Shown here: positions 1 through 52,192 of the stretch, in pieces | Numbering within the stretch: the first letter of the stretch is position 1 | Layout of the letters: every line of letters begins with the position of its first letter | Assembly: GCA_947588005.1 (NCBI GenBank) | Contig: CANPYE010000005.1 | Span: forward strand, 1-52,192 | Reading direction: 5' to 3' | Source: an uncultured Lachnospiraceae bacterium | GTDB taxonomy: Bacteria; Bacillota; Clostridia; Lachnospirales; Lachnospiraceae | Length of the DNA: 52,192 bases | Translations under genes and position numbers: made by a program | The notes under the pieces: generated by a model | What the model was told of the DNA's origin: nothing | The model's database searches: none | What the model saw: only the letters and a program-made list of their open reading frames with translations

Positions 1-68
1 CAGTCCTGCCATACCATGAATCCGGACGGATAATTCCGCACTTCATGAAGCCCTTTCATAGAATCCAT
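1..68 (-). CDS. 5' end of a leftward gene, product unknown (partial)
   Basis: Reading the minus strand, an AGGAAGGGAG ribosome binding site lies directly before an ATG at 68-66, and the frame stays open to the window edge (about 22 codons; a second in-frame ATG is at 59-57). A good sigma-A promoter lies upstream at 165-137. The product runs out of the window. Its divergent position next to a sugar operon would fit an AraC-type or other sugar regulator, but too little sequence is present to say so. Confidence 0.5.
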   Translation of the reverse strand, partial: MDSMKGLHEVRNYPSGFMVWQD

Positions 69-136
69 CTCCCTTCCTATCGCAAAAATACATTGCCATG
101 TGTCATTTTGACGATACGATTCGGTACCCCTTTTTC

Positions 137-165
137 AGTATAGCAAAAATGTCAAGAAATGTCCA
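137..165 (-). promoter_or_regulatory. sigma-A promoter for the leftward gene
   Basis: On the minus strand, TGGACA (165-160) and TATACT (142-137) are separated by exactly 17 bp. It points at the partial gene starting at 68. Confidence 0.6.
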
Positions 166-390
166 GTCATAATCAAATAACAGCGAGAAATATGACGAAA
201 AATACGTTAAAATATGAACAAAATATGAATCAAGAGTGAATTGACATATTATTACTGGATATAAATGAAAAAATATGAAATTATAGAAAATGTATTTCGA
301 ATACTGCGAGTAATTTTCTATGGACAGATTTTATCTCTTCCGTCTGCGGAAGAATAAAATAGACAAGGATCACGGTACGGCCTGCGCATA

Positions 391-474
391 TAGCCTGCGC
401 TGAGCGGCCTTGTGTTGGCAGCCTGCGCGTTATAGCCTGCGCTGAGCGGCCTGTGCTGGCAGCCCGCGCGTACA
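391..474 (+). repeat. two tandem copies of a ~42-bp GC-rich unit in the fucI leader
   Basis: The units at 391-432 and 433-474 share TAGCCTGCGCTGAGCGGCCT followed by a TGTGYTGGCAGCCYGCGCG core, with a single-base length difference. Partial copies of GCCTGCGC or GCCTGCATG flank them. They lie in the untranslated leader of fucI, between an AT-rich upstream region (170-345) and the start codon at 552. No clear terminator or riboswitch was recognised in 69-551. Confidence 0.6.
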
Positions 475-551
475 GCCTGCATGTATAGTTCGTGCCGTAT
501 AGGATCCTGCAGCAGAGAAATCGGCAATTACAAAGAGGGGATGGTGAGAAA

Positions 552-2354
552 ATGGCAAAAAGCCGACTGGTCGGCGAATACCCGGTGATCGGCATCCGGC
601 CCGTCATCGACGCCCGCAAGGGCGCTCTGGACGTGCGGGGATCGCTGGAAGACCAGACTATGAGTATGGCAAAAGCTGCCGCCAGGCTGTATGAGGAGAA
701 TCTCCGATACGCGGACGGCAGGCCGGTGCGGGTGGTCATCGCGGACACGACGATCGGACGCGCGGGAGAGACGGCCGCCTGCCAGGCAAAGTTTGAGCGG
801 GAGGGTGTGGCGATCACCCTGACCGTGACGCCCTGCTGGTGCTACGGCGCGGAGACCATGGATATGGACCGCACTACGATCAAGGCCGTGTGGGGCTTCA
901 ACGGGACAGAGCGTCCCGGCGCGGTGTATCTGGCGTCAGTGCTGGCGACCCACGCGCAGAAGGGACTTCCGGCGTTCGGAATCTACGGCCACGAGGTCTG
1001 CGAGGCAGACGACACCTCGATCCCGGAGGATGTGAAGGAGAAGCTTCTCAGGTTCGGCCGGGCCGCGGTAGCGGCGGCATCCATGAGAGGAAAGTCCTAT
1101 CTGCAGATCGGTTCCGCCTGTATGGGAATCGGCGGATCCATCATCGATACGGATTTCATTGAGTCCTATCTGGGAATGCGCGTGGAGTCCGTGGACGAGG
1201 TAGAGATCCTCCGCCGCATGAGCGAAGGCATTTACGACCACGACGAGTATGAGAGGGCGCTGGCCTGGACGAAGCAGTACTGTAAAGAAGGCTTCGACAA
1301 GAATCCGGAGTTCATCCGCAAGAGCCGCGAGCAGAAGGACAGGGACTGGGAGTTCGTGGTGAAGATGATGGTCATCATCAAGGAGCTGATGTGCGGCTGC
1401 GACAGGCTGGATCCGAAGTTCTCCGAGGAGGCCATCGGCCACAACGCCATCGCGGCCGGCTTTCAGGGCCAGCGGCAGTGGACCGATTTCTACCCCAACG
1501 CCGACTTCGCAGAGGCGCTTCTGAATACCTCCTTTGACTGGGACGGCGCGAGGGAGCCCTACATCCTGGCCACAGAAAACGATGTGCTGAACGGCCTGGG
1601 AATGCTTTTCATGAAGCTTCTGACCAACCGGCCCCAGATCTTCGCCGATGTGCGTACCTACTGGAGCCCCGAGGCAGTGAAGCGGGCGGCCGGGTATGAG
1701 CTGGAAGGTGCGGCAAAGGAGAACGGCGGTTTCATCCACCTGATCAATTCGGGCGCGGCCTGCCTGGACGCGAACGGAGAGGCGAAGGACGCAGATAGCA
1801 ACGGCGTCATGAAGCAGTGGTGGGAGGTAACGGAGGCGGATCAGAGGGCGATCCTTAACGCAACCACCTGGAACCCGGCGGATAACGGCTACTTCCGCGG
1901 AGGCGGCTATTCCTCCCGGTTCCTCACAAGAGCCCAGATGCCGGTGACGATGATCCGTTTAAATCTCGTAAAGGGATTAGGACCGGTGCTGCAGCTGGCG
2001 GAAGGCTGGACCGTGGCGCTGCCGGACGAGGTTTCGGATATCCTGTGGAAGCGGACCGACTACACCTGGCCGTGCACCTGGTTCACGCCGCGGTGCGACG
2101 GCAAAGTCGGCAGCCCGTTTAAAACGGCCTACGACGTGATGAACCACTGGGGAGCGAACCACGGAGCGATCAGTTACGGACATATCGGAGCGGATATCAT
2201 TACCTTCTGCTCCATGCTGCGGATCCCAGTGTGCATGCACAACGTACCGGCAGAGAAGATCTTCCGGCCGGCCGCGTGGAACGCGTTTGGAATGGATATG
2301 GAAGGCGCGGACTTCAGGGCGTGTAAGGCGTATGGGGCGATGTATAAGAAGTAG
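552..2354 (+). CDS. fucI: L-fucose/D-arabinose isomerase
   Basis: 600 aa, close to the roughly 590 aa usual for FucI. This cytoplasmic, metal-dependent aldose-ketose isomerase converts L-fucose to L-fuculose, and the family also acts on D-arabinose. Family blocks are clear: [12 protein letters not shown] near the start, the run [17 protein letters not shown] near residue 300, [10 protein letters not shown] and ATENDVLNG near 340 (which holds a metal-binding Asp in the family), and [15 protein letters not shown] near 540. ATG 552 was chosen because AGAGGGGATGG lies just upstream and the protein then begins like FucI; the frame is open further upstream but that part resembles nothing. It is followed after 47 bp by a sugar permease gene, so it is the first gene of a sugar-use operon. 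The GH172 genes downstream make D-arabinose as plausible a substrate as L-fucose. Confidence 0.93.
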
Positions 2355-2401
2355 ACAGGGAATGGTAGAAGTAACAGAGAGAGGAAGAGGGGAGGAAATA
2401 A

Positions 2402-2791
2402 ATGAATAAGAAGAAATTGAGTGTTCAGATGAGACGGCATTGGCAGTTGTATCTGCTGATCGCACCGGCATTTTTCTATATCGCGATTTTTCATTATATC
2501 CCGATCTACGGACTTCTTGGCGCGTTTGAGAATTTTAAGCCGTATAAAGGATATTTTGGCAGTGATTGGGTAGGGCTGCAGCATTTTAAGAAATTTTTTA
2601 ACACGAACGCCTTTGCTACTGTGGTGCCAAACACGATTAAGCTGTCCTTGTATGGATTGATTGCCGGATTTCCGCTGCCGATTGTCCTGGCGATATGCCT
2701 GAACTACATTCCTTCCCTGCGATTCAAGAAACTGGTGCAGAACATTACCTACGCGCCGCACTTTATCTCTCTGGTGGTACTGGTAAGCATT
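2402..2791 (+). pseudogene. lplB-type sugar ABC transporter permease, 5' part, interrupted by prophage
   Basis: Codons 1-130 of a polysaccharide/oligosaccharide ABC permease (LplB family), preceded by GAGGGGAGGAAATAAATG. It has the family N-terminus (basic start, then a first membrane segment around residues 17-38, LLIAPAFFYIAIF) and the periplasmic-loop block FKPYKGYFGSDWVGLQHFKKFF. The frame breaks at codon ATT 2789-2791; reading into the prophage adds five residues (CDLTE) and then a stop. The remaining codons resume at 37546. Joining them reads VVLVSILRNFFSVDSGLVNN, which is normal LplB sequence. The transporter should therefore be inactive while the prophage is present, unless another copy of the permease exists. 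Confidence 0.92.
2787..2791. repeat. target-site duplication, left copy (GCATT)
   Basis: GCATT here and at 37541-37545 directly flanks an element that starts TG and ends CA. Five bp is the duplication length of phage Mu. The preceding A is also shared (AGCATT), but choosing 5 bp gives the TG...CA ends. Confidence 0.9.
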
Positions 2792-2820
2792 TGTGATTTA
2801 ACAGAATAACTGACAAAAAC
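2792..2820. other. prophage left end (transposase end site)
   Basis: Begins TGTGATTTAACAG; the box TGACAAAAA starts at 2811, 19 bp from the end. The right end read inward begins TGTAGCC and carries TGACAAAAA at the same 19-bp offset, so the ends are short imperfect inverted repeats as expected for transposase binding. Confidence 0.75.
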
Positions 2821-3417
2821 GACGTTTCGACGTGAGATCATCGGAGACTATCCGGGAAATGCCGGGAAACAACGGTATTTCAAGGGTTTTCACGATTCGA
2901 CGTGGGTCTGAGAAAGACGCCTTTGACAGAAATAATGAGAAAATCTGTCGAGGGCGTTTTTTGCGTGGTCGCGTGGGCGATGGAAAGGGAAGAGGGACGG
3001 AGAGTGCGCGGAAACATTGAAAAATCAGCACTTTTCGTCCCTCAATGGTTAATTTGTTAGGTTGTGCTCACATTATACACCATGATCAGATCAAAAGGAA
3101 CCATCTCCGCGTGATAACGCCTCGTTATTGCGTTACTATTTTTGTGCACGTCCGAGCGGAGAGAACGCGAAAAGCTCATAAAATCAAGCTATTTTCACGA
3201 TAACGCTCGAGGAAAACAGGAGTAACGCCGCGTTACTTAGGGCAGTTTCAAGAACCAGATTCGAGGGCGAAGCGATTCTACAAAATCAGCACATCGGCGC
3301 GACCATGTAGAATTGACGGTATTTCAAGGGTTTTCCACATTTTTCAGGTAAATATTTCCCGAATTTTCAATTCTACAAAATAAGGGTGACAAGTAATCCA
3401 AAAAGAATATAAAAAAA
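2821..3417. other. gene-free prophage left region with many short repeats
   Basis: About 600 bp with no convincing coding frame. It holds TTCGACGTG twice (2826-2834, 2907-2915); a 19-bp direct repeat ACGGTATTTCAAGGGTTTT (2872-2890 and 3316-3334); AAAATCAGCAC twice (near 3021 and 3282); AATTCTAC/GTAGAATT boxes near 3307 and 3370; and a cluster of GATAACGC/GCGTTAC boxes at 3108-3236, including the dyad GTAACGCCGCGTTAC (3222-3236). AAATATTTCCCGAA (3350-3363) recurs exactly near the right end (37475-37488). Such repeats suit accessory transposase or repressor binding near the end; the role is inferred. Confidence 0.6.
3384..3400 (+). repeat. left arm of an inverted repeat flanking the repressor gene
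   Basis: GGGTGACAAGTAATCCA. Its reverse complement, with one mismatch, is at 3923-3939. It sits 17 bp beyond the repressor stop codon. Confidence 0.7.
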
Positions 3418-3825
3418 TCAGCCGACCAGAGCGTCATTTTCTGAACCTGCAGAACGGGATGACGCGGCAGGCTGTCCCTTTTTATTTTTCGATCTTCTCA
3501 GCTTCAGCGAGATAATGTCCATGATCTCATCCTGATCGTCTGCATCCAGTTCCCGGAAAGACTTCAGAAGGTCTTCTTCCAATTTGCAGAGAACATAGTC
3601 CTGCATATTTGCAGAGACACCTGTCGCTAACCAGTTCAAATCACAATCTAATGCCTGAGCCAGTCTGTAAAAGGCAATGATCGAGGGAGTAGTTTTGCCG
3701 TTTTCAATTTTACTTAAAGCTCCCGAGGTAATATCACATTTAGCATAAATGTCAGTTTGAGAAAGTCCGAGCTCAGTTCTCCTTGCTTTTATTCTGCTTC
3801 CTATACCAATCATATCTAATTCCAT
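3418..3825 (-). CDS. phage repressor, XRE-type helix-turn-helix
   Basis: 135 aa. The N-terminal half is a lambda-repressor-like HTH domain: IGSRIKARRTELGLSQTDIYAKCDITSGALSKIENGKTTPS, with the recognition region around residues 27-40. The C-terminal part (after FYRLAQALDCDLNWLATG) is charged and ends in a Lys/Arg-rich, low-complexity tail. It is the only leftward gene of the prophage and lies between the left end and the early promoter, the position of the Mu c repressor. ATG 3825 was chosen because AGTGAGG lies just upstream; an ATG 14 codons earlier has no good site. CTGCANNNNTGCAG boxes in the early promoter and inside this gene are candidate operators. No LexA-like protease domain is visible, so induction may work by another route. 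Confidence 0.85.
   Translation of the reverse strand: MELDMIGIGSRIKARRTELGLSQTDIYAKCDITSGALSKIENGKTTPSIIAFYRLAQALDCDLNWLATGVSANMQDYVLCKLEEDLLKSFRELDADDQDEIMDIISLKLRRSKNKKGQPAASSRSAGSENDALVG
3601..3614 (-). promoter_or_regulatory. operator-like palindrome inside the repressor gene
   Basis: CTGCATATTTGCAG, the exact reverse complement of the 14-bp box at 3891-3904 in the early promoter. It lies in the repressor coding sequence, 277 bp from the promoter copy. Confidence 0.5.
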
Positions 3826-3882
3826 AAAGACCTCACTTTCTGTATATTTGAAGAAATAATTCTGCAAATCAACAGAAAACTG

Positions 3883-3911
3883 TTGACATTCTGCAAATAT
3901 GCAGATATACT
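3883..3911 (+). promoter_or_regulatory. early rightward promoter
   Basis: TTGACA (3883-3888), a 17-bp spacer and TATACT (3906-3911): near-consensus sigma-A. The spacer is almost filled by the palindrome CTGCAAATATGCAG, so a bound repressor would cover the promoter. The transcript would start near 3918 and has a leader of about 140 nt to the first gene at 4062, with a small hairpin, GCCGGA-GGTC-TCCGGC, at 3975-3990. Confidence 0.85.
3891..3904 (+). promoter_or_regulatory. repressor operator candidate in the early promoter
   Basis: CTGCAAATATGCAG, a dyad TCTGCA-N4-TGCAGA when extended by one base on each side. It sits between the -35 and -10 boxes. A half-site, TCTGCAAAT, lies at 3861-3869 on the repressor-gene side. 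Confidence 0.65.
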
Positions 3912-3922
3912 ATTTCTCGGGA

Positions 3923-3939
3923 TGGATTACTTGTTACCC
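3923..3939 (-). repeat. right arm of an inverted repeat flanking the repressor gene
   Basis: TGGATTACTTGTTACCC, pairing 16 of 17 bases with 3384-3400. It begins about 5 bp after the expected early transcription start. Confidence 0.7.
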
Positions 3940-4061
3940 AAAAATCATATCAGAAAATCTTCAAAATCTCAATAGCCGGAGGTCTCCGGCACGCGAAAAG
4001 GTCGCCCCGGGTCAGGGGCAGGGAATGGAATGGAACTATTTGACAGGTTGGAGGAAACAGG

Positions 4062-4379
4062 ATGCAGAAACAGGAGTTTGAAGCACTGGCCGGGAAAGAG
4101 GTACCGGACAGGGACTACAGGGTGATCGAGTACGTGTACCAGTTTCACCCGCTGATCAGCGAGACGTCCGGGAAGGAGGAAGTCGCTGAGCTCTGGAAGA
4201 GCTTCGGGACGCCGATCTTCTACGACATGCTGCCGAGAGCCAGAGCGGCGGACAGGTTGGAGTCGCAGATCAGGAGCGTGAGGATGCAGCTCGAAGCGCT
4301 GCAGGAACAGTACAGGCGGCTGAAGGACGGGGAGATGCCGGAAGATGCCGCGGGAATGGAGGGCACAGATGAAGGCTGA
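4062..4379 (+). CDS. early phage protein, unknown function
   Basis: 105 aa, first gene after the early promoter, with GGAGG seven bases before ATG. The N-terminal 60 residues are mixed (DYRVIEYVYQFHPLISETSGKEEVAELWKSFG); the C-terminal part, from about residue 65, is a probable coiled coil (LESQIRSVRMQLEALQEQYRRLKDG). Its stop overlaps the next gene by 11 bp. I do not recognise a family. Confidence 0.75.
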   Translation: MQKQEFEALAGKEVPDRDYRVIEYVYQFHPLISETSGKEEVAELWKSFGTPIFYDMLPRARAADRLESQIRSVRMQLEALQEQYRRLKDGEMPEDAAGMEGTDEG

Positions 4380-4611
4380 GCTGTCGGTGGACGAGATGGA
4401 CACACTGGCGGATTTCAGGGCGAGGCTCGAGGCTCAGCTCGAGATCGAGTACCGGAAGAGGGATGCGGTCAGCCGGGAGATCGGGCGCATCAAAGACGCC
4501 CTCGAGATCATCGACAAGATCATAGACGGGGAGGTGGAAGACGGTGAAGAACGGCAGGAAGCCGACGCTCGAGCAGAAGAAGATCATGAAGAGCCACGGG
4601 CTCATCCCTGA
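4369..4611 (+). CDS. early phage protein, coiled coil, unknown function
   Basis: 80 aa from ATG 4369, overlapping the previous gene by 11 bp and the next by 68 bp. It is strongly charged and helical (LADFRARLEAQLEIEYRKR, then IGRIKDALEIIDKIIDG), so a coiled-coil dimer is likely. No family recognised. The tight overlaps show translational coupling in the early operon. Confidence 0.65.
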   Translation: MKAELSVDEMDTLADFRARLEAQLEIEYRKRDAVSREIGRIKDALEIIDKIIDGEVEDGEERQEADARAEEDHEEPRAHP

Positions 4612-4723
4612 GAACTGGCTCGTGGTCAAGAACCTGAGCGGCTCGATCGTGGTGGTGAGCAGGGTGTCACTGAAGAAGGTGGGCGGAAAGCCCAGGACAA
4701 GGACTCTTTCAAAGAGCCTTTAA
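4544..4723 (+). CDS. small basic phage protein (DUF6906-like)
   Basis: 59 aa, starting at GTG 4544 after GGGGAGGTGGAAGAC. The segment LEQKKIMKSHGLIPENWLVVKN resembles the short Firmicutes phage proteins grouped as DUF6906 (a basic start followed by NPENWLVVK); the assignment is from memory. Function unknown. It overlaps the end of the preceding gene in another frame. Confidence 0.65.
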   Translation: MKNGRKPTLEQKKIMKSHGLIPENWLVVKNLSGSIVVVSRVSLKKVGGKPRTRTLSKSL

Positions 4724-4731
4724 GGGAAAGG

Positions 4732-4965
4732 ATGGTTAGGTTGATGTTTTACAGGAACAACGAGGAGGAACTGATGGGGCTGCTCCTGAGCCTTCAGGAG
4801 AGGTCGGCTCCGATAACAATGTCGATCGGGTACACAACAAAGGACGGACAGGTGCACAGGGGCATCCTCATCCATGAGGCTCCGCCTGTCGTCACCGAGA
4901 CGCTCGTGAAGAGAGGGTACAGCCTCACGCTGATGAGCGCCGGGATGTTGGTGAATAAATTTTAA
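4732..4965 (+). CDS. small early phage protein, unknown
   Basis: 77 aa. ATG 4732 follows AAGGGAAAGG; an in-frame ATG at 4744 is also possible. Mixed sequence with a predicted helix (EEELMGLLLSLQER) and beta-rich middle (ITMSIGYTTKDGQVHRGILIHE). No family recognised. It sits between a small basic protein gene and the HTH gene in the same operon. Confidence 0.65.
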   Translation: MVRLMFYRNNEEELMGLLLSLQERSAPITMSIGYTTKDGQVHRGILIHEAPPVVTETLVKRGYSLTLMSAGMLVNKF

Positions 4966-4985
4966 GGAAGAGAGGAGATGAGCAG

Positions 4986-5183
4986 ATGGCAAGACAGGCA
5001 AAGCTGACGCCGTTCGGCGTAAAGGTAAGGAAGAAGCTCATTGACAGGAACATGACGCAGGTCGAGCTCGCTGCTCTGATCGGGTGCAACAAGCAGTACC
5101 TGTACAAGATACTGTGCGGAGAGAGAAGCGGCAGGAAGTACATCGAGGACATCTCGAGGATACTGGACATCAAGGCAGCATGA
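4986..5183 (+). CDS. small XRE-family HTH protein, Ner-like position
   Basis: 65 aa, essentially only a helix-turn-helix: FGVKVRKKLIDRNMTQVELAALIGCNKQYLYKILCGERSGRKY. It has a good site (GAAGAGAGGAG) before ATG. It lies directly before the transposase gene and overlaps its start by 4 bp (ATGA), the position of ner in Mu, which turns down early transcription. A similar role is inferred from size and place; the protein family is XRE rather than classic Ner. Confidence 0.75.
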   Translation: MARQAKLTPFGVKVRKKLIDRNMTQVELAALIGCNKQYLYKILCGERSGRKYIEDISRILDIKAA

Positions 5184-7288
5184 GGGGGGTGAGAAGGTTG
5201 GCTGAATACGTTACCCTGAGCGAGGCCGCCGAGCTCGAGGGAGTGAAATATAAGACAATGGCGCAGAGATTATCCCGGAAACCTCAGGACTTCACGACGA
5301 AGACGGTGAAGGCGGAGGCCGGGGGCAAGGACACGGTGCTCGTGAACGTGGCGTCCCTGTCCAAGCAGGCGAGGAACGCATGGAAGGAGAGGCAGAAGCT
5401 CCGGGAACTTTCCGGGGGAAATCTTTCCGGGGAGGCGGAGGCTCCGGCAGAGCCGGAGAGGCCGTGGTATGTGGACTGCGACGTGGACTGGTTCATCGAG
5501 AACTACAAGGACAGGTACTACAGGGCGATCGAGCTCGGGAACGTAGTCAGGGAGTTCCTGCAGTACGACGAGGGAGACCGGACGAAGTTTGCGGAAGAGT
5601 TCGCCCGGAAGCACCTCGGCAGGGGACAGCGGACGATCTACCGATACACGAAGGCATACCTCGAGGCGTGCGCGTGGGTGGACAAGATGGCAAAGGAAGG
5701 GGGCGTCAGCCTCGAGTTCATGAAAGTCCTGTGCCTGTGCCGCAAGCCGAAGGAGACGGGCACCTTCCCCTCGATCAGGCCGGAAGTGAAGCAGGTGATC
5801 AAGAACATCTGGTTCAACGAAGACTTCGCGAGGAACCAGGGGACGGGCGAGATGCTCTACGAGAAGCTGAACCTCGTGGCGAACATGAACAAGTGGGAGA
5901 AGATACCGTCCTACCAGACAGTGATGAGGTACATCAACTACCTGATGGAGGACGAGAACATGCGGAACGCCTACTTCCTCGCGTCGAAGGGCATGAGGGA
6001 GTACAAGAACAGGGCTATGGTCAAGGGCAGCCGCGACACGAGCGGGCTGCAGGTCATGCAGATCGTCATGGGCGACGAGCATACCTTCGACTGTTGGGTC
6101 AGCTACAGGCAGCCGAACGGGAAGGTGACGGCGATCAAGCCGAAGCTCGTGGCGTGGGTGGACATGAGGAGCCGGGTCATCCTCGGGGACATGATCTGCA
6201 AGGATGCCAACTCCGACATCCTGAAGCAGAGCCTTCTGAAGATGATCTACTCCGAGCCGGGCGGCGTGCCGGAGTTCCTCTATATCGACAACGGCAAGGA
6301 CTACACGGCGAAAACGATGACGGGCAGGGACAGGAACGACCGCTCCGGCATGGACTTTGACAACGAGACGAAGGGCTTCTACAAGTCCATCGGCATCAGG
6401 GACGACCACAGGGCGCTCCCGTATGAGCCGTGGAGCAAGGGGCAGATCGAGCGGTTCTTCGGTACGGTGTGCAACAGGTTCACGCGGTGGATGAAGTCCT
6501 ACACGGGCACACTGACGGGCTCCAAGACGTCGGACAAGATCGACAAGGACATCAAAAGGATGCTCGAGAAGGGCGAGCTGCTGACGATGGAGGAGTTCTA
6601 TGAGAAGTGGCACGCATGGCTGACGGACGTCTACCTGCACACGAACCACGCCGGGCTGAAGAAGATGGGCGAGACCTACACGAAGCCGTATGACTGCTTC
6701 GTGAACGAGGACAGGTACCGCAAGGCGGCACCGCCGAAGTCCTACTGCACGATGCTCATGATGAAGTCGGACAACGTGCTCGCCCGGAACATCGGCATCG
6801 TCCGGAACGGGTACGAGTACCGGGCGGACGAGCTGTGCGACTACATAGGGCGCAAGGTCGACATCAAGTACGACCCGGACGACATGGCTGTGCTGTACGT
6901 CTTCGACCGGAACGGGAAGCGCATCTGCGAGGCGAGATGTCAGGAGCTCCTGCAGGTGGCTCCAAAGGTGTCGCAGAAAGCCCTCGAGGAACACCTGAAG
7001 ATGCAGAAGAGGCAGCAGAAGAGAGACCGCGAGAGACTGGAAGAGGCCCGCAGGCCGTTCGAGGAGATCAACGACGAGTACATCGGGTTTTCGGATACGG
7101 CAGGCGGCATCGACCTGATGGTCGAGGCAAAGAAGCCGGAGCCGGGCAAGGTGATCGCACTCCCGGCAGACCGCACCTATCAGCAGGGCTTCCGGGCGGA
7201 AAAGCGCGACGACGAGGAGGCGGAGAGCAGCTACATCGGCAAGCGCGGGGAAGCGGCACTGAAGCGGCTCCGGGCAATGGGGAGCTGA
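5180..7288 (+). CDS. Mu-type DDE transposase (MuA)
   Basis: 702 aa; MuA is 663 aa. It catalyses strand transfer of the phage ends during integration and replicative transposition. The N-terminus carries a Mu-type winged HTH (LSEAAELEGVKYKTMAQRLSR). The catalytic RNase H-like core has Asp299 in GDEHTFD, Asp370 in YIDNGKDY and Glu424 in SKGQIERFFGT, a full DDE triad with spacing close to MuA. A beta-barrel domain follows, and the C-terminal 90 residues are charged and helical, the part that in MuA contacts MuB. ATG 5180 overlaps the previous stop (ATGA), but GTG 5189 or TTG 5198, behind GGGGGGTGAG, are also possible starts. The AAA ATPase gene follows. Confidence 0.95.
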   Translation: MRGVRRLAEYVTLSEAAELEGVKYKTMAQRLSRKPQDFTTKTVKAEAGGKDTVLVNVASLSKQARNAWKERQKLRELSGGNLSGEAEAPAEPERPWYVDCDVDWFIENYKDRYYRAIELGNVVREFLQYDEGDRTKFAEEFARKHLGRGQRTIYRYTKAYLEACAWVDKMAKEGGVSLEFMKVLCLCRKPKETGTFPSIRPEVKQVIKNIWFNEDFARNQGTGEMLYEKLNLVANMNKWEKIPSYQTVMRYINYLMEDENMRNAYFLASKGMREYKNRAMVKGSRDTSGLQVMQIVMGDEHTFDCWVSYRQPNGKVTAIKPKLVAWVDMRSRVILGDMICKDANSDILKQSLLKMIYSEPGGVPEFLYIDNGKDYTAKTMTGRDRNDRSGMDFDNETKGFYKSIGIRDDHRALPYEPWSKGQIERFFGTVCNRFTRWMKSYTGTLTGSKTSDKIDKDIKRMLEKGELLTMEEFYEKWHAWLTDVYLHTNHAGLKKMGETYTKPYDCFVNEDRYRKAAPPKSYCTMLMMKSDNVLARNIGIVRNGYEYRADELCDYIGRKVDIKYDPDDMAVLYVFDRNGKRICEARCQELLQVAPKVSQKALEEHLKMQKRQQKRDRERLEEARRPFEEINDEYIGFSDTAGGIDLMVEAKKPEPGKVIALPADRTYQQGFRAEKRDDEEAESSYIGKRGEAALKRLRAMGS

Positions 7289-7292
7289 TCAC

Positions 7293-7415
7293 ATGGGAGT
7301 TATTGAGTGGGCGGCAGCCGTGGCGCTGATCGCGGTGAGCATCCCTTTGATGTGTCTGGACATCCTGCTCCTGATCGCAACGGCGGCAGGGACGGACAGG
7401 GAAAACAATGGTTAA
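7293..7415 (+). CDS. small membrane protein, unknown
   Basis: 40 aa between the transposase and ATPase genes. Residues 5-35 form one long hydrophobic segment (AAAVALIAVSIPLMCLDILLLIATAA). The site before ATG 7293 is weak (GGGGAGCTGATC). It may be translated by coupling to the transposase gene. No family recognised. Confidence 0.5.
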   Translation: MGVIEWAAAVALIAVSIPLMCLDILLLIATAAGTDRENNG

Positions 7416-7437
7416 TGAACGAAAGGAAGGTTAAGAG

Positions 7438-8403
7438 ATGGAAGCATTGAACACTTACACAGCAGTGAAGAGCCTTGCGGAGCAGATGAACGAGAGGCTC
7501 GCGGAGATGAAGATGACGAAGGCGGAGGCGGCGATACGGATGAACTACTCACGCGCCGCGCTCAGCAGGTACCTGAACGGGAAGTATGAGAGCAACGCGA
7601 CGGAGCTTGAGAAGAAGATCGCGGAGTTCCTCGAGGAGACCGGGGGCGTGGAGGGGGCAGCCGCGCAGGGGAATCAGGCGGCAGGCGGCATCCGCAGGAA
7701 GACCGAGTATTTTGAGTCCCGGGACTACGTCCAGACGATCGGCGTCTGCCAGATGTGCCAGGAACAGCAGGGTCTCGGCATCATCGTCGGGAAGTCCGGC
7801 TTCGGGAAGACGCACACGCTGAAGAGCTACGCGAAGCTGCCGAGGGTGGCGTACATCGAGTGCGACGACACGATGGCATGCCGCGACCTCGTGGAAGCGA
7901 TCGAACAGGAGCTCGGCATCCCGCGGGGCTACGGCGGGACGACGTGGAGCCGGGTGAACCGCATCCGGGAGTTCTTCAACACGAACGAGGGATACCTGCT
8001 GATCATCGACGAGGCGGACAAGCTCATCAGCAAGTACACACAGAAGAAAATGGAGATTCTCCGGGGCATCTATGACCAGTCCGACGTCGGCATCGTGATC
8101 GCCGGGGAGCTGAAGCTCGAGGCGGAGATCAAGGGGAGCCTCGCCCGGTTCGCGAACCGCATGGACTTCTATTACAAGCTCCGGGGGCTGACGAAGCAGG
8201 AGGTCGTTGACTATCTGGAAGGCTTCGAGGTGGACGAGGCGGCGCTCGGGGAGTTCATCAGCCGGGCGACCAACTCACAGAACGGATGCTTCCGTCTGCT
8301 CGACCGGACACTGAACAATGTCATCCGCATCCTGAAGGAGCGCGGCGAGACAAAGATGACGCTGAAGGTTTTGAGCGAGGCGTCCAACATGATGATGCTG
8401 TAG
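7438..8403 (+). CDS. Mu-type transposition target ATPase (MuB)
   Basis: 321 aa, close to the 312 aa of MuB. MuB binds DNA with ATP, selects the target and activates MuA. The N-terminus holds an HTH (MTKAEAAIRMNYSRAALSRYLNGKY, residues 26-50), as in MuB. The AAA core has Walker A GKSGFGKT at 118-125 and Walker B LLIIDEAD ending near 194. The C-terminal part (from about 235) is helical. It is preceded by AACGAAAGGAAGG and follows the transposase gene, as in Mu. Confidence 0.93.
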   Translation: MEALNTYTAVKSLAEQMNERLAEMKMTKAEAAIRMNYSRAALSRYLNGKYESNATELEKKIAEFLEETGGVEGAAAQGNQAAGGIRRKTEYFESRDYVQTIGVCQMCQEQQGLGIIVGKSGFGKTHTLKSYAKLPRVAYIECDDTMACRDLVEAIEQELGIPRGYGGTTWSRVNRIREFFNTNEGYLLIIDEADKLISKYTQKKMEILRGIYDQSDVGIVIAGELKLEAEIKGSLARFANRMDFYYKLRGLTKQEVVDYLEGFEVDEAALGEFISRATNSQNGCFRLLDRTLNNVIRILKERGETKMTLKVLSEASNMMML

Positions 8404-8415
8404 GAGGTGGAAGAG

Positions 8416-8625
8416 ATGAAGAGACTTGAGATCATGGTATCCGGGGAGAAAGAGAACGAGATGGCAAGGAAGATCATGCAGGCGGCGTATCAGGTGATGG
8501 AGAAATACGATTACGAGGCCGCATCCGTGAGCATGAGGGGCACGCCGCAGGACGGCGAGATCAAGATACCGGAGTTCGTGCAGGCAGGGCGTCCGGCAAG
8601 GATGGTTGTCAGAAGGAGGGTGTGA
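8416..8625 (+). CDS. small phage protein, unknown
   Basis: 69 aa from ATG 8416, eight bases after TAGGAGG; the upstream GTG 8407 lies too close to that site. Pattern: beta strand (LEIMVSGEKE), helix (MARKIMQAAYQVMEKYDY), then strands (AASVSMRGTPQDGEIKIPEF). No family recognised. It lies between MuB and GemA. Confidence 0.7.
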   Translation: MKRLEIMVSGEKENEMARKIMQAAYQVMEKYDYEAASVSMRGTPQDGEIKIPEFVQAGRPARMVVRRRV

Positions 8626-8626
8626 G

Positions 8627-9088
8627 ATGGCAGCAGCAAAGGATACCAAGCCGATGATCAAGAAGCTGTGGGGAATCGCGAAGTGCCCGGAGCTGAAGCT
8701 CTCGGACGACGAGCTGCACCTGATCGTCACAAAGTACACGGGGAAGGGGAGCATCCGCGACCTGAACGCCCGGGAGCTTGCGACCTGCATCCGGGAGGTC
8801 GGGAAGCTGAGGGACTCCGCGAGGAAGGACTCCGGACAGAAGAGGTGGGGCGGGAACCCTGCCACGGAGAACCAGAGGAAGAAAATATACAGGCTCACAC
8901 AGGAGCTCGGGTGGGACAAGCCCGCGAGGGTGAACGGACTCGCCGAGAGGATGTTCAAATGCTCCCGGGTAGAGTGGCTGAGCTATCAGCAGTGCTCAAA
9001 GCTGATCGAGGCGCTGAAGAAGATGCTCGAGCGGAAGGAGGCGGAGAAGGATGCGGGACTGCACGCTGACGATGCGGGTGGCCGATGA
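8627..9088 (+). CDS. GemA/gp16 family regulator
   Basis: 153 aa. Matches the Mu gp16 (GemA, DUF1018) family in length, place and key blocks: IKKLWGIAKCPELKLSDDELHLIV near the start, TENQRKKIYRLTQELGW in the middle, and WLSYQQCSKLIEALKKML at the end. In Mu, GemA alters host gene expression and DNA supercoiling; the exact role is unsettled. ATG 8627 follows AGAAGGAGGG. The last 38 bp overlap the next gene. Confidence 0.85.
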   Translation: MAAAKDTKPMIKKLWGIAKCPELKLSDDELHLIVTKYTGKGSIRDLNARELATCIREVGKLRDSARKDSGQKRWGGNPATENQRKKIYRLTQELGWDKPARVNGLAERMFKCSRVEWLSYQQCSKLIEALKKMLERKEAEKDAGLHADDAGGR

Positions 9089-9305
9089 CGAGATCACCTT
9101 CGAGGGCAGGGACATCAGCTTCGAGGAGCTTGCCGCGATGACGGGCTTCCTGCAGGTGTTCGTAGGCACAGAGGCGGTCAGGAGGGGCGCGGACATCGAG
9201 GACACAAAGGACAGGCTGCTCGACATCCACCTGACGGCGATGCAGGAGCTCGACCGTCTCCACCGGGAGGGCGGGTACGCCGCGGACGGGCAGGAAGGGG
9301 GCTGA
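9051..9305 (+). CDS. early phage protein, unknown
   Basis: 84 aa, ATG behind AAGGAGGCGGAGAAGG, inside the 3' end of gemA. Starts with a beta hairpin (CTLTMRVADDEITFEGRDI), then helices (EELAAMTGFLQVFVGTEA; DRLLDIHLTAMQELDRLH). No family recognised. Confidence 0.7.
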   Translation: MRDCTLTMRVADDEITFEGRDISFEELAAMTGFLQVFVGTEAVRRGADIEDTKDRLLDIHLTAMQELDRLHREGGYAADGQEGG

Positions 9306-9306
9306 C

Positions 9307-9690
9307 ATGGCAAAGAAGAAGCGCATGACCAACCGCGAGAAGGACGAGAGGGCAAGGCTCAAAAAGGAGCTGCAGGCGAAGGGCGTCATCGCGCCGGACA
9401 AGCCGAGGCTGAACAGGAACAGGTTCATCGAGGAGGCGATGGCGGAGTGGGACGCGAGGGACAGGGAGTGCCTGATCTGGGACTACTACCTGCTCGAAGC
9501 GGTCTCCGTCATGCTCGGGAAAAGCGAGCGCCGATCGACGAGGGCGTCCCCTGAGGCCGTAGGGGTCGCGAAGGTGCTGAAGACGGCCATCCGGCTGCGG
9601 GAGTTCCATGAGGGGCTCCGGGAAAAGGGACAGAAGGAATACAGACTCACCGAGATGTACGACTACATCCGGGACATTACGGAAGCATGA
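9307..9690 (+). CDS. early phage protein, unknown
   Basis: 127 aa, ATG behind GGAAGGGGGCTGAC. The basic N-terminus (AKKKRMTNREKDERARLKKEL) suggests nucleic-acid contact; the rest is helical with WDYYLLEAVSVMLGKSERRS in the middle. No family recognised. Same operon, no intergenic gap. Confidence 0.65.
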   Translation: MAKKKRMTNREKDERARLKKELQAKGVIAPDKPRLNRNRFIEEAMAEWDARDRECLIWDYYLLEAVSVMLGKSERRSTRASPEAVGVAKVLKTAIRLREFHEGLREKGQKEYRLTEMYDYIRDITEA

Positions 9691-9705
9691 GAAGGAGGAA
9701 AGGAC

Positions 9706-9960
9706 ATGGAAAGAGCCTACAAGAAAATGACGAGCCACGGCTCTATCAACGTGCCCGTCGCGATGCGGCGGAGCCTCGCCATCGAGCCGAAGGACGCGAT
9801 GGTCGTGGAGGAGAAGGACGGGAAGATCATCATATCCCCGTACAACGTCCGCTGCCAGTTCTGCGGAACCACGGACGGGGTCGGGAGCTTCTACGGGAAG
9901 GGAATCTGCCCGGACTGCGCAAGGAAAGCCTATGAGGGGCTGAAGGGAGGGAGGCTGTGA
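9706..9960 (+). CDS. AbrB-like swapped-hairpin protein with a zinc ribbon
   Basis: 84 aa. Residues 1-45 (KKMTSHGSINVPVAMRRSLAIEPKDAMVVEEKDGKIIISP) have the SpoVT/AbrB swapped-hairpin pattern used for DNA binding. Residues 50-75 add a four-Cys knuckle, CQFC then CPDC 18 residues later, a probable zinc ribbon. It may be a transcription factor of the early region or of the host. ATG follows AGAAGGAGGAAAGGAC. Its stop overlaps the next ATG. Confidence 0.75.
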   Translation: MERAYKKMTSHGSINVPVAMRRSLAIEPKDAMVVEEKDGKIIISPYNVRCQFCGTTDGVGSFYGKGICPDCARKAYEGLKGGRL

Positions 9961-10634
9961 TGAAGGCGAAGGAGATGACCACCCGGCAGCTCATCGGCGA
10001 GTGCATCCGGCTCGACCGGGAGCGGAAGCAGGTGAACGCGTCGCTCAACTCGTACAAGGCAGAGCTGCAGGCGAGGGGGCTCGCGGAGATGGAAGACCAC
10101 AACGTCCGGTTCGTGAAGTATTACGGGGAGAACGGCACCGCCTCGGTGGCGGATGCCATGAGCCTCGACATCATCGCGCCGGACAAGCTGCAGGCCGCGG
10201 TCGGGAGCGGCATCTGGGATACGAAGGTCAAGACCGAGGTCTCGGCGAAGTACAAGTGCGACGCCAAGTTCGAGCGGATGCTGAAGGCGGTGTTCATGGG
10301 GGACTACACCTTCGAGATGAGCCTCGAGGAGTTCCTCGACGAGATGCCGATGCAGCCGGACGCGAAACAGAAGAAGCTGCTCCTCAGGAAGCTGAAGGGC
10401 GACTTCGAGAAGGACAGGGAGACCCTGCGGTCGGTACTGGTTCCGGAGGGGGAGGAGCCCCCTGACTTCGATGTGGAGCTCTGGTACATCTACAAGATCA
10501 AGAACGCGGAGCTCATCCGCCTCTTCCTTCCGGAGGAAGGACTGGACGGGACACTGGAAGCCATCAGGAAGAGCATCATCGTGGACACGAAGACGTCGAT
10601 CACGATCGACTATGACAGCGAGAAGGAGGAATGA
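9960..10634 (+). CDS. early phage protein, unknown
   Basis: 224 aa, coupled to the preceding gene (TGATG) behind GGAGGGAGG. It starts with a helical, coiled-coil-like stretch (MTTRQLIGECIRLDRERKQVNASLNSYKAELQ), then a mixed domain with KYYGENGTASVADAMSLDII, and ends IIVDTKTSITIDYDSEKEE. The length and place are reminiscent of phage host-nuclease inhibitors, but the link is weak. Function not assigned. Confidence 0.6.
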   Translation: MKAKEMTTRQLIGECIRLDRERKQVNASLNSYKAELQARGLAEMEDHNVRFVKYYGENGTASVADAMSLDIIAPDKLQAAVGSGIWDTKVKTEVSAKYKCDAKFERMLKAVFMGDYTFEMSLEEFLDEMPMQPDAKQKKLLLRKLKGDFEKDRETLRSVLVPEGEEPPDFDVELWYIYKIKNAELIRLFLPEEGLDGTLEAIRKSIIVDTKTSITIDYDSEKEE

Positions 10635-10636
10635 GC

Positions 10637-10810
10637 ATGTCAGAGAAGAAGAGAATCCTCAGCGAGGCGACGAAGGACATGACTGGGGAGCAGCTTGCCG
10701 GGCTGCAGGAGAAGGTCGCAAACATGAGCCCGGAGGAGCTCCGGGAGTTCAGGAACAGCCACGACCCTGACGAGATGGGGTTCTGGGGAGAGGAGAGTGT
10801 GGACGAATGA
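10637..10810 (+). CDS. small acidic phage protein, unknown
   Basis: 57 aa, ATG behind GAGAAGGAGGAATGAGC. Mostly helical (LSEATKDMTGEQLAGLQEKVANMSPEEL) with an acidic end (DPDEMGFWGEESVDE). Its stop overlaps the endolysin start by 4 bp (ATGA). No family recognised. Confidence 0.65.
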   Translation: MSEKKRILSEATKDMTGEQLAGLQEKVANMSPEELREFRNSHDPDEMGFWGEESVDE

Positions 10811-12351
10811 GCACATTGAAGATCAACAGGCTGCTGACGCCGTACAACTTCAACGACCGGAACGACACCGGGCGCATCCGGTACATCGTCATCCATTACG
10901 TCGGGGCGCTCGGGGGAGCGGAGGCGAACTGCAAGTATTACGCGTCCCAGTACATCGGGGCGTCCGCCCACTACTTCGTCGGGTTTGCCGGCGAGATATG
11001 GCAGTCCGTGGAGGACGGCGACGTGGCGTGGCACTGCGGGGCGAAGTCCTACAAACACCCGGAGTGCAGGAACAGCAACTCCATCGGCATCGAACTGTGC
11101 GTCCGCTGCAAGGGCAGCCAGTCCGCGGAGAGCCGGGACTGGTACTTCGAGCAGGCGACCGTCGACGCGGCGATCGAGCTGACAAGGCAGCTCATGGAGA
11201 AGTACGGCGTGAGCGCAGACCACGTCATCCGGCACTACGACGTCACCGGGAAGATATGCCCGAACCCTTACGTCTACAACCACACGAAGCACACGTGGGA
11301 CGCCTTCAAGGCCGCGATCGCGAAGAAGGCAGCCGCGGGCACGTCCGGGATGACCAAGATCACCGGGAAGGCAAAGGCGACGGCGGCACAGATGGAAGCC
11401 TACATCCGGGCGAAGAACCCGAAGGTTGCAAAGAGCGTGATCGGGATGCTGCCGCTGTACCTTTCCGAGGGGGCTGCGGAGAACATCCGCGGGGACATCG
11501 CCTTCGCGCAGTCCTGCCTCGAGACCGGGAACTTCGGGTTCTCCGGGAGCGCGGTGACCTTAGACCAGAACAACTTCTGCGGCATGGGCGTCACGGAGAA
11601 CGGGATGAAAGGCAACAGCTTCGCGACGCCTCAGCTCGGCATCCGGGCGCAGATACAGCACCTGAAGGCATACGCGAACACGGCGGCGCTGAAGCAGGAA
11701 TGTGTCGACCCGCGGTTCAGCTATGTGACGAGGGGGTGCGCCCCGTATGTGGAGCAGCTCGGCATACAGGAGAACCCGAAGGGCAAGGGATGGGCGTCCG
11801 GGGCAGGGTACGGCTCCAAGATACTGACCATCCTGAAGAACATCCTCGCGTCTGGGGGAGATGGCACGAAACAGCCGGAGAAACAGCCGGAGAAGGAACC
11901 GGAGAAGCCGGCTGCAGGCAGCGCGTCCGTCCCGTATCTGGTCACGACGACCTGCGACGTGCTGAACATCCGGAAGAAGCCGACGGCGTCGAGCGGGATC
12001 ACCGGGAAGATCAGCGAGAAGGCCGGGCACAAGAAGCAGTACACGATCGTCGAGGAGAAGGACGGATGGGGCAGGCTGAAGTCCGGAGCCGGGTGGATAA
12101 GCCTCTCCTATACGGAGAAAGCCCCCGGGCAGGCCGCGAAGGGCGCGTCCGTCCCGTATCTGGTCACGACGACCTGCGACGTGCTGCGCATCCGGAAGAA
12201 GCCGACGACGTCGAGCGCGGTGACCGGGCGCATCAGCGAGGAGGCCGGGCACAAGAAGCAGTACACGATCGTCGAGGAGAAGGACGGATGGGGCAGGCTG
12301 AAGTCCGGAGCCGGATGGATAAGCCTCGCATACACGAAGAAGGTCTCCTGA
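10807..12351 (+). CDS. endolysin: amidase + glucosaminidase + two SH3b repeats
   Basis: 514 aa, no signal peptide, so release through a holin is expected. Residues 1-175: N-acetylmuramoyl-L-alanine amidase (PGRP/amidase_2) with the zinc ligands expected in VIHYVG, SAHYF and GKICPNP. Residues 195-350: glucosaminidase-type domain (FAQSCLETGNFGFSGS, then NNFCGMGVT and GIRAQIQHLKAY). Linker PEKQPEKEPEKP. Residues 375-514: two SH3b wall-binding repeats, 222 bp apart and nearly identical (each starts ASVPYLVTTTCDVL). It cuts peptidoglycan at two bonds. Placed at the end of the early/middle block, before the mor-like gene and the holin candidate. Start overlaps the previous gene (ATGA). Confidence 0.92.
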   Translation: MSTLKINRLLTPYNFNDRNDTGRIRYIVIHYVGALGGAEANCKYYASQYIGASAHYFVGFAGEIWQSVEDGDVAWHCGAKSYKHPECRNSNSIGIELCVRCKGSQSAESRDWYFEQATVDAAIELTRQLMEKYGVSADHVIRHYDVTGKICPNPYVYNHTKHTWDAFKAAIAKKAAAGTSGMTKITGKAKATAAQMEAYIRAKNPKVAKSVIGMLPLYLSEGAAENIRGDIAFAQSCLETGNFGFSGSAVTLDQNNFCGMGVTENGMKGNSFATPQLGIRAQIQHLKAYANTAALKQECVDPRFSYVTRGCAPYVEQLGIQENPKGKGWASGAGYGSKILTILKNILASGGDGTKQPEKQPEKEPEKPAAGSASVPYLVTTTCDVLNIRKKPTASSGITGKISEKAGHKKQYTIVEEKDGWGRLKSGAGWISLSYTEKAPGQAAKGASVPYLVTTTCDVLRIRKKPTTSSAVTGRISEEAGHKKQYTIVEEKDGWGRLKSGAGWISLAYTKKVS

Positions 12352-12369
12352 CGGAAAGGGGGGCAGACC

Positions 12370-12705
12370 ATGAACTTAGACGGACTGACAATGGAACTGA
12401 TCAAAGAGACCACGCTCGAGGACATCTCCGAGAGCTACCGGGAGGTCGTGGAGATCATAGGGATAGACAAGTTCATCGAGCTGTCTGCCTATGCGAGGGG
12501 GGACGAGCTGTACTTCCCGAAGGTAGAGAACATCATAGCGCCTGCCCGGAACCGGAGGATTAAGAAGGAGTGGAACGGATACAACACGAAGGAGCTTGCG
12601 GACAAATACAACCTGACGACGAAGCAGATCGGGAACATCCTGAAGGATGAGCCCTTCATCGGGCAGATGACGATAGACGACCTGCTCGCCGCGCAGGGCG
12701 GGTAA
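12370..12705 (+). CDS. Mor-family transcription activator of late genes
   Basis: 111 aa. Matches the Mor/C family of Mu: an N-terminal dimer part (ETTLEDISESYREVVEIIG), the block DELYFPKVENIIAPARNRRIKKEWNGYN, and a C-terminal HTH (TKELADKYNLTTKQIGNIL). Mor is made in the early/middle phase and recruits host RNA polymerase to the next promoter. Only one family member is seen, so this protein may combine the Mor and C roles. It is the last gene before a strong terminator; the late genes start directly after. Confidence 0.9.
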   Translation: MNLDGLTMELIKETTLEDISESYREVVEIIGIDKFIELSAYARGDELYFPKVENIIAPARNRRIKKEWNGYNTKELADKYNLTTKQIGNILKDEPFIGQMTIDDLLAAQGG

Positions 12706-12751
12706 ATTCCGGAAATACTTCCCCTAAAGGGTCTCAGGAGAAAGCACTATC

Positions 12752-12786
12752 ATAAGAGCATGTACTTAGTACATGCTCTTATTTTT
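12752..12786 (+). terminator. intrinsic terminator closing the early operon
   Basis: Perfect 14-bp stem ATAAGAGCATGTAC / GTACATGCTCTTAT with a TTA loop (12752-12782), followed by TTTT. It separates the mor-like gene from the late region. Confidence 0.9.
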
Positions 12787-12792
12787 ACGCTC

Positions 12793-12824
12793 ACGTCATT
12801 CTCAAAATTATCGACAAAAAGGAG
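12793..12824 (+). promoter_or_regulatory. 32-bp motif before the first late gene
   Basis: Pattern ACGTYATTCTCAA-N9-CAAAAAGGAG, shared base for base at 23 fixed positions (apart from the Y) with 37405-37436 near the right end. It lies between the terminator and the holin-candidate gene, so it may belong to a late promoter; its last bases also serve as the ribosome binding site. Role inferred. Confidence 0.45.
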
Positions 12825-12832
12825 TGGTCAGC

Positions 12833-13147
12833 ATGACGAACATCATCACAGACACGACACAGATCATCGCCTTCATCGGCATCATGGCGTTTATCGTCTC
12901 GGTGATCACGGAGGCGGTCAAGAGATGGGAATGGTTTGACAAAAAGGTGCCGACGGCGCTGACGGTCATCATCCTGTCCCTCGTCCTCTGCCCGGTCTGC
13001 ATGTTGGGGCTTTTGAGCTACTACAACATGCCGATCGAGTGGTTCACGGTCTTCGCGTCCTTCATTGCGGCGTTCATAGTGGCGCTCGTGGCGATGGACG
13101 GATGGGAGAGAGTGTCCGAACTGGCAGAGAGACTCATCAGGAAATAA
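12833..13147 (+). CDS. membrane protein, holin candidate
   Basis: 104 aa with three likely membrane segments (about residues 11-28 IIAFIGIMAFIVSVIT, 41-63 ALTVIILSLVLCPVCMLGLLSYY, 68-88 FTVFASFIAAFIVALVAM) and a charged end (ERVSELAERLIRK). Size, topology and place as first late gene fit a holin that lets the endolysin out. ATG 12833 follows AAAAAGGAGTGG. Specific holin family not identified. Confidence 0.7.
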   Translation: MTNIITDTTQIIAFIGIMAFIVSVITEAVKRWEWFDKKVPTALTVIILSLVLCPVCMLGLLSYYNMPIEWFTVFASFIAAFIVALVAMDGWERVSELAERLIRK

Positions 13148-13162
13148 CACGGCGGAGCATTT

Positions 13163-13513
13163 ATGGATTATGTAATCACTTTTTCGGACGTGATGGCAGC
13201 CGTGATCACCCTCGGGATAGGGGTCTTAGGATTCTTCATCAAAGGGTGGTTCTCGAGCCTGCGGTCGCAGTCCGAGAAGATCGAAAAGAAGATCGACGAG
13301 AATGACAGGAAAGTAAATGAGAGGATTGACAAATTGGAGCAGAGGACGGACGAGGAGATCGCCGGGCTGAAGAAGGAGCTCAAGGACATCGAGAAGGACT
13401 TCCCGATCGTCTACGTCCAGAGGGATGACTTCTTCCGCTCCATGAACAGTGTGGAGAGCCAGATGAAGGACATCAACGCCAAGATCGACAGGCTCCTCAT
13501 GCAGAGCAAATAG
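13163..13513 (+). CDS. membrane-anchored coiled-coil protein
   Basis: 116 aa: an N-terminal membrane segment (VMAAVITLGIGVLGFFIKGWF, residues 10-30) then a long coiled coil rich in Glu, Lys and Asp (SEKIEKKIDENDRKVNERID, then LKKELKDIEKD). Directly after the holin candidate, so it may act in lysis (spanin-like or holin accessory) but no motif proves it. Confidence 0.7.
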   Translation: MDYVITFSDVMAAVITLGIGVLGFFIKGWFSSLRSQSEKIEKKIDENDRKVNERIDKLEQRTDEEIAGLKKELKDIEKDFPIVYVQRDDFFRSMNSVESQMKDINAKIDRLLMQSK

Positions 13514-13535
13514 CAGGGCAAGAAGGTGAACGAAA

Positions 13536-13850
13536 ATGAACGACTTAGAGAAAGCAGAGATTCAGCGGAACAAGGCTATTCGGGGGTACATCATCAGGTG
13601 CCTCGTGAAGGGCTACAACAACACAGTCCTGACAAGGCAGCTTTCCAACGCGATGATCGCGGACGGGCTCGTCATATCCCCGGACATCAGCAAGTACCTC
13701 GACTATCTTCAGGGAGCAGGGTACATCGAGTTCACGAATGAGAAGGTCAACGCCTACACGGCCTACGCGAACGATGCGGTCATCAAGCTCACCAAGGACG
13801 GCGTCGACCTTGCGGAGGGCACGATCGACGACAACGGGGTCGATATCTGA
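13536..13850 (+). CDS. winged-helix-like phage protein
   Basis: 104 aa. The pattern helix-helix (IRGYIIRCLVKGYNNTVLTRQLSNAMI), then a helix and beta wing (ISKYLDYLQGAGYIEFTNEK, then DAVIKLTKDGVDLAEGTI) fits a small winged-helix protein. It lies immediately before the small-terminase-like gene and overlaps it (TGATG), at the place of Mu gp26-type genes. Function unknown. Confidence 0.65.
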   Translation: MNDLEKAEIQRNKAIRGYIIRCLVKGYNNTVLTRQLSNAMIADGLVISPDISKYLDYLQGAGYIEFTNEKVNAYTAYANDAVIKLTKDGVDLAEGTIDDNGVDI

Positions 13851-14404
13851 TGGGCGCGAAGCAGCGGATATCATCCAAGATCGACGAGCTCCCTGAAGAG
13901 CTGAGGGTCAGGGTGGACGTGCTCCTCGCGGACACGTCCAACACCTACGAGAGCATCAGCGCCTTCCTGAAGGAGGAAGGGTACGAGATATCGAAGTCGA
14001 GCGTCGGGAGGTACGCGCTCCGGACACAGAAGACGATGCAGCGCCTGCTCGAGGCGCAGGCGCAGACCGACCGCCTCATACAGGTCATGAAGGAGAACCC
14101 GGAAGAGGACTACACGGAAGCCGCGATCATGATGACCATGAACGGGCTCGTGAACCGGATGGCGACGGCGGAGGAAGAGTGGGACAGGATGCCGCTTGAC
14201 AAGGCAGGCAGGCTGATCGCGTCCCTGTCCCGGACGAAGGTCTATAAGGACAAGGTGAAGCAGGAAATGAGGAGGAAGGCCGACACCGCGCTGAAGCAGG
14301 CAGAGGCGGAACTCCTGAAGCTGATCGGGCAGGATGAGGACTCGAAGCGGAAGCTTAAGGAAATCCTGATCAGCGTGAAGGAACGGATGGTACAGGATGA
14401 TTGA
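13850..14404 (+). CDS. gp27-like protein (DUF3486), probable small terminase
   Basis: 184 aa. Family signs: IDELPEELRVRVDVLLAD at the start and TYESISAFLKEEGYEISKSSVGRYA, an HTH-like region near residues 35-60, followed by long helices. In Mu-like phages this DUF3486 protein precedes the large terminase and is taken to recognise the packaging site. The stop overlaps the terminase start by 8 bp. Confidence 0.85.
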   Translation: MGAKQRISSKIDELPEELRVRVDVLLADTSNTYESISAFLKEEGYEISKSSVGRYALRTQKTMQRLLEAQAQTDRLIQVMKENPEEDYTEAAIMMTMNGLVNRMATAEEEWDRMPLDKAGRLIASLSRTKVYKDKVKQEMRRKADTALKQAEAELLKLIGQDEDSKRKLKEILISVKERMVQDD

Positions 14405-16160
14405 CATTGATGAATGGCTCCGGGAGCTTGACGAAGAAGACCTCGAAGCAAAGAACAATGAAGACTACCAGAGGCAGCTCTTCGGGGAATACGTGCTCCG
14501 GGGGGACGACCACATGGAGGAACGGACACAACTGAACAGGAGGTTCCGGGACGGCGAGCCCGTCACGGGGGAGCGGGGGCTGAGGAAGCAGCTTGCGGCG
14601 TTCGACCTGTCCTACTTCGGCAGGGCATACCTTCCGCACTACTTCGTCCGGAAGTCCCCGCGTTTCCATGAGGAGCTCGACGGGATATGGAGCCGCGGCG
14701 TCATGAAGGGCAGGAACCCGGAGAGGGAAGCGAAGGCCATCTCGAGGGAGAAGGGCTCCCGGAACGTGGTGGCCGCGCCCCGGGGGCATGCGAAGTCGAC
14801 GAACTTCACCTTCAAGGACTCGCTGCACGCCATCCTGTACATGTACAAGCACTACATCCTCATCCTGTCGGACTCTTCCGACCAGGCGGAGGGGTTCCTC
14901 GAGGACATCAAGACAGAGATCGAGGAGAACGGAAACATCCTTGCGGACTTCGGCGCCCTGAAGGGCGAGAAGGCGTGGAGGACGGGCGTCATCCTGACGA
15001 AGACCGACATCAAGGTGGAGGCGATCGGCTCCGGGAAGAAGGTCAGGGGGCGGAGGCACAGGAACTGGCGGCCTGACCTCATCGTCCTTGACGACATAGA
15101 GAACGACGAGAACGTCAACACGCCGGAACAGAGGCGCAAGCTGAAGAACTGGTTTGACAAGGCCGTATCGAAGGCAGGGGACACCTACACGGACATCATG
15201 TACATCGGGACTATCCTGCACTATGACTCGCTTCTGTCGAACGCGCTGAAGAACCCGAGGTACCGGGCGAAGACCTACCGGGCAGTGATCAGCTTCGCCG
15301 AGAACCGGGCGCTCTGGGAAGAATGGGAAGCGATCTACACGAACCTGTTCAACGAGCAGCACGAGGAGAACGCCCGGTCATTCTACGAGGCGCACGAGGA
15401 GGAGATGCTCGCCGGGGCGGAGGTGCTCTGGGAGGAGAAGCTTTCCTACTACGACCTCATGGAGATCAGGGTCGCGGAGGGCGAGGCGTCCTTCAACAGC
15501 GAGCTGCAGAACGACCCGATCGACCCGGACAACGCCACGTTCAACGCGGAGTGGTTCGACTACTACGAGCCGGAGCTGATGGACTGGAAGAACCCGGACT
15601 ACATCTTCGTCGGCGCGAACGACCCGTCGCTCGGCAAGAACAAGAAGTCGGACACGAGCTCGATCATCGCCCTCGCCCTGTCGCTGTCGACCGGGTACAT
15701 GTACGTCGTGGAAGGGTCGGTCGAGAAGCGCAAGCCGGACGTGATCATCGACGACGTGATCGAGATGTCAAAGCGCCTGAAGAGGGACTACCGCAAGGGC
15801 TTCTACAAGTTCGGGGTCGAGACGGTTCAGTTCCAGTATTTCTTCAAGGACGTGATGGCGGCGAGGTCAGCCAAGGAGGGCGAGTACATCCCGATCGAGG
15901 AGATACAGAGCTCGGTCAACAAGCAGCTCCGCATCGAGTCGCTGCAGCCCCTGATCAAGAACAGGTACCTGAAGTTCAACCGGGAGCACAAGGCGCTCCT
16001 GAAGCAGCTCGAGGAGTTCCCTATGGGGCGGAACGACGACGCGCCGGACGGCCTGCAGATGGCCGTACAGGTCGCGCAGGCGATCAAGGCGGTGGCGGCG
16101 AAGCCGAGCTACAGGACGGTCATCCGGAGGAAGTTCCGGATGGGGAAAGGTGCCTATTAG
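14397..16160 (+). CDS. large terminase (gp28-like)
   Basis: 587 aa. Packaging ATPase and nuclease that fills the head and cuts host-flanked phage DNA. ATPase: Walker A APRGHAKST near residues 124-133 and Walker B LIVLDDIE near 227-234, followed by NTPEQRRKLKNWFDK and the coupling-type motif YIGT. Nuclease (RNase H-like): GANDPSLGK near 406-414, VIIDDV, and DDAPDGLQMA near 546-555 supply acidic residues. The overlap with the upstream DUF3486 gene and the portal gene downstream match Mu. Confidence 0.93.
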   Translation: MIDIDEWLRELDEEDLEAKNNEDYQRQLFGEYVLRGDDHMEERTQLNRRFRDGEPVTGERGLRKQLAAFDLSYFGRAYLPHYFVRKSPRFHEELDGIWSRGVMKGRNPEREAKAISREKGSRNVVAAPRGHAKSTNFTFKDSLHAILYMYKHYILILSDSSDQAEGFLEDIKTEIEENGNILADFGALKGEKAWRTGVILTKTDIKVEAIGSGKKVRGRRHRNWRPDLIVLDDIENDENVNTPEQRRKLKNWFDKAVSKAGDTYTDIMYIGTILHYDSLLSNALKNPRYRAKTYRAVISFAENRALWEEWEAIYTNLFNEQHEENARSFYEAHEEEMLAGAEVLWEEKLSYYDLMEIRVAEGEASFNSELQNDPIDPDNATFNAEWFDYYEPELMDWKNPDYIFVGANDPSLGKNKKSDTSSIIALALSLSTGYMYVVEGSVEKRKPDVIIDDVIEMSKRLKRDYRKGFYKFGVETVQFQYFFKDVMAARSAKEGEYIPIEEIQSSVNKQLRIESLQPLIKNRYLKFNREHKALLKQLEEFPMGRNDDAPDGLQMAVQVAQAIKAVAAKPSYRTVIRRKFRMGKGAY

Positions 16161-16172
16161 GAGGTGTGACAG

Positions 16173-17762
16173 GTGGCAAGGAAGAAGAAGGGAAGGAAGC
16201 CGCAGGAAGCCCCGGGCTTCAATCCCAAGACGGACACAGGAAAATTCCGTCCGGTCACCGCCCGGGTGGCGGTGGGGGACGTCAACGATAAATACTCAGA
16301 ATACCCGTCGAACGGGCTGACGCCGAGGAAGCTCGCCCGGATATTCCGGCAGGCGGACGAGGGCGACGTCAAGGCTCAGATGGAGCTCTACGAGGAGATG
16401 GAGAGCAAGGACACGCACCTCTTCTCGCAGATGCAGACGCGCAAGCTGGCCGTGACCGGGCTCGACTGGGAGGTGCAGCCGTTCTCGAAGGACGAGCGGG
16501 ACAAGGTGATCGCGGATTTTGTGGACGAGCAGCTCAAGGCGATCGAGAACTTCGACGAGGTGCTGACCGACATGCTCGACGCGATCGGCAAGGGCATCAG
16601 CATCATGGAGCTGATCTGGGGCGTGGAAGACGGGATGAACGTGATCGAGGACATCCAGTACGTCCACCCGAAGAAGCTGATCTGGGACTCCCGGACGGAT
16701 GAGATGCTGATATGCACGAAGGACTTCCCCGCGGGCGTAAGCCTTCCGGGCAACAAGTTCGCGGTGCACAAGTACAAGGCAAAATCCGGGCACCCGAGCA
16801 AGGCAGGCGTGCTCCGGGTCGTCTCGTGGATGTACCTGTTCAAAAATTACGACATCAAGGACTGGGTGAGTTTCTGCGAGGTCTTCGGGATGCCGCTGAG
16901 GCTCGGGAAGTATGACGCATCGGCGTCAGAGGAAGACAAGAAGCAGCTCATGGAGGCGATCGTCAGCCTCGGGACGGATGCCGCGGGCATCGTCCCGACT
17001 TCCACGATGATCGAGTTCATCGAGTCCCAGAAGACGACGAGCGTCGAGATATACGAGCGGCTCGCGCGCTACTGCGACGAGCAGATCAGCAAGGCCGTCC
17101 TCGGCCAGACGCTGACATCGGACAGCGGCGGCGGCTCCTACGCGCAGTCCAAGACACACAACGACGTCAGGCACGACCTGACCGTGGCGGACGCGAAAGC
17201 CCTCGCGGTAACCATCCGCAGGGACATCATCCGCCCGCTCGTGGAGTTCAACTTCGGCATGGAGGCGGACATCCCGTTCTTCACGTTCGACTGCCACGAG
17301 GTCGAGGACATGAAGGAGACCGTCGAGATATACCGGACGCTCGCCTGCGACATGGGTCTGTCCATCCCGGCAAGCCATGTGTACAAAAAGTTCAGCATCC
17401 CGGAGCCGGAGGACGGGGAAGAGGTGCTGAAGCCGAACATGGTCACAAGGACGCATCAGCTCGGGACGCCGCAGGAAGGCAGCGAGGAGCTGAAGCTGAA
17501 GGACGGGGACAGCCCGGAGCAGGGGCACATCGACGGCATCGTCGCGGCATCCGAGAAGAACGCGGAGAGGATATTCGGCGAGATGGTGAAGCCGATCTTC
17601 GCGCTGATCGACGGGGCGGACGACATGGCGGAGCTGAAGGAAAAGGTGAAGGACGGGGCGGTGCTGAAGCAGCTCTACGAGGAGATGGACTCCCCTGAGC
17701 TGTCCGACCTGCTCCATCAGGGCATCTACCTGTCGCAGCTCATAGGGAGGACGATGGACTGA
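16173..17762 (+). CDS. portal protein (gp29-like, DUF935)
   Basis: 529 aa. DUF935 hallmarks: GLTPRKLARIFRQADEGDV, MESKDTHLFSQMQTRKLAVTGLDWEVQ, HPKKLIWDSRTDEM, FGMPLRLGKYD, and GQTLTSDSGGGSYAQSKTHNDVRHD. It forms the ring through which DNA enters the head. The N-terminus is basic (ARKKKGRKPQEA). It overlaps the next start (TGATG). Confidence 0.93.
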   Translation: MARKKKGRKPQEAPGFNPKTDTGKFRPVTARVAVGDVNDKYSEYPSNGLTPRKLARIFRQADEGDVKAQMELYEEMESKDTHLFSQMQTRKLAVTGLDWEVQPFSKDERDKVIADFVDEQLKAIENFDEVLTDMLDAIGKGISIMELIWGVEDGMNVIEDIQYVHPKKLIWDSRTDEMLICTKDFPAGVSLPGNKFAVHKYKAKSGHPSKAGVLRVVSWMYLFKNYDIKDWVSFCEVFGMPLRLGKYDASASEEDKKQLMEAIVSLGTDAAGIVPTSTMIEFIESQKTTSVEIYERLARYCDEQISKAVLGQTLTSDSGGGSYAQSKTHNDVRHDLTVADAKALAVTIRRDIIRPLVEFNFGMEADIPFFTFDCHEVEDMKETVEIYRTLACDMGLSIPASHVYKKFSIPEPEDGEEVLKPNMVTRTHQLGTPQEGSEELKLKDGDSPEQGHIDGIVAASEKNAERIFGEMVKPIFALIDGADDMAELKEKVKDGAVLKQLYEEMDSPELSDLLHQGIYLSQLIGRTMD

Positions 17763-18493
17763 TGGGCGGCGTGACCTACGGGCTCACCCGGGACTTCGTG
17801 TTCCGGGATGCCGTGAAGTTCCTGAAGGGCAGGAAGGCTCTTGCGAAGGAGGAATACGACCTTCTCGACAGCGAAGCGAGGGCGAGGGCGTTCACGGTCT
17901 CCGGATACACGAGCCTCGAGGTGCTGCAGGAGTTCCTCGACTGCCTGCAGGAAGCAGCGAAAGAGGGGAAGACGAAGGAACAGTTCCGTCAGGAGATGAA
18001 CAGCTTCCTTGAAGACCGCGGCTATGAGGCGGTCAATCCGTGGAAGAGCGACAACATCTTCAGGACGAACATGCAGACGGCTTTCAACGCCGGACACTAC
18101 AGGAGCATGACGGACGCGGCCACAAAGAAGATGCGGCCATATTGGAGGTACCGGACAGCCGGGGACGGGAATGTCAGGGAGTCCCACGCAGTGATGGAGG
18201 GCAGGGTATTCCCTGCGGACGACCCGGTCTGGGACGTCTGGTACCCGCCGAACGGCTTCCGCTGCAGGTGCATGGTGGTCAGCCTGACGAAGGCGCAGGT
18301 CGAGCGGATGGGGCTGCAGGTCGAGACGGAGGCTCCGTACACCGTGGACTACGAAACGGGGGAGATCATGTATGCAAAACCTGACAAGGGCTTCTCCGGG
18401 AACCCTGCAAAGAGCATGTGGAAGCCTGACATGTCCGGCTTCTCCCCGGAACTGAAGAAACTGTTCAGAGACCGGGGGAAGAAGGAGGCATGA
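17762..18493 (+). CDS. head morphogenesis protein (gpF/gp30-like)
   Basis: 243 aa. The C-terminal half carries the phage Mu F domain: FRTNMQTAFNAGHYRSM, then WRYRTAGDGNVRESHAVMEGRVF and YPPNGFRCRCMVVSLTKAQV. It is a minor head protein that works with the portal in head assembly. It is shorter than Mu gpF because the N-terminal part is reduced. Confidence 0.9.
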   Translation: MGGVTYGLTRDFVFRDAVKFLKGRKALAKEEYDLLDSEARARAFTVSGYTSLEVLQEFLDCLQEAAKEGKTKEQFRQEMNSFLEDRGYEAVNPWKSDNIFRTNMQTAFNAGHYRSMTDAATKKMRPYWRYRTAGDGNVRESHAVMEGRVFPADDPVWDVWYPPNGFRCRCMVVSLTKAQVERMGLQVETEAPYTVDYETGEIMYAKPDKGFSGNPAKSMWKPDMSGFSPELKKLFRDRGKKEA

Positions 18494-18623
18494 GGGCAAA
18501 GCCCTGAGAGCGCCGCAGAGCGCTCCGAGGGGTGCCGGGCGGGGGAATTTACCCGCAAAGGCACGAAAGGGCGTTATAACGCGTGATAACGCGGTCAAAA
18601 CGGCAGGAAAAGAGGCGAGATAA
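18494..18623. other. 130-bp non-coding gap between the gpF and protease genes
   Basis: The largest gap inside the head-gene block. It contains AGGGC-AAA-GCCCT (18493-18505), GAGCGC/GCGCTC (18508-18525), the 12-bp palindrome GCGTTATAACGC (18571-18582) and, overlapping it, CGCGTGATAACGC (18580-18592), an exact copy of 3108-3120 in the left region. In Mu the strong gyrase site lies just upstream of gene I near the genome centre; this gap lies before the gene-I homolog, 15.7 kb from the left end of a 34.7-kb element. A gyrase-site role is inference only. Confidence 0.5.
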
Positions 18624-19652
18624 GTGTCAGCAACAATCATATGCGCCGCGGTCGACGTTTCAGGGGTGCCGCAGGAGATCAAGATACTGCCCCTCGGGCA
18701 GGTGCACAGCCGGAAAGGGGACTTCCTCGTGGATGACGAGAGCTTCGAGCTCATCCGGAGGCAGTTCAAGGACAGGCGGCTCGATATCGTGATCGACTAT
18801 GAGCACCAGACGCTCCGCGACGTGCAGGCTCCTGCAGGCGGATGGATAAAGGACATCTACAAAGGCGAGGACGCGATCTGCGCGAAGGTGGAATGGACGC
18901 CGAAGGCCGAGGAGTACCTGAAGAACAAGGAATACAGATACCTGTCGCCCGTCGTGATCGTGCGCAAGGCGGACAGGAAGGCCACCGGGCTGCACTCGGC
19001 GGCACTGACAAACACACCTGCTATCGACGGGATGTTCGCGATCGTGAACTCTCTCGATATAGATGACAAAAACAAGGAGGAATCAAAGATGGATTTGAAG
19101 GAAATTGCAAAACTGCTCGGGCTTCCGGAAACTGCCACGGAGGAAGAGGTCAGGAAAGCCCTGCAGGACATCCCAAAGGCAGAGCCGAAGGCACTGGAAG
19201 ACGGAGCGGACGGCGAGGCGGCAGCATGCTCCGTGAAAGCGGCAGACCCGACCATCCTCAGCATGCTCGGCCTGAAGAACGACGCCAAGGTGGACGACGT
19301 GGCGGCGTGCATCATGGCTCTGAAGGCAGGCGGGACGGACGTGCAGAAGGAAGTTCTGTCCCTGAAGGAGAAGCTGCAGAAGCGCGAAGCGGAGGACGCG
19401 GTCGAGGGAGCCCTGAAGGCGGGCAAGATCGCGGCGGCACAGAAGCCGTGGGCGATGGCATACGCGCTGAAAGACCCGGAGGGCTTTGGCAGCTTCGTGG
19501 AGAAGGCTCCCGCGGTGGTGCCTCAGGGCGCGATGGAGCTCAAAGACGCGCCGGAGAAGGAGCTGCCCGAGGACGACTTCACGCTTCAGGTGCTGAAGAA
19601 CTGCGGCATCAGCTCCGAAGATGCCATGAAGTATATCGGAAAGGGGGAATAG
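18624..19652 (+). CDS. prohead protease with C-terminal scaffold (gpI-like)
   Basis: 342 aa from GTG 18624 behind AGGAAAAGAGGCGAG. The N-terminal 150 residues match the Mu gpI protease: ILPLGQVHSRKGDFLVDDES, DIVIDYEHQTL (catalytic-type His), YRYLSPVVIVRK and LHSAALTNTPAIDGM (catalytic-type Ser). The rest is the charged scaffold part, which also has its own start at 19089. It cuts the scaffold out of the prohead. Confidence 0.9.
   Translation: MSATIICAAVDVSGVPQEIKILPLGQVHSRKGDFLVDDESFELIRRQFKDRRLDIVIDYEHQTLRDVQAPAGGWIKDIYKGEDAICAKVEWTPKAEEYLKNKEYRYLSPVVIVRKADRKATGLHSAALTNTPAIDGMFAIVNSLDIDDKNKEESKMDLKEIAKLLGLPETATEEEVRKALQDIPKAEPKALEDGADGEAAACSVKAADPTILSMLGLKNDAKVDDVAACIMALKAGGTDVQKEVLSLKEKLQKREAEDAVEGALKAGKIAAAQKPWAMAYALKDPEGFGSFVEKAPAVVPQGAMELKDAPEKELPEDDFTLQVLKNCGISSEDAMKYIGKGE
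19089..19652 (+). CDS. nested scaffold protein (gpZ-like), in frame inside the protease gene
   Basis: A full AAGGAGG (19074-19080) sits eight bases before ATG 19089, in the protease frame. The product, 187 aa, starts MDLKEIAKLLGLPETATEEEVRKAL and is helical and charged, as scaffold proteins are. Mu makes gpZ the same way from an internal start in gene I, so capsid scaffold would be produced in excess over protease. Confidence 0.75.
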   Translation: MDLKEIAKLLGLPETATEEEVRKALQDIPKAEPKALEDGADGEAAACSVKAADPTILSMLGLKNDAKVDDVAACIMALKAGGTDVQKEVLSLKEKLQKREAEDAVEGALKAGKIAAAQKPWAMAYALKDPEGFGSFVEKAPAVVPQGAMELKDAPEKELPEDDFTLQVLKNCGISSEDAMKYIGKGE

Positions 19653-19655
19653 GCC

Positions 19656-20072
19656 ATGATAAGGACTGGAAACGAAAGAACAGGCAGCGCGAACATCACT
19701 GTCCCCGTGGCGGCATCGACCGTCCTGAAGGAGAACACGATCGCCGTGATCAACGAGAGCGGCTACGCGGCACCGGGCTCCAAGGCGGAGAACCTGACCG
19801 CCGCAGGGCGCGTCGAAGCCCCTGCTGACAACAGCTCCGGGGCGGACGGGGACGTCAGCGCGGAGATCAGGCGCGGCGTGTTCGTGTGGGACAATGACGG
19901 GAGCATCAACAAGACGCACATCCTGAAGCCCTGCTACATCGCAGGCGAGACGAGCGTGACGATCACGAAGGACGGCGCGAGCCCGGCAGGCATCATCCTC
20001 GCGGTGGAGCCGGACGGGGTCACGGTGGACATGACACACTACATCCCGGCAGAGGCGTCGGAAGCAGTATAA
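19656..20072 (+). CDS. head decoration/cement-type protein
   Basis: 138 aa, beta-rich with Gly/Ala (VPVAASTVLKENTIAVINESGYAAPGSKAENLTAAGRV, GVFVWDNDGSI), resembling small capsid-cement proteins of the DUF2190 type, which lie between scaffold and major head genes. Tight spacing to the protease gene. Family call is moderate. Confidence 0.65.
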   Translation: MIRTGNERTGSANITVPVAASTVLKENTIAVINESGYAAPGSKAENLTAAGRVEAPADNSSGADGDVSAEIRRGVFVWDNDGSINKTHILKPCYIAGETSVTITKDGASPAGIILAVEPDGVTVDMTHYIPAEASEAV

Positions 20073-20089
20073 GAAGGAGGGAAAACACA

Positions 20090-20986
20090 ATGGTAATCAA
20101 TCAGGCAGCGCTCCGGGCACTGGGAATCAGCTACTCGACAGCGTACCAGAAGGCATTTGACGAAGTGCCTGCAGACTACAAGGAGCTTGCGACGACCGTC
20201 CCGAGCTCCACATCGGAGCAGACCTACGCGTGGCTCGGGCAGATGCCGGAGCTGAAGGAATGGGTGGGCGAGCGTGAGGTGCAGAGCATCTCCGCATACG
20301 GCTACACCATCCGGAACAAGAAGTTTGAAATGACGATCGGCGTCAAGAGGGACGCGATCGAGGACGACCAGTACGGCGCTTACACACCGCTCTTCGGCAA
20401 CATGGGAATCGCGGCAGCGCAGCATCCGGGGAACCTGATCTACGATGCGATGATGGAAGGGTTCACGAACCTGTGCTATGACGGCAAGGCGTTCTTTGCG
20501 GAAGACCATAAGCTCGGGGAGAAGACCTACAGCAACAAGGGCAAGGACGAGCTCACTGCCGAGTCATTCGAGGCGGCGAGGGCGGCGATCATGAGCATCT
20601 GCGGCGACAAGGGCAAGAGCCTGAAGCTCATCCCGGACGTCCTCGTGGTCTCCCCGGCCAAGGAGAAGACGGCGAGGCTGATCTTAGAGGCGGAGCTGAT
20701 TGACGGCACGACCAACGTCAACAGGGGGCTCGCAAAGGTGAAGGTAGCGCCCGAGCTTGCGGAACACCCGGACTACTGGTTCCTGCTGTGCACCAACAGG
20801 CCGCTGAAGCCGTTCATCTTTCAGGAGCGCAAGAAGATCAAGTTCGTGTCGCTGACCAACGAGCACGACGAGAACGTGTTCATGCGCGACGAGTATGTAT
20901 ACGGGGCGGACGGGAGAAGCAATGCAGGATACGGCTTCTGGCAGATGGCATACGGCAGCACCGGGGAGACAAAAGCCAAGGGCTAA
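20090..20986 (+). CDS. major head protein (gpT-like)
   Basis: 298 aa, close to the 305 aa of Mu gpT. Family blocks: YQKAFDEVPADYKELATTVPSSTSEQTYAWLGQMPELKEWVGER, KFEMTIGVKRDAIEDDQYG, and LVVSPAKEKTARLILEAELI. Forms the icosahedral shell (HK97-type fold expected). ATG follows AGAAGGAGGGAAAACACA, one of the strongest sites in the prophage, as expected for a high-yield protein. Confidence 0.93.
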   Translation: MVINQAALRALGISYSTAYQKAFDEVPADYKELATTVPSSTSEQTYAWLGQMPELKEWVGEREVQSISAYGYTIRNKKFEMTIGVKRDAIEDDQYGAYTPLFGNMGIAAAQHPGNLIYDAMMEGFTNLCYDGKAFFAEDHKLGEKTYSNKGKDELTAESFEAARAAIMSICGDKGKSLKLIPDVLVVSPAKEKTARLILEAELIDGTTNVNRGLAKVKVAPELAEHPDYWFLLCTNRPLKPFIFQERKKIKFVSLTNEHDENVFMRDEYVYGADGRSNAGYGFWQMAYGSTGETKAKG

Positions 20987-21004
20987 GGAAGGAGGGCGAC
21001 CGGG

Positions 21005-21472
21005 ATGTACTGTACTTCCGAGGAAGTGCTTGAGATGATCAAAGAGGACATGATGGGCGTCATCATCGGGGATGAATATATCGAGGATGAGGAAGAGCGC
21101 CGCAGGCGGATGACGGAGCTTGCCGACGCTGCCGTGGCGGATGCCTGCGCCGAGATCGACGGGTACCTCGCGAAGAGGTACAGCGTCCCGTTCACCCGGA
21201 CGCCGAAGGTGCTGAACAAGTTCGCAAAGGACATCGCCGTATACAACCTCGTGTCGAGGACGGGCATCGACGAGGGCGAGAGGGAAAAGACCTACCTGAC
21301 GCGCTACAATGCGGCGATCAGCTTCCTGCTCAACGTCGCGAAGGGCGTCATCGACATCGGCGCGAACGGGGAGGACGGCGGAGCCGGAGGGACGGAGCAG
21401 GCGGCAGCCAACGGCTTCAACATGAAATCTTCAGACAGGGTGTTCTCGAGAGGCAGCATGAAGGGATGGTGA
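21005..21472 (+). CDS. gp36-like head-tail connector (DUF1320)
   Basis: 155 aa. DUF1320 pattern: an N-terminal STEEVLEMI-type helix, then DAAVADACAEIDGYLAKRYSVPF and LNKFAKDIAVYNLVSRTG, followed by a Gly-rich tail (GEDGGAGG). Acts at the head-tail joint. Site AAGGAGGGCGACCGGG. Confidence 0.85.
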   Translation: MYCTSEEVLEMIKEDMMGVIIGDEYIEDEEERRRRMTELADAAVADACAEIDGYLAKRYSVPFTRTPKVLNKFAKDIAVYNLVSRTGIDEGEREKTYLTRYNAAISFLLNVAKGVIDIGANGEDGGAGGTEQAAANGFNMKSSDRVFSRGSMKGW

Positions 21473-21476
21473 TGAG

Positions 21477-21965
21477 GTGTCATCCATCAGAGCCGAGCTC
21501 ACAGGCGATACAGAAGCCCTCATCTCCCGCCTGAACAGACTCAGCCACATCGAGAAGACAGGGGTGTTCAATTCCATAGGCGAGGGGCTCCGGACATCCA
21601 CGGTGGAACGGTTCGCCGAGGAGAAGAGCCCGGAAGGGGTCGGATGGACTCCATCCATACGCGCGCAGGAAGAGGGCGGCAAGACGCTGACCAAGACGAC
21701 GGCACTCAAAACGAGCATCCGGTCAGAGGCGAGCGAGAGTGGTGTGGCGGTCGGTACCAACGACATCAGAGCAGCAACGCATCAATTCGGAGATGAGCGG
21801 ACGATAAGAGCAAAGAACAAGAAATACCTCACATTCAAAGTGGGAGGGAAATGGCGGAGAGCTGCATCCGTCAATGTCAGCATACCGTCCCGCCCGTTCC
21901 TCGGTATCAGCCCGGAAGACGAGCAGGATATCAGGGAGAGCTTAGAGGAATTATTCGGGGAGTAG
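21477..21965 (+). CDS. virion morphogenesis/tail completion protein (gpG-like)
   Basis: 162 aa from GTG 21477. It has the phage virion morphogenesis pattern: an N-terminal helix pair, RFAEEKSPEGVGWTPS, LTKTTALKTSIRSEASESGVAVGTNDIRAATHQFGDERTIRAKNKKYL, and IPSRPFLGISPEDE. In Mu, gpG lies before gene I; here it lies after gp36, a rearranged order. Probably closes the tail end. Confidence 0.85.
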   Translation: MSSIRAELTGDTEALISRLNRLSHIEKTGVFNSIGEGLRTSTVERFAEEKSPEGVGWTPSIRAQEEGGKTLTKTTALKTSIRSEASESGVAVGTNDIRAATHQFGDERTIRAKNKKYLTFKVGGKWRRAASVNVSIPSRPFLGISPEDEQDIRESLEELFGE

Positions 21966-21968
21966 GAC

Positions 21969-22454
21969 ATGGTAGCAGAAAGACAGTACCTTATAGATGC
22001 CCTGAAAAAGTCGGGCATCAAGTCCCAGGTCTACACGACCATGAAGAAACTGAAAGCCGCGAACGAACCACATCTCGCCGCAGTCCTGCAGTCCGGGGAG
22101 GAGTTCGAGCGTTCCGGCTCGAAAAGAAATTTTGTAGACCAAGAGGGGCGGCGGAAACGCAGGACAAAACTCTGGAGCAGGGACACCAAGCTCCATGTGG
22201 TCATAGCAGACACGACCGACGAGAAAGTGGAGGAAATCCTCACGAGGTTCCTCACGATCATCGACAAGGGTCTCGCTGTGGACAGAAACTGGGTGAATAT
22301 CGTCATCGGCAAGGCGGACTGGGTAGAAGAGGGTGACAGCATCCTGAAGGCGAAAGTCGCTGTACAGTTCGACGTGACCTTTGAAGGCGGTATATACAAA
22401 GACAGTGAGCTGATCGGGAAAGATATCACGGTCAGCTACAGCAAGGAGGGATAA
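21969..22454 (+). CDS. tail terminator-like protein
   Basis: 161 aa. Starts with a helix (ERQYLIDALKKSGIKS), then alternating strands and helices (KLHVVIADTTDEKVEEILTRFLTII; ILKAKVAVQFDVTFEGGIY). Its position between gpG and the sheath gene, and the size, match Mu gp37-type tail terminators. Sequence family not firmly recognised. Confidence 0.65.
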   Translation: MVAERQYLIDALKKSGIKSQVYTTMKKLKAANEPHLAAVLQSGEEFERSGSKRNFVDQEGRRKRRTKLWSRDTKLHVVIADTTDEKVEEILTRFLTIIDKGLAVDRNWVNIVIGKADWVEEGDSILKAKVAVQFDVTFEGGIYKDSELIGKDITVSYSKEG

Positions 22455-22456
22455 GC

Positions 22457-22663
22457 ATGTCAGAAAGAAACACCGCGTCTCTGAAGACGATCGAGGAGCT
22501 GAAGGAGGAGCACAGCGTCCCTGATGCAGTCTTCGAGGGCGTGAAAGCATCAATGAACTGGAAGGCCGGGCGGCAGGTGACCGGGGAGGAGTTCTCGGCG
22601 GCCTGCGACGAGTTCCGGAACGCGCCGATCAACGGGCGCGAGAGGAAGGAGGCGAAGGGATAA
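22457..22663 (+). CDS. small phage protein before the sheath gene
   Basis: 68 aa, helical and charged (LKTIEELKEEHSVPDAVFEGVK, EFSAACDEFRNAPINGRERKEAKG). It holds the place of the short DUF2635-type gene (gp38) before the Mu sheath gene, but sequence similarity is not obvious. Its stop overlaps the sheath start by one base. Confidence 0.65.
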   Translation: MSERNTASLKTIEELKEEHSVPDAVFEGVKASMNWKAGRQVTGEEFSAACDEFRNAPINGRERKEAKG

Positions 22664-24090
22664 TGTACGGAGAAGTAAACGTCAGCATTGAGGACGGCAA
22701 CCTCGGGAGAAGCAACGCAACGGGCGGAACCGGGACACAGGTCAAGATAGGCATATCCGGGGTGAAGAGCTCCGTCCCCATCCTGATCACAGGCACCATG
22801 AACGCCAAGAAGATCAAGGAACGGCTCGGGAACTCCCCGCTCGCGGACGCCTGCATCGACTCGGTAGAGTATGGCGCGCAGTCCATCTACAACATCCCGG
22901 TAAAGGCCGGGACGGAGGGGAAAACGGGCGAGGTCACGAAGCAGGCGAAAGGAACCGGGACGTTTTCCGTGGAAGGCAAGCCGAACAACAACTACGACAT
23001 CGTCGTGGTGATAGCCGACAAGGGCGAGTGCAATGAGGGGAGCTACAAGGTGTCCATTGACGGCGGGAAGACCTTTGACGAGGATGTGACCATCCCATTA
23101 GGCGGCAGCGTCGAGCTGTATGACACGGGTCTGACGCTGAAGTTCTCAGACGGGGAGGGCGGCACGAGCTTCGAGGAGGGCGACACGTTCAGCTTCAGCA
23201 CGACCGCGCCGTCCATGAACAACGCCGACGTGATCACGGCGGTGGAGAGCCTGATCAACAGCAGCCTCTCGTTCGAGTACATCCATATCGTCGGGGCGAG
23301 CTCAAAGGCTCTGTGGGCTTCCCTTGCAACGCTCGCGCAGGACTTCGCGATCAAGTACAAGAGGCCGCTCTTTTTCATCTGCGAGGCGCGCGCCCCGCAG
23401 GCCGGGGAGACCGCGGACGAGTATGCCGCGGCGATGGTCGAGGAGCGCAAGGGCATCAACAGCTACTACATTCAGGTAGTCTGCAGCACAGAGCGCTACA
23501 TCCGGATGGACGGCAGGGAGCAGGTGATCAACGGGGCAGGCATCATCGCCGGGCTGTACGGCAGGGCGAAGGAGTCCCAGAGCATCGGCGAGGTGAAGAG
23601 CTTCCCGATCTCGGAGGCGAAGCTGCTGCAGCTCCTTCCGGAAGGGATTGAAGACCACATCGCGACGCTTGACGCGGCGAAGTATGTGACGATCAGGAAG
23701 TATGTGAGCAAGGAGGACTACTACGTCACAAGCGCGAACATGATGAGCCCGGACGGGAGCGACTTCACCTACGCGGAGGACGTCAGAGTCCTGAACAGAA
23801 TCGTGAAGGCGGTCAGGGCACAGGCTCTCAACGAGCTGCAGATCGAGATCGACCCGGACAATATCGAGACGGACGTGGCCGCGATCGAGAAGCAGCTTGA
23901 AATCCCGATCGACGACGCCGTCCGTGACAAGATCATCAGCCGGGGGAGCATTGAGATCGACACGGCGAACCTGAACATCCTTGTGGATGAGAATCTGAAC
24001 ATCCGGGCGTCGTGGGTGCCTATGGGGCACGTGAGGGAAATGAACATCACCTTCGCCGTGGAGAACCCGTTCGGAACGGCTGAGGCATAG
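22663..24090 (+). CDS. contractile tail sheath protein (gpL-like, DUF2586)
   Basis: 475 aa (Mu gpL is 495). DUF2586 signs: VNVSIEDGNLGRSNATGGTG near the start, an inserted beta domain (about residues 85-185: YKVSIDGGKTFDEDVTIPLGG, GDTFSFST), AVESLINSSLSFEYIHIVGASS, GAGIIAGLYGRAKESQSIGEVKSFPI and, near the end, GSIEIDTANLNILVDENLNIRASWVPMGHVREMNITF. It shows the virion is a myovirus. Confidence 0.92.
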   Translation: MYGEVNVSIEDGNLGRSNATGGTGTQVKIGISGVKSSVPILITGTMNAKKIKERLGNSPLADACIDSVEYGAQSIYNIPVKAGTEGKTGEVTKQAKGTGTFSVEGKPNNNYDIVVVIADKGECNEGSYKVSIDGGKTFDEDVTIPLGGSVELYDTGLTLKFSDGEGGTSFEEGDTFSFSTTAPSMNNADVITAVESLINSSLSFEYIHIVGASSKALWASLATLAQDFAIKYKRPLFFICEARAPQAGETADEYAAAMVEERKGINSYYIQVVCSTERYIRMDGREQVINGAGIIAGLYGRAKESQSIGEVKSFPISEAKLLQLLPEGIEDHIATLDAAKYVTIRKYVSKEDYYVTSANMMSPDGSDFTYAEDVRVLNRIVKAVRAQALNELQIEIDPDNIETDVAAIEKQLEIPIDDAVRDKIISRGSIEIDTANLNILVDENLNIRASWVPMGHVREMNITFAVENPFGTAEA

Positions 24091-24107
24091 GAAGGAGGGA
24101 GAATATC

Positions 24108-24551
24108 ATGGCAAAGCAGCTCATCAACGGCAAGGTGTACGACTGGTCGAGCGTGACGATCAAAGCGTCCGGCATGGACAGCATCGAGCCGCAGGAAATC
24201 TCGTATGACGACGAGGAAGAGAACGAGCCGGTATACGGCAAGGGAGGGAAAATCCGGGGATATGGAACCGGGAACCAGAAGAACTCCGTGAAGCTCTCGC
24301 TCCTGCGCGAGGACTTCAACGAGATGTGCCGGGTGATCAAGTCCAAGGGATACAAGAGCTTTTATAAGTACGTAGTCCCGAAGATCACGGTATCCTATGC
24401 AGACACCGGGGCGGAAACCTGCACGGACACCCTGACGAACGTGAAGTTCTCAAAGCGCAGCTTCAAGGCGGCGCAGGGCGACAAGTCGATGAAGGTTGAT
24501 CTGGACGGCGTGGCATACGGCGGCATCAAGATCAACGGACTGGACGCGTAA
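24108..24551 (+). CDS. tail tube protein
   Basis: 147 aa, directly after the sheath gene, with beta-rich sequence (QLINGKVYDWSSVTIKASGMDSIEPQEISYDDEEE; NVKFSKRSFKAAQGDKSMKVDLDGVAYGGI). Size and order match Mu gpM-type tube proteins that line the inside of the sheath. Site GAAGGAGGGAGAATATC. Confidence 0.85.
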   Translation: MAKQLINGKVYDWSSVTIKASGMDSIEPQEISYDDEEENEPVYGKGGKIRGYGTGNQKNSVKLSLLREDFNEMCRVIKSKGYKSFYKYVVPKITVSYADTGAETCTDTLTNVKFSKRSFKAAQGDKSMKVDLDGVAYGGIKINGLDA

Positions 24552-24557
24552 CCATTC

Positions 24558-24575
24558 ACAGAATAAATGACAAAA
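24558..24575 (+). repeat. internal copy of the prophage left-end sequence
   Basis: ACAGAATAAATGACAAAA, matching 17 of 18 bases of 2801-2818 (ACAGAATAACTGACAAAA) at the left end and in the same orientation. It lies in the 37-bp gap between the tail tube and tail chaperone genes, just before a TGGAGG ribosome binding site. Confidence 0.6.
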
Positions 24576-24588
24576 TGGAGGTAATACC

Positions 24589-25005
24589 ATGAACATGAAA
24601 GAAGAAGGCATCCTCACGGCAGAGGAAGAGGCGCTGTTTGCGGCAGCGCAGGAAGCACAGAAGGCAAAGGGCACCGACATCGAGGCGCTGAAGAGGCAGT
24701 ATGCGGACAAGGGCGCGAAGGTGTACGTCGTGACCAACAGCGTGCAGATCGACGACGACACGGAAGAGGAGTTCGTCTACCTGTTCCGCAAGCCGAAGCC
24801 CGCATCCTACGACCGCTACGTGAAGCTGATCTCCAACTCGGCGAGCAAGGCGTCCAAGACCTTCGCCTTTGACAACATCGTCGAGGAGCAGAAGGAACAG
24901 CTCAGGGACGATCTGGAAGAATACCCGGCAATGGCGATCAGCCTTGCGGGCAAGCTCCTGAGCATGCTCGGACTGGCGGATATCACTACGGTAAAAAAAC
25001 TGTAG
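24589..25005 (+). CDS. tail assembly chaperone, 0-frame product (G)
   Basis: 138 aa. Helical, acidic (LTAEEEALFAAAQEAQKAKGTDIEALKRQYADKGAKVYVVTN; YVKLISNSASKASKTFAFDNIVEEQKEQLRDDLEEYP), as for tail chaperones encoded between tube and tape-measure genes. It ends two codons after a run of seven A residues that would allow a -1 shift into the downstream T frame. It binds the tape measure during tail assembly. Confidence 0.85.
   Translation: MNMKEEGILTAEEEALFAAAQEAQKAKGTDIEALKRQYADKGAKVYVVTNSVQIDDDTEEEFVYLFRKPKPASYDRYVKLISNSASKASKTFAFDNIVEEQKEQLRDDLEEYPAMAISLAGKLLSMLGLADITTVKKL
24993..24999 (+). other. slippery heptamer for a -1 programmed frameshift
   Basis: A-AAA-AAA read as GTA AAA AAA CTG TAG in frame 0; slipping back one base continues ACT GTA GAG GAT and opens 75 more codons. 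G/GT chaperone pairs of long-tailed phages use this device. A stem-loop (25237-25267) lies beyond the T frame and is too far to be the usual stimulator. Confidence 0.7.
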
Positions 25006-25226
25006 AGGATGCAAAGGAGGAGTTCAGGAGCAGCTTCATCAGCTACGGGAAGATGGTGATATACAGCTACCTTCCCCGGGAACTTCTCCCGGAAAACTTT
25101 GAAGACCTGACCTTCGAGGAGTTCTATGGACTGTACGCACAGGCGGACTGTGCGAGGGAAATGAGGATAGAGGACATCGAGGTCGGTGTTGCGAAAGGCA
25201 TTGCGGACAGTCTCGGAGACGAATGA
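24999..25226 (+). CDS. tail assembly chaperone, -1 frame extension (T)
   Basis: 75 codons without a good independent start, read only after a -1 shift, giving a GT fusion of about 212 aa. The sequence looks real: FRSSFISYGKMVIYSYLPRELL, ENFEDLTFEEFYGLYAQADCAREM, then a short tail; FEELTFEEF-like blocks are typical of T domains. An AAGGAGG (25014-25020) lies inside it, so separate initiation at a downstream codon such as GTG or ATG near 25050 cannot be excluded. Confidence 0.75.
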   Translation, partial: TVEDAKEEFRSSFISYGKMVIYSYLPRELLPENFEDLTFEEFYGLYAQADCAREMRIEDIEVGVAKGIADSLGDE

Positions 25227-25229
25227 CAC

Positions 25230-25267
25230 AAAAAAGGAATCCCCACAGCCGGGAGCTATGGGGATTC
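25230..25267 (-). terminator. stem-loop with a U-run on the minus strand
   Basis: GAATCCCCACAGC / GCTATGGGGATTC (25237-25267), a 13-bp stem with one mismatch and a 5-base loop. On the minus strand it is followed by TTTTTT (25235-25230), a terminator shape against antisense transcription. On the plus strand there is no T-run. The gap 25227-25339 also holds CTCTAAAAGGTCTC, similar to CCCTAAAGGGTCTC at 12722 before the late genes. Confidence 0.55.
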
Positions 25268-25339
25268 GGTACACCTCTAAAAGGTCTCTGAGGACAATTA
25301 TATCACGAATTTAAGAAAAAGCAACAGGGAGGCGATTGC

Positions 25340-28300
25340 ATGGGAATGGAATCCGTCTACAAGCTGTCCGTGATCGTCAACATGGTCGACAACCTCTCCG
25401 GCCAGATGTCCCAGATGCAGGGGAACGTGACCGGAGGCGTCAACAAGCTCAATTCAGCGTTCGGAACCATGCAGAAGGCAGGAGCGGCGATGGCAGGAGC
25501 CGGAGGCGCGATCACAGCCCTGTGCATGAAGACCGTGACATCCACCTTCGACACACAGAACGCCCTCGGGGAGCTCTCCTCACTGGGAGTCAAAGACCTG
25601 AAGGCGGTCGAGGCGGCGGCGAAGAGCTTCTCCGACACATGGGCAGGCACGAGCAAGGCCGACTTCATTACGGCATCCTATGATATCAAGTCAGGCATTG
25701 CGTCCCTGACGGACGAAGGGGTGGCGCAGTTCACCGAGCTTGCGGCACTCACGGGCAAGGCAACAAAATCAACGACAGAGGAGATGGGCTCCCTGTTCGC
25801 GACCGGGTACGGCATATACAAAGGCTTTTACGATGACATGTCAGACCTCGAGTTCGGCGAGATGTTCTCCGCGGGCATATCGACAGCAGTCAAGAACTAC
25901 AAAACGTCCGGCTCGGAGATGGCGAGCGCGATCTCCGCACTGGGCGCTACGGCGACCAACTCAAACGTCCCGCTCGAGGAACAGCTCGCGATACTGGGAC
26001 AACTGCAGACGACGATGTCAGGCTCGGAAGCGGCAACGAAGTACAAGTCCTTCCTGAACCAGGCGGCGAAGGCCGGGGAAGAGCTCGGACTGAAGTTTAC
26101 AGACGCGAACAACCAGCTCCTTTCAACACCGGAGATACTTACCGTCCTGAAGAGCAAGTACGGCGACACGATCGACGCGATCGAAAAGCAGGAACTGAAA
26201 AAGGCGTTCGGTACGGACGAGGCGGTCGCGATGATCGACCTCTTATACAACAACGTGGAGACGCTCGACTCGGGCATCCAAGACCTGTCCTCGAGCATGA
26301 AGCAGGGGACGTCGGTCACGAAGGAGATGGCGTCCGCAATCAATAACACGCCGGAGCAGAAGTTCGAGGTCTTAAAGCAGCAGATACACAACAACGTCGA
26401 GGAGTTAGGGAACGGGCTGCTCCCTGCAGTCAACAGCACCCTCGACTCCATAAGCGGGCTTATATCAAAGGGCTCCGAGTGGATAAGCAACAATCAGGAA
26501 CTCGTCACAACGATCATGAACATCGTGCTCAGGCTCGGCGTCTTTCTGTCGATAGCAGGGGCGGGCATCGCCCTGATCGGGACGCTCGGGAAGATCTTCC
26601 TGACGGCAAGGTCGGCGATCATGATGGTCAGGACGGCGGTCATGGGGATGAACACAGCGTTCCTCGCATCACCTGTCACGTGGGTCGTGTTGGCGATCGT
26701 GGGACTGGTCGCGGCGTTCGTCCTGCTATGGAACAAGTCGGAGGCGTTCCGCTCCTTCTGGATGAGCGTCTTTGAGCAGGTGAGGCAGGCCGTCTCGCAG
26801 GCATGGTCAGCGATACAGCCCGCACTGCAGCAGCTCGGACAGAAGCTTCAGGAACTATGGAAAGCGGCACAGCCAATCATAGAGGTCATGCAAAAGGTCG
26901 GCACTGTCGTCCTCGGGGTACTCGGCGGCATATTCGTCGGGGCGATTCAGGGCGTGATCTCGGCACTCGCTCCGCTCATCTCGGCATTTTCGCATCTGGT
27001 CGGTTTTGTGACCAACGTGGTCAAGGCGATCGTTTCGCTTTTCCGGGGCGATTTTTCCGGGGCGGTCGATTTTATCTCATCTGCGATAGATGAGCTTTGC
27101 GGCTTCTTTGAAGACGGGTTCAACGCGATCTTCTCGTTCGTAGAGAATTTTGCTTCAGGCTTCCTCGACGTGATCGGCAAGGCGCTTTCAGCGATCGGCA
27201 TAGACGCGTCCGGGGCGATCTCAAAGATCAAGACCGTCTTCTCGAACGGACTCAACGCGGTGAAGGGATTCTGCAGCAACATCTTAGGGGCTGCGGCGTC
27301 CACCGTAAAGGAAAAACTGAACAACATGAAGACCGCCTACGAGCAGCACGGCGGCGGCATAAAGGGCGTGGCAGCGGCAGCGATCGAAGGGGTGAAAGGC
27401 TTCTACACGTCCGGATTCACCTTCATCGATAACCTGACAGGCGGGAAGCTCTCTGCGATCAAGGAGAAGTTTTCATCGAAAATGTCAGAGGTCGCATCCG
27501 CGGTACAGTCAGGGATGGCGGCGGCGAAAGACTATGCGAACACGCAGCTCTCGGCCATGAAAGCGTCTTACGACTCACACGGCGGAGGAATCCGCGGGGT
27601 AGTGGCGGCGACTATGACGGGCGTCCGCGGCACCTTCAGCACAGCCTACTCGGCGATCAATACGCTGACGGGCGGAAGATTGGAGAGCATCCGGTCAACG
27701 ATCTCGTCAAAGATGGAGTCCGCGAAGGACAAGGTCAGCACAGCGCTCAGCAACGTCCAGAACTACTTCTCGACGAAGCTGTCCGCGGCAAGGACGACGG
27801 CGAGCACAGCCCTGAGCAACATCCAGAGTTCCTTCTCGACGAAGCTGTCCGCGGCAAGGACGACGGCGAGCACAGCCCTGAGCAACATCCAGAGTTCCTT
27901 CTCGACGAAGCTGTCCGCGGCAAGGACGACGGCGAGCACAGCCCTGAGCAACATCCAGAGTTCCTTCTCGACGAAGCTCTCGGCAGCGCGGTCGTCAGTG
28001 ACGTCGGCACTGAGCAGCATCAAGAGCTCCTTCAGCTCACACCTTAACGCTGCGAAGTCGACGGTGACATCAATATTATCGGAGATCAAGTCAGCGTTTT
28101 CGTCTAAGTTAGAGGCGGCTCGCTCGGCGGTAGCCGGGGCTATATCAAAAATCAAGTCTCTGTTCAACTTCTCGTGGAGCCTTCCGAGCATCAAGCTCCC
28201 ACACTTCAGCATCGAGGGCAGCTTCTCACTGACTCCCCCGAGCGTTCCGCACATCGCGGTGTCGTGGTACAAGGAAGGCGGCATCCTGAACTCGGCTACG

Positions 28301-28702
28301 ATCTTCGGGGCATCCGGAGGCAGGCTGTTAGGAGGCGGAGAAGCAGGGGCAGAGGCAGTCCTTCCCCTGTCAGAGCTGTGGAAGAACATGAAGGAAATCG
28401 TCGCAAGCGTCGTCCGCGGTGAGAACGAGGAAGGCGGCGAGAACATGCAGCAGACAGGAGCGAGCATCACGAGCGCCCTGTCATCCAAGGCATCCACGGT
28501 CAAGAGGGAGAAGGAAAGCAAGACAACAAAAGAAACAACAACCACAACAACGGAACGATGGGGAACCCGGAACGGCAGCTACATCGGCACGATCAACTTC
28601 ACGGTGGATATCAGCAAGATCAAAGACCTTCCTCTGCTCTACAAGCTGATCGACGAGCTGAAGGACGCGCAGAACCGGACAGACGTCCCCGTCACAGCAT
28701 AA
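25340..28702 (+). CDS. tail tape measure protein
   Basis: 1120 aa, the largest gene. Residues 1-360: TP901-type tape measure core (MLSEMQGNV-like start, then helices; AALTGKATKSTTEEMGSLFATGYGIYKG). Residues 390-460: strongly hydrophobic (VLRLGVFLSIAGAGIALIGTLGKIFL; WVVLAIVGLVAAFVLLWNKS). Residues 520-800: further helical, partly hydrophobic stretches and two related GGGIKGVAAAAIEGVKG/GGGIRGVVAATMTGVRG units. Residues 805-890: tandem 22-aa repeats. The C-terminus is Ser/Thr/Glu-rich (KESKTTKETTTTTTER). It sets tail length and may help DNA cross the membrane. Confidence 0.92.
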   Translation: MGMESVYKLSVIVNMVDNLSGQMSQMQGNVTGGVNKLNSAFGTMQKAGAAMAGAGGAITALCMKTVTSTFDTQNALGELSSLGVKDLKAVEAAAKSFSDTWAGTSKADFITASYDIKSGIASLTDEGVAQFTELAALTGKATKSTTEEMGSLFATGYGIYKGFYDDMSDLEFGEMFSAGISTAVKNYKTSGSEMASAISALGATATNSNVPLEEQLAILGQLQTTMSGSEAATKYKSFLNQAAKAGEELGLKFTDANNQLLSTPEILTVLKSKYGDTIDAIEKQELKKAFGTDEAVAMIDLLYNNVETLDSGIQDLSSSMKQGTSVTKEMASAINNTPEQKFEVLKQQIHNNVEELGNGLLPAVNSTLDSISGLISKGSEWISNNQELVTTIMNIVLRLGVFLSIAGAGIALIGTLGKIFLTARSAIMMVRTAVMGMNTAFLASPVTWVVLAIVGLVAAFVLLWNKSEAFRSFWMSVFEQVRQAVSQAWSAIQPALQQLGQKLQELWKAAQPIIEVMQKVGTVVLGVLGGIFVGAIQGVISALAPLISAFSHLVGFVTNVVKAIVSLFRGDFSGAVDFISSAIDELCGFFEDGFNAIFSFVENFASGFLDVIGKALSAIGIDASGAISKIKTVFSNGLNAVKGFCSNILGAAASTVKEKLNNMKTAYEQHGGGIKGVAAAAIEGVKGFYTSGFTFIDNLTGGKLSAIKEKFSSKMSEVASAVQSGMAAAKDYANTQLSAMKASYDSHGGGIRGVVAATMTGVRGTFSTAYSAINTLTGGRLESIRSTISSKMESAKDKVSTALSNVQNYFSTKLSAARTTASTALSNIQSSFSTKLSAARTTASTALSNIQSSFSTKLSAARTTASTALSNIQSSFSTKLSAARSSVTSALSSIKSSFSSHLNAAKSTVTSILSEIKSAFSSKLEAARSAVAGAISKIKSLFNFSWSLPSIKLPHFSIEGSFSLTPPSVPHIAVSWYKEGGILNSATIFGASGGRLLGGGEAGAEAVLPLSELWKNMKEIVASVVRGENEEGGENMQQTGASITSALSSKASTVKREKESKTTKETTTTTTERWGTRNGSYIGTINFTVDISKIKDLPLLYKLIDELKDAQNRTDVPVTA
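27767..27986 (+). repeat. tandem 66-bp repeats in the tape measure gene
   Basis: Three identical copies at 27767-27832, 27833-27898 and 27899-27964, and a partial fourth from 27965. Each encodes 22 residues (FSTKLSAARTTA, then STALSNIQSS). Diverged relatives continue on both sides (TALSNVQNYFSTKL before; SALSSIKSSFSSHLNAAK after). Confidence 0.9.
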
Positions 28703-28717
28703 GGAGGTGAGAGGGGC

Positions 28718-29278
28718 GTGCTGTATGTAACTGACAAGGTCATAAAGCTCGGGGGTGTCTACATCGGAGGGGAAGTCACTGACGTCGAGATCACGGAAGG
28801 GGCGACCATCTACGAAGCGCAGGACGACAAGGGCAAGATCAAAAGCAGGCAGCCGAACGGATACGAGACGTCGAAGGTCATCGTCAACGTCCTGTTGGAA
28901 GAGACAAAGAGCGAGACCACGCTGCAGCAGATCGCGCGCATCCAGACGCTCTTCAAAGCCCACGGCCAGACCAAGGCGAAGCTCCTCTCGATCGTGAATG
29001 AGGACTGTGCGGCGCGCGGCATCTCGTCAGTGTACTTCAAGAGCTTCACGACGAAGAAGGTCATCTCGGAGAGCAAGCGCGTCGCGTCCCTCGAGCTGTG
29101 GGCTCCGACGGTCGGGACGGTCAAGGTCACGAAAAAAAAGAAGAGCTCGACGAAGAAGGCTTCAAAGAAGAAGAGCTCAAAGAAGAAGACCACAAAGAAG
29201 AAAAGCAAGAGCCCGGCCAAAGACACGAGGAAGACCTCGGCGGCCAAGAAGAAGGCAAAGTCACTCAAAGGGAGATAG
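28718..29278 (+). CDS. baseplate/tail protein with Lys-rich tail (DUF6046-like)
   Basis: 186 aa from GTG 28718 behind AAGGAGGTGAGAGG. Residues 1-135 form a compact tail domain (VIKLGGVYIGGEVTDVEITE; TLQQIARIQTLFKAHGQTKAKLLSI) that resembles the DUF6046 tail proteins found after the tape measure. Residues 137-186 are almost only Lys, Ser, Thr, Ala, Arg (KKKKSSTKKASKKKSSKKK), like a histone H1 tail, suggesting contact with DNA or negatively charged surfaces. That tail is unusual for a baseplate protein. Confidence 0.7.
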   Translation: MLYVTDKVIKLGGVYIGGEVTDVEITEGATIYEAQDDKGKIKSRQPNGYETSKVIVNVLLEETKSETTLQQIARIQTLFKAHGQTKAKLLSIVNEDCAARGISSVYFKSFTTKKVISESKRVASLELWAPTVGTVKVTKKKKSSTKKASKKKSSKKKTTKKKSKSPAKDTRKTSAAKKKAKSLKGR

Positions 29279-29290
29279 GAGGCGGAGGCG

Positions 29291-30061
29291 GTGGAATACA
29301 AGAAGCTGACGTCTCCGGAGTTCCGGGTGACGGTCGGGGACTACATCCTGACGGACGGCATCGAGGTCGAGTGCTTCTCGAGCAAGGCTTCGCATCTTGA
29401 CTGGTGCAGGGTGGAGCTGTCGAACAAGCTGCAGGACATGATCACGTTCGAGGACATGGACGAGGCAGTGGTAGAGCTCGGGTATGACGACGATTTTGAC
29501 GTACTGATGGAAGGATATGCCCGGAAGGAACAGAAGGACTACTGGAAGGAAATCATGATCAAGGATGACCTGATGAAGCTCGAGAGGATAAAGGTCAAAG
29601 GCACCTTCATCGACTGCGAGCCGCAGGACGTCATCCGCTACATCCTGACCTGCGCGGGGATAGACGACTATGAGCTGTCCCCTGCGGCATATGGGAAAAA
29701 GGACAGGTTCTCGATCGAAGAGAAGGACGGCATCAGGGCGATCGCCGAGGTCAATGCGGCATGGGGCGTCAGCGCGGCCTTCTTCTTCCAGAACCGGAAG
29801 TTCCACTGGGGGACTACAGAAGAACAGGAGGAGCTCTACATCCTCGAAGAGGACGAGAGCATCCTGCGGCTGAACAAATACGGTGATCTGTGGGAGGCGG
29901 AAACTTTAGGCATACCGTGGATACACCACAGCCAACAGATCGAGGTGAGGCACAGCAAGTACACGGGGACGGTGGAAGTGGAGAAGACGATCGTCCGGAG
30001 CGATGATACAGGAGCTGTGCATATGTACATTTATTTCAAGGGAGGGGAACAGGATGTCTGA
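29291..30061 (+). CDS. baseplate hub protein (gpD/late control-like)
   Basis: 256 aa from GTG 29291. The pattern fits the late control D/hub family: SPEFRVTVGDYILTDGIEVECFSSKASHLDWCRVEL at the start, LKVKGTF-like strand, a helical QDVIRYILTCAGIDDYELS and an end with EVEKTIVRSDD. It should form the central hub under the tail tube. Overlaps the next gene by 8 bp. Confidence 0.75.
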   Translation: MEYKKLTSPEFRVTVGDYILTDGIEVECFSSKASHLDWCRVELSNKLQDMITFEDMDEAVVELGYDDDFDVLMEGYARKEQKDYWKEIMIKDDLMKLERIKVKGTFIDCEPQDVIRYILTCAGIDDYELSPAAYGKKDRFSIEEKDGIRAIAEVNAAWGVSAAFFFQNRKFHWGTTEEQEELYILEEDESILRLNKYGDLWEAETLGIPWIHHSQQIEVRHSKYTGTVEVEKTIVRSDDTGAVHMYIYFKGGEQDV

Positions 30062-30347
30062 CATGATGGCGAAATTTGTCCGGGAAACATTGGACGAGAC
30101 GCTGAAACAGGCATATCCTCACATGAGGTATCCGCCCTGCATGTGCGCGGAAGTGGTAGCGAGGAAGGCACAGGGAGGGAAAAACAGGTGCACGCTCAGA
30201 ATACTTGACAAAAACATGCTGCGCGACAACCAGTTCCCGGAGGTGCCGAACGTGCTGACGGACATCGAGGTGGAGCCGGGCGACCGGGTCGTGGTGCTCA
30301 TGATGTACGGCGAGTGCAATCCTTATATCGTCGGGAGGTGGAGCTGA
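30054..30347 (+). CDS. small baseplate protein with OB-like fold
   Basis: 97 aa from ATG 30054 behind GGGAGGGGAACAGG. Helix at the start (AKFVRETLDETLKQAYPHM), then strands (MCAEVVARKAQGGKNRCTLRIL; DIEVEPGDRVVVLMMYGECNPYIVGRW) like the OB domain of gpV/spike or DUF2577-type proteins. Placed between hub and wedge genes. Confidence 0.7.
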   Translation: MSDMMAKFVRETLDETLKQAYPHMRYPPCMCAEVVARKAQGGKNRCTLRILDKNMLRDNQFPEVPNVLTDIEVEPGDRVVVLMMYGECNPYIVGRWS

Positions 30348-30772
30348 TGCAGATGGTCGGGGAAGATGACATTGACATCCGGCTCGGCGAAGACGGTCAG
30401 CCGACAGCCGCCGAAGACGGGGAGAGCGGGCTCGTGTCAGATGACGAGTGCTGGTTCCAAGACCTGAAGAACGAGGCAATGTGCGAGCAGGGCGAGCTCT
30501 TCTACGAAGATCAGGAGGGCGACGACAGCTACGGATGGGGGCTTCTGGACTTCATGCAGGGCGAGTATGATGAGTTCGCCGAGATGGAGATACAGCAGCG
30601 CATCCGGTCGAAGATGGCGAAACGGGAATATATTGACTCCGGCAGCATCCAGATCGATGTGGAGTTCGACGGGCACATCTACAGGGTGCGCATCCGGTTC
30701 AAGCGCACAGACAGCAGCAATGAGTACACTATAGGCATCGAGAGCGATGGCGTGGAGGTGAGGATAGAATGA
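30347..30772 (+). CDS. baseplate wedge protein (gp25/gpW-like, DUF2634 type)
   Basis: 141 aa, coupled to the previous gene (TGATG). Starts acidic (MVGEDDIDIRLGEDGQPTAAEDGES), then the wedge-type block WFQDLKNEAMCEQGELFYEDQEGDDSYGWGLLDFM and VEFDGHIYRVRIRFKRTD. It precedes a baseplate J gene, the usual order. Confidence 0.8.
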   Translation: MQMVGEDDIDIRLGEDGQPTAAEDGESGLVSDDECWFQDLKNEAMCEQGELFYEDQEGDDSYGWGLLDFMQGEYDEFAEMEIQQRIRSKMAKREYIDSGSIQIDVEFDGHIYRVRIRFKRTDSSNEYTIGIESDGVEVRIE

Positions 30773-31905
30773 TAGAGGAAACCGTCATGGACAAGATCAT
30801 CCCCCTGCCGACCGAGGAAGATGAGATGGAAAAGGTTCAGGCAGAGCTCGAGGAGGAGGGGTTCCCGATCACGAACTTCAAGAAAGGCGGCGTCTTTTAC
30901 CATCTGGCAAGGATGCTCGTCATGATCTACATTGAGCTGAAGGAGCTTGCGAGGACTATCCTGAACTCCTGCTTCATCCGCCATGCGGAGGGAGACTGGC
31001 TCGAGATCAAGGCGGCGGACTTTTCAAAGTTCCGGAACGAAGCCAAGACGGCGAAGGGCTATGTGACCATTTACCGGGCAGAATACGAGAACGCGCTGCA
31101 GGTGACAAAGGGGCACTGCTTCAAGACAGAACCGGACGCCTCGGGGAACGAGCTGAAGTTCTACGCATGCGAGGAGACAGTCATCGGGGCGGGGGAACCG
31201 TCCGGGAAGGTTCTTGTCGAAGCGGAGAAGCCGGGCTCGTATTACAACATCTCACCCGGGAGGATAACGATATCAATGATACATCTCGACGGCATGGACA
31301 GGGTGAACAACGAGGAGGGGTGGCTCTTCGAGGAAGGGTCTGACGACGAGGACTATGAGTACCTGAGGGACAGATGCCTCAGCTCATGGGATGAGCTCGC
31401 GGCCAAGACGATCGAGGAAAAGCTCCGGAACAGGGCGAGGAGCGTGCCGGGCGTACTGGACGCCATGATCAACGCACAGCACCCGAGGGGGCAGGGCACA
31501 ACGGACATCATCATCACGGGGGCTGCAGGGGAGGCATCCCCGGAGCTGATCAGGCAGGTACAGGAAGAGTGCGACAAGCTCCGCGGGCAGTACGACGACT
31601 TCCTCGTCAAGAGCAGCGAGATCATCAAACAGGACTTCGACCTTACAGTCTACCTCGCGGAGGACGCCTCGACAGACGGCGTGGATGAGCAGGCGAAGAC
31701 CCTGATCGAGAACATGATGAAGCTGCCGAGGGGCGAGATGAACGCCCTGTACCGGGACAGCATCGTCCACACGCTCAGCGAGAAGATCACGGACTACAGG
31801 AAGACGGACATCCGGCTCCCGGCAGCCGATCAGCTCTATGATGAGGGCAAAGTGATCATCGCGGGCACTGTCCGGGTGGAGGTGAAGAACGTGACAAGGG
31901 GGTAA
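30769..31905 (+). CDS. baseplate assembly protein J-like (gp47)
   Basis: 378 aa. Baseplate J family signs: helical N-terminus, SCFIRHAEGDWLEIKAADF, AKGYVTIYRAEYENALQVTKGHCFKTEPDASGNELKFY, VEAEKPGSYYNISPGRIT, MDRVNNEEGWLFEEGSDDEDYEYLRDRCLSSWDEL, and VPGVLDAMINAQHPRGQGTTDI. It overlaps the wedge gene (ATGA). Confidence 0.92.
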   Translation: MIEETVMDKIIPLPTEEDEMEKVQAELEEEGFPITNFKKGGVFYHLARMLVMIYIELKELARTILNSCFIRHAEGDWLEIKAADFSKFRNEAKTAKGYVTIYRAEYENALQVTKGHCFKTEPDASGNELKFYACEETVIGAGEPSGKVLVEAEKPGSYYNISPGRITISMIHLDGMDRVNNEEGWLFEEGSDDEDYEYLRDRCLSSWDELAAKTIEEKLRNRARSVPGVLDAMINAQHPRGQGTTDIIITGAAGEASPELIRQVQEECDKLRGQYDDFLVKSSEIIKQDFDLTVYLAEDASTDGVDEQAKTLIENMMKLPRGEMNALYRDSIVHTLSEKITDYRKTDIRLPAADQLYDEGKVIIAGTVRVEVKNVTRG

Positions 31906-31908
31906 GCT

Positions 31909-33222
31909 ATGCTTGAAAATTTCATAGAGTATATGTGGTACCTTCTGACTACGCCGTTCAAAAAGATAAAGAAGACACTGAACAAGTGGTATGTATTCTG
32001 CAGGGTGTTCGGGCGTCGGTTCGATGACGCGAAGGAAAGCCTGCTGAGAGCCCGGGACGAGGGGATGGTAGCCACCTGCAGCGAACTGATGCTCCCGGTA
32101 CATGCAGCGGACAGGAAGCTGACAAGATATGCCGGGGAGGAGGCGGAGAACTTCCGGAAACGGATAGCTCTGCATGAAGAGGTCTGCAGGCTCGGGGGAC
32201 TGAATGAAGGCGTGCTCCTTGCGGTCAGCACCCTCGGCTATGACAATGTGGAGATAGTGAGGTACCGGGACTACAGGGGAGACGAGACAAGGTGGGCGGA
32301 GTTCATTGTGATCATCCGCATGGACATCGGCGACAGCCACCCGATCAGCTTCGACATACTCCGGAAGACTGTCAGGAAGTGGAAGGAAGTCGGTGCCCGG
32401 GACAATTACTCAATGGCGTACACGACGTCCGTGAAGACGAGCGAGCGCAACACCTACCGGGTGACATACCGGAAGTTCCTCTACTTCTTCAATTACCGGA
32501 AGCTCGACGGACGGTGGCAGCTCGACGGCACCTACCTGTTGGATGCTGTCATCCACGAGTACCCGACGCGCATCGGGTTCCGGTACCGGGGCGTAGATTA
32601 CAGCACCGGCCACAAGGCCAGGCTGTCGGATGCGTGGTACCACTGCAGGAACAACCATACGGAACGCAACGCCTACCGGGTGGCATACATTGAGAAGTTT
32701 ATCTACTATGACTACCTGAGGCTCGACGGACGGTGGCAGCTTGACGGCAGCGAGCTCCTGAACGGGCAGATCGCTCCGGAGGAGATCAGGTGGGCGGCAT
32801 GGTACCGGGCAGAACATCAGGAGACAGTACAGCAGAGCATAAGCTACCGGATGGCAGGAAGCAGGGAGCCGAAAGAGGATATCTCATTCAGCGGGAAGTA
32901 CAGGCTCACGCTTGACTACTTCGATTACCTGAAGCTTAACGGACTGTGGTACCTGACAGGCTCGAGGATGCTGAACGCCCAGAGGGCACCGCGGAACATC
33001 CGCATGTCAGTCATGACGGGAGTGCTGCACGAGCACAGGACGGACAGCCGGACAGAGTACCGGACGGTGATCAAAGAGCACATGGAGGCAGAAGCGACAG
33101 GCAACAGGTACAGGCTCACGCTTGACTACTTCGATTACCTGAAGCTCAACGGACTGTGGTACCTGACAGGCTCGAGGGCACTGGACGCCCAGAGATCAGG
33201 GTACCCGGTAAGAATCGAATAA
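31909..33222 (+). CDS. baseplate/tail protein with four C-terminal repeats
   Basis: 437 aa. Residues 1-165 fit the gp48/DUF2313-type tail protein that follows baseplate J (LRARDEGMVATCSELMLPVHAADRKLTRYAGEEAENFRKRIALHEEVCRLGG). From about residue 180, four units of 55-75 aa follow, each ending in a Y-x2-L-(D/N)-G-x-W-x-L-x-G motif: KLDGRWQLDGTYLLDA, RLDGRWQLDGSELLNG, KLNGLWYLTGSRMLNA and KLNGLWYLTGSRALDA. The repeats may form a rigid stalk that links the baseplate to the fibre. I know no family with this C-terminal part. Confidence 0.75.
   Translation: MLENFIEYMWYLLTTPFKKIKKTLNKWYVFCRVFGRRFDDAKESLLRARDEGMVATCSELMLPVHAADRKLTRYAGEEAENFRKRIALHEEVCRLGGLNEGVLLAVSTLGYDNVEIVRYRDYRGDETRWAEFIVIIRMDIGDSHPISFDILRKTVRKWKEVGARDNYSMAYTTSVKTSERNTYRVTYRKFLYFFNYRKLDGRWQLDGTYLLDAVIHEYPTRIGFRYRGVDYSTGHKARLSDAWYHCRNNHTERNAYRVAYIEKFIYYDYLRLDGRWQLDGSELLNGQIAPEEIRWAAWYRAEHQETVQQSISYRMAGSREPKEDISFSGKYRLTLDYFDYLKLNGLWYLTGSRMLNAQRAPRNIRMSVMTGVLHEHRTDSRTEYRTVIKEHMEAEATGNRYRLTLDYFDYLKLNGLWYLTGSRALDAQRSGYPVRIE
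32898..33177 (+). repeat. two 70-bp near-identical direct repeats
   Basis: 32898-32967 and 33108-33177 differ at one base, 210 bp apart, in the last two repeat units of the preceding gene. Their near identity at DNA level shows recent duplication or gene conversion. Confidence 0.8.
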
Positions 33223-33237
33223 ACGGAGGACAGAAAA

Positions 33238-33618
33238 ATGGCAGCAAGGAACTGTATCACGAACATCAGAAGGAAGAAGATGAGCGAGGCAGCACATACG
33301 ACCGGACGGCTTGCGAAGGTCAAGTGGATAGCGCTCGGCTCAGGCGGAGTGAACGGAAACCGGGAGGTGATCGAACCGCTCCCGGCCAACACGAAGCTCA
33401 AAAACGAGGTGGTCAGGAGGGAGTATACCTCGTCCACAAAGAAATCGGACTACTGCTACGAATACGAGATCAGGCTCTCTGAACTCGAATTTGTAGGGAC
33501 GTATTTCTCCGAGATGGCACTGATCGACGAGGACGGCGACGTGATCGCCTTCTCCAACTTCCTCGAAAAAGGCAAGGACGAGACAGAAGTCAGCTTCTTC
33601 ATCGAAGACAACTATTAA
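33238..33618 (+). CDS. tail-associated protein, fibre N-terminus type
   Basis: 126 aa. IRRKKMSEAAHTTGRLAKVKWIALGSGGVNGNREVIEPLPANTKLKNEVVRREYTSS with a following FVGTYFSEMALIDEDGDVIAF resembles the N-terminal, baseplate-binding part of phage tail fibres. It lies between baseplate genes and the DGR target. Likely an adaptor. Site AACGGAGGACAGAAAA. Confidence 0.65.
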   Translation: MAARNCITNIRRKKMSEAAHTTGRLAKVKWIALGSGGVNGNREVIEPLPANTKLKNEVVRREYTSSTKKSDYCYEYEIRLSELEFVGTYFSEMALIDEDGDVIAFSNFLEKGKDETEVSFFIEDNY

Positions 33619-33631
33619 GGAGGGCTGAGAG

Positions 33632-33826
33632 ATGGCAAAGATCACAGCATCAGAGAACCCGGCATTTACAGAGGAGATGGAGGCGATGGAGCGCACCACT
33701 CCGGCACACTACAAAGAATTTAACGACAGATATCAGCAGCTTCTCGACAACGACAAGTTCCTGAGGGAGCCGGGGCTGATCGTATCAGGCGGCATGGTCT
33801 GCCAAGAATTTGAACAGGAGGATTAG
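33632..33826 (+). CDS. small tail-region protein, unknown
   Basis: 64 aa, helical first half (FTEEMEAMERTTPAHYKEFNDRYQQLLDNDKFL), then GLIVSGGMVCQEFEQED. ATG behind AAGGAGGGCTGAGAG. No family recognised; directly before the DGR target and perhaps its chaperone or partner. Confidence 0.65.
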   Translation: MAKITASENPAFTEEMEAMERTTPAHYKEFNDRYQQLLDNDKFLREPGLIVSGGMVCQEFEQED

Positions 33827-33829
33827 ACA

Positions 33830-35050
33830 ATGAGCAAAGTCACAAAACCGATACTTTTAGATGAGACAGGAAAGAAGATGGTAGAGGAGCTGCACACACA
33901 GAACATGCTCCTGAACGTCATGGCGGGCGTAAACCTCGAGATGAGCAACAGCCTTCCGGAGATCAGGAAGATCGTGCAGTCCGGGAACGCTGACAAGGTA
34001 TTCAATGTCGGAGACCAGATCGTCGCCCCGTGGAAGGACGTGGAGACCGGGCAGAAATACGATGTTCCGTGGAATGTCACGCACTTCGCGGATGTTACCC
34101 TCGCGGACGGTACGGAAGTCCCGGGCATGTTCATCCAATGGAACTACTGCACGCCGTTCGGCGTCCAGTTCGACCAGTATGAAGCGTTCTACGTCTGCAA
34201 GGACAGAGAACTGCCTGCGGGCACCTACCACATCACTGTGGGGGCAACATGGGGGACAAACTGCAAGGAGGGAGAGACCTATCAGTTCGCGCTCACGAAG
34301 CCTGTACCGCAGGGCGGACAGCTTGCCGGATTCTACCGGATGCCGGATGTGGCGGCTGCTGAGTGGAAGGTCTATTCCTTCAAAGACGGCAACACGACAG
34401 AACCGATCGAGACCGCGTCAGTCACACAGGGCGATGCCGGGCAAGACCTCGGCAGCTTCATCCCTGCAGGGAACGAGCAGCTCAACAGCCTGCACAGGCT
34501 CGCCTATGGGTATAACAGGTGGTCACAGAGCGCCCTCAGGCAATGGCTCAACAGCAACGCCGCGAAGGGCAAGTGGTGGACGCCGCAGAACGATTACGAC
34601 CGCATCCCTGACCAGTGCGCGCAGAAGGCGGGCTTCCTGACGGGATTCGATGAGGAGTTCCTCTCGTGCGTGCAGCCGATCAAGGTGGTCACTGCCCTGA
34701 ATACGGTAACTGACAAATCGGTCGGCGAGAACGAGACCACATACGACAGGTTCTTCCTTCCGTCCCTCGAGCAGATGTACATTACACCGCAGGCGGCAGG
34801 AGTGGAAGGAGAGGTCTGGGAGTATTGGAAGCGGGCTGCAGGGCTGACGGAGCCGATGAAACAGTACCAGACCTATCCGCAGGTCAGAACATTCGGCATT
34901 GAGAACAAGGCGGCTGCGCAGAACGTCCGCCTGCGGTCGGCGAGTCGCGGCGACGCGGGCAACACGTGGTACGTCAGCTCGAGCGGCTACGTCAGCAGCT
35001 GCAGCGCGTTCATCGCGACTCGGTGCGCCCCGGCTTGCGTAATCTGCTGA
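33830..35050 (+). CDS. DGR target protein (variable C-type-lectin-like ligand-binding protein)
   Basis: 406 aa, ATG behind AACAGGAGGATTAGAC. Residues 1-60 helical (EELHTQNMLLNVMAGVNLEMSNSLPEIRKIV), likely for anchoring to the tail. Residues 60-180 beta-rich. Residues 185-406 resemble the DUF6273/C-type-lectin-like fold: LHRLAYGYNRWSQSALRQWLNSNAAKGKWW, GFDEEFLSCVQPIKVVTALNT, TYDRFFLPSLEQMYI, and the end NVRLRSASRGDAGNTWYVSS. The final residues 362-403 are encoded by the variable repeat; the 13 codons that differ from the template give Ser, Asp, Gly, Ser, Tyr, Ser, Ser, Cys, Ser, Phe, Ile, Thr and Ala. Probably the receptor-binding protein at the tail tip. Stop codon lies 13 bp after the VR. 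Confidence 0.9.
   Translation: MSKVTKPILLDETGKKMVEELHTQNMLLNVMAGVNLEMSNSLPEIRKIVQSGNADKVFNVGDQIVAPWKDVETGQKYDVPWNVTHFADVTLADGTEVPGMFIQWNYCTPFGVQFDQYEAFYVCKDRELPAGTYHITVGATWGTNCKEGETYQFALTKPVPQGGQLAGFYRMPDVAAAEWKVYSFKDGNTTEPIETASVTQGDAGQDLGSFIPAGNEQLNSLHRLAYGYNRWSQSALRQWLNSNAAKGKWWTPQNDYDRIPDQCAQKAGFLTGFDEEFLSCVQPIKVVTALNTVTDKSVGENETTYDRFFLPSLEQMYITPQAAGVEGEVWEYWKRAAGLTEPMKQYQTYPQVRTFGIENKAAAQNVRLRSASRGDAGNTWYVSSSGYVSSCSAFIATRCAPACVIC
34915..35037 (+). repeat. DGR variable repeat (VR)
   Basis: 123 bp at the 3' end of the target gene, aligned without gaps to 35531-35653. There are 15 mismatches, each opposite an adenine in the template; the 91 non-adenine positions are all identical. The last shared bases are TTG (35035-35037). 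The invariant GC-rich 3' part TCGGTGCGCCCCGG is the likely homing start. Confidence 0.97.
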
Positions 35051-35059
35051 TCAGGCAAT

Positions 35060-35083
35060 CCCGGGCGAACACCTTCGCCCGGG
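35060..35083 (+). other. hairpin/cruciform just downstream of the VR
   Basis: CCCGGGCGAA-CACC-TTCGCCCGGG: a perfect 10-bp inverted repeat with a 4-base loop, 22 bp after the VR end and 9 bp after the target stop. DGRs such as that of Bordetella phage BPP-1 need a hairpin here for efficient homing. There is no T-run, so it is not a usual terminator. Confidence 0.8.
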
Positions 35084-35099
35084 TGCCGGGAGGATAGAC

Positions 35100-35510
35100 A
35101 TGGTTAGAGCATGCGACAGAGGCGAGGGAAAGTTCGATACACTCACAAAGGCGCTCCGGCTTGCGACGTATACCGTGGACATCACGGACAACAAAAACGT
35201 CTTCAAACCGGGACATGAGAAGATCGTCGAGCGTATCGTATACCTTGCCACAGACATATATCACAGGGCGAGGGTCGCAAATGACATCCGAGTAAAAGCG
35301 GTCGAAGACCTGCAGGAGAGGAACCGACTGCAGAACCAAGCGATCGCGGAGTGCGACCACCTGCTGAGTGAGATTCAGATAGCGAAAGGAGTCTTCCATC
35401 TCCGCCTGAAGAGAATCCGCTACTGGGGCGGCATGGTGGAGGAGGTAAAGGGCTATCTGAGACATTGGAGAGATTCAGATGCAGACCGCTTCCGTAAAAC
35501 GAAGCGATAA
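35100..35510 (+). CDS. avd: DGR accessory variability protein (Avd)
   Basis: 136 aa, basic and all-helical: LTKALRLATYTVDITDNKNVFKPGHEKIVERIVYLATDIYHRARVAND, then ERNRLQNQAIAECDHLLSEIQIAK and a C-terminal KRIRYWGGMVEEVKGYLRHWRDS. Four helices and a surplus of Lys/Arg match Avd, a pentameric four-helix-bundle protein related to 23S rRNA intervening-sequence proteins. It binds the reverse transcriptase and template RNA. It lies between target and TR, as in BPP-1. Site CGGGAGGATAGAC. Confidence 0.93.
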   Translation: MVRACDRGEGKFDTLTKALRLATYTVDITDNKNVFKPGHEKIVERIVYLATDIYHRARVANDIRVKAVEDLQERNRLQNQAIAECDHLLSEIQIAKGVFHLRLKRIRYWGGMVEEVKGYLRHWRDSDADRFRKTKR

Positions 35511-35530
35511 GCTCAGGATGTAGGCTGTAA

Positions 35531-35653
35531 TGCGCAGAACGTCCGCCTGCGGTCGGCGAATCGCGGCAACGCGAACAACACGTGGTACGTCAACTCGAGC
35601 GGCAACGTCAACAACAACAACGCGATCAACGCGAATCGGTGCGCCCCGGATTG
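35531..35653 (+). repeat. DGR template repeat (TR)
   Basis: 123 bp between avd and the RT gene. It has 32 adenines, of which 15 differ in the VR. The adenines are concentrated in AAC/AAT codons of the target frame (a run of four AAC near 35607-35618), the usual design that yields many amino acids but no stop codon. It is not itself part of a translated gene. Confidence 0.97.
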
Positions 35654-35813
35654 GATGCTTCAGACAGACCGTGGAGCCTTAGCACAGCGAGGTGGTCAGG
35701 ACAGGGAGCATGCAAGGAGCCGAAATCCTGCCGGGTAACCGGAAAACAATACCGTGGTGATGCGGTCATCCTACGGGATGGTACCGCTATCCACACCGCG
35801 GATGAGGAGGAAA
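35654..35813 (+). ncRNA. DGR spacer RNA between TR and RT
   Basis: 160 bp without a convincing gene. In BPP-1 about 140 nt of RNA after TR are needed with Avd and RT to prime cDNA from the template RNA, and this stretch has the same place and size. It contains complementary GC-rich parts (ACCGTGGTGATGCGGT and CCACACCGCGGAT). An in-frame extension of RT to 35754 exists but the strong site GATGAGGAGG before ATG 35814 argues against it. Confidence 0.65.
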
Positions 35814-36911
35814 ATGAATGTAGAGGAGATCATAGGTTTTGAAGCACTTTATGAGTCCATGAACAAGTGCGTCAAGGGCGTCCTGTGGAAGGACGGCGTC
35901 GCGTTCTATTATCATAACTGGATTCGAGAGACGCTGAGACTGGAAAGGGAGCTGCACGACGGAACCTACAAGGAGAGGCCGCCGAAGTTCTTCACAGTGA
36001 CGGAGCCGAAGACCCGGGAGATCATGAGCATCGCGTTCCGGGACAGGGTATATCAGAGAAGCCTCAACGACAAGGCGATCTACCCGATGACGACCAGATC
36101 GTTCATATATGACAACCACGCATGCCAGAAGGGCAAAGGGACAGACAAAGCCCGGAGGAGGCTCGTCTGCTTCCTGCAGAAGTATTACAGAAAGCATGGG
36201 GCTGAAGGGTACGTCCTTCAATGTGATATCAAGGGATATTATCCGAACATGTGGCACGATGTGGCGAAGCAGGTGCTGAGAAAATACCTCGACGACAACA
36301 TCTACCAGATGGCAGCCGATATCCTCGATAATTTCCCCGGAGAAGTAGGATTCAATCCGGGCAGCCAGATCATCCAGATCGTAGGCATCACGGCCTTGAA
36401 CGACTTAGACCACTACATCAAAGAGCGGCTGCTCATCGAGTTCTATATCCGATATATGGACGACTTCAACCTCATCCACGAAAAGTACGAAAAATTAGAA
36501 GAGAGCCTCGGAAGCATCCAGAACATCCTCGCAGGGACGCACATGGAGCTCAACATGGAGAAGACGCACATCCGCCATATCAAGGATGGCATCCGGTTCC
36601 TCGGCTTCTATTTCAGACTTACTGACACAGGGAAGGTGGTAATTACGATCGACCCGAAGAAAGTGAAGCACGAGAGGAAGAAGCTGCGCAGGATGGTCGC
36701 CCTTGTAAAGAAAGGCGAAAAGACCAGAGCACAGGTCGACGAGCACTTCGAGTCATGGAAGAAAAGTGCTTCGTTCGGGGACTCATTCAAGATGCTTCAA
36801 AGAATGGACGAATTTTATAAAAGTTTATGGGAGGAAGATGACGATGGCATTCTTCAAAAAGCTGAGAACAACGATTCAGGAAGCGAGACAGCAGGAGCAG
36901 GTCGCGGCTGA
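35814..36911 (+). CDS. DGR reverse transcriptase
   Basis: 365 aa, ATG after GATGAGGAGGAAA. A compact RT without extra domains, as in DGRs. Motifs: FRDRVYQRSLNDKAIYPMTTRSFIYDNHACQKGKGTDKARRRL (fingers), LQCDIKGYYPNM with catalytic Asp138, FNPGSQIIQ at 180-188, YMDD at 214-217 and LNMEKTHIRHIKDGIRFLGFYF at the end of the palm. The order target-avd-TR-RT fixes it as a DGR enzyme. It makes adenine-mutagenised cDNA from TR. The DGR signature usually reads GxxxSQ; here the Ser is replaced by Ile (GSQIIQ). Confidence 0.96.
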   Translation: MNVEEIIGFEALYESMNKCVKGVLWKDGVAFYYHNWIRETLRLERELHDGTYKERPPKFFTVTEPKTREIMSIAFRDRVYQRSLNDKAIYPMTTRSFIYDNHACQKGKGTDKARRRLVCFLQKYYRKHGAEGYVLQCDIKGYYPNMWHDVAKQVLRKYLDDNIYQMAADILDNFPGEVGFNPGSQIIQIVGITALNDLDHYIKERLLIEFYIRYMDDFNLIHEKYEKLEESLGSIQNILAGTHMELNMEKTHIRHIKDGIRFLGFYFRLTDTGKVVITIDPKKVKHERKKLRRMVALVKKGEKTRAQVDEHFESWKKSASFGDSFKMLQRMDEFYKSLWEEDDDGILQKAENNDSGSETAGAGRG

Positions 36912-37014
36912 CATTGCGAAGCAGGCGGCACTCCTCGAGTATGTGGCGATCATGGCAGACGTGGAGCTGCCAGATGCGAGCGATGAAGAAAGTGAGGGAC
37001 TGAGCCATGAGTAG
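36844..37014 (+). CDS. small protein after the RT gene, unknown
   Basis: 56 aa, overlapping the RT 3' end by 68 bp in another frame. ATG 36844 is nine bases after GGGAGG; ATG 36838 is an alternative. A basic helix (FFKKLRTTIQEARQQEQVAADIAKQAALLEYVAIMADVELPD) with an acidic end. Its place before an XkdX gene suggests a tail-region helper rather than a DGR part. Confidence 0.65.
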   Translation: MAFFKKLRTTIQEARQQEQVAADIAKQAALLEYVAIMADVELPDASDEESEGLSHE

Positions 37015-37183
37015 AACATCCAGTATAGCAGTGAAGGAAAAGAGCAAGAACTTCGACAAGTACAAAAGATTCTACGACTCGAATATGTGGACGAAGAAGA
37101 TGGTCTACAACGTCGTGGAGAAGGGAGCCCTGACCGCTGAGGAATACGAGGAGATCACGGGCGAGCCATACGATAAAGAGTAG
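37007..37183 (+). CDS. XkdX family protein
   Basis: 58 aa. KNFDKYKRFYDSNMWTKKMVYNVVEKGALTAEEYEEITGEPYDKE is a clear XkdX pattern (found in PBSX-like and other Firmicutes phages next to tail fibre genes). Function unknown. It overlaps the previous gene by 8 bp. Confidence 0.85.
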   Translation: MSRTSSIAVKEKSKNFDKYKRFYDSNMWTKKMVYNVVEKGALTAEEYEEITGEPYDKE

Positions 37184-37252
37184 TGAGAATATTCCCTGCA
37201 GAGCCCTCACACACCGCGGGGGCGTCTGTGGGGGTATTTAAGGAGTGACAGC

Positions 37253-37405
37253 ATGAAAAGCATCATTATCAAAATCAGACTGCGCTTTCCGGTCAATGGG
37301 ACACTCCTGAACGACCTGAGCCGACTGCTCGAGCATTATCTGAAGAACAGGGGCATCCCGTTCGGGCGCATCGACGCGGCTGTGAAGCTCGATGAAAATG
37401 AGTGA
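37253..37405 (+). CDS. small basic protein at the prophage right end, unknown
   Basis: 50 aa, ATG behind TTTAAGGAGTGACAGC. Strand then amphipathic helix (SIIIKIRLRFPVNGTLLNDLSRLLEHYLKNRGIPFG). Last gene of the prophage. No family recognised. Confidence 0.6.
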   Translation: MKSIIIKIRLRFPVNGTLLNDLSRLLEHYLKNRGIPFGRIDAAVKLDENE

Positions 37406-37436
37406 CGTTATTCTCAATTAAACTGTCAAAAAGGAG
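37405..37436 (+). promoter_or_regulatory. second copy of the 32-bp late-region motif
   Basis: Same pattern as 12793-12824 (ACGTTATTCTCAA, nine free bases, CAAAAAGGAG) but here no gene follows within the prophage. It therefore need not be a ribosome binding site and may be a protein-binding or promoter element near the right end. Confidence 0.45.
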
Positions 37437-37456
37437 AGGGTGAGAGCCCTCTCCTT
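37431..37456 (-). terminator. intrinsic terminator read leftward at the right end
   Basis: AAGGAGAGGG-TGAGAG-CCCTCTCCTT, a 10-bp stem. On the minus strand it is followed by TTTTTGAC, so it would stop transcripts entering from the host side. On the plus strand no T-run follows, so late transcripts may read into the host permease remnant. Confidence 0.6.
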
Positions 37457-37470
37457 CGTGCCTAAAAATC

Positions 37471-37540
37471 CGGGAAATATTTCCCGAAAAGTTTTGTCAA
37501 AAGTTTTGAGAATTTTTGTCAAAAATTTTGAGCGGCTACA
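37471..37540. other. prophage right end (transposase end sites)
   Basis: Ends GCGGCTACA. Read inward, TGACAAAA boxes start 19 bp (37521) and 41 bp (37499) from the end, 22 bp apart, the spacing expected for repeated transposase sites on one DNA face. A perfect 16-bp palindrome CGGGAAATATTTCCCG lies at 37471-37486. Confidence 0.75.
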
Positions 37541-37545
37541 GCATT
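37541..37545. repeat. target-site duplication, right copy (GCATT)
   Basis: Matches 2787-2791. Confidence 0.9.
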
Positions 37546-38067
37546 CTTCGGAATTTTTTTAGTGTGGACAGTGGGCTTGTAAATAATATCAGAGAGGCAT
37601 TGGGACTGTCGCGGGAGTTGTTTCTAGCCAGTCCGAAGCTGTTTCCCCATTTCTATGTGTGGAGCGGCGTATGGCAGGGGGTGGGTTGGGGAAGTATCAT
37701 CTATATCTCAGCCCTGGCAGGGATTGATCCTGCACTGCATGAATCGGCACGTATTGACGGCGCTTCCATTTTGCAGAGAATACGCCATATCGATATCCCG
37801 TCGATCCTTCCGTTGGCGGTTACCATGCTGATTATGAATACCGGTCATATTATGAGCGTCGGATTCGATAAGGTTTATCTGATGCAGAACTCTTTGAATC
37901 TGAGCAGCAGCGAGGTAATCTCCACTTATGTATATAAGCAGGGTCTGGGCAGCGCCCAGTACGGATATGCCACGGCAGTCGGTCTGTTCACGGCAGTTGT
38001 TAATGTAATTATGCTCCTGACGGTAAACACGATATCAAAACGGCTCAGTGAGACGAGCATCTGGTAG
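37546..38067 (+). pseudogene. lplB-type permease, 3' part, separated by prophage
   Basis: 174 codons (including stop) that complete the permease begun at 2402. It contains the EAA-loop motif HESARIDGASILQRIRHIDIPSILP, which contacts the transport ATPase, and three further membrane segments. On its own it lacks the first membrane segments, so it should not form a working permease. A TTG 30 bp upstream inside the prophage end could start it, without a good ribosome binding site. Confidence 0.92.
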
Positions 38068-38084
38068 GAGGAGGGTGACAAGCG

Positions 38085-38963
38085 ATGAGGAAGATCATTC
38101 ATAATGATAAGGTCTTTACCGTTTTTAATTATATCCTGGCAGCGCTGTTTCTGCTGATTGCCCTCTATCCGTTGTGGTATGTGGTAATTTGCTCATTTTC
38201 TGGTATCAGCGCGATCGTGACAGGCAAGGTTTGGATTGTGCCGAAGGATGTTACATTTGATGGATTTAAAAGGATGTTCGAGCAGAAAGAAATTTGGTCC
38301 GGTTACAGATGGACGATCCTGTATACGCTGGTGGGCACCGGCATCAATTTGGTATTTACAATACCTGCCGGGTATGCGCTTACCAGAAAGACCCTGCCGT
38401 TTCGCCGTGCGATCAATATGTATTTCATGCTCACAATGTTTATCGGCGGCGGCATGATTCCCACATATCTTTGGATGGACCGGCTGCATCTGGTCAATAC
38501 TTTCTGGATAATGGTGCTGATGGGAGCTGTAAGCGTCTGGAACATGATCATCTGCAGAACCTTTTTTGAGAGTAACATTCCGGAGGAACTGATCGATGCG
38601 GCAAAGATCGACGGCGGCAGCGAGATAGGAATATTTGCCAGAATCGTTCTGCCTCTGTCGAAAGCGATCCTGGCGGTTATGACGTTGTTTTTCGCAGTGG
38701 GACACTGGAACAGTTATTTTACCGCATTGATCTATCTACGGGATCGGGGCAGACAGCCTCTTCAGCTGGTCCTGCGTACGATCCTTCTGACATCGCAGAT
38801 GATGACAGAAGGATCAGGTGAACAATTTGACCAGCTTATATTTGAACTGCAGAACATGAAATACTGTGTGGTGATTGCGGCCAGTCTCCCTGTTCTCATA
38901 ATGTATCCATTTATTCAAAAATATTTTGTTAAAGGTGTCATGATCGGGGCTATTAAAGGCTAA
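38085..38963 (+). CDS. sugar ABC transporter permease (YtcP/LplC family)
   Basis: 292 aa with six likely membrane segments (first at residues 14-36, ILAALFLLIALYPLWYVVICSF). The EAA loop reads IPEELIDAAKIDGGSEIGIFARIVLPLSKAI. It pairs with the interrupted lplB product. ATG after GGAGGAGGGTGACAAGCG. No ATPase gene is present, normal for this family, which shares an MsmK-type ATPase. Confidence 0.93.
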   Translation: MRKIIHNDKVFTVFNYILAALFLLIALYPLWYVVICSFSGISAIVTGKVWIVPKDVTFDGFKRMFEQKEIWSGYRWTILYTLVGTGINLVFTIPAGYALTRKTLPFRRAINMYFMLTMFIGGGMIPTYLWMDRLHLVNTFWIMVLMGAVSVWNMIICRTFFESNIPEELIDAAKIDGGSEIGIFARIVLPLSKAILAVMTLFFAVGHWNSYFTALIYLRDRGRQPLQLVLRTILLTSQMMTEGSGEQFDQLIFELQNMKYCVVIAASLPVLIMYPFIQKYFVKGVMIGAIKG

Positions 38964-39042
38964 ACGGCCGATTCAGAATATCAAGCTGTTTTTTAAGGCA
39001 ATGTAGTTAATATATTTTTTATTTATATGAAGGAGGAAGATG

Positions 39043-40707
39043 ATGAGAAAACATGCGGGAATGAAAGCAACAGCGGTTTTATTGTCTGCAGCTATGCTGG
39101 TGGCCTGCGGAGGCGGACAGGGCAGCACGGCTGGGACGACTGCCGCAGGGAGTGAAACGACTGCAGCAGGCAGCGAAACGACAGCAATCCCTGACAGTGG
39201 CAGCAGTACCACCGCCGCGGCGGAGGCGGCAGGTTTTTTCAATGAGGAAGGCTATCCGATCGTGAATGAGCCGTTTACGTTGACAATTGGTTACACGGCC
39301 GATGCTGGTCAAGGTGATTGGAGCACAATGGACTGGTGGCAGAGGTTGGCGGAAGAAAGCGGGATTACCATTGAATTTGTTGAGTATGCTGATGGGAATG
39401 CGGTAAGTCTGATGTATGCAAGCCGTGATTATCCGGATATCGCGATTCACGCGGGAAGTGATAAACAGATCGCGGACGCGGCGGAAGCCGGTGACGTCTA
39501 CAACCTGGAGGAATACCTGGATTATGCACCCAACTGGAAGGAGTATCTGGATGCCAATCCATTGGTAAAGGCAAGTATAACTTTTCCGGATGGTCATATT
39601 CACAGCCTGCCGGCTATACAAGACCGTATACTGTATGAAATGCGTGATATGTGGATGATCAATGGTAAATGGCTCGATGAACTGGGACTTGAGGTGCCGA
39701 CCACGATCGATGAGTTTTACGAAGTACTGAAGGCCATTAAGGCAAATGCGGGAAAAGGCAGTATTCCAGAGAATGTGATTCCTTATTATGTGCGTGGAAT
39801 TACCAATAACATTGGCGGCGCGCTGGACTTGATCAATACCTATGGTATCAGAGTTATGGCTGAATCATCATTTGCTACAATTGACGATAATGGCAAAGTC
39901 GAGTTTAATTACGCGAATCCGGATATTAAAGAGCCTATGGAATTCATTCATAAATTGGTGGATGAAGGTCTCATAAGCAAGGACGGATTTACAGATGACA
40001 GGCCGCAGGCCCAGGCAAAGAGTAGCTCAACAAAAGAACCTATTGTCGCATGTTACTCCGAATATGCCGGTGGTGGAAATGGAGAAGTAGCGCTGATGCC
40101 TCTTGACAGCGGAAATGGGAAGACACCTGTTTTCCGTGCGCAGACAAGTACGCTCATGAGAAATCGTTATACGGTATTTAAGACCTGTGAACACCCGGAA
40201 ATTGCCATGAGATTTGCGAATATGATCGCAGAAGAGGACTGGACGGTATACAATTTCTTTGGTGAATTTGATACTTATGTAGATAAGAATGATGATGGGA
40301 CATACTTTGTAAAAGATCGATCAGATCTGGGTCAATTGTTTAATTACAGTCCGCAGAATTGGGCTCCTGAACTGATGACCAGGGAACTGTCGGAGCGGAT
40401 TATTTATGCGGAAGGACATGTGGATTATGGCAGAAATGAGGCAGCAAATCAGTATTCTGAGTGGATGATTCCGAAGAAGAATCTCTATCCTACGTTTGTC
40501 TATAGCGATGAAAAACGCGACCGTATTTCAGAGCTGGCAGGAGACATTACGCCTTATATTTCATCGACATTGTCCAGCTGGGCCCTGGAAGGCGGTATCG
40601 AAGAAGGATGGGATGCATATATCGCCCAGTTAAATTCGCTTGGATTAGAGGAGTATTTGGATCTTCTTCAGCAGGAGTATGACAGATTCTTGTCCAATGC
40701 ACAATAA
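39043..40707 (+). CDS. sugar-binding lipoprotein (LplA type)
   Basis: 554 aa, usual length for this family (about 500-560). Lipoprotein signal peptide: basic RKHAGMK, hydrophobic TAVLLSAAMLVAC with lipobox LVAC, then a Thr/Ala/Gly/Ser linker (GSTAGTTAAGSETTAAGSETTA). The mature part has TLTIGYTADAGQ and WMINGKWLDELGLEVPTTIDEFYEVLKAIK, typical of oligosaccharide-binding proteins. ATG 39043 is six bases after AGGAGG; ATG 39040 is also possible. It delivers glycan fragments to the permeases. Confidence 0.92.
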   Translation: MRKHAGMKATAVLLSAAMLVACGGGQGSTAGTTAAGSETTAAGSETTAIPDSGSSTTAAAEAAGFFNEEGYPIVNEPFTLTIGYTADAGQGDWSTMDWWQRLAEESGITIEFVEYADGNAVSLMYASRDYPDIAIHAGSDKQIADAAEAGDVYNLEEYLDYAPNWKEYLDANPLVKASITFPDGHIHSLPAIQDRILYEMRDMWMINGKWLDELGLEVPTTIDEFYEVLKAIKANAGKGSIPENVIPYYVRGITNNIGGALDLINTYGIRVMAESSFATIDDNGKVEFNYANPDIKEPMEFIHKLVDEGLISKDGFTDDRPQAQAKSSSTKEPIVACYSEYAGGGNGEVALMPLDSGNGKTPVFRAQTSTLMRNRYTVFKTCEHPEIAMRFANMIAEEDWTVYNFFGEFDTYVDKNDDGTYFVKDRSDLGQLFNYSPQNWAPELMTRELSERIIYAEGHVDYGRNEAANQYSEWMIPKKNLYPTFVYSDEKRDRISELAGDITPYISSTLSSWALEGGIEEGWDAYIAQLNSLGLEEYLDLLQQEYDRFLSNAQ

Positions 40708-40744
40708 TAAGTATTAACAGGAAATAAATGACTGACATTTTTCG

Positions 40745-40778
40745 ATCAGGCCGTGTGAACGTTTTCGCGCGGCCTGAT
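40745..40778 (+). other. intergenic stem-loop after the binding-protein gene
   Basis: ATCAGGCCG / CGGCCTGAT, a 9-bp perfect stem, without a T-run. Such loops after binding-protein genes often protect the upstream mRNA and raise its yield over downstream genes; that role is inferred. Confidence 0.5.
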
Positions 40779-40818
40779 ATACGAATGGAAACTGCAGATG
40801 AAAAGGAGGCATACTCAT

Positions 40819-42414
40819 ATGGAAAAAGTATACGATATTGGTTCACGCCGAGAGGTATTCTGGGATGATTATCTGATTGACGAGCGCTATACGTCGGCAA
40901 TGCGCCGCATGCATCATCCGGTACGGAAGGAATGCGTGTTTCAGGGAGATAAGCCTTGGGAGGGTGACTCCTGCTATTTTTTCAACTTCTTTAAGGATGG
41001 CGATATCTACAGGATGTATTATACTGCCCGCAACACGCCGGAAATCTATTCGGAACCTACGCCGGACAGCGACAGAAATCTGATCCGTGTCTGTTATGCG
41101 CAGAGCCTGGACGGAATCCATTGGGAGAAGCCGGCGCTGGGAATCTGTACCTTTGACGGCTCTACGGACAATAACATCGTATGGGATATCGATCATGACG
41201 ACTGGCACGATCCGGAGGCTCAGGGAGATACCCTGTTTGTCGCGAAGGATCCGAATCCTAACTGTCCGTCGGATGAAAAATACAAGGCGATTTACGGCGT
41301 GTGGAAGTACAATAAGGAGGAAAGCTATCACGACCATACACTGAAATGTCTGGTAAGCGCCGACGGGATCCACTTTCGGTTTGGTTGGTATGTATATGCC
41401 AACAGGTGGTATTTTGATTCGCTCAACACGTTTTATTACGATGAAGTCCAGGGAAAATATATTTGTTATTTCCGCGGCTGGCATGCGTCCCATGAGCTGG
41501 AAAACAATAAGGAGATATCCTTCAGTAAGGACAGGACAAGGGATATTCGCAGGATGGAATCGGTGGATTTCAGGACATGGACAGAACCGGAGATACTCGA
41601 ATATGGCGACGACGCACCGGATTTCCACCTGTATATCAATGATATCCAGAGGTATCCGAGGGCGCCTCACATCCTTGTGGGATTCCCAGCTCATTATCCG
41701 GACAGATTCGAGTGGACCGATAATTACGACCGGCTGTGTGGAAGGGAGGATCGGCTTGCCCGTATGACAGTGGGAAGGCGGTTTGGTCTGACGGTCACAG
41801 ATTCCCTGTTTATGTGTTCGCGGGATGGATTGCATTTTCAGCGGGAGAATGAGGCCTTTGTCCGGCCGGAACCGGAGAATGACTGGGGTTGGGCCTATGG
41901 CGATTACTATGTCGCTGCGGGTCTGATGGAAAAACCCTCGGATCTTCCGGGAGCGGATCCGGATCTTTCGCTTCTGGTTGTTCACAAACGCTGGATACCG
42001 GACGGGAAAGGTTCCCGGCTTTACCGCCATACGATCCGCATGGATGGTTTCATCGGGCGCTATGCCGGGTATAAGCCGGAGACGCTGGTAACGAAACCGT
42101 TCCTGTTTAAAGGAGATACCCTGCGGATCAATTTTGAGACAAGCGCTGCTGGTTGGATGAAGGTGGAAATTCTGGACAAGACCGGGCACCCAATTGAAGG
42201 TTACGAAAGCTGCGAGCTGTTTGGCAACCGTATTGACCGAAAGGTCGATTTCCGGCTGCGTCTTGCGGTGCAGGAAGGGAAGCCGGTGCGGCTGAAGTTT
42301 ACGATGTCGGATGCGGAGGTGTATTCATTCCGTTTTACGAAAGAAGAAGCTGAGCCTGCAGCCGATCAGCTTACTCAGGCGCAGCAGATGGCTGCGATTG
42401 CCGGCCGACAGTAG
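40819..42414 (+). CDS. glycosidase-like beta-propeller protein
   Basis: 531 aa, cytoplasmic (no signal peptide), ATG after AAAAGGAGGCATACTCAT. Starts EVFWDDYLIDERYTSAMRRMHHP; DYLID-type starts followed by repeated blade motifs (DIYRMYYTA, RVCYAQSLDGIHWEKP, LKCLVSADGIHFRFGWY, FMCSRDGLHFQRENEAFVRP) mark five-bladed propeller proteins related to GH43/GH32. The C-terminal 110 residues look like a beta-sandwich. Likely acts on imported glycan; exact activity unknown. Confidence 0.8.
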   Translation: MEKVYDIGSRREVFWDDYLIDERYTSAMRRMHHPVRKECVFQGDKPWEGDSCYFFNFFKDGDIYRMYYTARNTPEIYSEPTPDSDRNLIRVCYAQSLDGIHWEKPALGICTFDGSTDNNIVWDIDHDDWHDPEAQGDTLFVAKDPNPNCPSDEKYKAIYGVWKYNKEESYHDHTLKCLVSADGIHFRFGWYVYANRWYFDSLNTFYYDEVQGKYICYFRGWHASHELENNKEISFSKDRTRDIRRMESVDFRTWTEPEILEYGDDAPDFHLYINDIQRYPRAPHILVGFPAHYPDRFEWTDNYDRLCGREDRLARMTVGRRFGLTVTDSLFMCSRDGLHFQRENEAFVRPEPENDWGWAYGDYYVAAGLMEKPSDLPGADPDLSLLVVHKRWIPDGKGSRLYRHTIRMDGFIGRYAGYKPETLVTKPFLFKGDTLRINFETSAAGWMKVEILDKTGHPIEGYESCELFGNRIDRKVDFRLRLAVQEGKPVRLKFTMSDAEVYSFRFTKEEAEPAADQLTQAQQMAAIAGRQ

Positions 42415-42502
42415 TTTTATATACCATTTGCAACGCTGCAACAGAAGACTGTCCTTGATATATGCAAAAAAGTGCAGGAAATAGAGGAAAAGGGGAAAAG
42501 TC

Positions 42503-43564
42503 ATGCTGAATCATCTTTATAAAATTACTGATGCGAAGACCCGCTCCATCAGTCCAGAGAACCGTACCGGCGAGCCGGGGAAGGGCGGTATGTGCCCTCT
42601 TGAGGAAGGTTCTGCCCGCAATGCAGCCAGGGAATTGGGAACTGGGTGGAAGGTAAATCCGTTTCTGAATGTTGAGGCGAAGACAACGATCACTCTGGCG
42701 GATATTTCTGGAAGCGGTGTCATCAACCATATCTGGTGCACGCCCACGAAGCGCTGGCGCAATGTGATCCTGCGCTTCTACTGGGACGGGCAGGAGAACC
42801 CGTCGGTGGAATGCCCACTGGGCGATTTCTTCTGCATGGGCTGGAATGAATATACCCAGATCAATACCCTGGCTGTCTGCGTGAATCCGGGCAGCGCGTT
42901 CAACTGTTATTGGCAGATGCCTTTCAAAAAGCACTGTAGGATAACCCTTGAGAATATCGCGGACGAGCCTATGCGGATATATTACCAGATCGATTATACC
43001 CTGCAGGAACTGCCGGACGAGGTCGCGTATTTCCACGCTCAGTTCCGCCGTGTAAATCCGCTTCCGTATAAGGAAGTGTATACGATCGTGGAAGGGATCG
43101 AGGGAAAGGGCCAGTATGTGGGAACCTATATGGCCTGGGGAGTAAATAACAACCGCTGGTGGGGAGAGGGAGAGATCAAATTCTATATGGACGGTGATAC
43201 AGAATATCCTACGATCTGCGGCACGGGGACAGAGGATTATTTCTGCGGTTCTTATAATTTTGAAGATCCGGTAACCCATGACAGATATGTGCCGTTCTCC
43301 ATGCCTTACAGCGGACTGCAGGTAATCGCGCCGGACGCGCTGTACAAGAGTCAGTTCCGTTTCGGTCTGTATCGTTTTCATCTGACCGATCCGGTCCGTT
43401 TTGAACGGAATCTCCGCGTGACCATTCAGGCGCTGGGATGGAGAGAGGGAAGACGGTATCTGCCGATGCAGGACGACATCGCGTCGGTGGCGTTCTGGTA
43501 TCAGACGCTGCCGACAGTGAAATTCCCGCCGCTGCCGGATAAGGACTATCTGGAAGTGATCTGA
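42503..43564 (+). CDS. GH172 family glycosidase (DUF2961), copy 1
   Basis: 353 aa, cytoplasmic. DUF2961 blocks: TRSISPENRTGEPGKGGMCP, GSGVINHIWCTPTKRWRNVILRFYWDGQENPSVECPLGDFFCMGW, YWQMPFKKHCRITLEN, YQIDYTLQELPDEVAYFHAQFRR, and TYMAWGVNNNRWWGEGEIKFYMDGDTEYPTICGTGTEDYFCGSY, which holds the acidic residues used in the family. GH172 includes difructose dianhydride and D-arabinofuranose-active enzymes. Very similar to the gene at 44290. Confidence 0.92.
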   Translation: MLNHLYKITDAKTRSISPENRTGEPGKGGMCPLEEGSARNAARELGTGWKVNPFLNVEAKTTITLADISGSGVINHIWCTPTKRWRNVILRFYWDGQENPSVECPLGDFFCMGWNEYTQINTLAVCVNPGSAFNCYWQMPFKKHCRITLENIADEPMRIYYQIDYTLQELPDEVAYFHAQFRRVNPLPYKEVYTIVEGIEGKGQYVGTYMAWGVNNNRWWGEGEIKFYMDGDTEYPTICGTGTEDYFCGSYNFEDPVTHDRYVPFSMPYSGLQVIAPDALYKSQFRFGLYRFHLTDPVRFERNLRVTIQALGWREGRRYLPMQDDIASVAFWYQTLPTVKFPPLPDKDYLEVI

Positions 43565-43603
43565 GCAATGAAAACATATTATCGTAAAGAGAGGGAAATG
43601 TAT

Positions 43604-44287
43604 ATGGAGCAGGTATTCAGTGAGATGTACCGTTCGGGAGTGATTCCTGTTGTGACGGTTTTTGACGCGGAAAAGGCAGTGAAGCTAGCCCGGGCGCTGC
43701 TCAGGGGCGGAATCGGCGTTCTGGAGATTGCTATGCGAAATCCGGAGGCCGCGGACTGCATCCGTGCGGTGCGCACGCGCTGCCCGGAGATCGTGGTCGG
43801 AGCTGGAACCGTATTGACTTTCGAACAGGCGGAAGAAGCGTACCGGGCGGGAGCTATGTTCGGCGTTGCGCCCGGATATGATGAAGAAATGGTTGAATGG
43901 TTCAGGATAAGGGGGATTCCCTTTATTCCCGGGACAATTTCATCGACGGATGTGCAGAAAGGTGTACGGGCCGGATTGTCCGTGATGAAATTCTTTCCTT
44001 CCGAACCCCATGGAGGACTGAGAACAATCCGTTATCTTGCGGAACCGTTTAAGATGGTGAAATTTCTTCCCGCCGGGGGCGTAGGCTTTGACAATCTGGA
44101 GGAATATCTGACTGAACCGGCGGTTCTGGCCTGCGCGGGCGGCTTTATGGCGCGCGCATCCCATATCGAGAATGAGGAATGGGACACTGTGACATTGCTA
44201 TGCAGTCGCATTCGGGAGACTGTGGTAAAAGTCAGGCCGACTGCCATGCAGATGGAAGACTTTAATCATATGACGAGGAGGAAATGA
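43604..44287 (+). CDS. KDPG/KHG aldolase family protein
   Basis: 227 aa, class I aldolase family (2-keto-3-deoxy-6-phosphogluconate type). Blocks: RSGVIPVVTVFDAEKAVKLARALLRGGIGVLEIAMRNPEA, VGAGTVLTFEQAEEAYRAGA, PFIPGTISSTDV and SVMKFFPSE, where Lys forms the Schiff base. It would cleave a 2-keto-3-deoxy sugar acid phosphate. ATG 43604 follows AAAGAGAGGGAAATGTAT. The gene lies between the two GH172 copies. Confidence 0.9.
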   Translation: MEQVFSEMYRSGVIPVVTVFDAEKAVKLARALLRGGIGVLEIAMRNPEAADCIRAVRTRCPEIVVGAGTVLTFEQAEEAYRAGAMFGVAPGYDEEMVEWFRIRGIPFIPGTISSTDVQKGVRAGLSVMKFFPSEPHGGLRTIRYLAEPFKMVKFLPAGGVGFDNLEEYLTEPAVLACAGGFMARASHIENEEWDTVTLLCSRIRETVVKVRPTAMQMEDFNHMTRRK

Positions 44288-44289
44288 AC

Positions 44290-45351
44290 ATGTTAAGTGA
44301 ACTTTTTCGGATCAGCAATGCCAAGACCCGCTCCATCAGTCCGGAAAACCCGACCGGAGAGCCGGGGAAGGGAGGTATGTGCCCTCTTGAGGAAGGTTCT
44401 GCCCGCAATGCGGCCAGGGAACTGGGAACGGGATGGAAGGTAAATCCGTATTACGATGTGGATGCGAAGACCACGATCACTCTGGCGGATATTTCCGGCA
44501 GCGGCGTCATCAATCATATCTGGTGTACTCCCACGAAGCGCTGGCGCAATGTGATCCTGCGCTTCTACTGGGATGGTCAGGAGAACCCGTCGGTGGAATG
44601 CCCGCTGGGCGACTTCTTCTGCATGGGCTGGAACGAGTATGCTCAGTTTAATTCGTTGGCTGTCTGCGTGAACCCGGGCAGCGCGTTCAACTGTTACTGG
44701 CAGATGCCCTTTAAGGAGTACTGCCGGATCACCCTTGAGAATATTGGGGACGAGCCGATGCGGATCTTCTATCAGATCGATTACACCCTGCAGGAACTGC
44801 CGGATGAGGTTGCGTATTTTCACGCCCAGTTCCGCCGTGTAAATCCGCTTCCGTATAAGGAAGTGTATACGATCGTGGATGGGATCGAGGGGAAAGGGCA
44901 GTATGTGGGAACCTATATGGCCTGGGGGCTGAACAATAACCGCTGGTGGGGAGAAGGAGAGATCAAGTTCTATATGGATGATGATACGGAATATCCCACG
45001 ATCTGCGGGACGGGGACGGAGGACTATTTCTGCGGGTCATATGATTTCAAGGATCCGGTGACGCAGGCGAGATATGTGCCGTTTTCCACGCCTTACAGCG
45101 GAATACAGGTAATCACACCGGACACGCTGTATAAGAGTCAGTTCCGTTTCGGGATGTACCGCTGGCATATCATGGATCCGATTCATTTTGAGAAGAAGCT
45201 GAAGGTGACGATCCAGGCTTTGGGCTGGAGAGAAGGCGGCCGCTATCTGCCGAGGCAGGACGATATCGCGTCAGTGGCCTTCTGGTACCAGACGCTGCCG
45301 GCGGCGAAATTCCCGCCATTGCCGGACAAGGATTATCTGGAAGTGATCTGA
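44290..45351 (+). CDS. GH172 family glycosidase (DUF2961), copy 2
   Basis: 353 aa, same length as copy 1 and very similar throughout (the same blocks, for instance GTGTEDYFCGSYDFKDPV). Most differences are conservative. ATG 44290 is eight bases after GAGGAGG; ATG 44284 overlaps the aldolase stop. Duplication may widen substrate range or raise dosage. Confidence 0.92.
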   Translation: MLSELFRISNAKTRSISPENPTGEPGKGGMCPLEEGSARNAARELGTGWKVNPYYDVDAKTTITLADISGSGVINHIWCTPTKRWRNVILRFYWDGQENPSVECPLGDFFCMGWNEYAQFNSLAVCVNPGSAFNCYWQMPFKEYCRITLENIGDEPMRIFYQIDYTLQELPDEVAYFHAQFRRVNPLPYKEVYTIVDGIEGKGQYVGTYMAWGLNNNRWWGEGEIKFYMDDDTEYPTICGTGTEDYFCGSYDFKDPVTQARYVPFSTPYSGIQVITPDTLYKSQFRFGMYRWHIMDPIHFEKKLKVTIQALGWREGGRYLPRQDDIASVAFWYQTLPAAKFPPLPDKDYLEVI

Positions 45352-45425
45352 GCGGCGGAAAGAACTAAGATATCGTTTTGAGGAATTGATTATGAAATAC
45401 AACCGGGAAAAGAAGAAAAATGAAG

Positions 45426-45761
45426 ATGAATTTTAAAGAAAAGGTATCGTCCGGTCAGCTGATCTGCGGTACGCACATTCATTTGTCCGATACGTGCGTA
45501 ACAGAGATCGCGCCTGCCCTTGGATATGATTTTCTGTGGGTGAATATGGAGCATACCACGTTATCCTGTGAGCAGGTACATATGCATCTTCTGGTGGCCC
45601 GGAGCGCGGGAACGCCGGTTGGGATATCAACGGTCTCGACGGCGTCGGATGTGCTGCGGCGGTATCATGAGATGGGCATCAATAATATGACTTTTATTAT
45701 GCTGAAGATCAGCGCCGTCCATTGTGCCGTTATGTCTATTTTGTCAGGCGTGACGCGCTGA
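45426..45761 (+). pseudogene. HpcH/HpaI-type aldolase, N-terminal fragment
   Basis: About 111 codons; the family has about 250. Residues 1-95 match (FKEKVSSGQLICGTHIHLSDTCVTEIAPALGYDFLWVNMEHTTLS, then AGTPVGISTVSTASDVLRRYHEMGI), with the metal-site strand and Glu of the N-terminal half. Afterwards the sequence (ISAVHCAVMSILSGVTR) no longer fits and a stop follows. The C-terminal half with the second metal ligand is missing. Confidence 0.75.
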
Positions 45762-45800
45762 TGGGTGATCTTTTCGCCCATCTTGTAAGGGAGTGAATAT

Positions 45801-46685
45801 ATGAAGCTTGTTGATTTTGGGTCGCTTAATATCGACCATGTGTACAGTCTGGGGCATCTGGTTCGGAAAGGCGAAACGGCCGCGGCTGCCGCTTATCAGA
45901 GAAATGAGGGCGGAAAGGGCTTTAATCAGGCCGCAGCTCTCGCAAAAGCCGGCCAGAAGGTATATTTTGCCGGCGCGGTCGGAACCGACGGATTGTTTCT
46001 GAAGGAGAATCTGGAAAAGTATGGCGTCAATACAGAATATCTGGAGGTTCTGGATACGCCGACCGGCCACGCGGTAATTCAGGTGGACGATGACGGAAAT
46101 AATTCCATCATCCTGTATGGCGGCGCGAACCGCAGGATTACGAAAGAGATGATTGAACGGACTCTGAGCCGGTTTAACCCGGGCGACGTGCTCTTGATGC
46201 AGAATGAAGTCAGCTGCGGTGATATCATCCTGCAGGAAGCCGCCAGCCGCGGACTCAGGGTTGTGTTAAATCCCTCGCCGATGACTCCGGAAATCATGGG
46301 ATGGCCGTTGGAACAGGTGGAATGGTTTCTGGTAAATGAAGTTGAAGCGGAGGACATGACTGGCGAGACGGAACCGGATAGGATGCTGGATGTACTTCGG
46401 AAGAAGTATCCAAAAAGCCGTTTTGTACTGACTCTGGGAGAAAAAGGAGCAGTCTGTGCGTTTAATGACCGCAGGATCTATCAGCCGGCATTTAAGACGC
46501 AGACTGTAGATTCGACTGCGGCGGGCGATACTTTTACCGGATATTTCCTCTATGCTGTTTTGAATGGCACCGCGATCGACGAAGCGTTATGTCTGGCAGC
46601 ACGGGCCGCGGCGATCACAGTCAGCCGCCCGGGAGCCGCTGTTTCGATTCCGGAGATGGAGGAGGTTCTGGCCGCCGGTATTTAG
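45801..46685 (+). CDS. PfkB family sugar kinase (ribokinase-like)
   Basis: 294 aa. Motifs: DFGSLNIDHVY, NEGGKGFNQAAALAKAG (sugar-binding GG), VGTDGLFLKENLEKYGV, NPSPMTPEIM and the ATP/catalytic block VDSTAAGDTFTGYF with catalytic Asp. Likely phosphorylates the sugar released and isomerised in this pathway, such as a ketose. ATG after AAGGGAGTGAATAT. Its TAG stop is in frame with the aldolase remnant that follows without a gap. Confidence 0.9.
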   Translation: MKLVDFGSLNIDHVYSLGHLVRKGETAAAAAYQRNEGGKGFNQAAALAKAGQKVYFAGAVGTDGLFLKENLEKYGVNTEYLEVLDTPTGHAVIQVDDDGNNSIILYGGANRRITKEMIERTLSRFNPGDVLLMQNEVSCGDIILQEAASRGLRVVLNPSPMTPEIMGWPLEQVEWFLVNEVEAEDMTGETEPDRMLDVLRKKYPKSRFVLTLGEKGAVCAFNDRRIYQPAFKTQTVDSTAAGDTFTGYFLYAVLNGTAIDEALCLAARAAAITVSRPGAAVSIPEMEEVLAAGI

Positions 46686-47513
46686 TTTGATGGGAATGGA
46701 GAGGTAAATTATTCGGAACTGAAAAAGTTGGTTCAGATCCTGCTTAAGGAAGGTGCGGATGGCTTTTATGTGACCGGGAGTACCGGGGAATGCTTCCTCC
46801 TGACGGACGAAGAAAGGATCAGGATCACCGCAGTCGTCGCAGAAACAGTGGACGGCCGGGTGCCTGTAGTAGCCCATGTAGGGAAAATCGGGGCCAGGCA
46901 GGCAGCCAGACTGGCAGCGGAGGCCCAGAAAGCTGACGCTGACGCGGTATCCAGCGTGCCGCCCTTCTACTACGATTTCAAGTTTGAAGAGATCGTCAGA
47001 TATTATGCGGCGATCACTGACGCGACAGATCTCCCAATGGTCGTCTATAATTATCCGAAATTTTCGGGAGTGACGATCACATCGGCGAATCTTCCGCTGA
47101 TCATGGAGAAGTGCAGGGTTGGAGGTCTGAAATATACGGATATGAATCTGTATGAACTGGAGGGGATTCGGGTTCAGTATCCGCAGCTGCAGGTATTGTT
47201 CGGCAGGGATGAGGCGCTGCTTTTCGCGCTCCCGCTGGGAATCGACGATGCGATCGGCAGTACATACAATATTATGCTGAAGAAGTATAAACGGATGTGG
47301 GCTGCCTATGAAGCAGGCAATATGAAAGAGGCAGAGGCGCTTCAGCATGACGCCTGCCGCGTGATCGACCGGCTTATGAAGCTGCGCGATATCACGGCGG
47401 AGAAATATTTGTTGGGAAGAAAAGGTATTCTGGCTGGCGATTGCCGGTCTCCGTTTAAGCCGATTACGGAGGACGAGAAGCGGTTTTTGGATGAGACGGG
47501 AGATTTGGATTAA
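46686..47513 (+). pseudogene. DapA/NanA family aldolase lacking its N-terminus
   Basis: The reading frame begins FDGNGEVNYSELKKLVQILL immediately after the kinase stop codon, in the same frame. The first 15-20 residues of the family (start codon and the strand ending LLTPF) are absent. The rest is well kept: YVTGSTGECFLLTDEER (GSTGE site), VVYNYPKF (catalytic Tyr) and GLKYTDMN (Schiff-base Lys). No ATG or good site precedes it; TTG 46728 is the first possible start. Probably a deletion removed the start. Function, if any, would need readthrough of the TAG. Confidence 0.75.
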
Positions 47514-47676
47514 CGACTGAAGCAGGTGTGTATAAAAGGGGATGGGAAGGTATAAGGGGGTGTATGAAAAAGAAGGCAGGATAAGCAGTTTGATGTATTT
47601 GGAAATAAACTGGAAATGCAGGGAGAACTTTATCAAAAGAAAACAAATAATCGATGATTAATCAGGAGATATCGTG

Positions 47677-48365
47677 ATGAATCGAGTGATGACGAGGGAA
47701 AACCTGATAAGCTTTGCCTATGTGAACAACAACGTTTGTGCAAAGCCAATTCGCGGAATCGTGCTGAGTTTTTTGGGGTTGAATAGCACCTCCATGTATG
47801 CCGCTGATACGATGGAGGGCGAATTCAACGGGGAGAAAGGAATTCTGTATGTGGTTCCCTACTACAATCCGTGGGCCTGGATGAACCGGCAGGCAGTGGC
47901 GTATACAGACGAAATCCTGGATGTTCTGTTTGAGGCTTATGATCTTGATGAGAAGATTCTGATTGTGTCCACCGGTGGAAGCATGGGCGGTCAGGCGGCA
48001 CTGGTTTACCCGGTCTATGCGAAGCGGGCGCCTGCCGCGGTTGTGGCTAACTGCCCGGTCTGCCGCGGACCCTCTACAGTGCGGTCTGGAACGAAGATGG
48101 GGATATGGAGGCAGCGCTTAAGGCGGTCTCTCCGCTGCATCTGATCAACAGACTGCCACGTATACCTTATCATATTTTCCATTGCGATGAGGATAAGGCA
48201 GTAAATATCCGGCAGCATTCGGACAAATTCGTGAAGGAGATGGAGGATCACGGCTTTGATATTACGTATGACGTGGTTTCCGGACGAGGACATTGCAGTC
48301 TGACTTATAGGATGAAGTTGAAATATGCCGGCTATATTCTGGAGGCAGTTGGTCAGGGAAAGTGA
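47677..48365 (+). pseudogene. alpha/beta hydrolase (prolyl-oligopeptidase type) with a frameshift
   Basis: ATG 47677 follows AGGAGATATCGTG. The first frame holds STGGSMGGQAAL (nucleophile Ser) and ends in a wrong frame after NCPVC; the second frame from about 48063 reads PRTLYSAVWNEDGDMEAALKAVSPLHLI, HIFHCDEDKAVN (acid) and GRGHCSLTY (His). The triad is split over two frames. Compared with the family, a short segment seems deleted at the junction near 48062, with a net loss of 3n+1 bases. Confidence 0.8.
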
Positions 48366-48385
48366 AGCCGAAAGCTGTAAGATAA

Positions 48386-48425
48386 TGCCTCCGGGCTGCA
48401 AACTCCGCAGAACGGCCCGGAGGCA
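48386..48425. terminator. stem-loop between convergent genes
   Basis: TGCCTCCGGGC / GCCCGGAGGCA, a perfect 11-bp GC-rich stem with an 18-base loop, between the hydrolase remnant and the leftward Rpn-type gene. No clear T-run on either strand, so termination strength is uncertain. Confidence 0.5.
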
Positions 48426-48447
48426 GATATGCTGTTGTGTGTCTGTG

Positions 48448-49569
48448 TCAGTTACTGGGCCTTTCGGATGCCTGAAGCCGGGCCTCTAATTCGCGGATTC
48501 GGGCATCCTTCTCCGCGAGAGCCGAGTCCCTCTCCGCAATCGCCGCCTTAGCTTCCCGGATTTCAGCCTTGTAATCCTCGATCATCTCAAACACCGTATT
48601 GCGGTCATACTCGCTCAGTATCTCTGAATACATGCTGATCAGCTCCTTCCTGTGGTCGCGGAACCGGAATACGTCCCGATACAGCTCCGCGAAATCTGGC
48701 CATGCCTGGATCACGTCCAGAATATCCTCCGGACGGTCCGAACCGATGAAATACAGCCAAGCCTCAAGACGGCCGGGCGGCTGTGTGTCCCTGTCTTTAT
48801 TTTGACGGCTGGCAAAGAAAATGTCAAGGGGAATCAGGCAATATTCCTGCAAAAGGTTCAGCTCCAGGCCGGAGTCAAAGCGCTGCTTCGCATGGTGGAT
48901 ATAGGTGTCCGGATAATGACGGAACTCGTGGGTACTGTTCTGGATAAGGACGATGGAATATACTTTGCTGAGCATCTGGTATGAGAACGGGATGCCTGCG
49001 TTTTTGCAGTCTTTTTTTACCTGAATGTATTGCCTTACCGTCAGGTCGCTGGAGTAGCAGGCGCATCGGGCGCCGGGGAATTTGTAGCCGTTTTTCTGGA
49101 TCTCCACGTTGGCGAGGCTGCCGTCGGTGAACTGGACTACAATATCCATGATGATCTGGCTGGCTTCGTCGGTCATACGCATGGATTCATGAGGAAGGAC
49201 CTTCAGGATTCGGACTTCCTGACCGATGCAGACAGAGAGAAAGTCGCTGAGACGTTCCGGATGCAGGAGCGGATCGAAGACATGCTTAAAGACCCGGTCA
49301 TAGGAGACCTGAAGCCCCCTGACGCCCATGCAGAATTCGATAAACTGTTCTTTGAGAGGTTCGGTGAGAGTGCGGAATGTGTAGGAAACCGTCGGATCCT
49401 TTTCAATTTCGCTGAGAACGGTGCTGCGGGTCTTCTGCACCCCGATCACGTCCAGACGGATGTGCTCCCTGGCATCGTTCCTGCATAACCCGGAAGAATC
49501 TGCGCTGCGCGGTTCGGGCTGTCCGGCGCTTAAATTTTGTGGGATAAGAGTGTCAGATGTGTTTCTCAT
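48448..49569 (-). CDS. Rpn family / PD-(D/E)XK nuclease family transposase-like protein
   Basis: 373 aa. Block VSYDRVFKHVFDPLLHPERLSDFLSVCIGQEVRILKVLPHES, then DIVVQFTDGSLANVEIQKNGYKFPGARCACYSSDL (D...EIQ-type nuclease core), matches the Rpn/PDDEXK_2 family, widespread in Clostridia and Lachnospiraceae and linked to recombination and phage defence. The C-terminus is a coiled coil (EMIEDYKAEIREAKAAIAERDSALAEKDARIRELEARLQ). ATG 49569 follows AAGGAGG. No inverted repeats of an insertion sequence are seen around it. Confidence 0.85.
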   Translation of the reverse strand: MRNTSDTLIPQNLSAGQPEPRSADSSGLCRNDAREHIRLDVIGVQKTRSTVLSEIEKDPTVSYTFRTLTEPLKEQFIEFCMGVRGLQVSYDRVFKHVFDPLLHPERLSDFLSVCIGQEVRILKVLPHESMRMTDEASQIIMDIVVQFTDGSLANVEIQKNGYKFPGARCACYSSDLTVRQYIQVKKDCKNAGIPFSYQMLSKVYSIVLIQNSTHEFRHYPDTYIHHAKQRFDSGLELNLLQEYCLIPLDIFFASRQNKDRDTQPPGRLEAWLYFIGSDRPEDILDVIQAWPDFAELYRDVFRFRDHRKELISMYSEILSEYDRNTVFEMIEDYKAEIREAKAAIAERDSALAEKDARIRELEARLQASERPSN

Positions 49570-49855
49570 AGAAAACCTCCTTGATGAAAAATAAGAAATG
49601 TGCGCGTACATGCGGTTGACAGGCTGCGTATAACTGAAATTAATACAGGAAAATTGCGGCGGATGCCGCCTGGAACAGAGATTCCAGACACCCTTTCGGA
49701 CGGAAACCGAAAGGAATTGCAGGTATAGTATAGCAAAGCGGCGACAGATTGTCAATCTGAACGGAAAACTCATATTTTTGATTGACATCTGAACAGAAAC
49801 CCAAATTTTTTAAAATGGGTGATATTTGAGTGCCGATGGTAACGTTTTGATTGTA

Positions 49856-49884
49856 TTGACTTTTTAGCGGCAGTATCCTAAAAT
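49856..49884 (+). promoter_or_regulatory. sigma-A promoter for the membrane-protein operon
   Basis: TTGACT (49856-49861), 17-bp spacer, TAAAAT (49879-49884), in the 498-bp gap 49570-50067. Transcription would start near the first 45-bp repeat. The AT-rich stretch 49730-49850 also has two related units (GATTGTCAATCTGAACGGAA and GATTGACATCTGAACAGAA). Confidence 0.65.
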
Positions 49885-49889
49885 ACAAG

Positions 49890-50012
49890 CAGGTCGTCAC
49901 TGGCACCTTGATTGCACAGAAATGAGGATATGCACAGGTCGTCACTGGCGCCCTGATTGCATGGAAATGAGGATACGCGCAGAGCGCCACTGGCGCCCTG
50001 CCTGCATCGAAC
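49890..50012 (+). repeat. 45-bp tandem repeats (2.7 copies) in an mRNA leader
   Basis: Copies start at 49890, 49935 and 49980; the shared core is CAGGTCGTCACTGGCRCCYTGATTGCA-type sequence. They lie between the promoter and ATG 50068. An open frame on the opposite strand with a 15-residue repeat reflects the 45-bp period and is unlikely to be a gene. Confidence 0.75.
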
Positions 50013-50067
50013 TAACAGCCGGCTGAAACCGTGCAGCTGAATCCAGCCGGCGGAGGAGAGACCGGCA

Positions 50068-50598
50068 ATGGACAGACTGCACTCCAGAAAAGCTCTTTTT
50101 ATCTATTTTCTGCTGACCATCGTGATCCTTTATGCGGGATGGTCCCTTATGGTATGGGACGACACCCGTATAAAGGATTTTGTTCTTGCTTCTGTTCCCG
50201 CCGCCGAATCGGAGGACGACCATATTTTCCGGATCGAAAGCATCAGGCGGGGGGACGACGGCATTTCCATTACCAAAGACCGGATCGTGATCGACGGCTT
50301 TATCGTCCGGAAGGGCTGGCCGGCGTCCCGGGCTGCCATCCATATCATCCTGAAAAATACGGAGACAGGGCAGTGCTATGAACTGCCTACCACCGTCGTT
50401 ATGCGGACGGACGTGACCGAACTGCTCGACGACGGGAATAATTACAATATGTCCGGCTTCCATACAGACATCCCGGAAGGCGGCGTGATCGACACGGAGA
50501 AGTATGATTATGAGATCTGCGCTCTGTTCGATGTGAACAATATTCCGCGGATCGTCGCGTCCGGCACGACAGTAAGAACATGGGAGGGCGGATCATGA
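50068..50598 (+). CDS. membrane-anchored protein, unknown
   Basis: 176 aa. One N-terminal membrane segment (ALFIYFLLTIVILYAGWSLMVW, residues 9-30) then a likely extracellular beta-rich domain (IFRIESIRRGDDGISITKDRIVIDGFIVRKGW; AAIHIILKNTETGQCYELPTTVVMRTDVTELL). Coupled to the next gene by ATGA overlap, so the two work together. No family recognised; ATG after GGAGGAGAGACCGGCA. Confidence 0.75.
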   Translation: MDRLHSRKALFIYFLLTIVILYAGWSLMVWDDTRIKDFVLASVPAAESEDDHIFRIESIRRGDDGISITKDRIVIDGFIVRKGWPASRAAIHIILKNTETGQCYELPTTVVMRTDVTELLDDGNNYNMSGFHTDIPEGGVIDTEKYDYEICALFDVNNIPRIVASGTTVRTWEGGS

Positions 50599-51995
50599 AG
50601 AAAAGAACCATACTTTCCGAATGGGGCCTTTGTCTGGCTGTGAGCTGCGCGTTCGCAGTCATCCTTTCCTTTGCGTGTATGGGCGGGGACGATGTGGCGT
50701 CCATGCATCTGGAGGGCGGAAGTCTTGCGCAGTACTGGAGCCGCTGCGTCGGGATGTATCAGACGCAGACCGCCCGTATCCTGATCAATTTTCCGGTATT
50801 TATCTTTACGGACCATTCCGTCGTTTTGTGGGCCGCTTTTATGGGACTTGCCCTGTTCGTGCTGATGAGCGCCATGTCCTTTCTTCTGGTCGGGAAGGAC
50901 TTCCGGCGGGAGGGCAATCATTTTATTGCCTGCATCACCATGATGTTTCCGTTTTCAGTCCTGTATGAAGCCGGCTGGATCTCTACGGCTACGACGTACC
51001 TGGCGCCGGCTGCCTTCGGCTTCATGGCGCTTGTACCGGTTCGGAAAATCCTGCGCGGAGAATCCTTCCGGTGGTGGGAGTATCCGGCGTATGCCGCCTG
51101 TCTGATCTACAGCGCCAACCTGGAGCAGATGATGGCGGTTCTTCTGGCGTGCTACATTACGGCTTTCATTTATACGGCGTTCTTCCGCAGAAAGGTCTCG
51201 CCTTATCTGTCCCTTCTTTTGCTTCTGTGCATCCTGAGCGCGCTGTTTATCATGACCTGCCCGGGAAACGGGGGGCGCGTGGATATGGAGATCAATACGA
51301 AGTATCCGCCCTTTGCCATGCAGAATGTCCTGGACAAGGCGGAGCTGGGGTATTCGACGGCCCTGAAATGGCTGCTGTTTGACAATCAGGTTTTTGTCGT
51401 GTTTGCCTGCGGCCTTCTGTACGCCCTGATTCGGAACCGGTATGAAGACCGGCTTTTTAAGGGGCTGGCGCTGTTCCCGTTTCTGGTCGTCACACTGACG
51501 GGGCCTCTTTACGGCGTTACGGAGACGCTTTTCCCGTATCTGGGCAGCCTGAAGGAAGAAATTCCGTATTATGGCCTGATCAATCCGGCTGACGGCGGCA
51601 GCGTACTGGCTTTCGGACGGTTTTTCCTGATGAGCATAACGGTGCTGGCGATCTGCGCGGAGATGGTTCTTCTTATTGACGACGTGGAAATCTGTCTGGC
51701 CTGCGCCGCCCTCGTGCTTGCGGGGACCGGCTCACGGGTCGTGCTCGGATTCTCGCCGACGATCTTCGCGTCCGGGAACCGGACCTGCACGATTATGAGC
51801 TTCTGCATCATCGCGGCCGTGACGCTCATCTACATGCACAATATCCGGCAGGGGCGTCTTTCGGAGCGCTTCCGCAGACGGACGCTGACGGTGATGGACG
51901 TTATCATGGCGGTATGCTTTGTCAATCTTCTGTTTCTGACGGCGGCGGCCTTCCGCACGGAGTTCCCTTATTCGTACCGGCTGCCGCTTTTATGA
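50595..51995 (+). CDS. polytopic membrane protein (DUF6056-like)
   Basis: 466 aa with about ten to twelve membrane segments. The extracellular loop after the first segment carries GGDDVASMHLEGGSLAQYWSRCVGMYQTQTARILINF, with the acidic residues and Arg seen in membrane glycosyltransferase-like proteins of the DUF6056 type. It may transfer a sugar to cell-surface glycans. Assignment is from topology and this loop only. Confidence 0.7.
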   Translation: MKKRTILSEWGLCLAVSCAFAVILSFACMGGDDVASMHLEGGSLAQYWSRCVGMYQTQTARILINFPVFIFTDHSVVLWAAFMGLALFVLMSAMSFLLVGKDFRREGNHFIACITMMFPFSVLYEAGWISTATTYLAPAAFGFMALVPVRKILRGESFRWWEYPAYAACLIYSANLEQMMAVLLACYITAFIYTAFFRRKVSPYLSLLLLLCILSALFIMTCPGNGGRVDMEINTKYPPFAMQNVLDKAELGYSTALKWLLFDNQVFVVFACGLLYALIRNRYEDRLFKGLALFPFLVVTLTGPLYGVTETLFPYLGSLKEEIPYYGLINPADGGSVLAFGRFFLMSITVLAICAEMVLLIDDVEICLACAALVLAGTGSRVVLGFSPTIFASGNRTCTIMSFCIIAAVTLIYMHNIRQGRLSERFRRRTLTVMDVIMAVCFVNLLFLTAAAFRTEFPYSYRLPLL

Positions 51996-52024
51996 GCGGA
52001 TTCCGGCGCCGAAATCACTCTTTT

Positions 52025-52047
52025 CAGCGATCGGGGCGCTGTTTTTT
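52025..52047 (+). terminator. intrinsic terminator after the membrane operon
   Basis: CAGCG-ATCGGGG-CGCTG followed by TTTTTT (52042-52047). Short stem but good T-run, 30 bp after the stop codon. Confidence 0.6.
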
Positions 52048-52173
52048 GATATTTGACCAAAATGTAAAATAATTAAAATAAATATAAAAAACGCTGGTAA
52101 AATGCTTCTGCATGTTGTATGATAAAAAGTGAAAAGCAGATGACCGATACCGGCGCCAGGCCGGTGTTCTGGC

Positions 52174-52192
52174 AAGGAGGACAAGTATCATG
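52174..52192 (+). promoter_or_regulatory. ribosome binding site and start codon of the next gene
   Basis: AAGGAGG (52174-52180), nine bases, then ATG at 52190-52192 where the window ends. The gap before it is AT-rich (52048-52105) and contains a TTGACC box and GGCGCC/GGCC-rich dyad at 52150-52164. Confidence 0.6.

Follow-up and report, generated by a model that had tools for sequence, protein, structure and literature searches.

A diversity-generating retroelement with a reverse transcriptase lacking the SQ hallmark in a Mu-like prophage of Lachnospiraceae

RESULTS

A DGR cassette at the right end of a Mu-like prophage

A Mu-like transposable prophage of an uncultured Lachnospiraceae bacterium very probably carries an intact diversity-generating retroelement (DGR) that diversifies a probable receptor-binding tail protein. 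The window, that is, the whole 52,192-nt stretch of DNA analyzed here, holds the element at the right end of the prophage. DGRs in such phages are already known; what is less usual is that the reverse transcriptase (RT) belongs to a clade without the SQ hallmark, and that the cassette type is unlike that of Faecalibacterium phage Mushu.

The first-pass annotation had described a target gene, variable repeat (VR), hairpin, avd, template repeat (TR) and RT, all intact and in canonical order, and each part was found as described, on the forward strand. The target gene (33830 to 35050) encodes a 406-aa protein with a C-terminal DUF6273 domain (PF19789, E = 4e-12, residues 222 to 403), and the VR, delimited by comparison with the TR, lies within it at 34915 to 35037. 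A hairpin at 35060 to 35083, with a 10-bp stem and a 4-nt loop, CACC, is followed by the gene for the accessory protein Avd (35100 to 35510; phrog_3206, E = 4e-8; 68 to 72% to its counterparts in relatives L007, L008 and L009). The TR (35531 to 35653), with 32 adenines and, in the VR frame, 13 Asn codons, is non-coding and lies between avd and the RT gene, so that Avd is encoded between the two repeats. The RT (35814 to 36911; phrog_1423, E = 3e-81; RVT_1) retains an intact YMDD; its ATG start at 35814 was preferred over a GTG at 35754. The target-VR-hairpin-avd-TR-RT order is that of the Bordetella phage BPP-1 DGR (mtd, avd, brt). The window RT is homologous to the BPP-1 enzyme bRT (8ub7, profile E = 1e-27), which, with phrog_1423, places it in the DGR clade. 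Thus a VR within a gene, a non-coding TR beside the RT, a DGR-type RT and an Avd-type protein are all present. Searched against solved structures, Avd gave a single match (E = 0.91), to which we attach no weight.

The surrounding prophage (2792 to 37540, forward strand, 34,749 bp) has TG...CA ends and is flanked by a target-site duplication, GCATT, with identical copies at 2787 to 2791 on the left and 37541 to 37545 on the right. Removing the prophage and one GCATT rebuilds an empty site in which a host ABC-permease-like ORF of 303 aa is whole, with no internal stops. The 5-bp duplication, the TG...CA ends and a site outside tRNA genes are all as in a Mu-like insertion; the window has no tRNA genes, and no Rfam family matched at the gathering threshold. 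The gene content is also Mu-like: a MuA-type DDE transposase (5084 to 7288; PF02914, PF09299; 49% to Mushu), a MuB-like AAA ATPase (7438 to 8403; PF13401, PF05621; 58% to Mushu), GemA, Mor, a Mu-type portal (16173 to 17762; PF06074, E = 8e-109), a Mu-like protease, gpT, the sheath of a contractile tail (22663 to 24090; phrog_907) and baseplate J, the four genes with coordinates being on the forward strand. The earlier reading of the phage as Mu-like and contractile-tailed, with the DGR closing its late operon, was right. Judged by its sequence, this is a complete Mu-like prophage of Lachnospiraceae, which by its gene content would be transposable.

VR differs from TR at adenines only

The VR and TR differ at 15 of 123 positions, and all 15 are adenines in the TR. 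Changes affect 15 of its 32 adenines versus none of the 91 other bases (hypergeometric P = 8e-11), and 11 of the 13 TR Asn codons are altered in the VR. An ordinary duplication whose copies drifted apart could also leave repeats this long, but we give that explanation practically no credence. Drift does not account for the adenine bias, on which we ruled it out; nor does it fit the same bias in relatives (81 of 87 clade loci, below) or an Avd gene between the repeats with an RT gene following. For one mismatch, the A-to-C change at 35034, the source is probably not mutagenesis but a difference fixed between IMH and IMH*: among the 40 loci listed of 81, the last A mismatch lies inside CCGGATTG in 14, in every case with C.

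The 10-bp hairpin stem begins 22 nt past the VR, and published DGR hairpins have stems of 7 to 10 bp located 4 to 34 bp after the VR. None of 200 shuffled sequences was as good as the window hairpin (z = -3.70). For the relatives, 1 of 200 shuffles was as good in L008 and 13 of 200 in L007, the latter being only weakly better than shuffled sequence. The stems of L007 and L008 differ in sequence from that of the window while pairing is kept, so that the stem pairs in all three loci. Its CACC loop does not fit GRNA, the loop described in other phage DGRs.

An RT clade without the SQ motif

Motif 4 of DGR RTs, (I/V/L)GxxxSQ, is described as a hallmark that 90% of elements share, and hence not a universal one, and the 2012 survey put forward the SQ as a determinant of adenine misreading (PMC3521204). 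The window RT lacks this hallmark: its motif 4 reads NPGSQIIQ, versus PIGSLTSQ in BPP-1 bRT, with the YMDD and the arginine equivalent to R74 both kept. Motif 4 ends in [VI]Q after P/A-G in 92 of 108 rows of the clade (duplicates included), which is no natural frequency, because the RT loci were fetched by similarity to the window's clade (best 80 of 97).

Adenine bias nevertheless runs through the clade. Taking the longest repeat beside the RT, with no filter on A content, 1292 of 1328 mismatches are at A, in the 81 of 87 loci with a repeat beside the RT; an earlier count, restricted to repeat pairs in which A sites made up 70% or more of the mismatches, gave identical numbers of loci and mismatches. 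The other six loci (L005, L074, L082, L117, L121 and L128) have no repeat pair beside the RT. These rows are not independent, and with one per 70% RT cluster the count is 452 of 475 mismatches at A across 30 clusters. In a small comparison set of SQ/NQ enzymes, a repeat pair was present in 6 of 15 loci, with 82 of 87 mismatches at A. Since adenine bias is present here and published DGRs include other dipeptides, we take the SQ motif as the usual mark of a DGR rather than a condition for one. We lean toward the view that this phage-borne clade keeps adenine-directed mutagenesis despite replacement of bRT I181 by P (rarely A) and of S186 by V or I. Either SQ would not be the cause of the adenine errors, or another active-site arrangement would give the same profile.

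Signs of activity in close relatives

The relatives L008 and L009 share the window's cassette type (RT 72%, target 66%, Avd 72%) and are near-identical to each other. Their VRs differ at 15 of 127 bases, all at TR adenines, versus 1 of 12,416 bases elsewhere, and their TRs are the same. Such a pattern is a sign of activity in nature. We infer from the activity of these relatives that the window copy is active as well. For the window phage itself, an exact TR pattern scan of viral contigs gave no matches to a near-identical copy; a single VR state was seen, and the nearest RT found is 74% alike. The comparison between relatives covered 15 pairs from a list of 24 distinct ones. The VR was identical in 3 of these 15 (L047/L050, L079/L083 and L079/L080), and differences fell at TR adenines in 15 of 22 cases for L069/L070 and in 4 of 18 for the diverged pair L010/L011.

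A DGR silenced recently, with its parts still legible and homing lost in the lineage, would leave the single VR state known from this genome draft. It would also be in line with Mushu, whose variable region is without a peak in bacterial genome reads, with a shifted peak in three other experiments (PMC11792537). We consider silencing improbable, as no part is broken, the YMDD and the R74-equivalent arginine are kept, and relatives with a 72% RT are active.

The suggestion that one host might carry several diversified copies was not borne out in the window's own assembly, which has one full cassette and one MuA match; as a draft that is 81% complete, it may lack further copies. The three genomes with a strong MuA match (own, G333 and G270) each have one. 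Three further DNA matches occur in the own assembly. The longer falls on contig C4, in the TR of another DGR that differs from this one; the remaining two are 16 bases each (E = 0.3).

The cassette as an exchangeable module

As the first-pass annotation proposed, we searched for related prophages with the RT and MuA. The search recovered RT relatives up to 74% and, in the phage collection searched, Mushu as the nearest named phage by MuA (49%). Mushu (Mushuvirus mushu, NC_047913) is likewise a Mu-like transposable Firmicute phage with a DGR at its right end, and its record ends TGTG...CTACA, comparable to the TG...CA of the window prophage. Of the 38 non-cassette proteins, 29 match Mushu proteins in the same order at 33 to 62%; with these values and an unlike cassette, the prophage falls outside the genus Mushuvirus. 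The Mushu cassette runs Avd, TR, RT, target, unlike that of the window; its RT is 23% alike, and neither Avd nor target matches. In contrast, the window's cassette type and order recur in the IMG/VR contigs L008 and L009 and the MAG contig L007 (RT 72 to 74%). The module is common to the window and L008/L009 at 59 to 72% (fiber gene 37%), and the MuA in the L009 record is just 25 to 28% alike to the window's. Phage MT835491 has the same type and order with a 54% RT, and a Mu transposase C-terminal domain was not found in it. Relative L150 carries a third cassette type at the same place. Because three cassette types occupy one locus of related phages, the cassette reads as a replaceable module, evidently swapped between phages at that locus. 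The Mu transposase C-terminal domain was found in 1 of 33 clade records (19 to 145 kb, many perhaps fragments), and the cassette is therefore no characteristic feature of Mu-like phages; conversely, 1 of 14 MuA-relative records, most of them short, has a matching RT (L017).

A target protein next to tail-fiber genes

Upstream of the target, on the same strand, lie a gene for a tail collar fiber N-terminal-like protein (33238 to 33618; PF12571, phrog_1780) and a 64-aa ORF (33632 to 33826) that is 63% alike over 51 aa to the L150 target. In L150 the homologue of this ORF and the DGR target form a single fused protein, with the homologue at the N-terminal end, and this fusion ties the target to the fiber genes. 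"Tail-tip protein," the name given earlier, is plausible for a product that may sit on the tail and act in adsorption. The DUF6273 domain probably has a C-type-lectin-like fold. An AlphaFold model of the target, built on 6 sequences, is poor (mean pLDDT 43.9; residues 211 to 406 below 50). Among solved structures the target matched a chain of an IgA protease (9qa6; E = 1e-4 and 7e-7); the rest were at E = 0.25 or worse, and no Mtd chain was among the matches.

In PHROGs, the target matches the Hoc-like head decoration family phrog_10993 (E = 2e-17), and the Mushu target is annotated as Hoc-like. The target might accordingly be a capsid decoration altering how the virion sticks to mucus or surfaces, and not a receptor-binding tail protein. 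We judge this unlikely, and set it aside as the first reading on the coverage of the match and the comparison with Mushu. The match spans the DUF6273 part alone (residues 222 to 394; profile 50 to 228 of 556), the Mushu target matches an Ig domain (PF17963) and does not match the window target, and gene order and the L150 fusion favor the fiber genes. A DUF6273-like C-lectin domain is also described in the tentaclins (PMC10743442), DGR targets in which it is N-terminal and followed by Ig domains, whereas DUF6273 is C-terminal here.

DISCUSSION

In the model we favor, in which the DGR diversifies a tail protein, a complex of RT and Avd would copy the TR RNA, misincorporating opposite adenines. 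A G/C-rich IMH-like stretch and the hairpin mark the 3' end of the VR, which the cDNA would then replace. Homing would rewrite chiefly Asn codons of the C-terminal DUF6273 domain in a target encoded just past the tail-fiber genes, and the phage population would come to present many variants of what is probably a receptor-binding tail protein.

The first-pass annotation took a DGR in a Mu-like phage of Firmicutes to be little described. That claim to novelty fails, since DGRs in Mu-like Firmicutes phages are the topic of a 2013 paper, by its title, and one is reported in Mushu, both direct precedents. Hankyphage of Bacteroides, a host of another phylum, is likewise described as a transposable gut phage with a DGR. 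The prophage extends a known theme, that of gut Mu-like phages diversifying a surface protein. Its RT clade, which has signs of activity and lacks the SQ motif proposed in 2012 (PMC3521204), offers a natural experiment on which residues lie behind the misreading of adenine by DGRs.

A complete diversity-generating retroelement in a Mu-like prophage

Two copies of the 5-bp sequence GCATT, at 2787-2791 and 37541-37545, served to place the prophage ends. They enclose a 34,749-bp element with TG at its start and CA at its end, and joining the flanks with a single GCATT yields a 303-aa permease-like ORF with no internal stops. Mu-type genes were identified in the element. DGRs (diversity-generating retroelements) in Mu-like Firmicutes phages are reportedly the subject of the title of Toussaint 2013. 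By MuA, the nearest named phage in the phage collection searched is the Mu-like Faecalibacterium phage Mushu, the record of which has TGTG...CTACA ends, matching the TG...CA pattern; identities are 49% for MuA, 62% for the terminase and 57% for the portal. Mushu is described as carrying a DGR, with variation of the variable repeat (VR) visible in reads (PMC5883640), and the DGR target is given as the main difference between its palaeofaecal and modern genomes (PMC10805732). Given the Mushu precedent and these identities, the prophage is a new member of a known group, and the view in the first-pass annotation that a DGR in such a Firmicutes phage is little described gives way to these published precedents. 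Its suggestion that one host could carry several diversified copies finds no support in these data: the window's own genome, an 81%-complete draft, and two others with a MuA match (G333 and G270) have a single match each.

The cassette begins with the target gene (33830-35050), which ends in a C-terminal DUF6273 domain and a stop. A hairpin (35060-35083; 10-bp stem, 4-nt loop) lies 22 nt past the VR (34915-35037), followed by the accessory gene avd (35100-35510), the template repeat (TR, 35531-35653) and the reverse transcriptase (RT) gene (35814-36911). The repeats, family D1, are a genuine pair of 123 nt with copies 616 nt apart. They differ at 15 positions, every one an A in TR (15/32 A, 0/91 other bases; P = 8e-11 for 15 random mismatches all hitting A). 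With no broken gene and 15/15 mismatches at TR A, the claim of a true, complete DGR stands. In the target frame the TR holds 13 Asn codons (11 AAC, 2 AAT), and VR changes 11 of them among 13/40 codons overall; AAC is reported as over-represented in native DGR templates (PMC12875486). One mismatch, at 35034 (A in TR, C in VR), belongs to a CCGGATTG/CCGGCTTG ending found again among relatives: 14 of 40 loci inspected (81 in total) share it, with C in all 14. On this sequence pattern, we read it as a fixed difference between IMH and IMH*, the marks at the VR and TR 3' ends, which would leave 14 mismatches to mutagenesis.

The stem length and distance of the hairpin agree with phage DGR hairpins as published, but its loop, CACC, disagrees with the GRNA described for them (PMC3240598). 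In two relatives, L007 (a MAG contig) and L008 (an IMG/VR contig), the stem sequence is changed with pairing kept, and the loop is unchanged. Shuffled sequences folded as well in 0/200 trials for the window, 1/200 for L008 and 13/200 for L007, so that the hairpin beats shuffles in the first two and weakly in the third. Past 9176, L008 and a second IMG/VR contig, L009, carry at least two full post-VR hairpin copies, again with loop CACC, and the start of another.

Cassette exchange at one locus

We compared 43 window proteins, 38 before the fibre gene at 33238 and five from there on. Among the 38, 29 match Mushu in the same order (33-62%) and nine are unmatched; from 33238 on, the RT alone matches, at 23%. 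The Mushu cassette runs Avd, TR, RT, target (TR at 32765, VR at 34819), with mismatches at A in 11/11 cases. The same five window proteins match L008 and L009 at 37-72%, and the L009 record has a different MuA (25-28%) with Mu transposase domains. A relative contig, L150, is close to the window in MuA (82%) and fibre gene (70%), but its DGR differs, with an SQ-type RT at 31-33% and mismatches at TR A in 11/14. The genome that contains the window also carries a DGR of the L150 type, on contig C4, with identities of 47% for the RT, 46% for Avd and 32% over 238 aa for the target. From these differences between related phages, three cassette types occupy one place. Moreover, a homologue of the 64-aa ORF at 33632-33826 forms the N terminus of the L150 target (63% over 51 aa), which links the target to fibre genes.

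The C4 element (L039, 9446-12805) is a second, different DGR, with RT motif GIGSQISQ, a 310-aa DUF6273 target, a 241-aa Avd-like protein and VR/TR mismatches at A in 17/18; a further RT match (29%) lies on contig C6 of the same genome (3004-3666, L003). The window tail protein at 31909-33222 has a C terminus of repeated LDGRWQLDG- and LNGLWYLTG-like units, also present in L150; its Mushu homologue (30603-31460) is shorter. Near 5560 in L150, the match to MuA breaks off at residue 602 and one to baseplate J takes over from residue 204; either sequence has been deleted within the phage here or the assembly has joined separate pieces. In another Mu-like prophage relative (L151, G270:C30:1-20000), the last tail-gene match stops 745 bases before the contig end, about where the DGR would sit; variability may have broken the assembly there.

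An RT clade lacking the SQ motif

The window RT reads NPGSQIIQ at motif 4, which aligns with PIGSLTSQ on the solved structure of bRT, the Bordetella phage BPP-1 DGR enzyme (chain 8ub7); by hand count on this alignment, P182 lies opposite I181 and I187 opposite S186. Residues R74 and I181 of bRT are said by Handa et al. in 2021 to affect adenine misincorporation. An arginine stands opposite R74 in 105/105 sequences of the tree described below. We collected 108 RT rows, duplicates included, by likeness, using peptide patterns that exclude motif 4, and from genome and phage hits. NPGSQ[MLI][VI]Q occurs in 82 rows, near variants ending IQ or VQ in 10, and the usual SQ or NQ ending in 16; of the 92 [VI]Q-type rows, 89 carry P and three carry A at the first position, opposite bRT I181. 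In a FastTree of 105 sequences, 85 of the [VI]Q type split from the other 20 with support 1.0 (the value printed for this group once rooted at Mushu is 0.851).

With duplicates removed, 87 loci remain, and a repeat adjoins the RT in 81 of them. In these 81, 1292/1328 mismatches are at TR A, every locus reaching at least 70%, and VR is upstream of TR in 81/81; counted by 70% clusters, the figure is 452/475 (30 clusters). Clade RTs without the SQ motif still mutagenise at adenine. A 2012 survey describes part of (L/I/V)GxxxSQ as almost invariant, with the last two residues varying in 15/155 elements, VQ among them, and puts forward the SQ motif as the determinant of fidelity (PMC3521204). The literature searched for the motif, as far as its text was accessible, yielded no description of the clade's motif 4 variant. 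The accessible main text of the Roux et al. 2021 survey uses the word "motif" 0 times, and its data may well include the clade (PMC8144416).

Activity among relatives

L008 and L009, which come from two IMG assemblies, differ at 16 bases over 12,543 bp: 15/127 in the VR, all at TR A, and 1/12,416 elsewhere, with identical TRs. We compared 15 of 24 listed pairs of relatives, and the VR differs in 12. In three clear cases all VR differences are at TR A: 20/120 against 1/5,922 outside (L047/L048), 4/123 against 0/8,897 (L096/L097) and 19/117 against 33/5,384 (L119/L122). No VR difference was found in three of the 15 (L047/L050, L079/L083 and L079/L080), and the L010/L011 pair is too divergent for VR change to be read. 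The window holds a true, complete DGR of a known kind, hosted by a known kind of phage; what it adds is a swapped module and an RT clade without the SQ motif.
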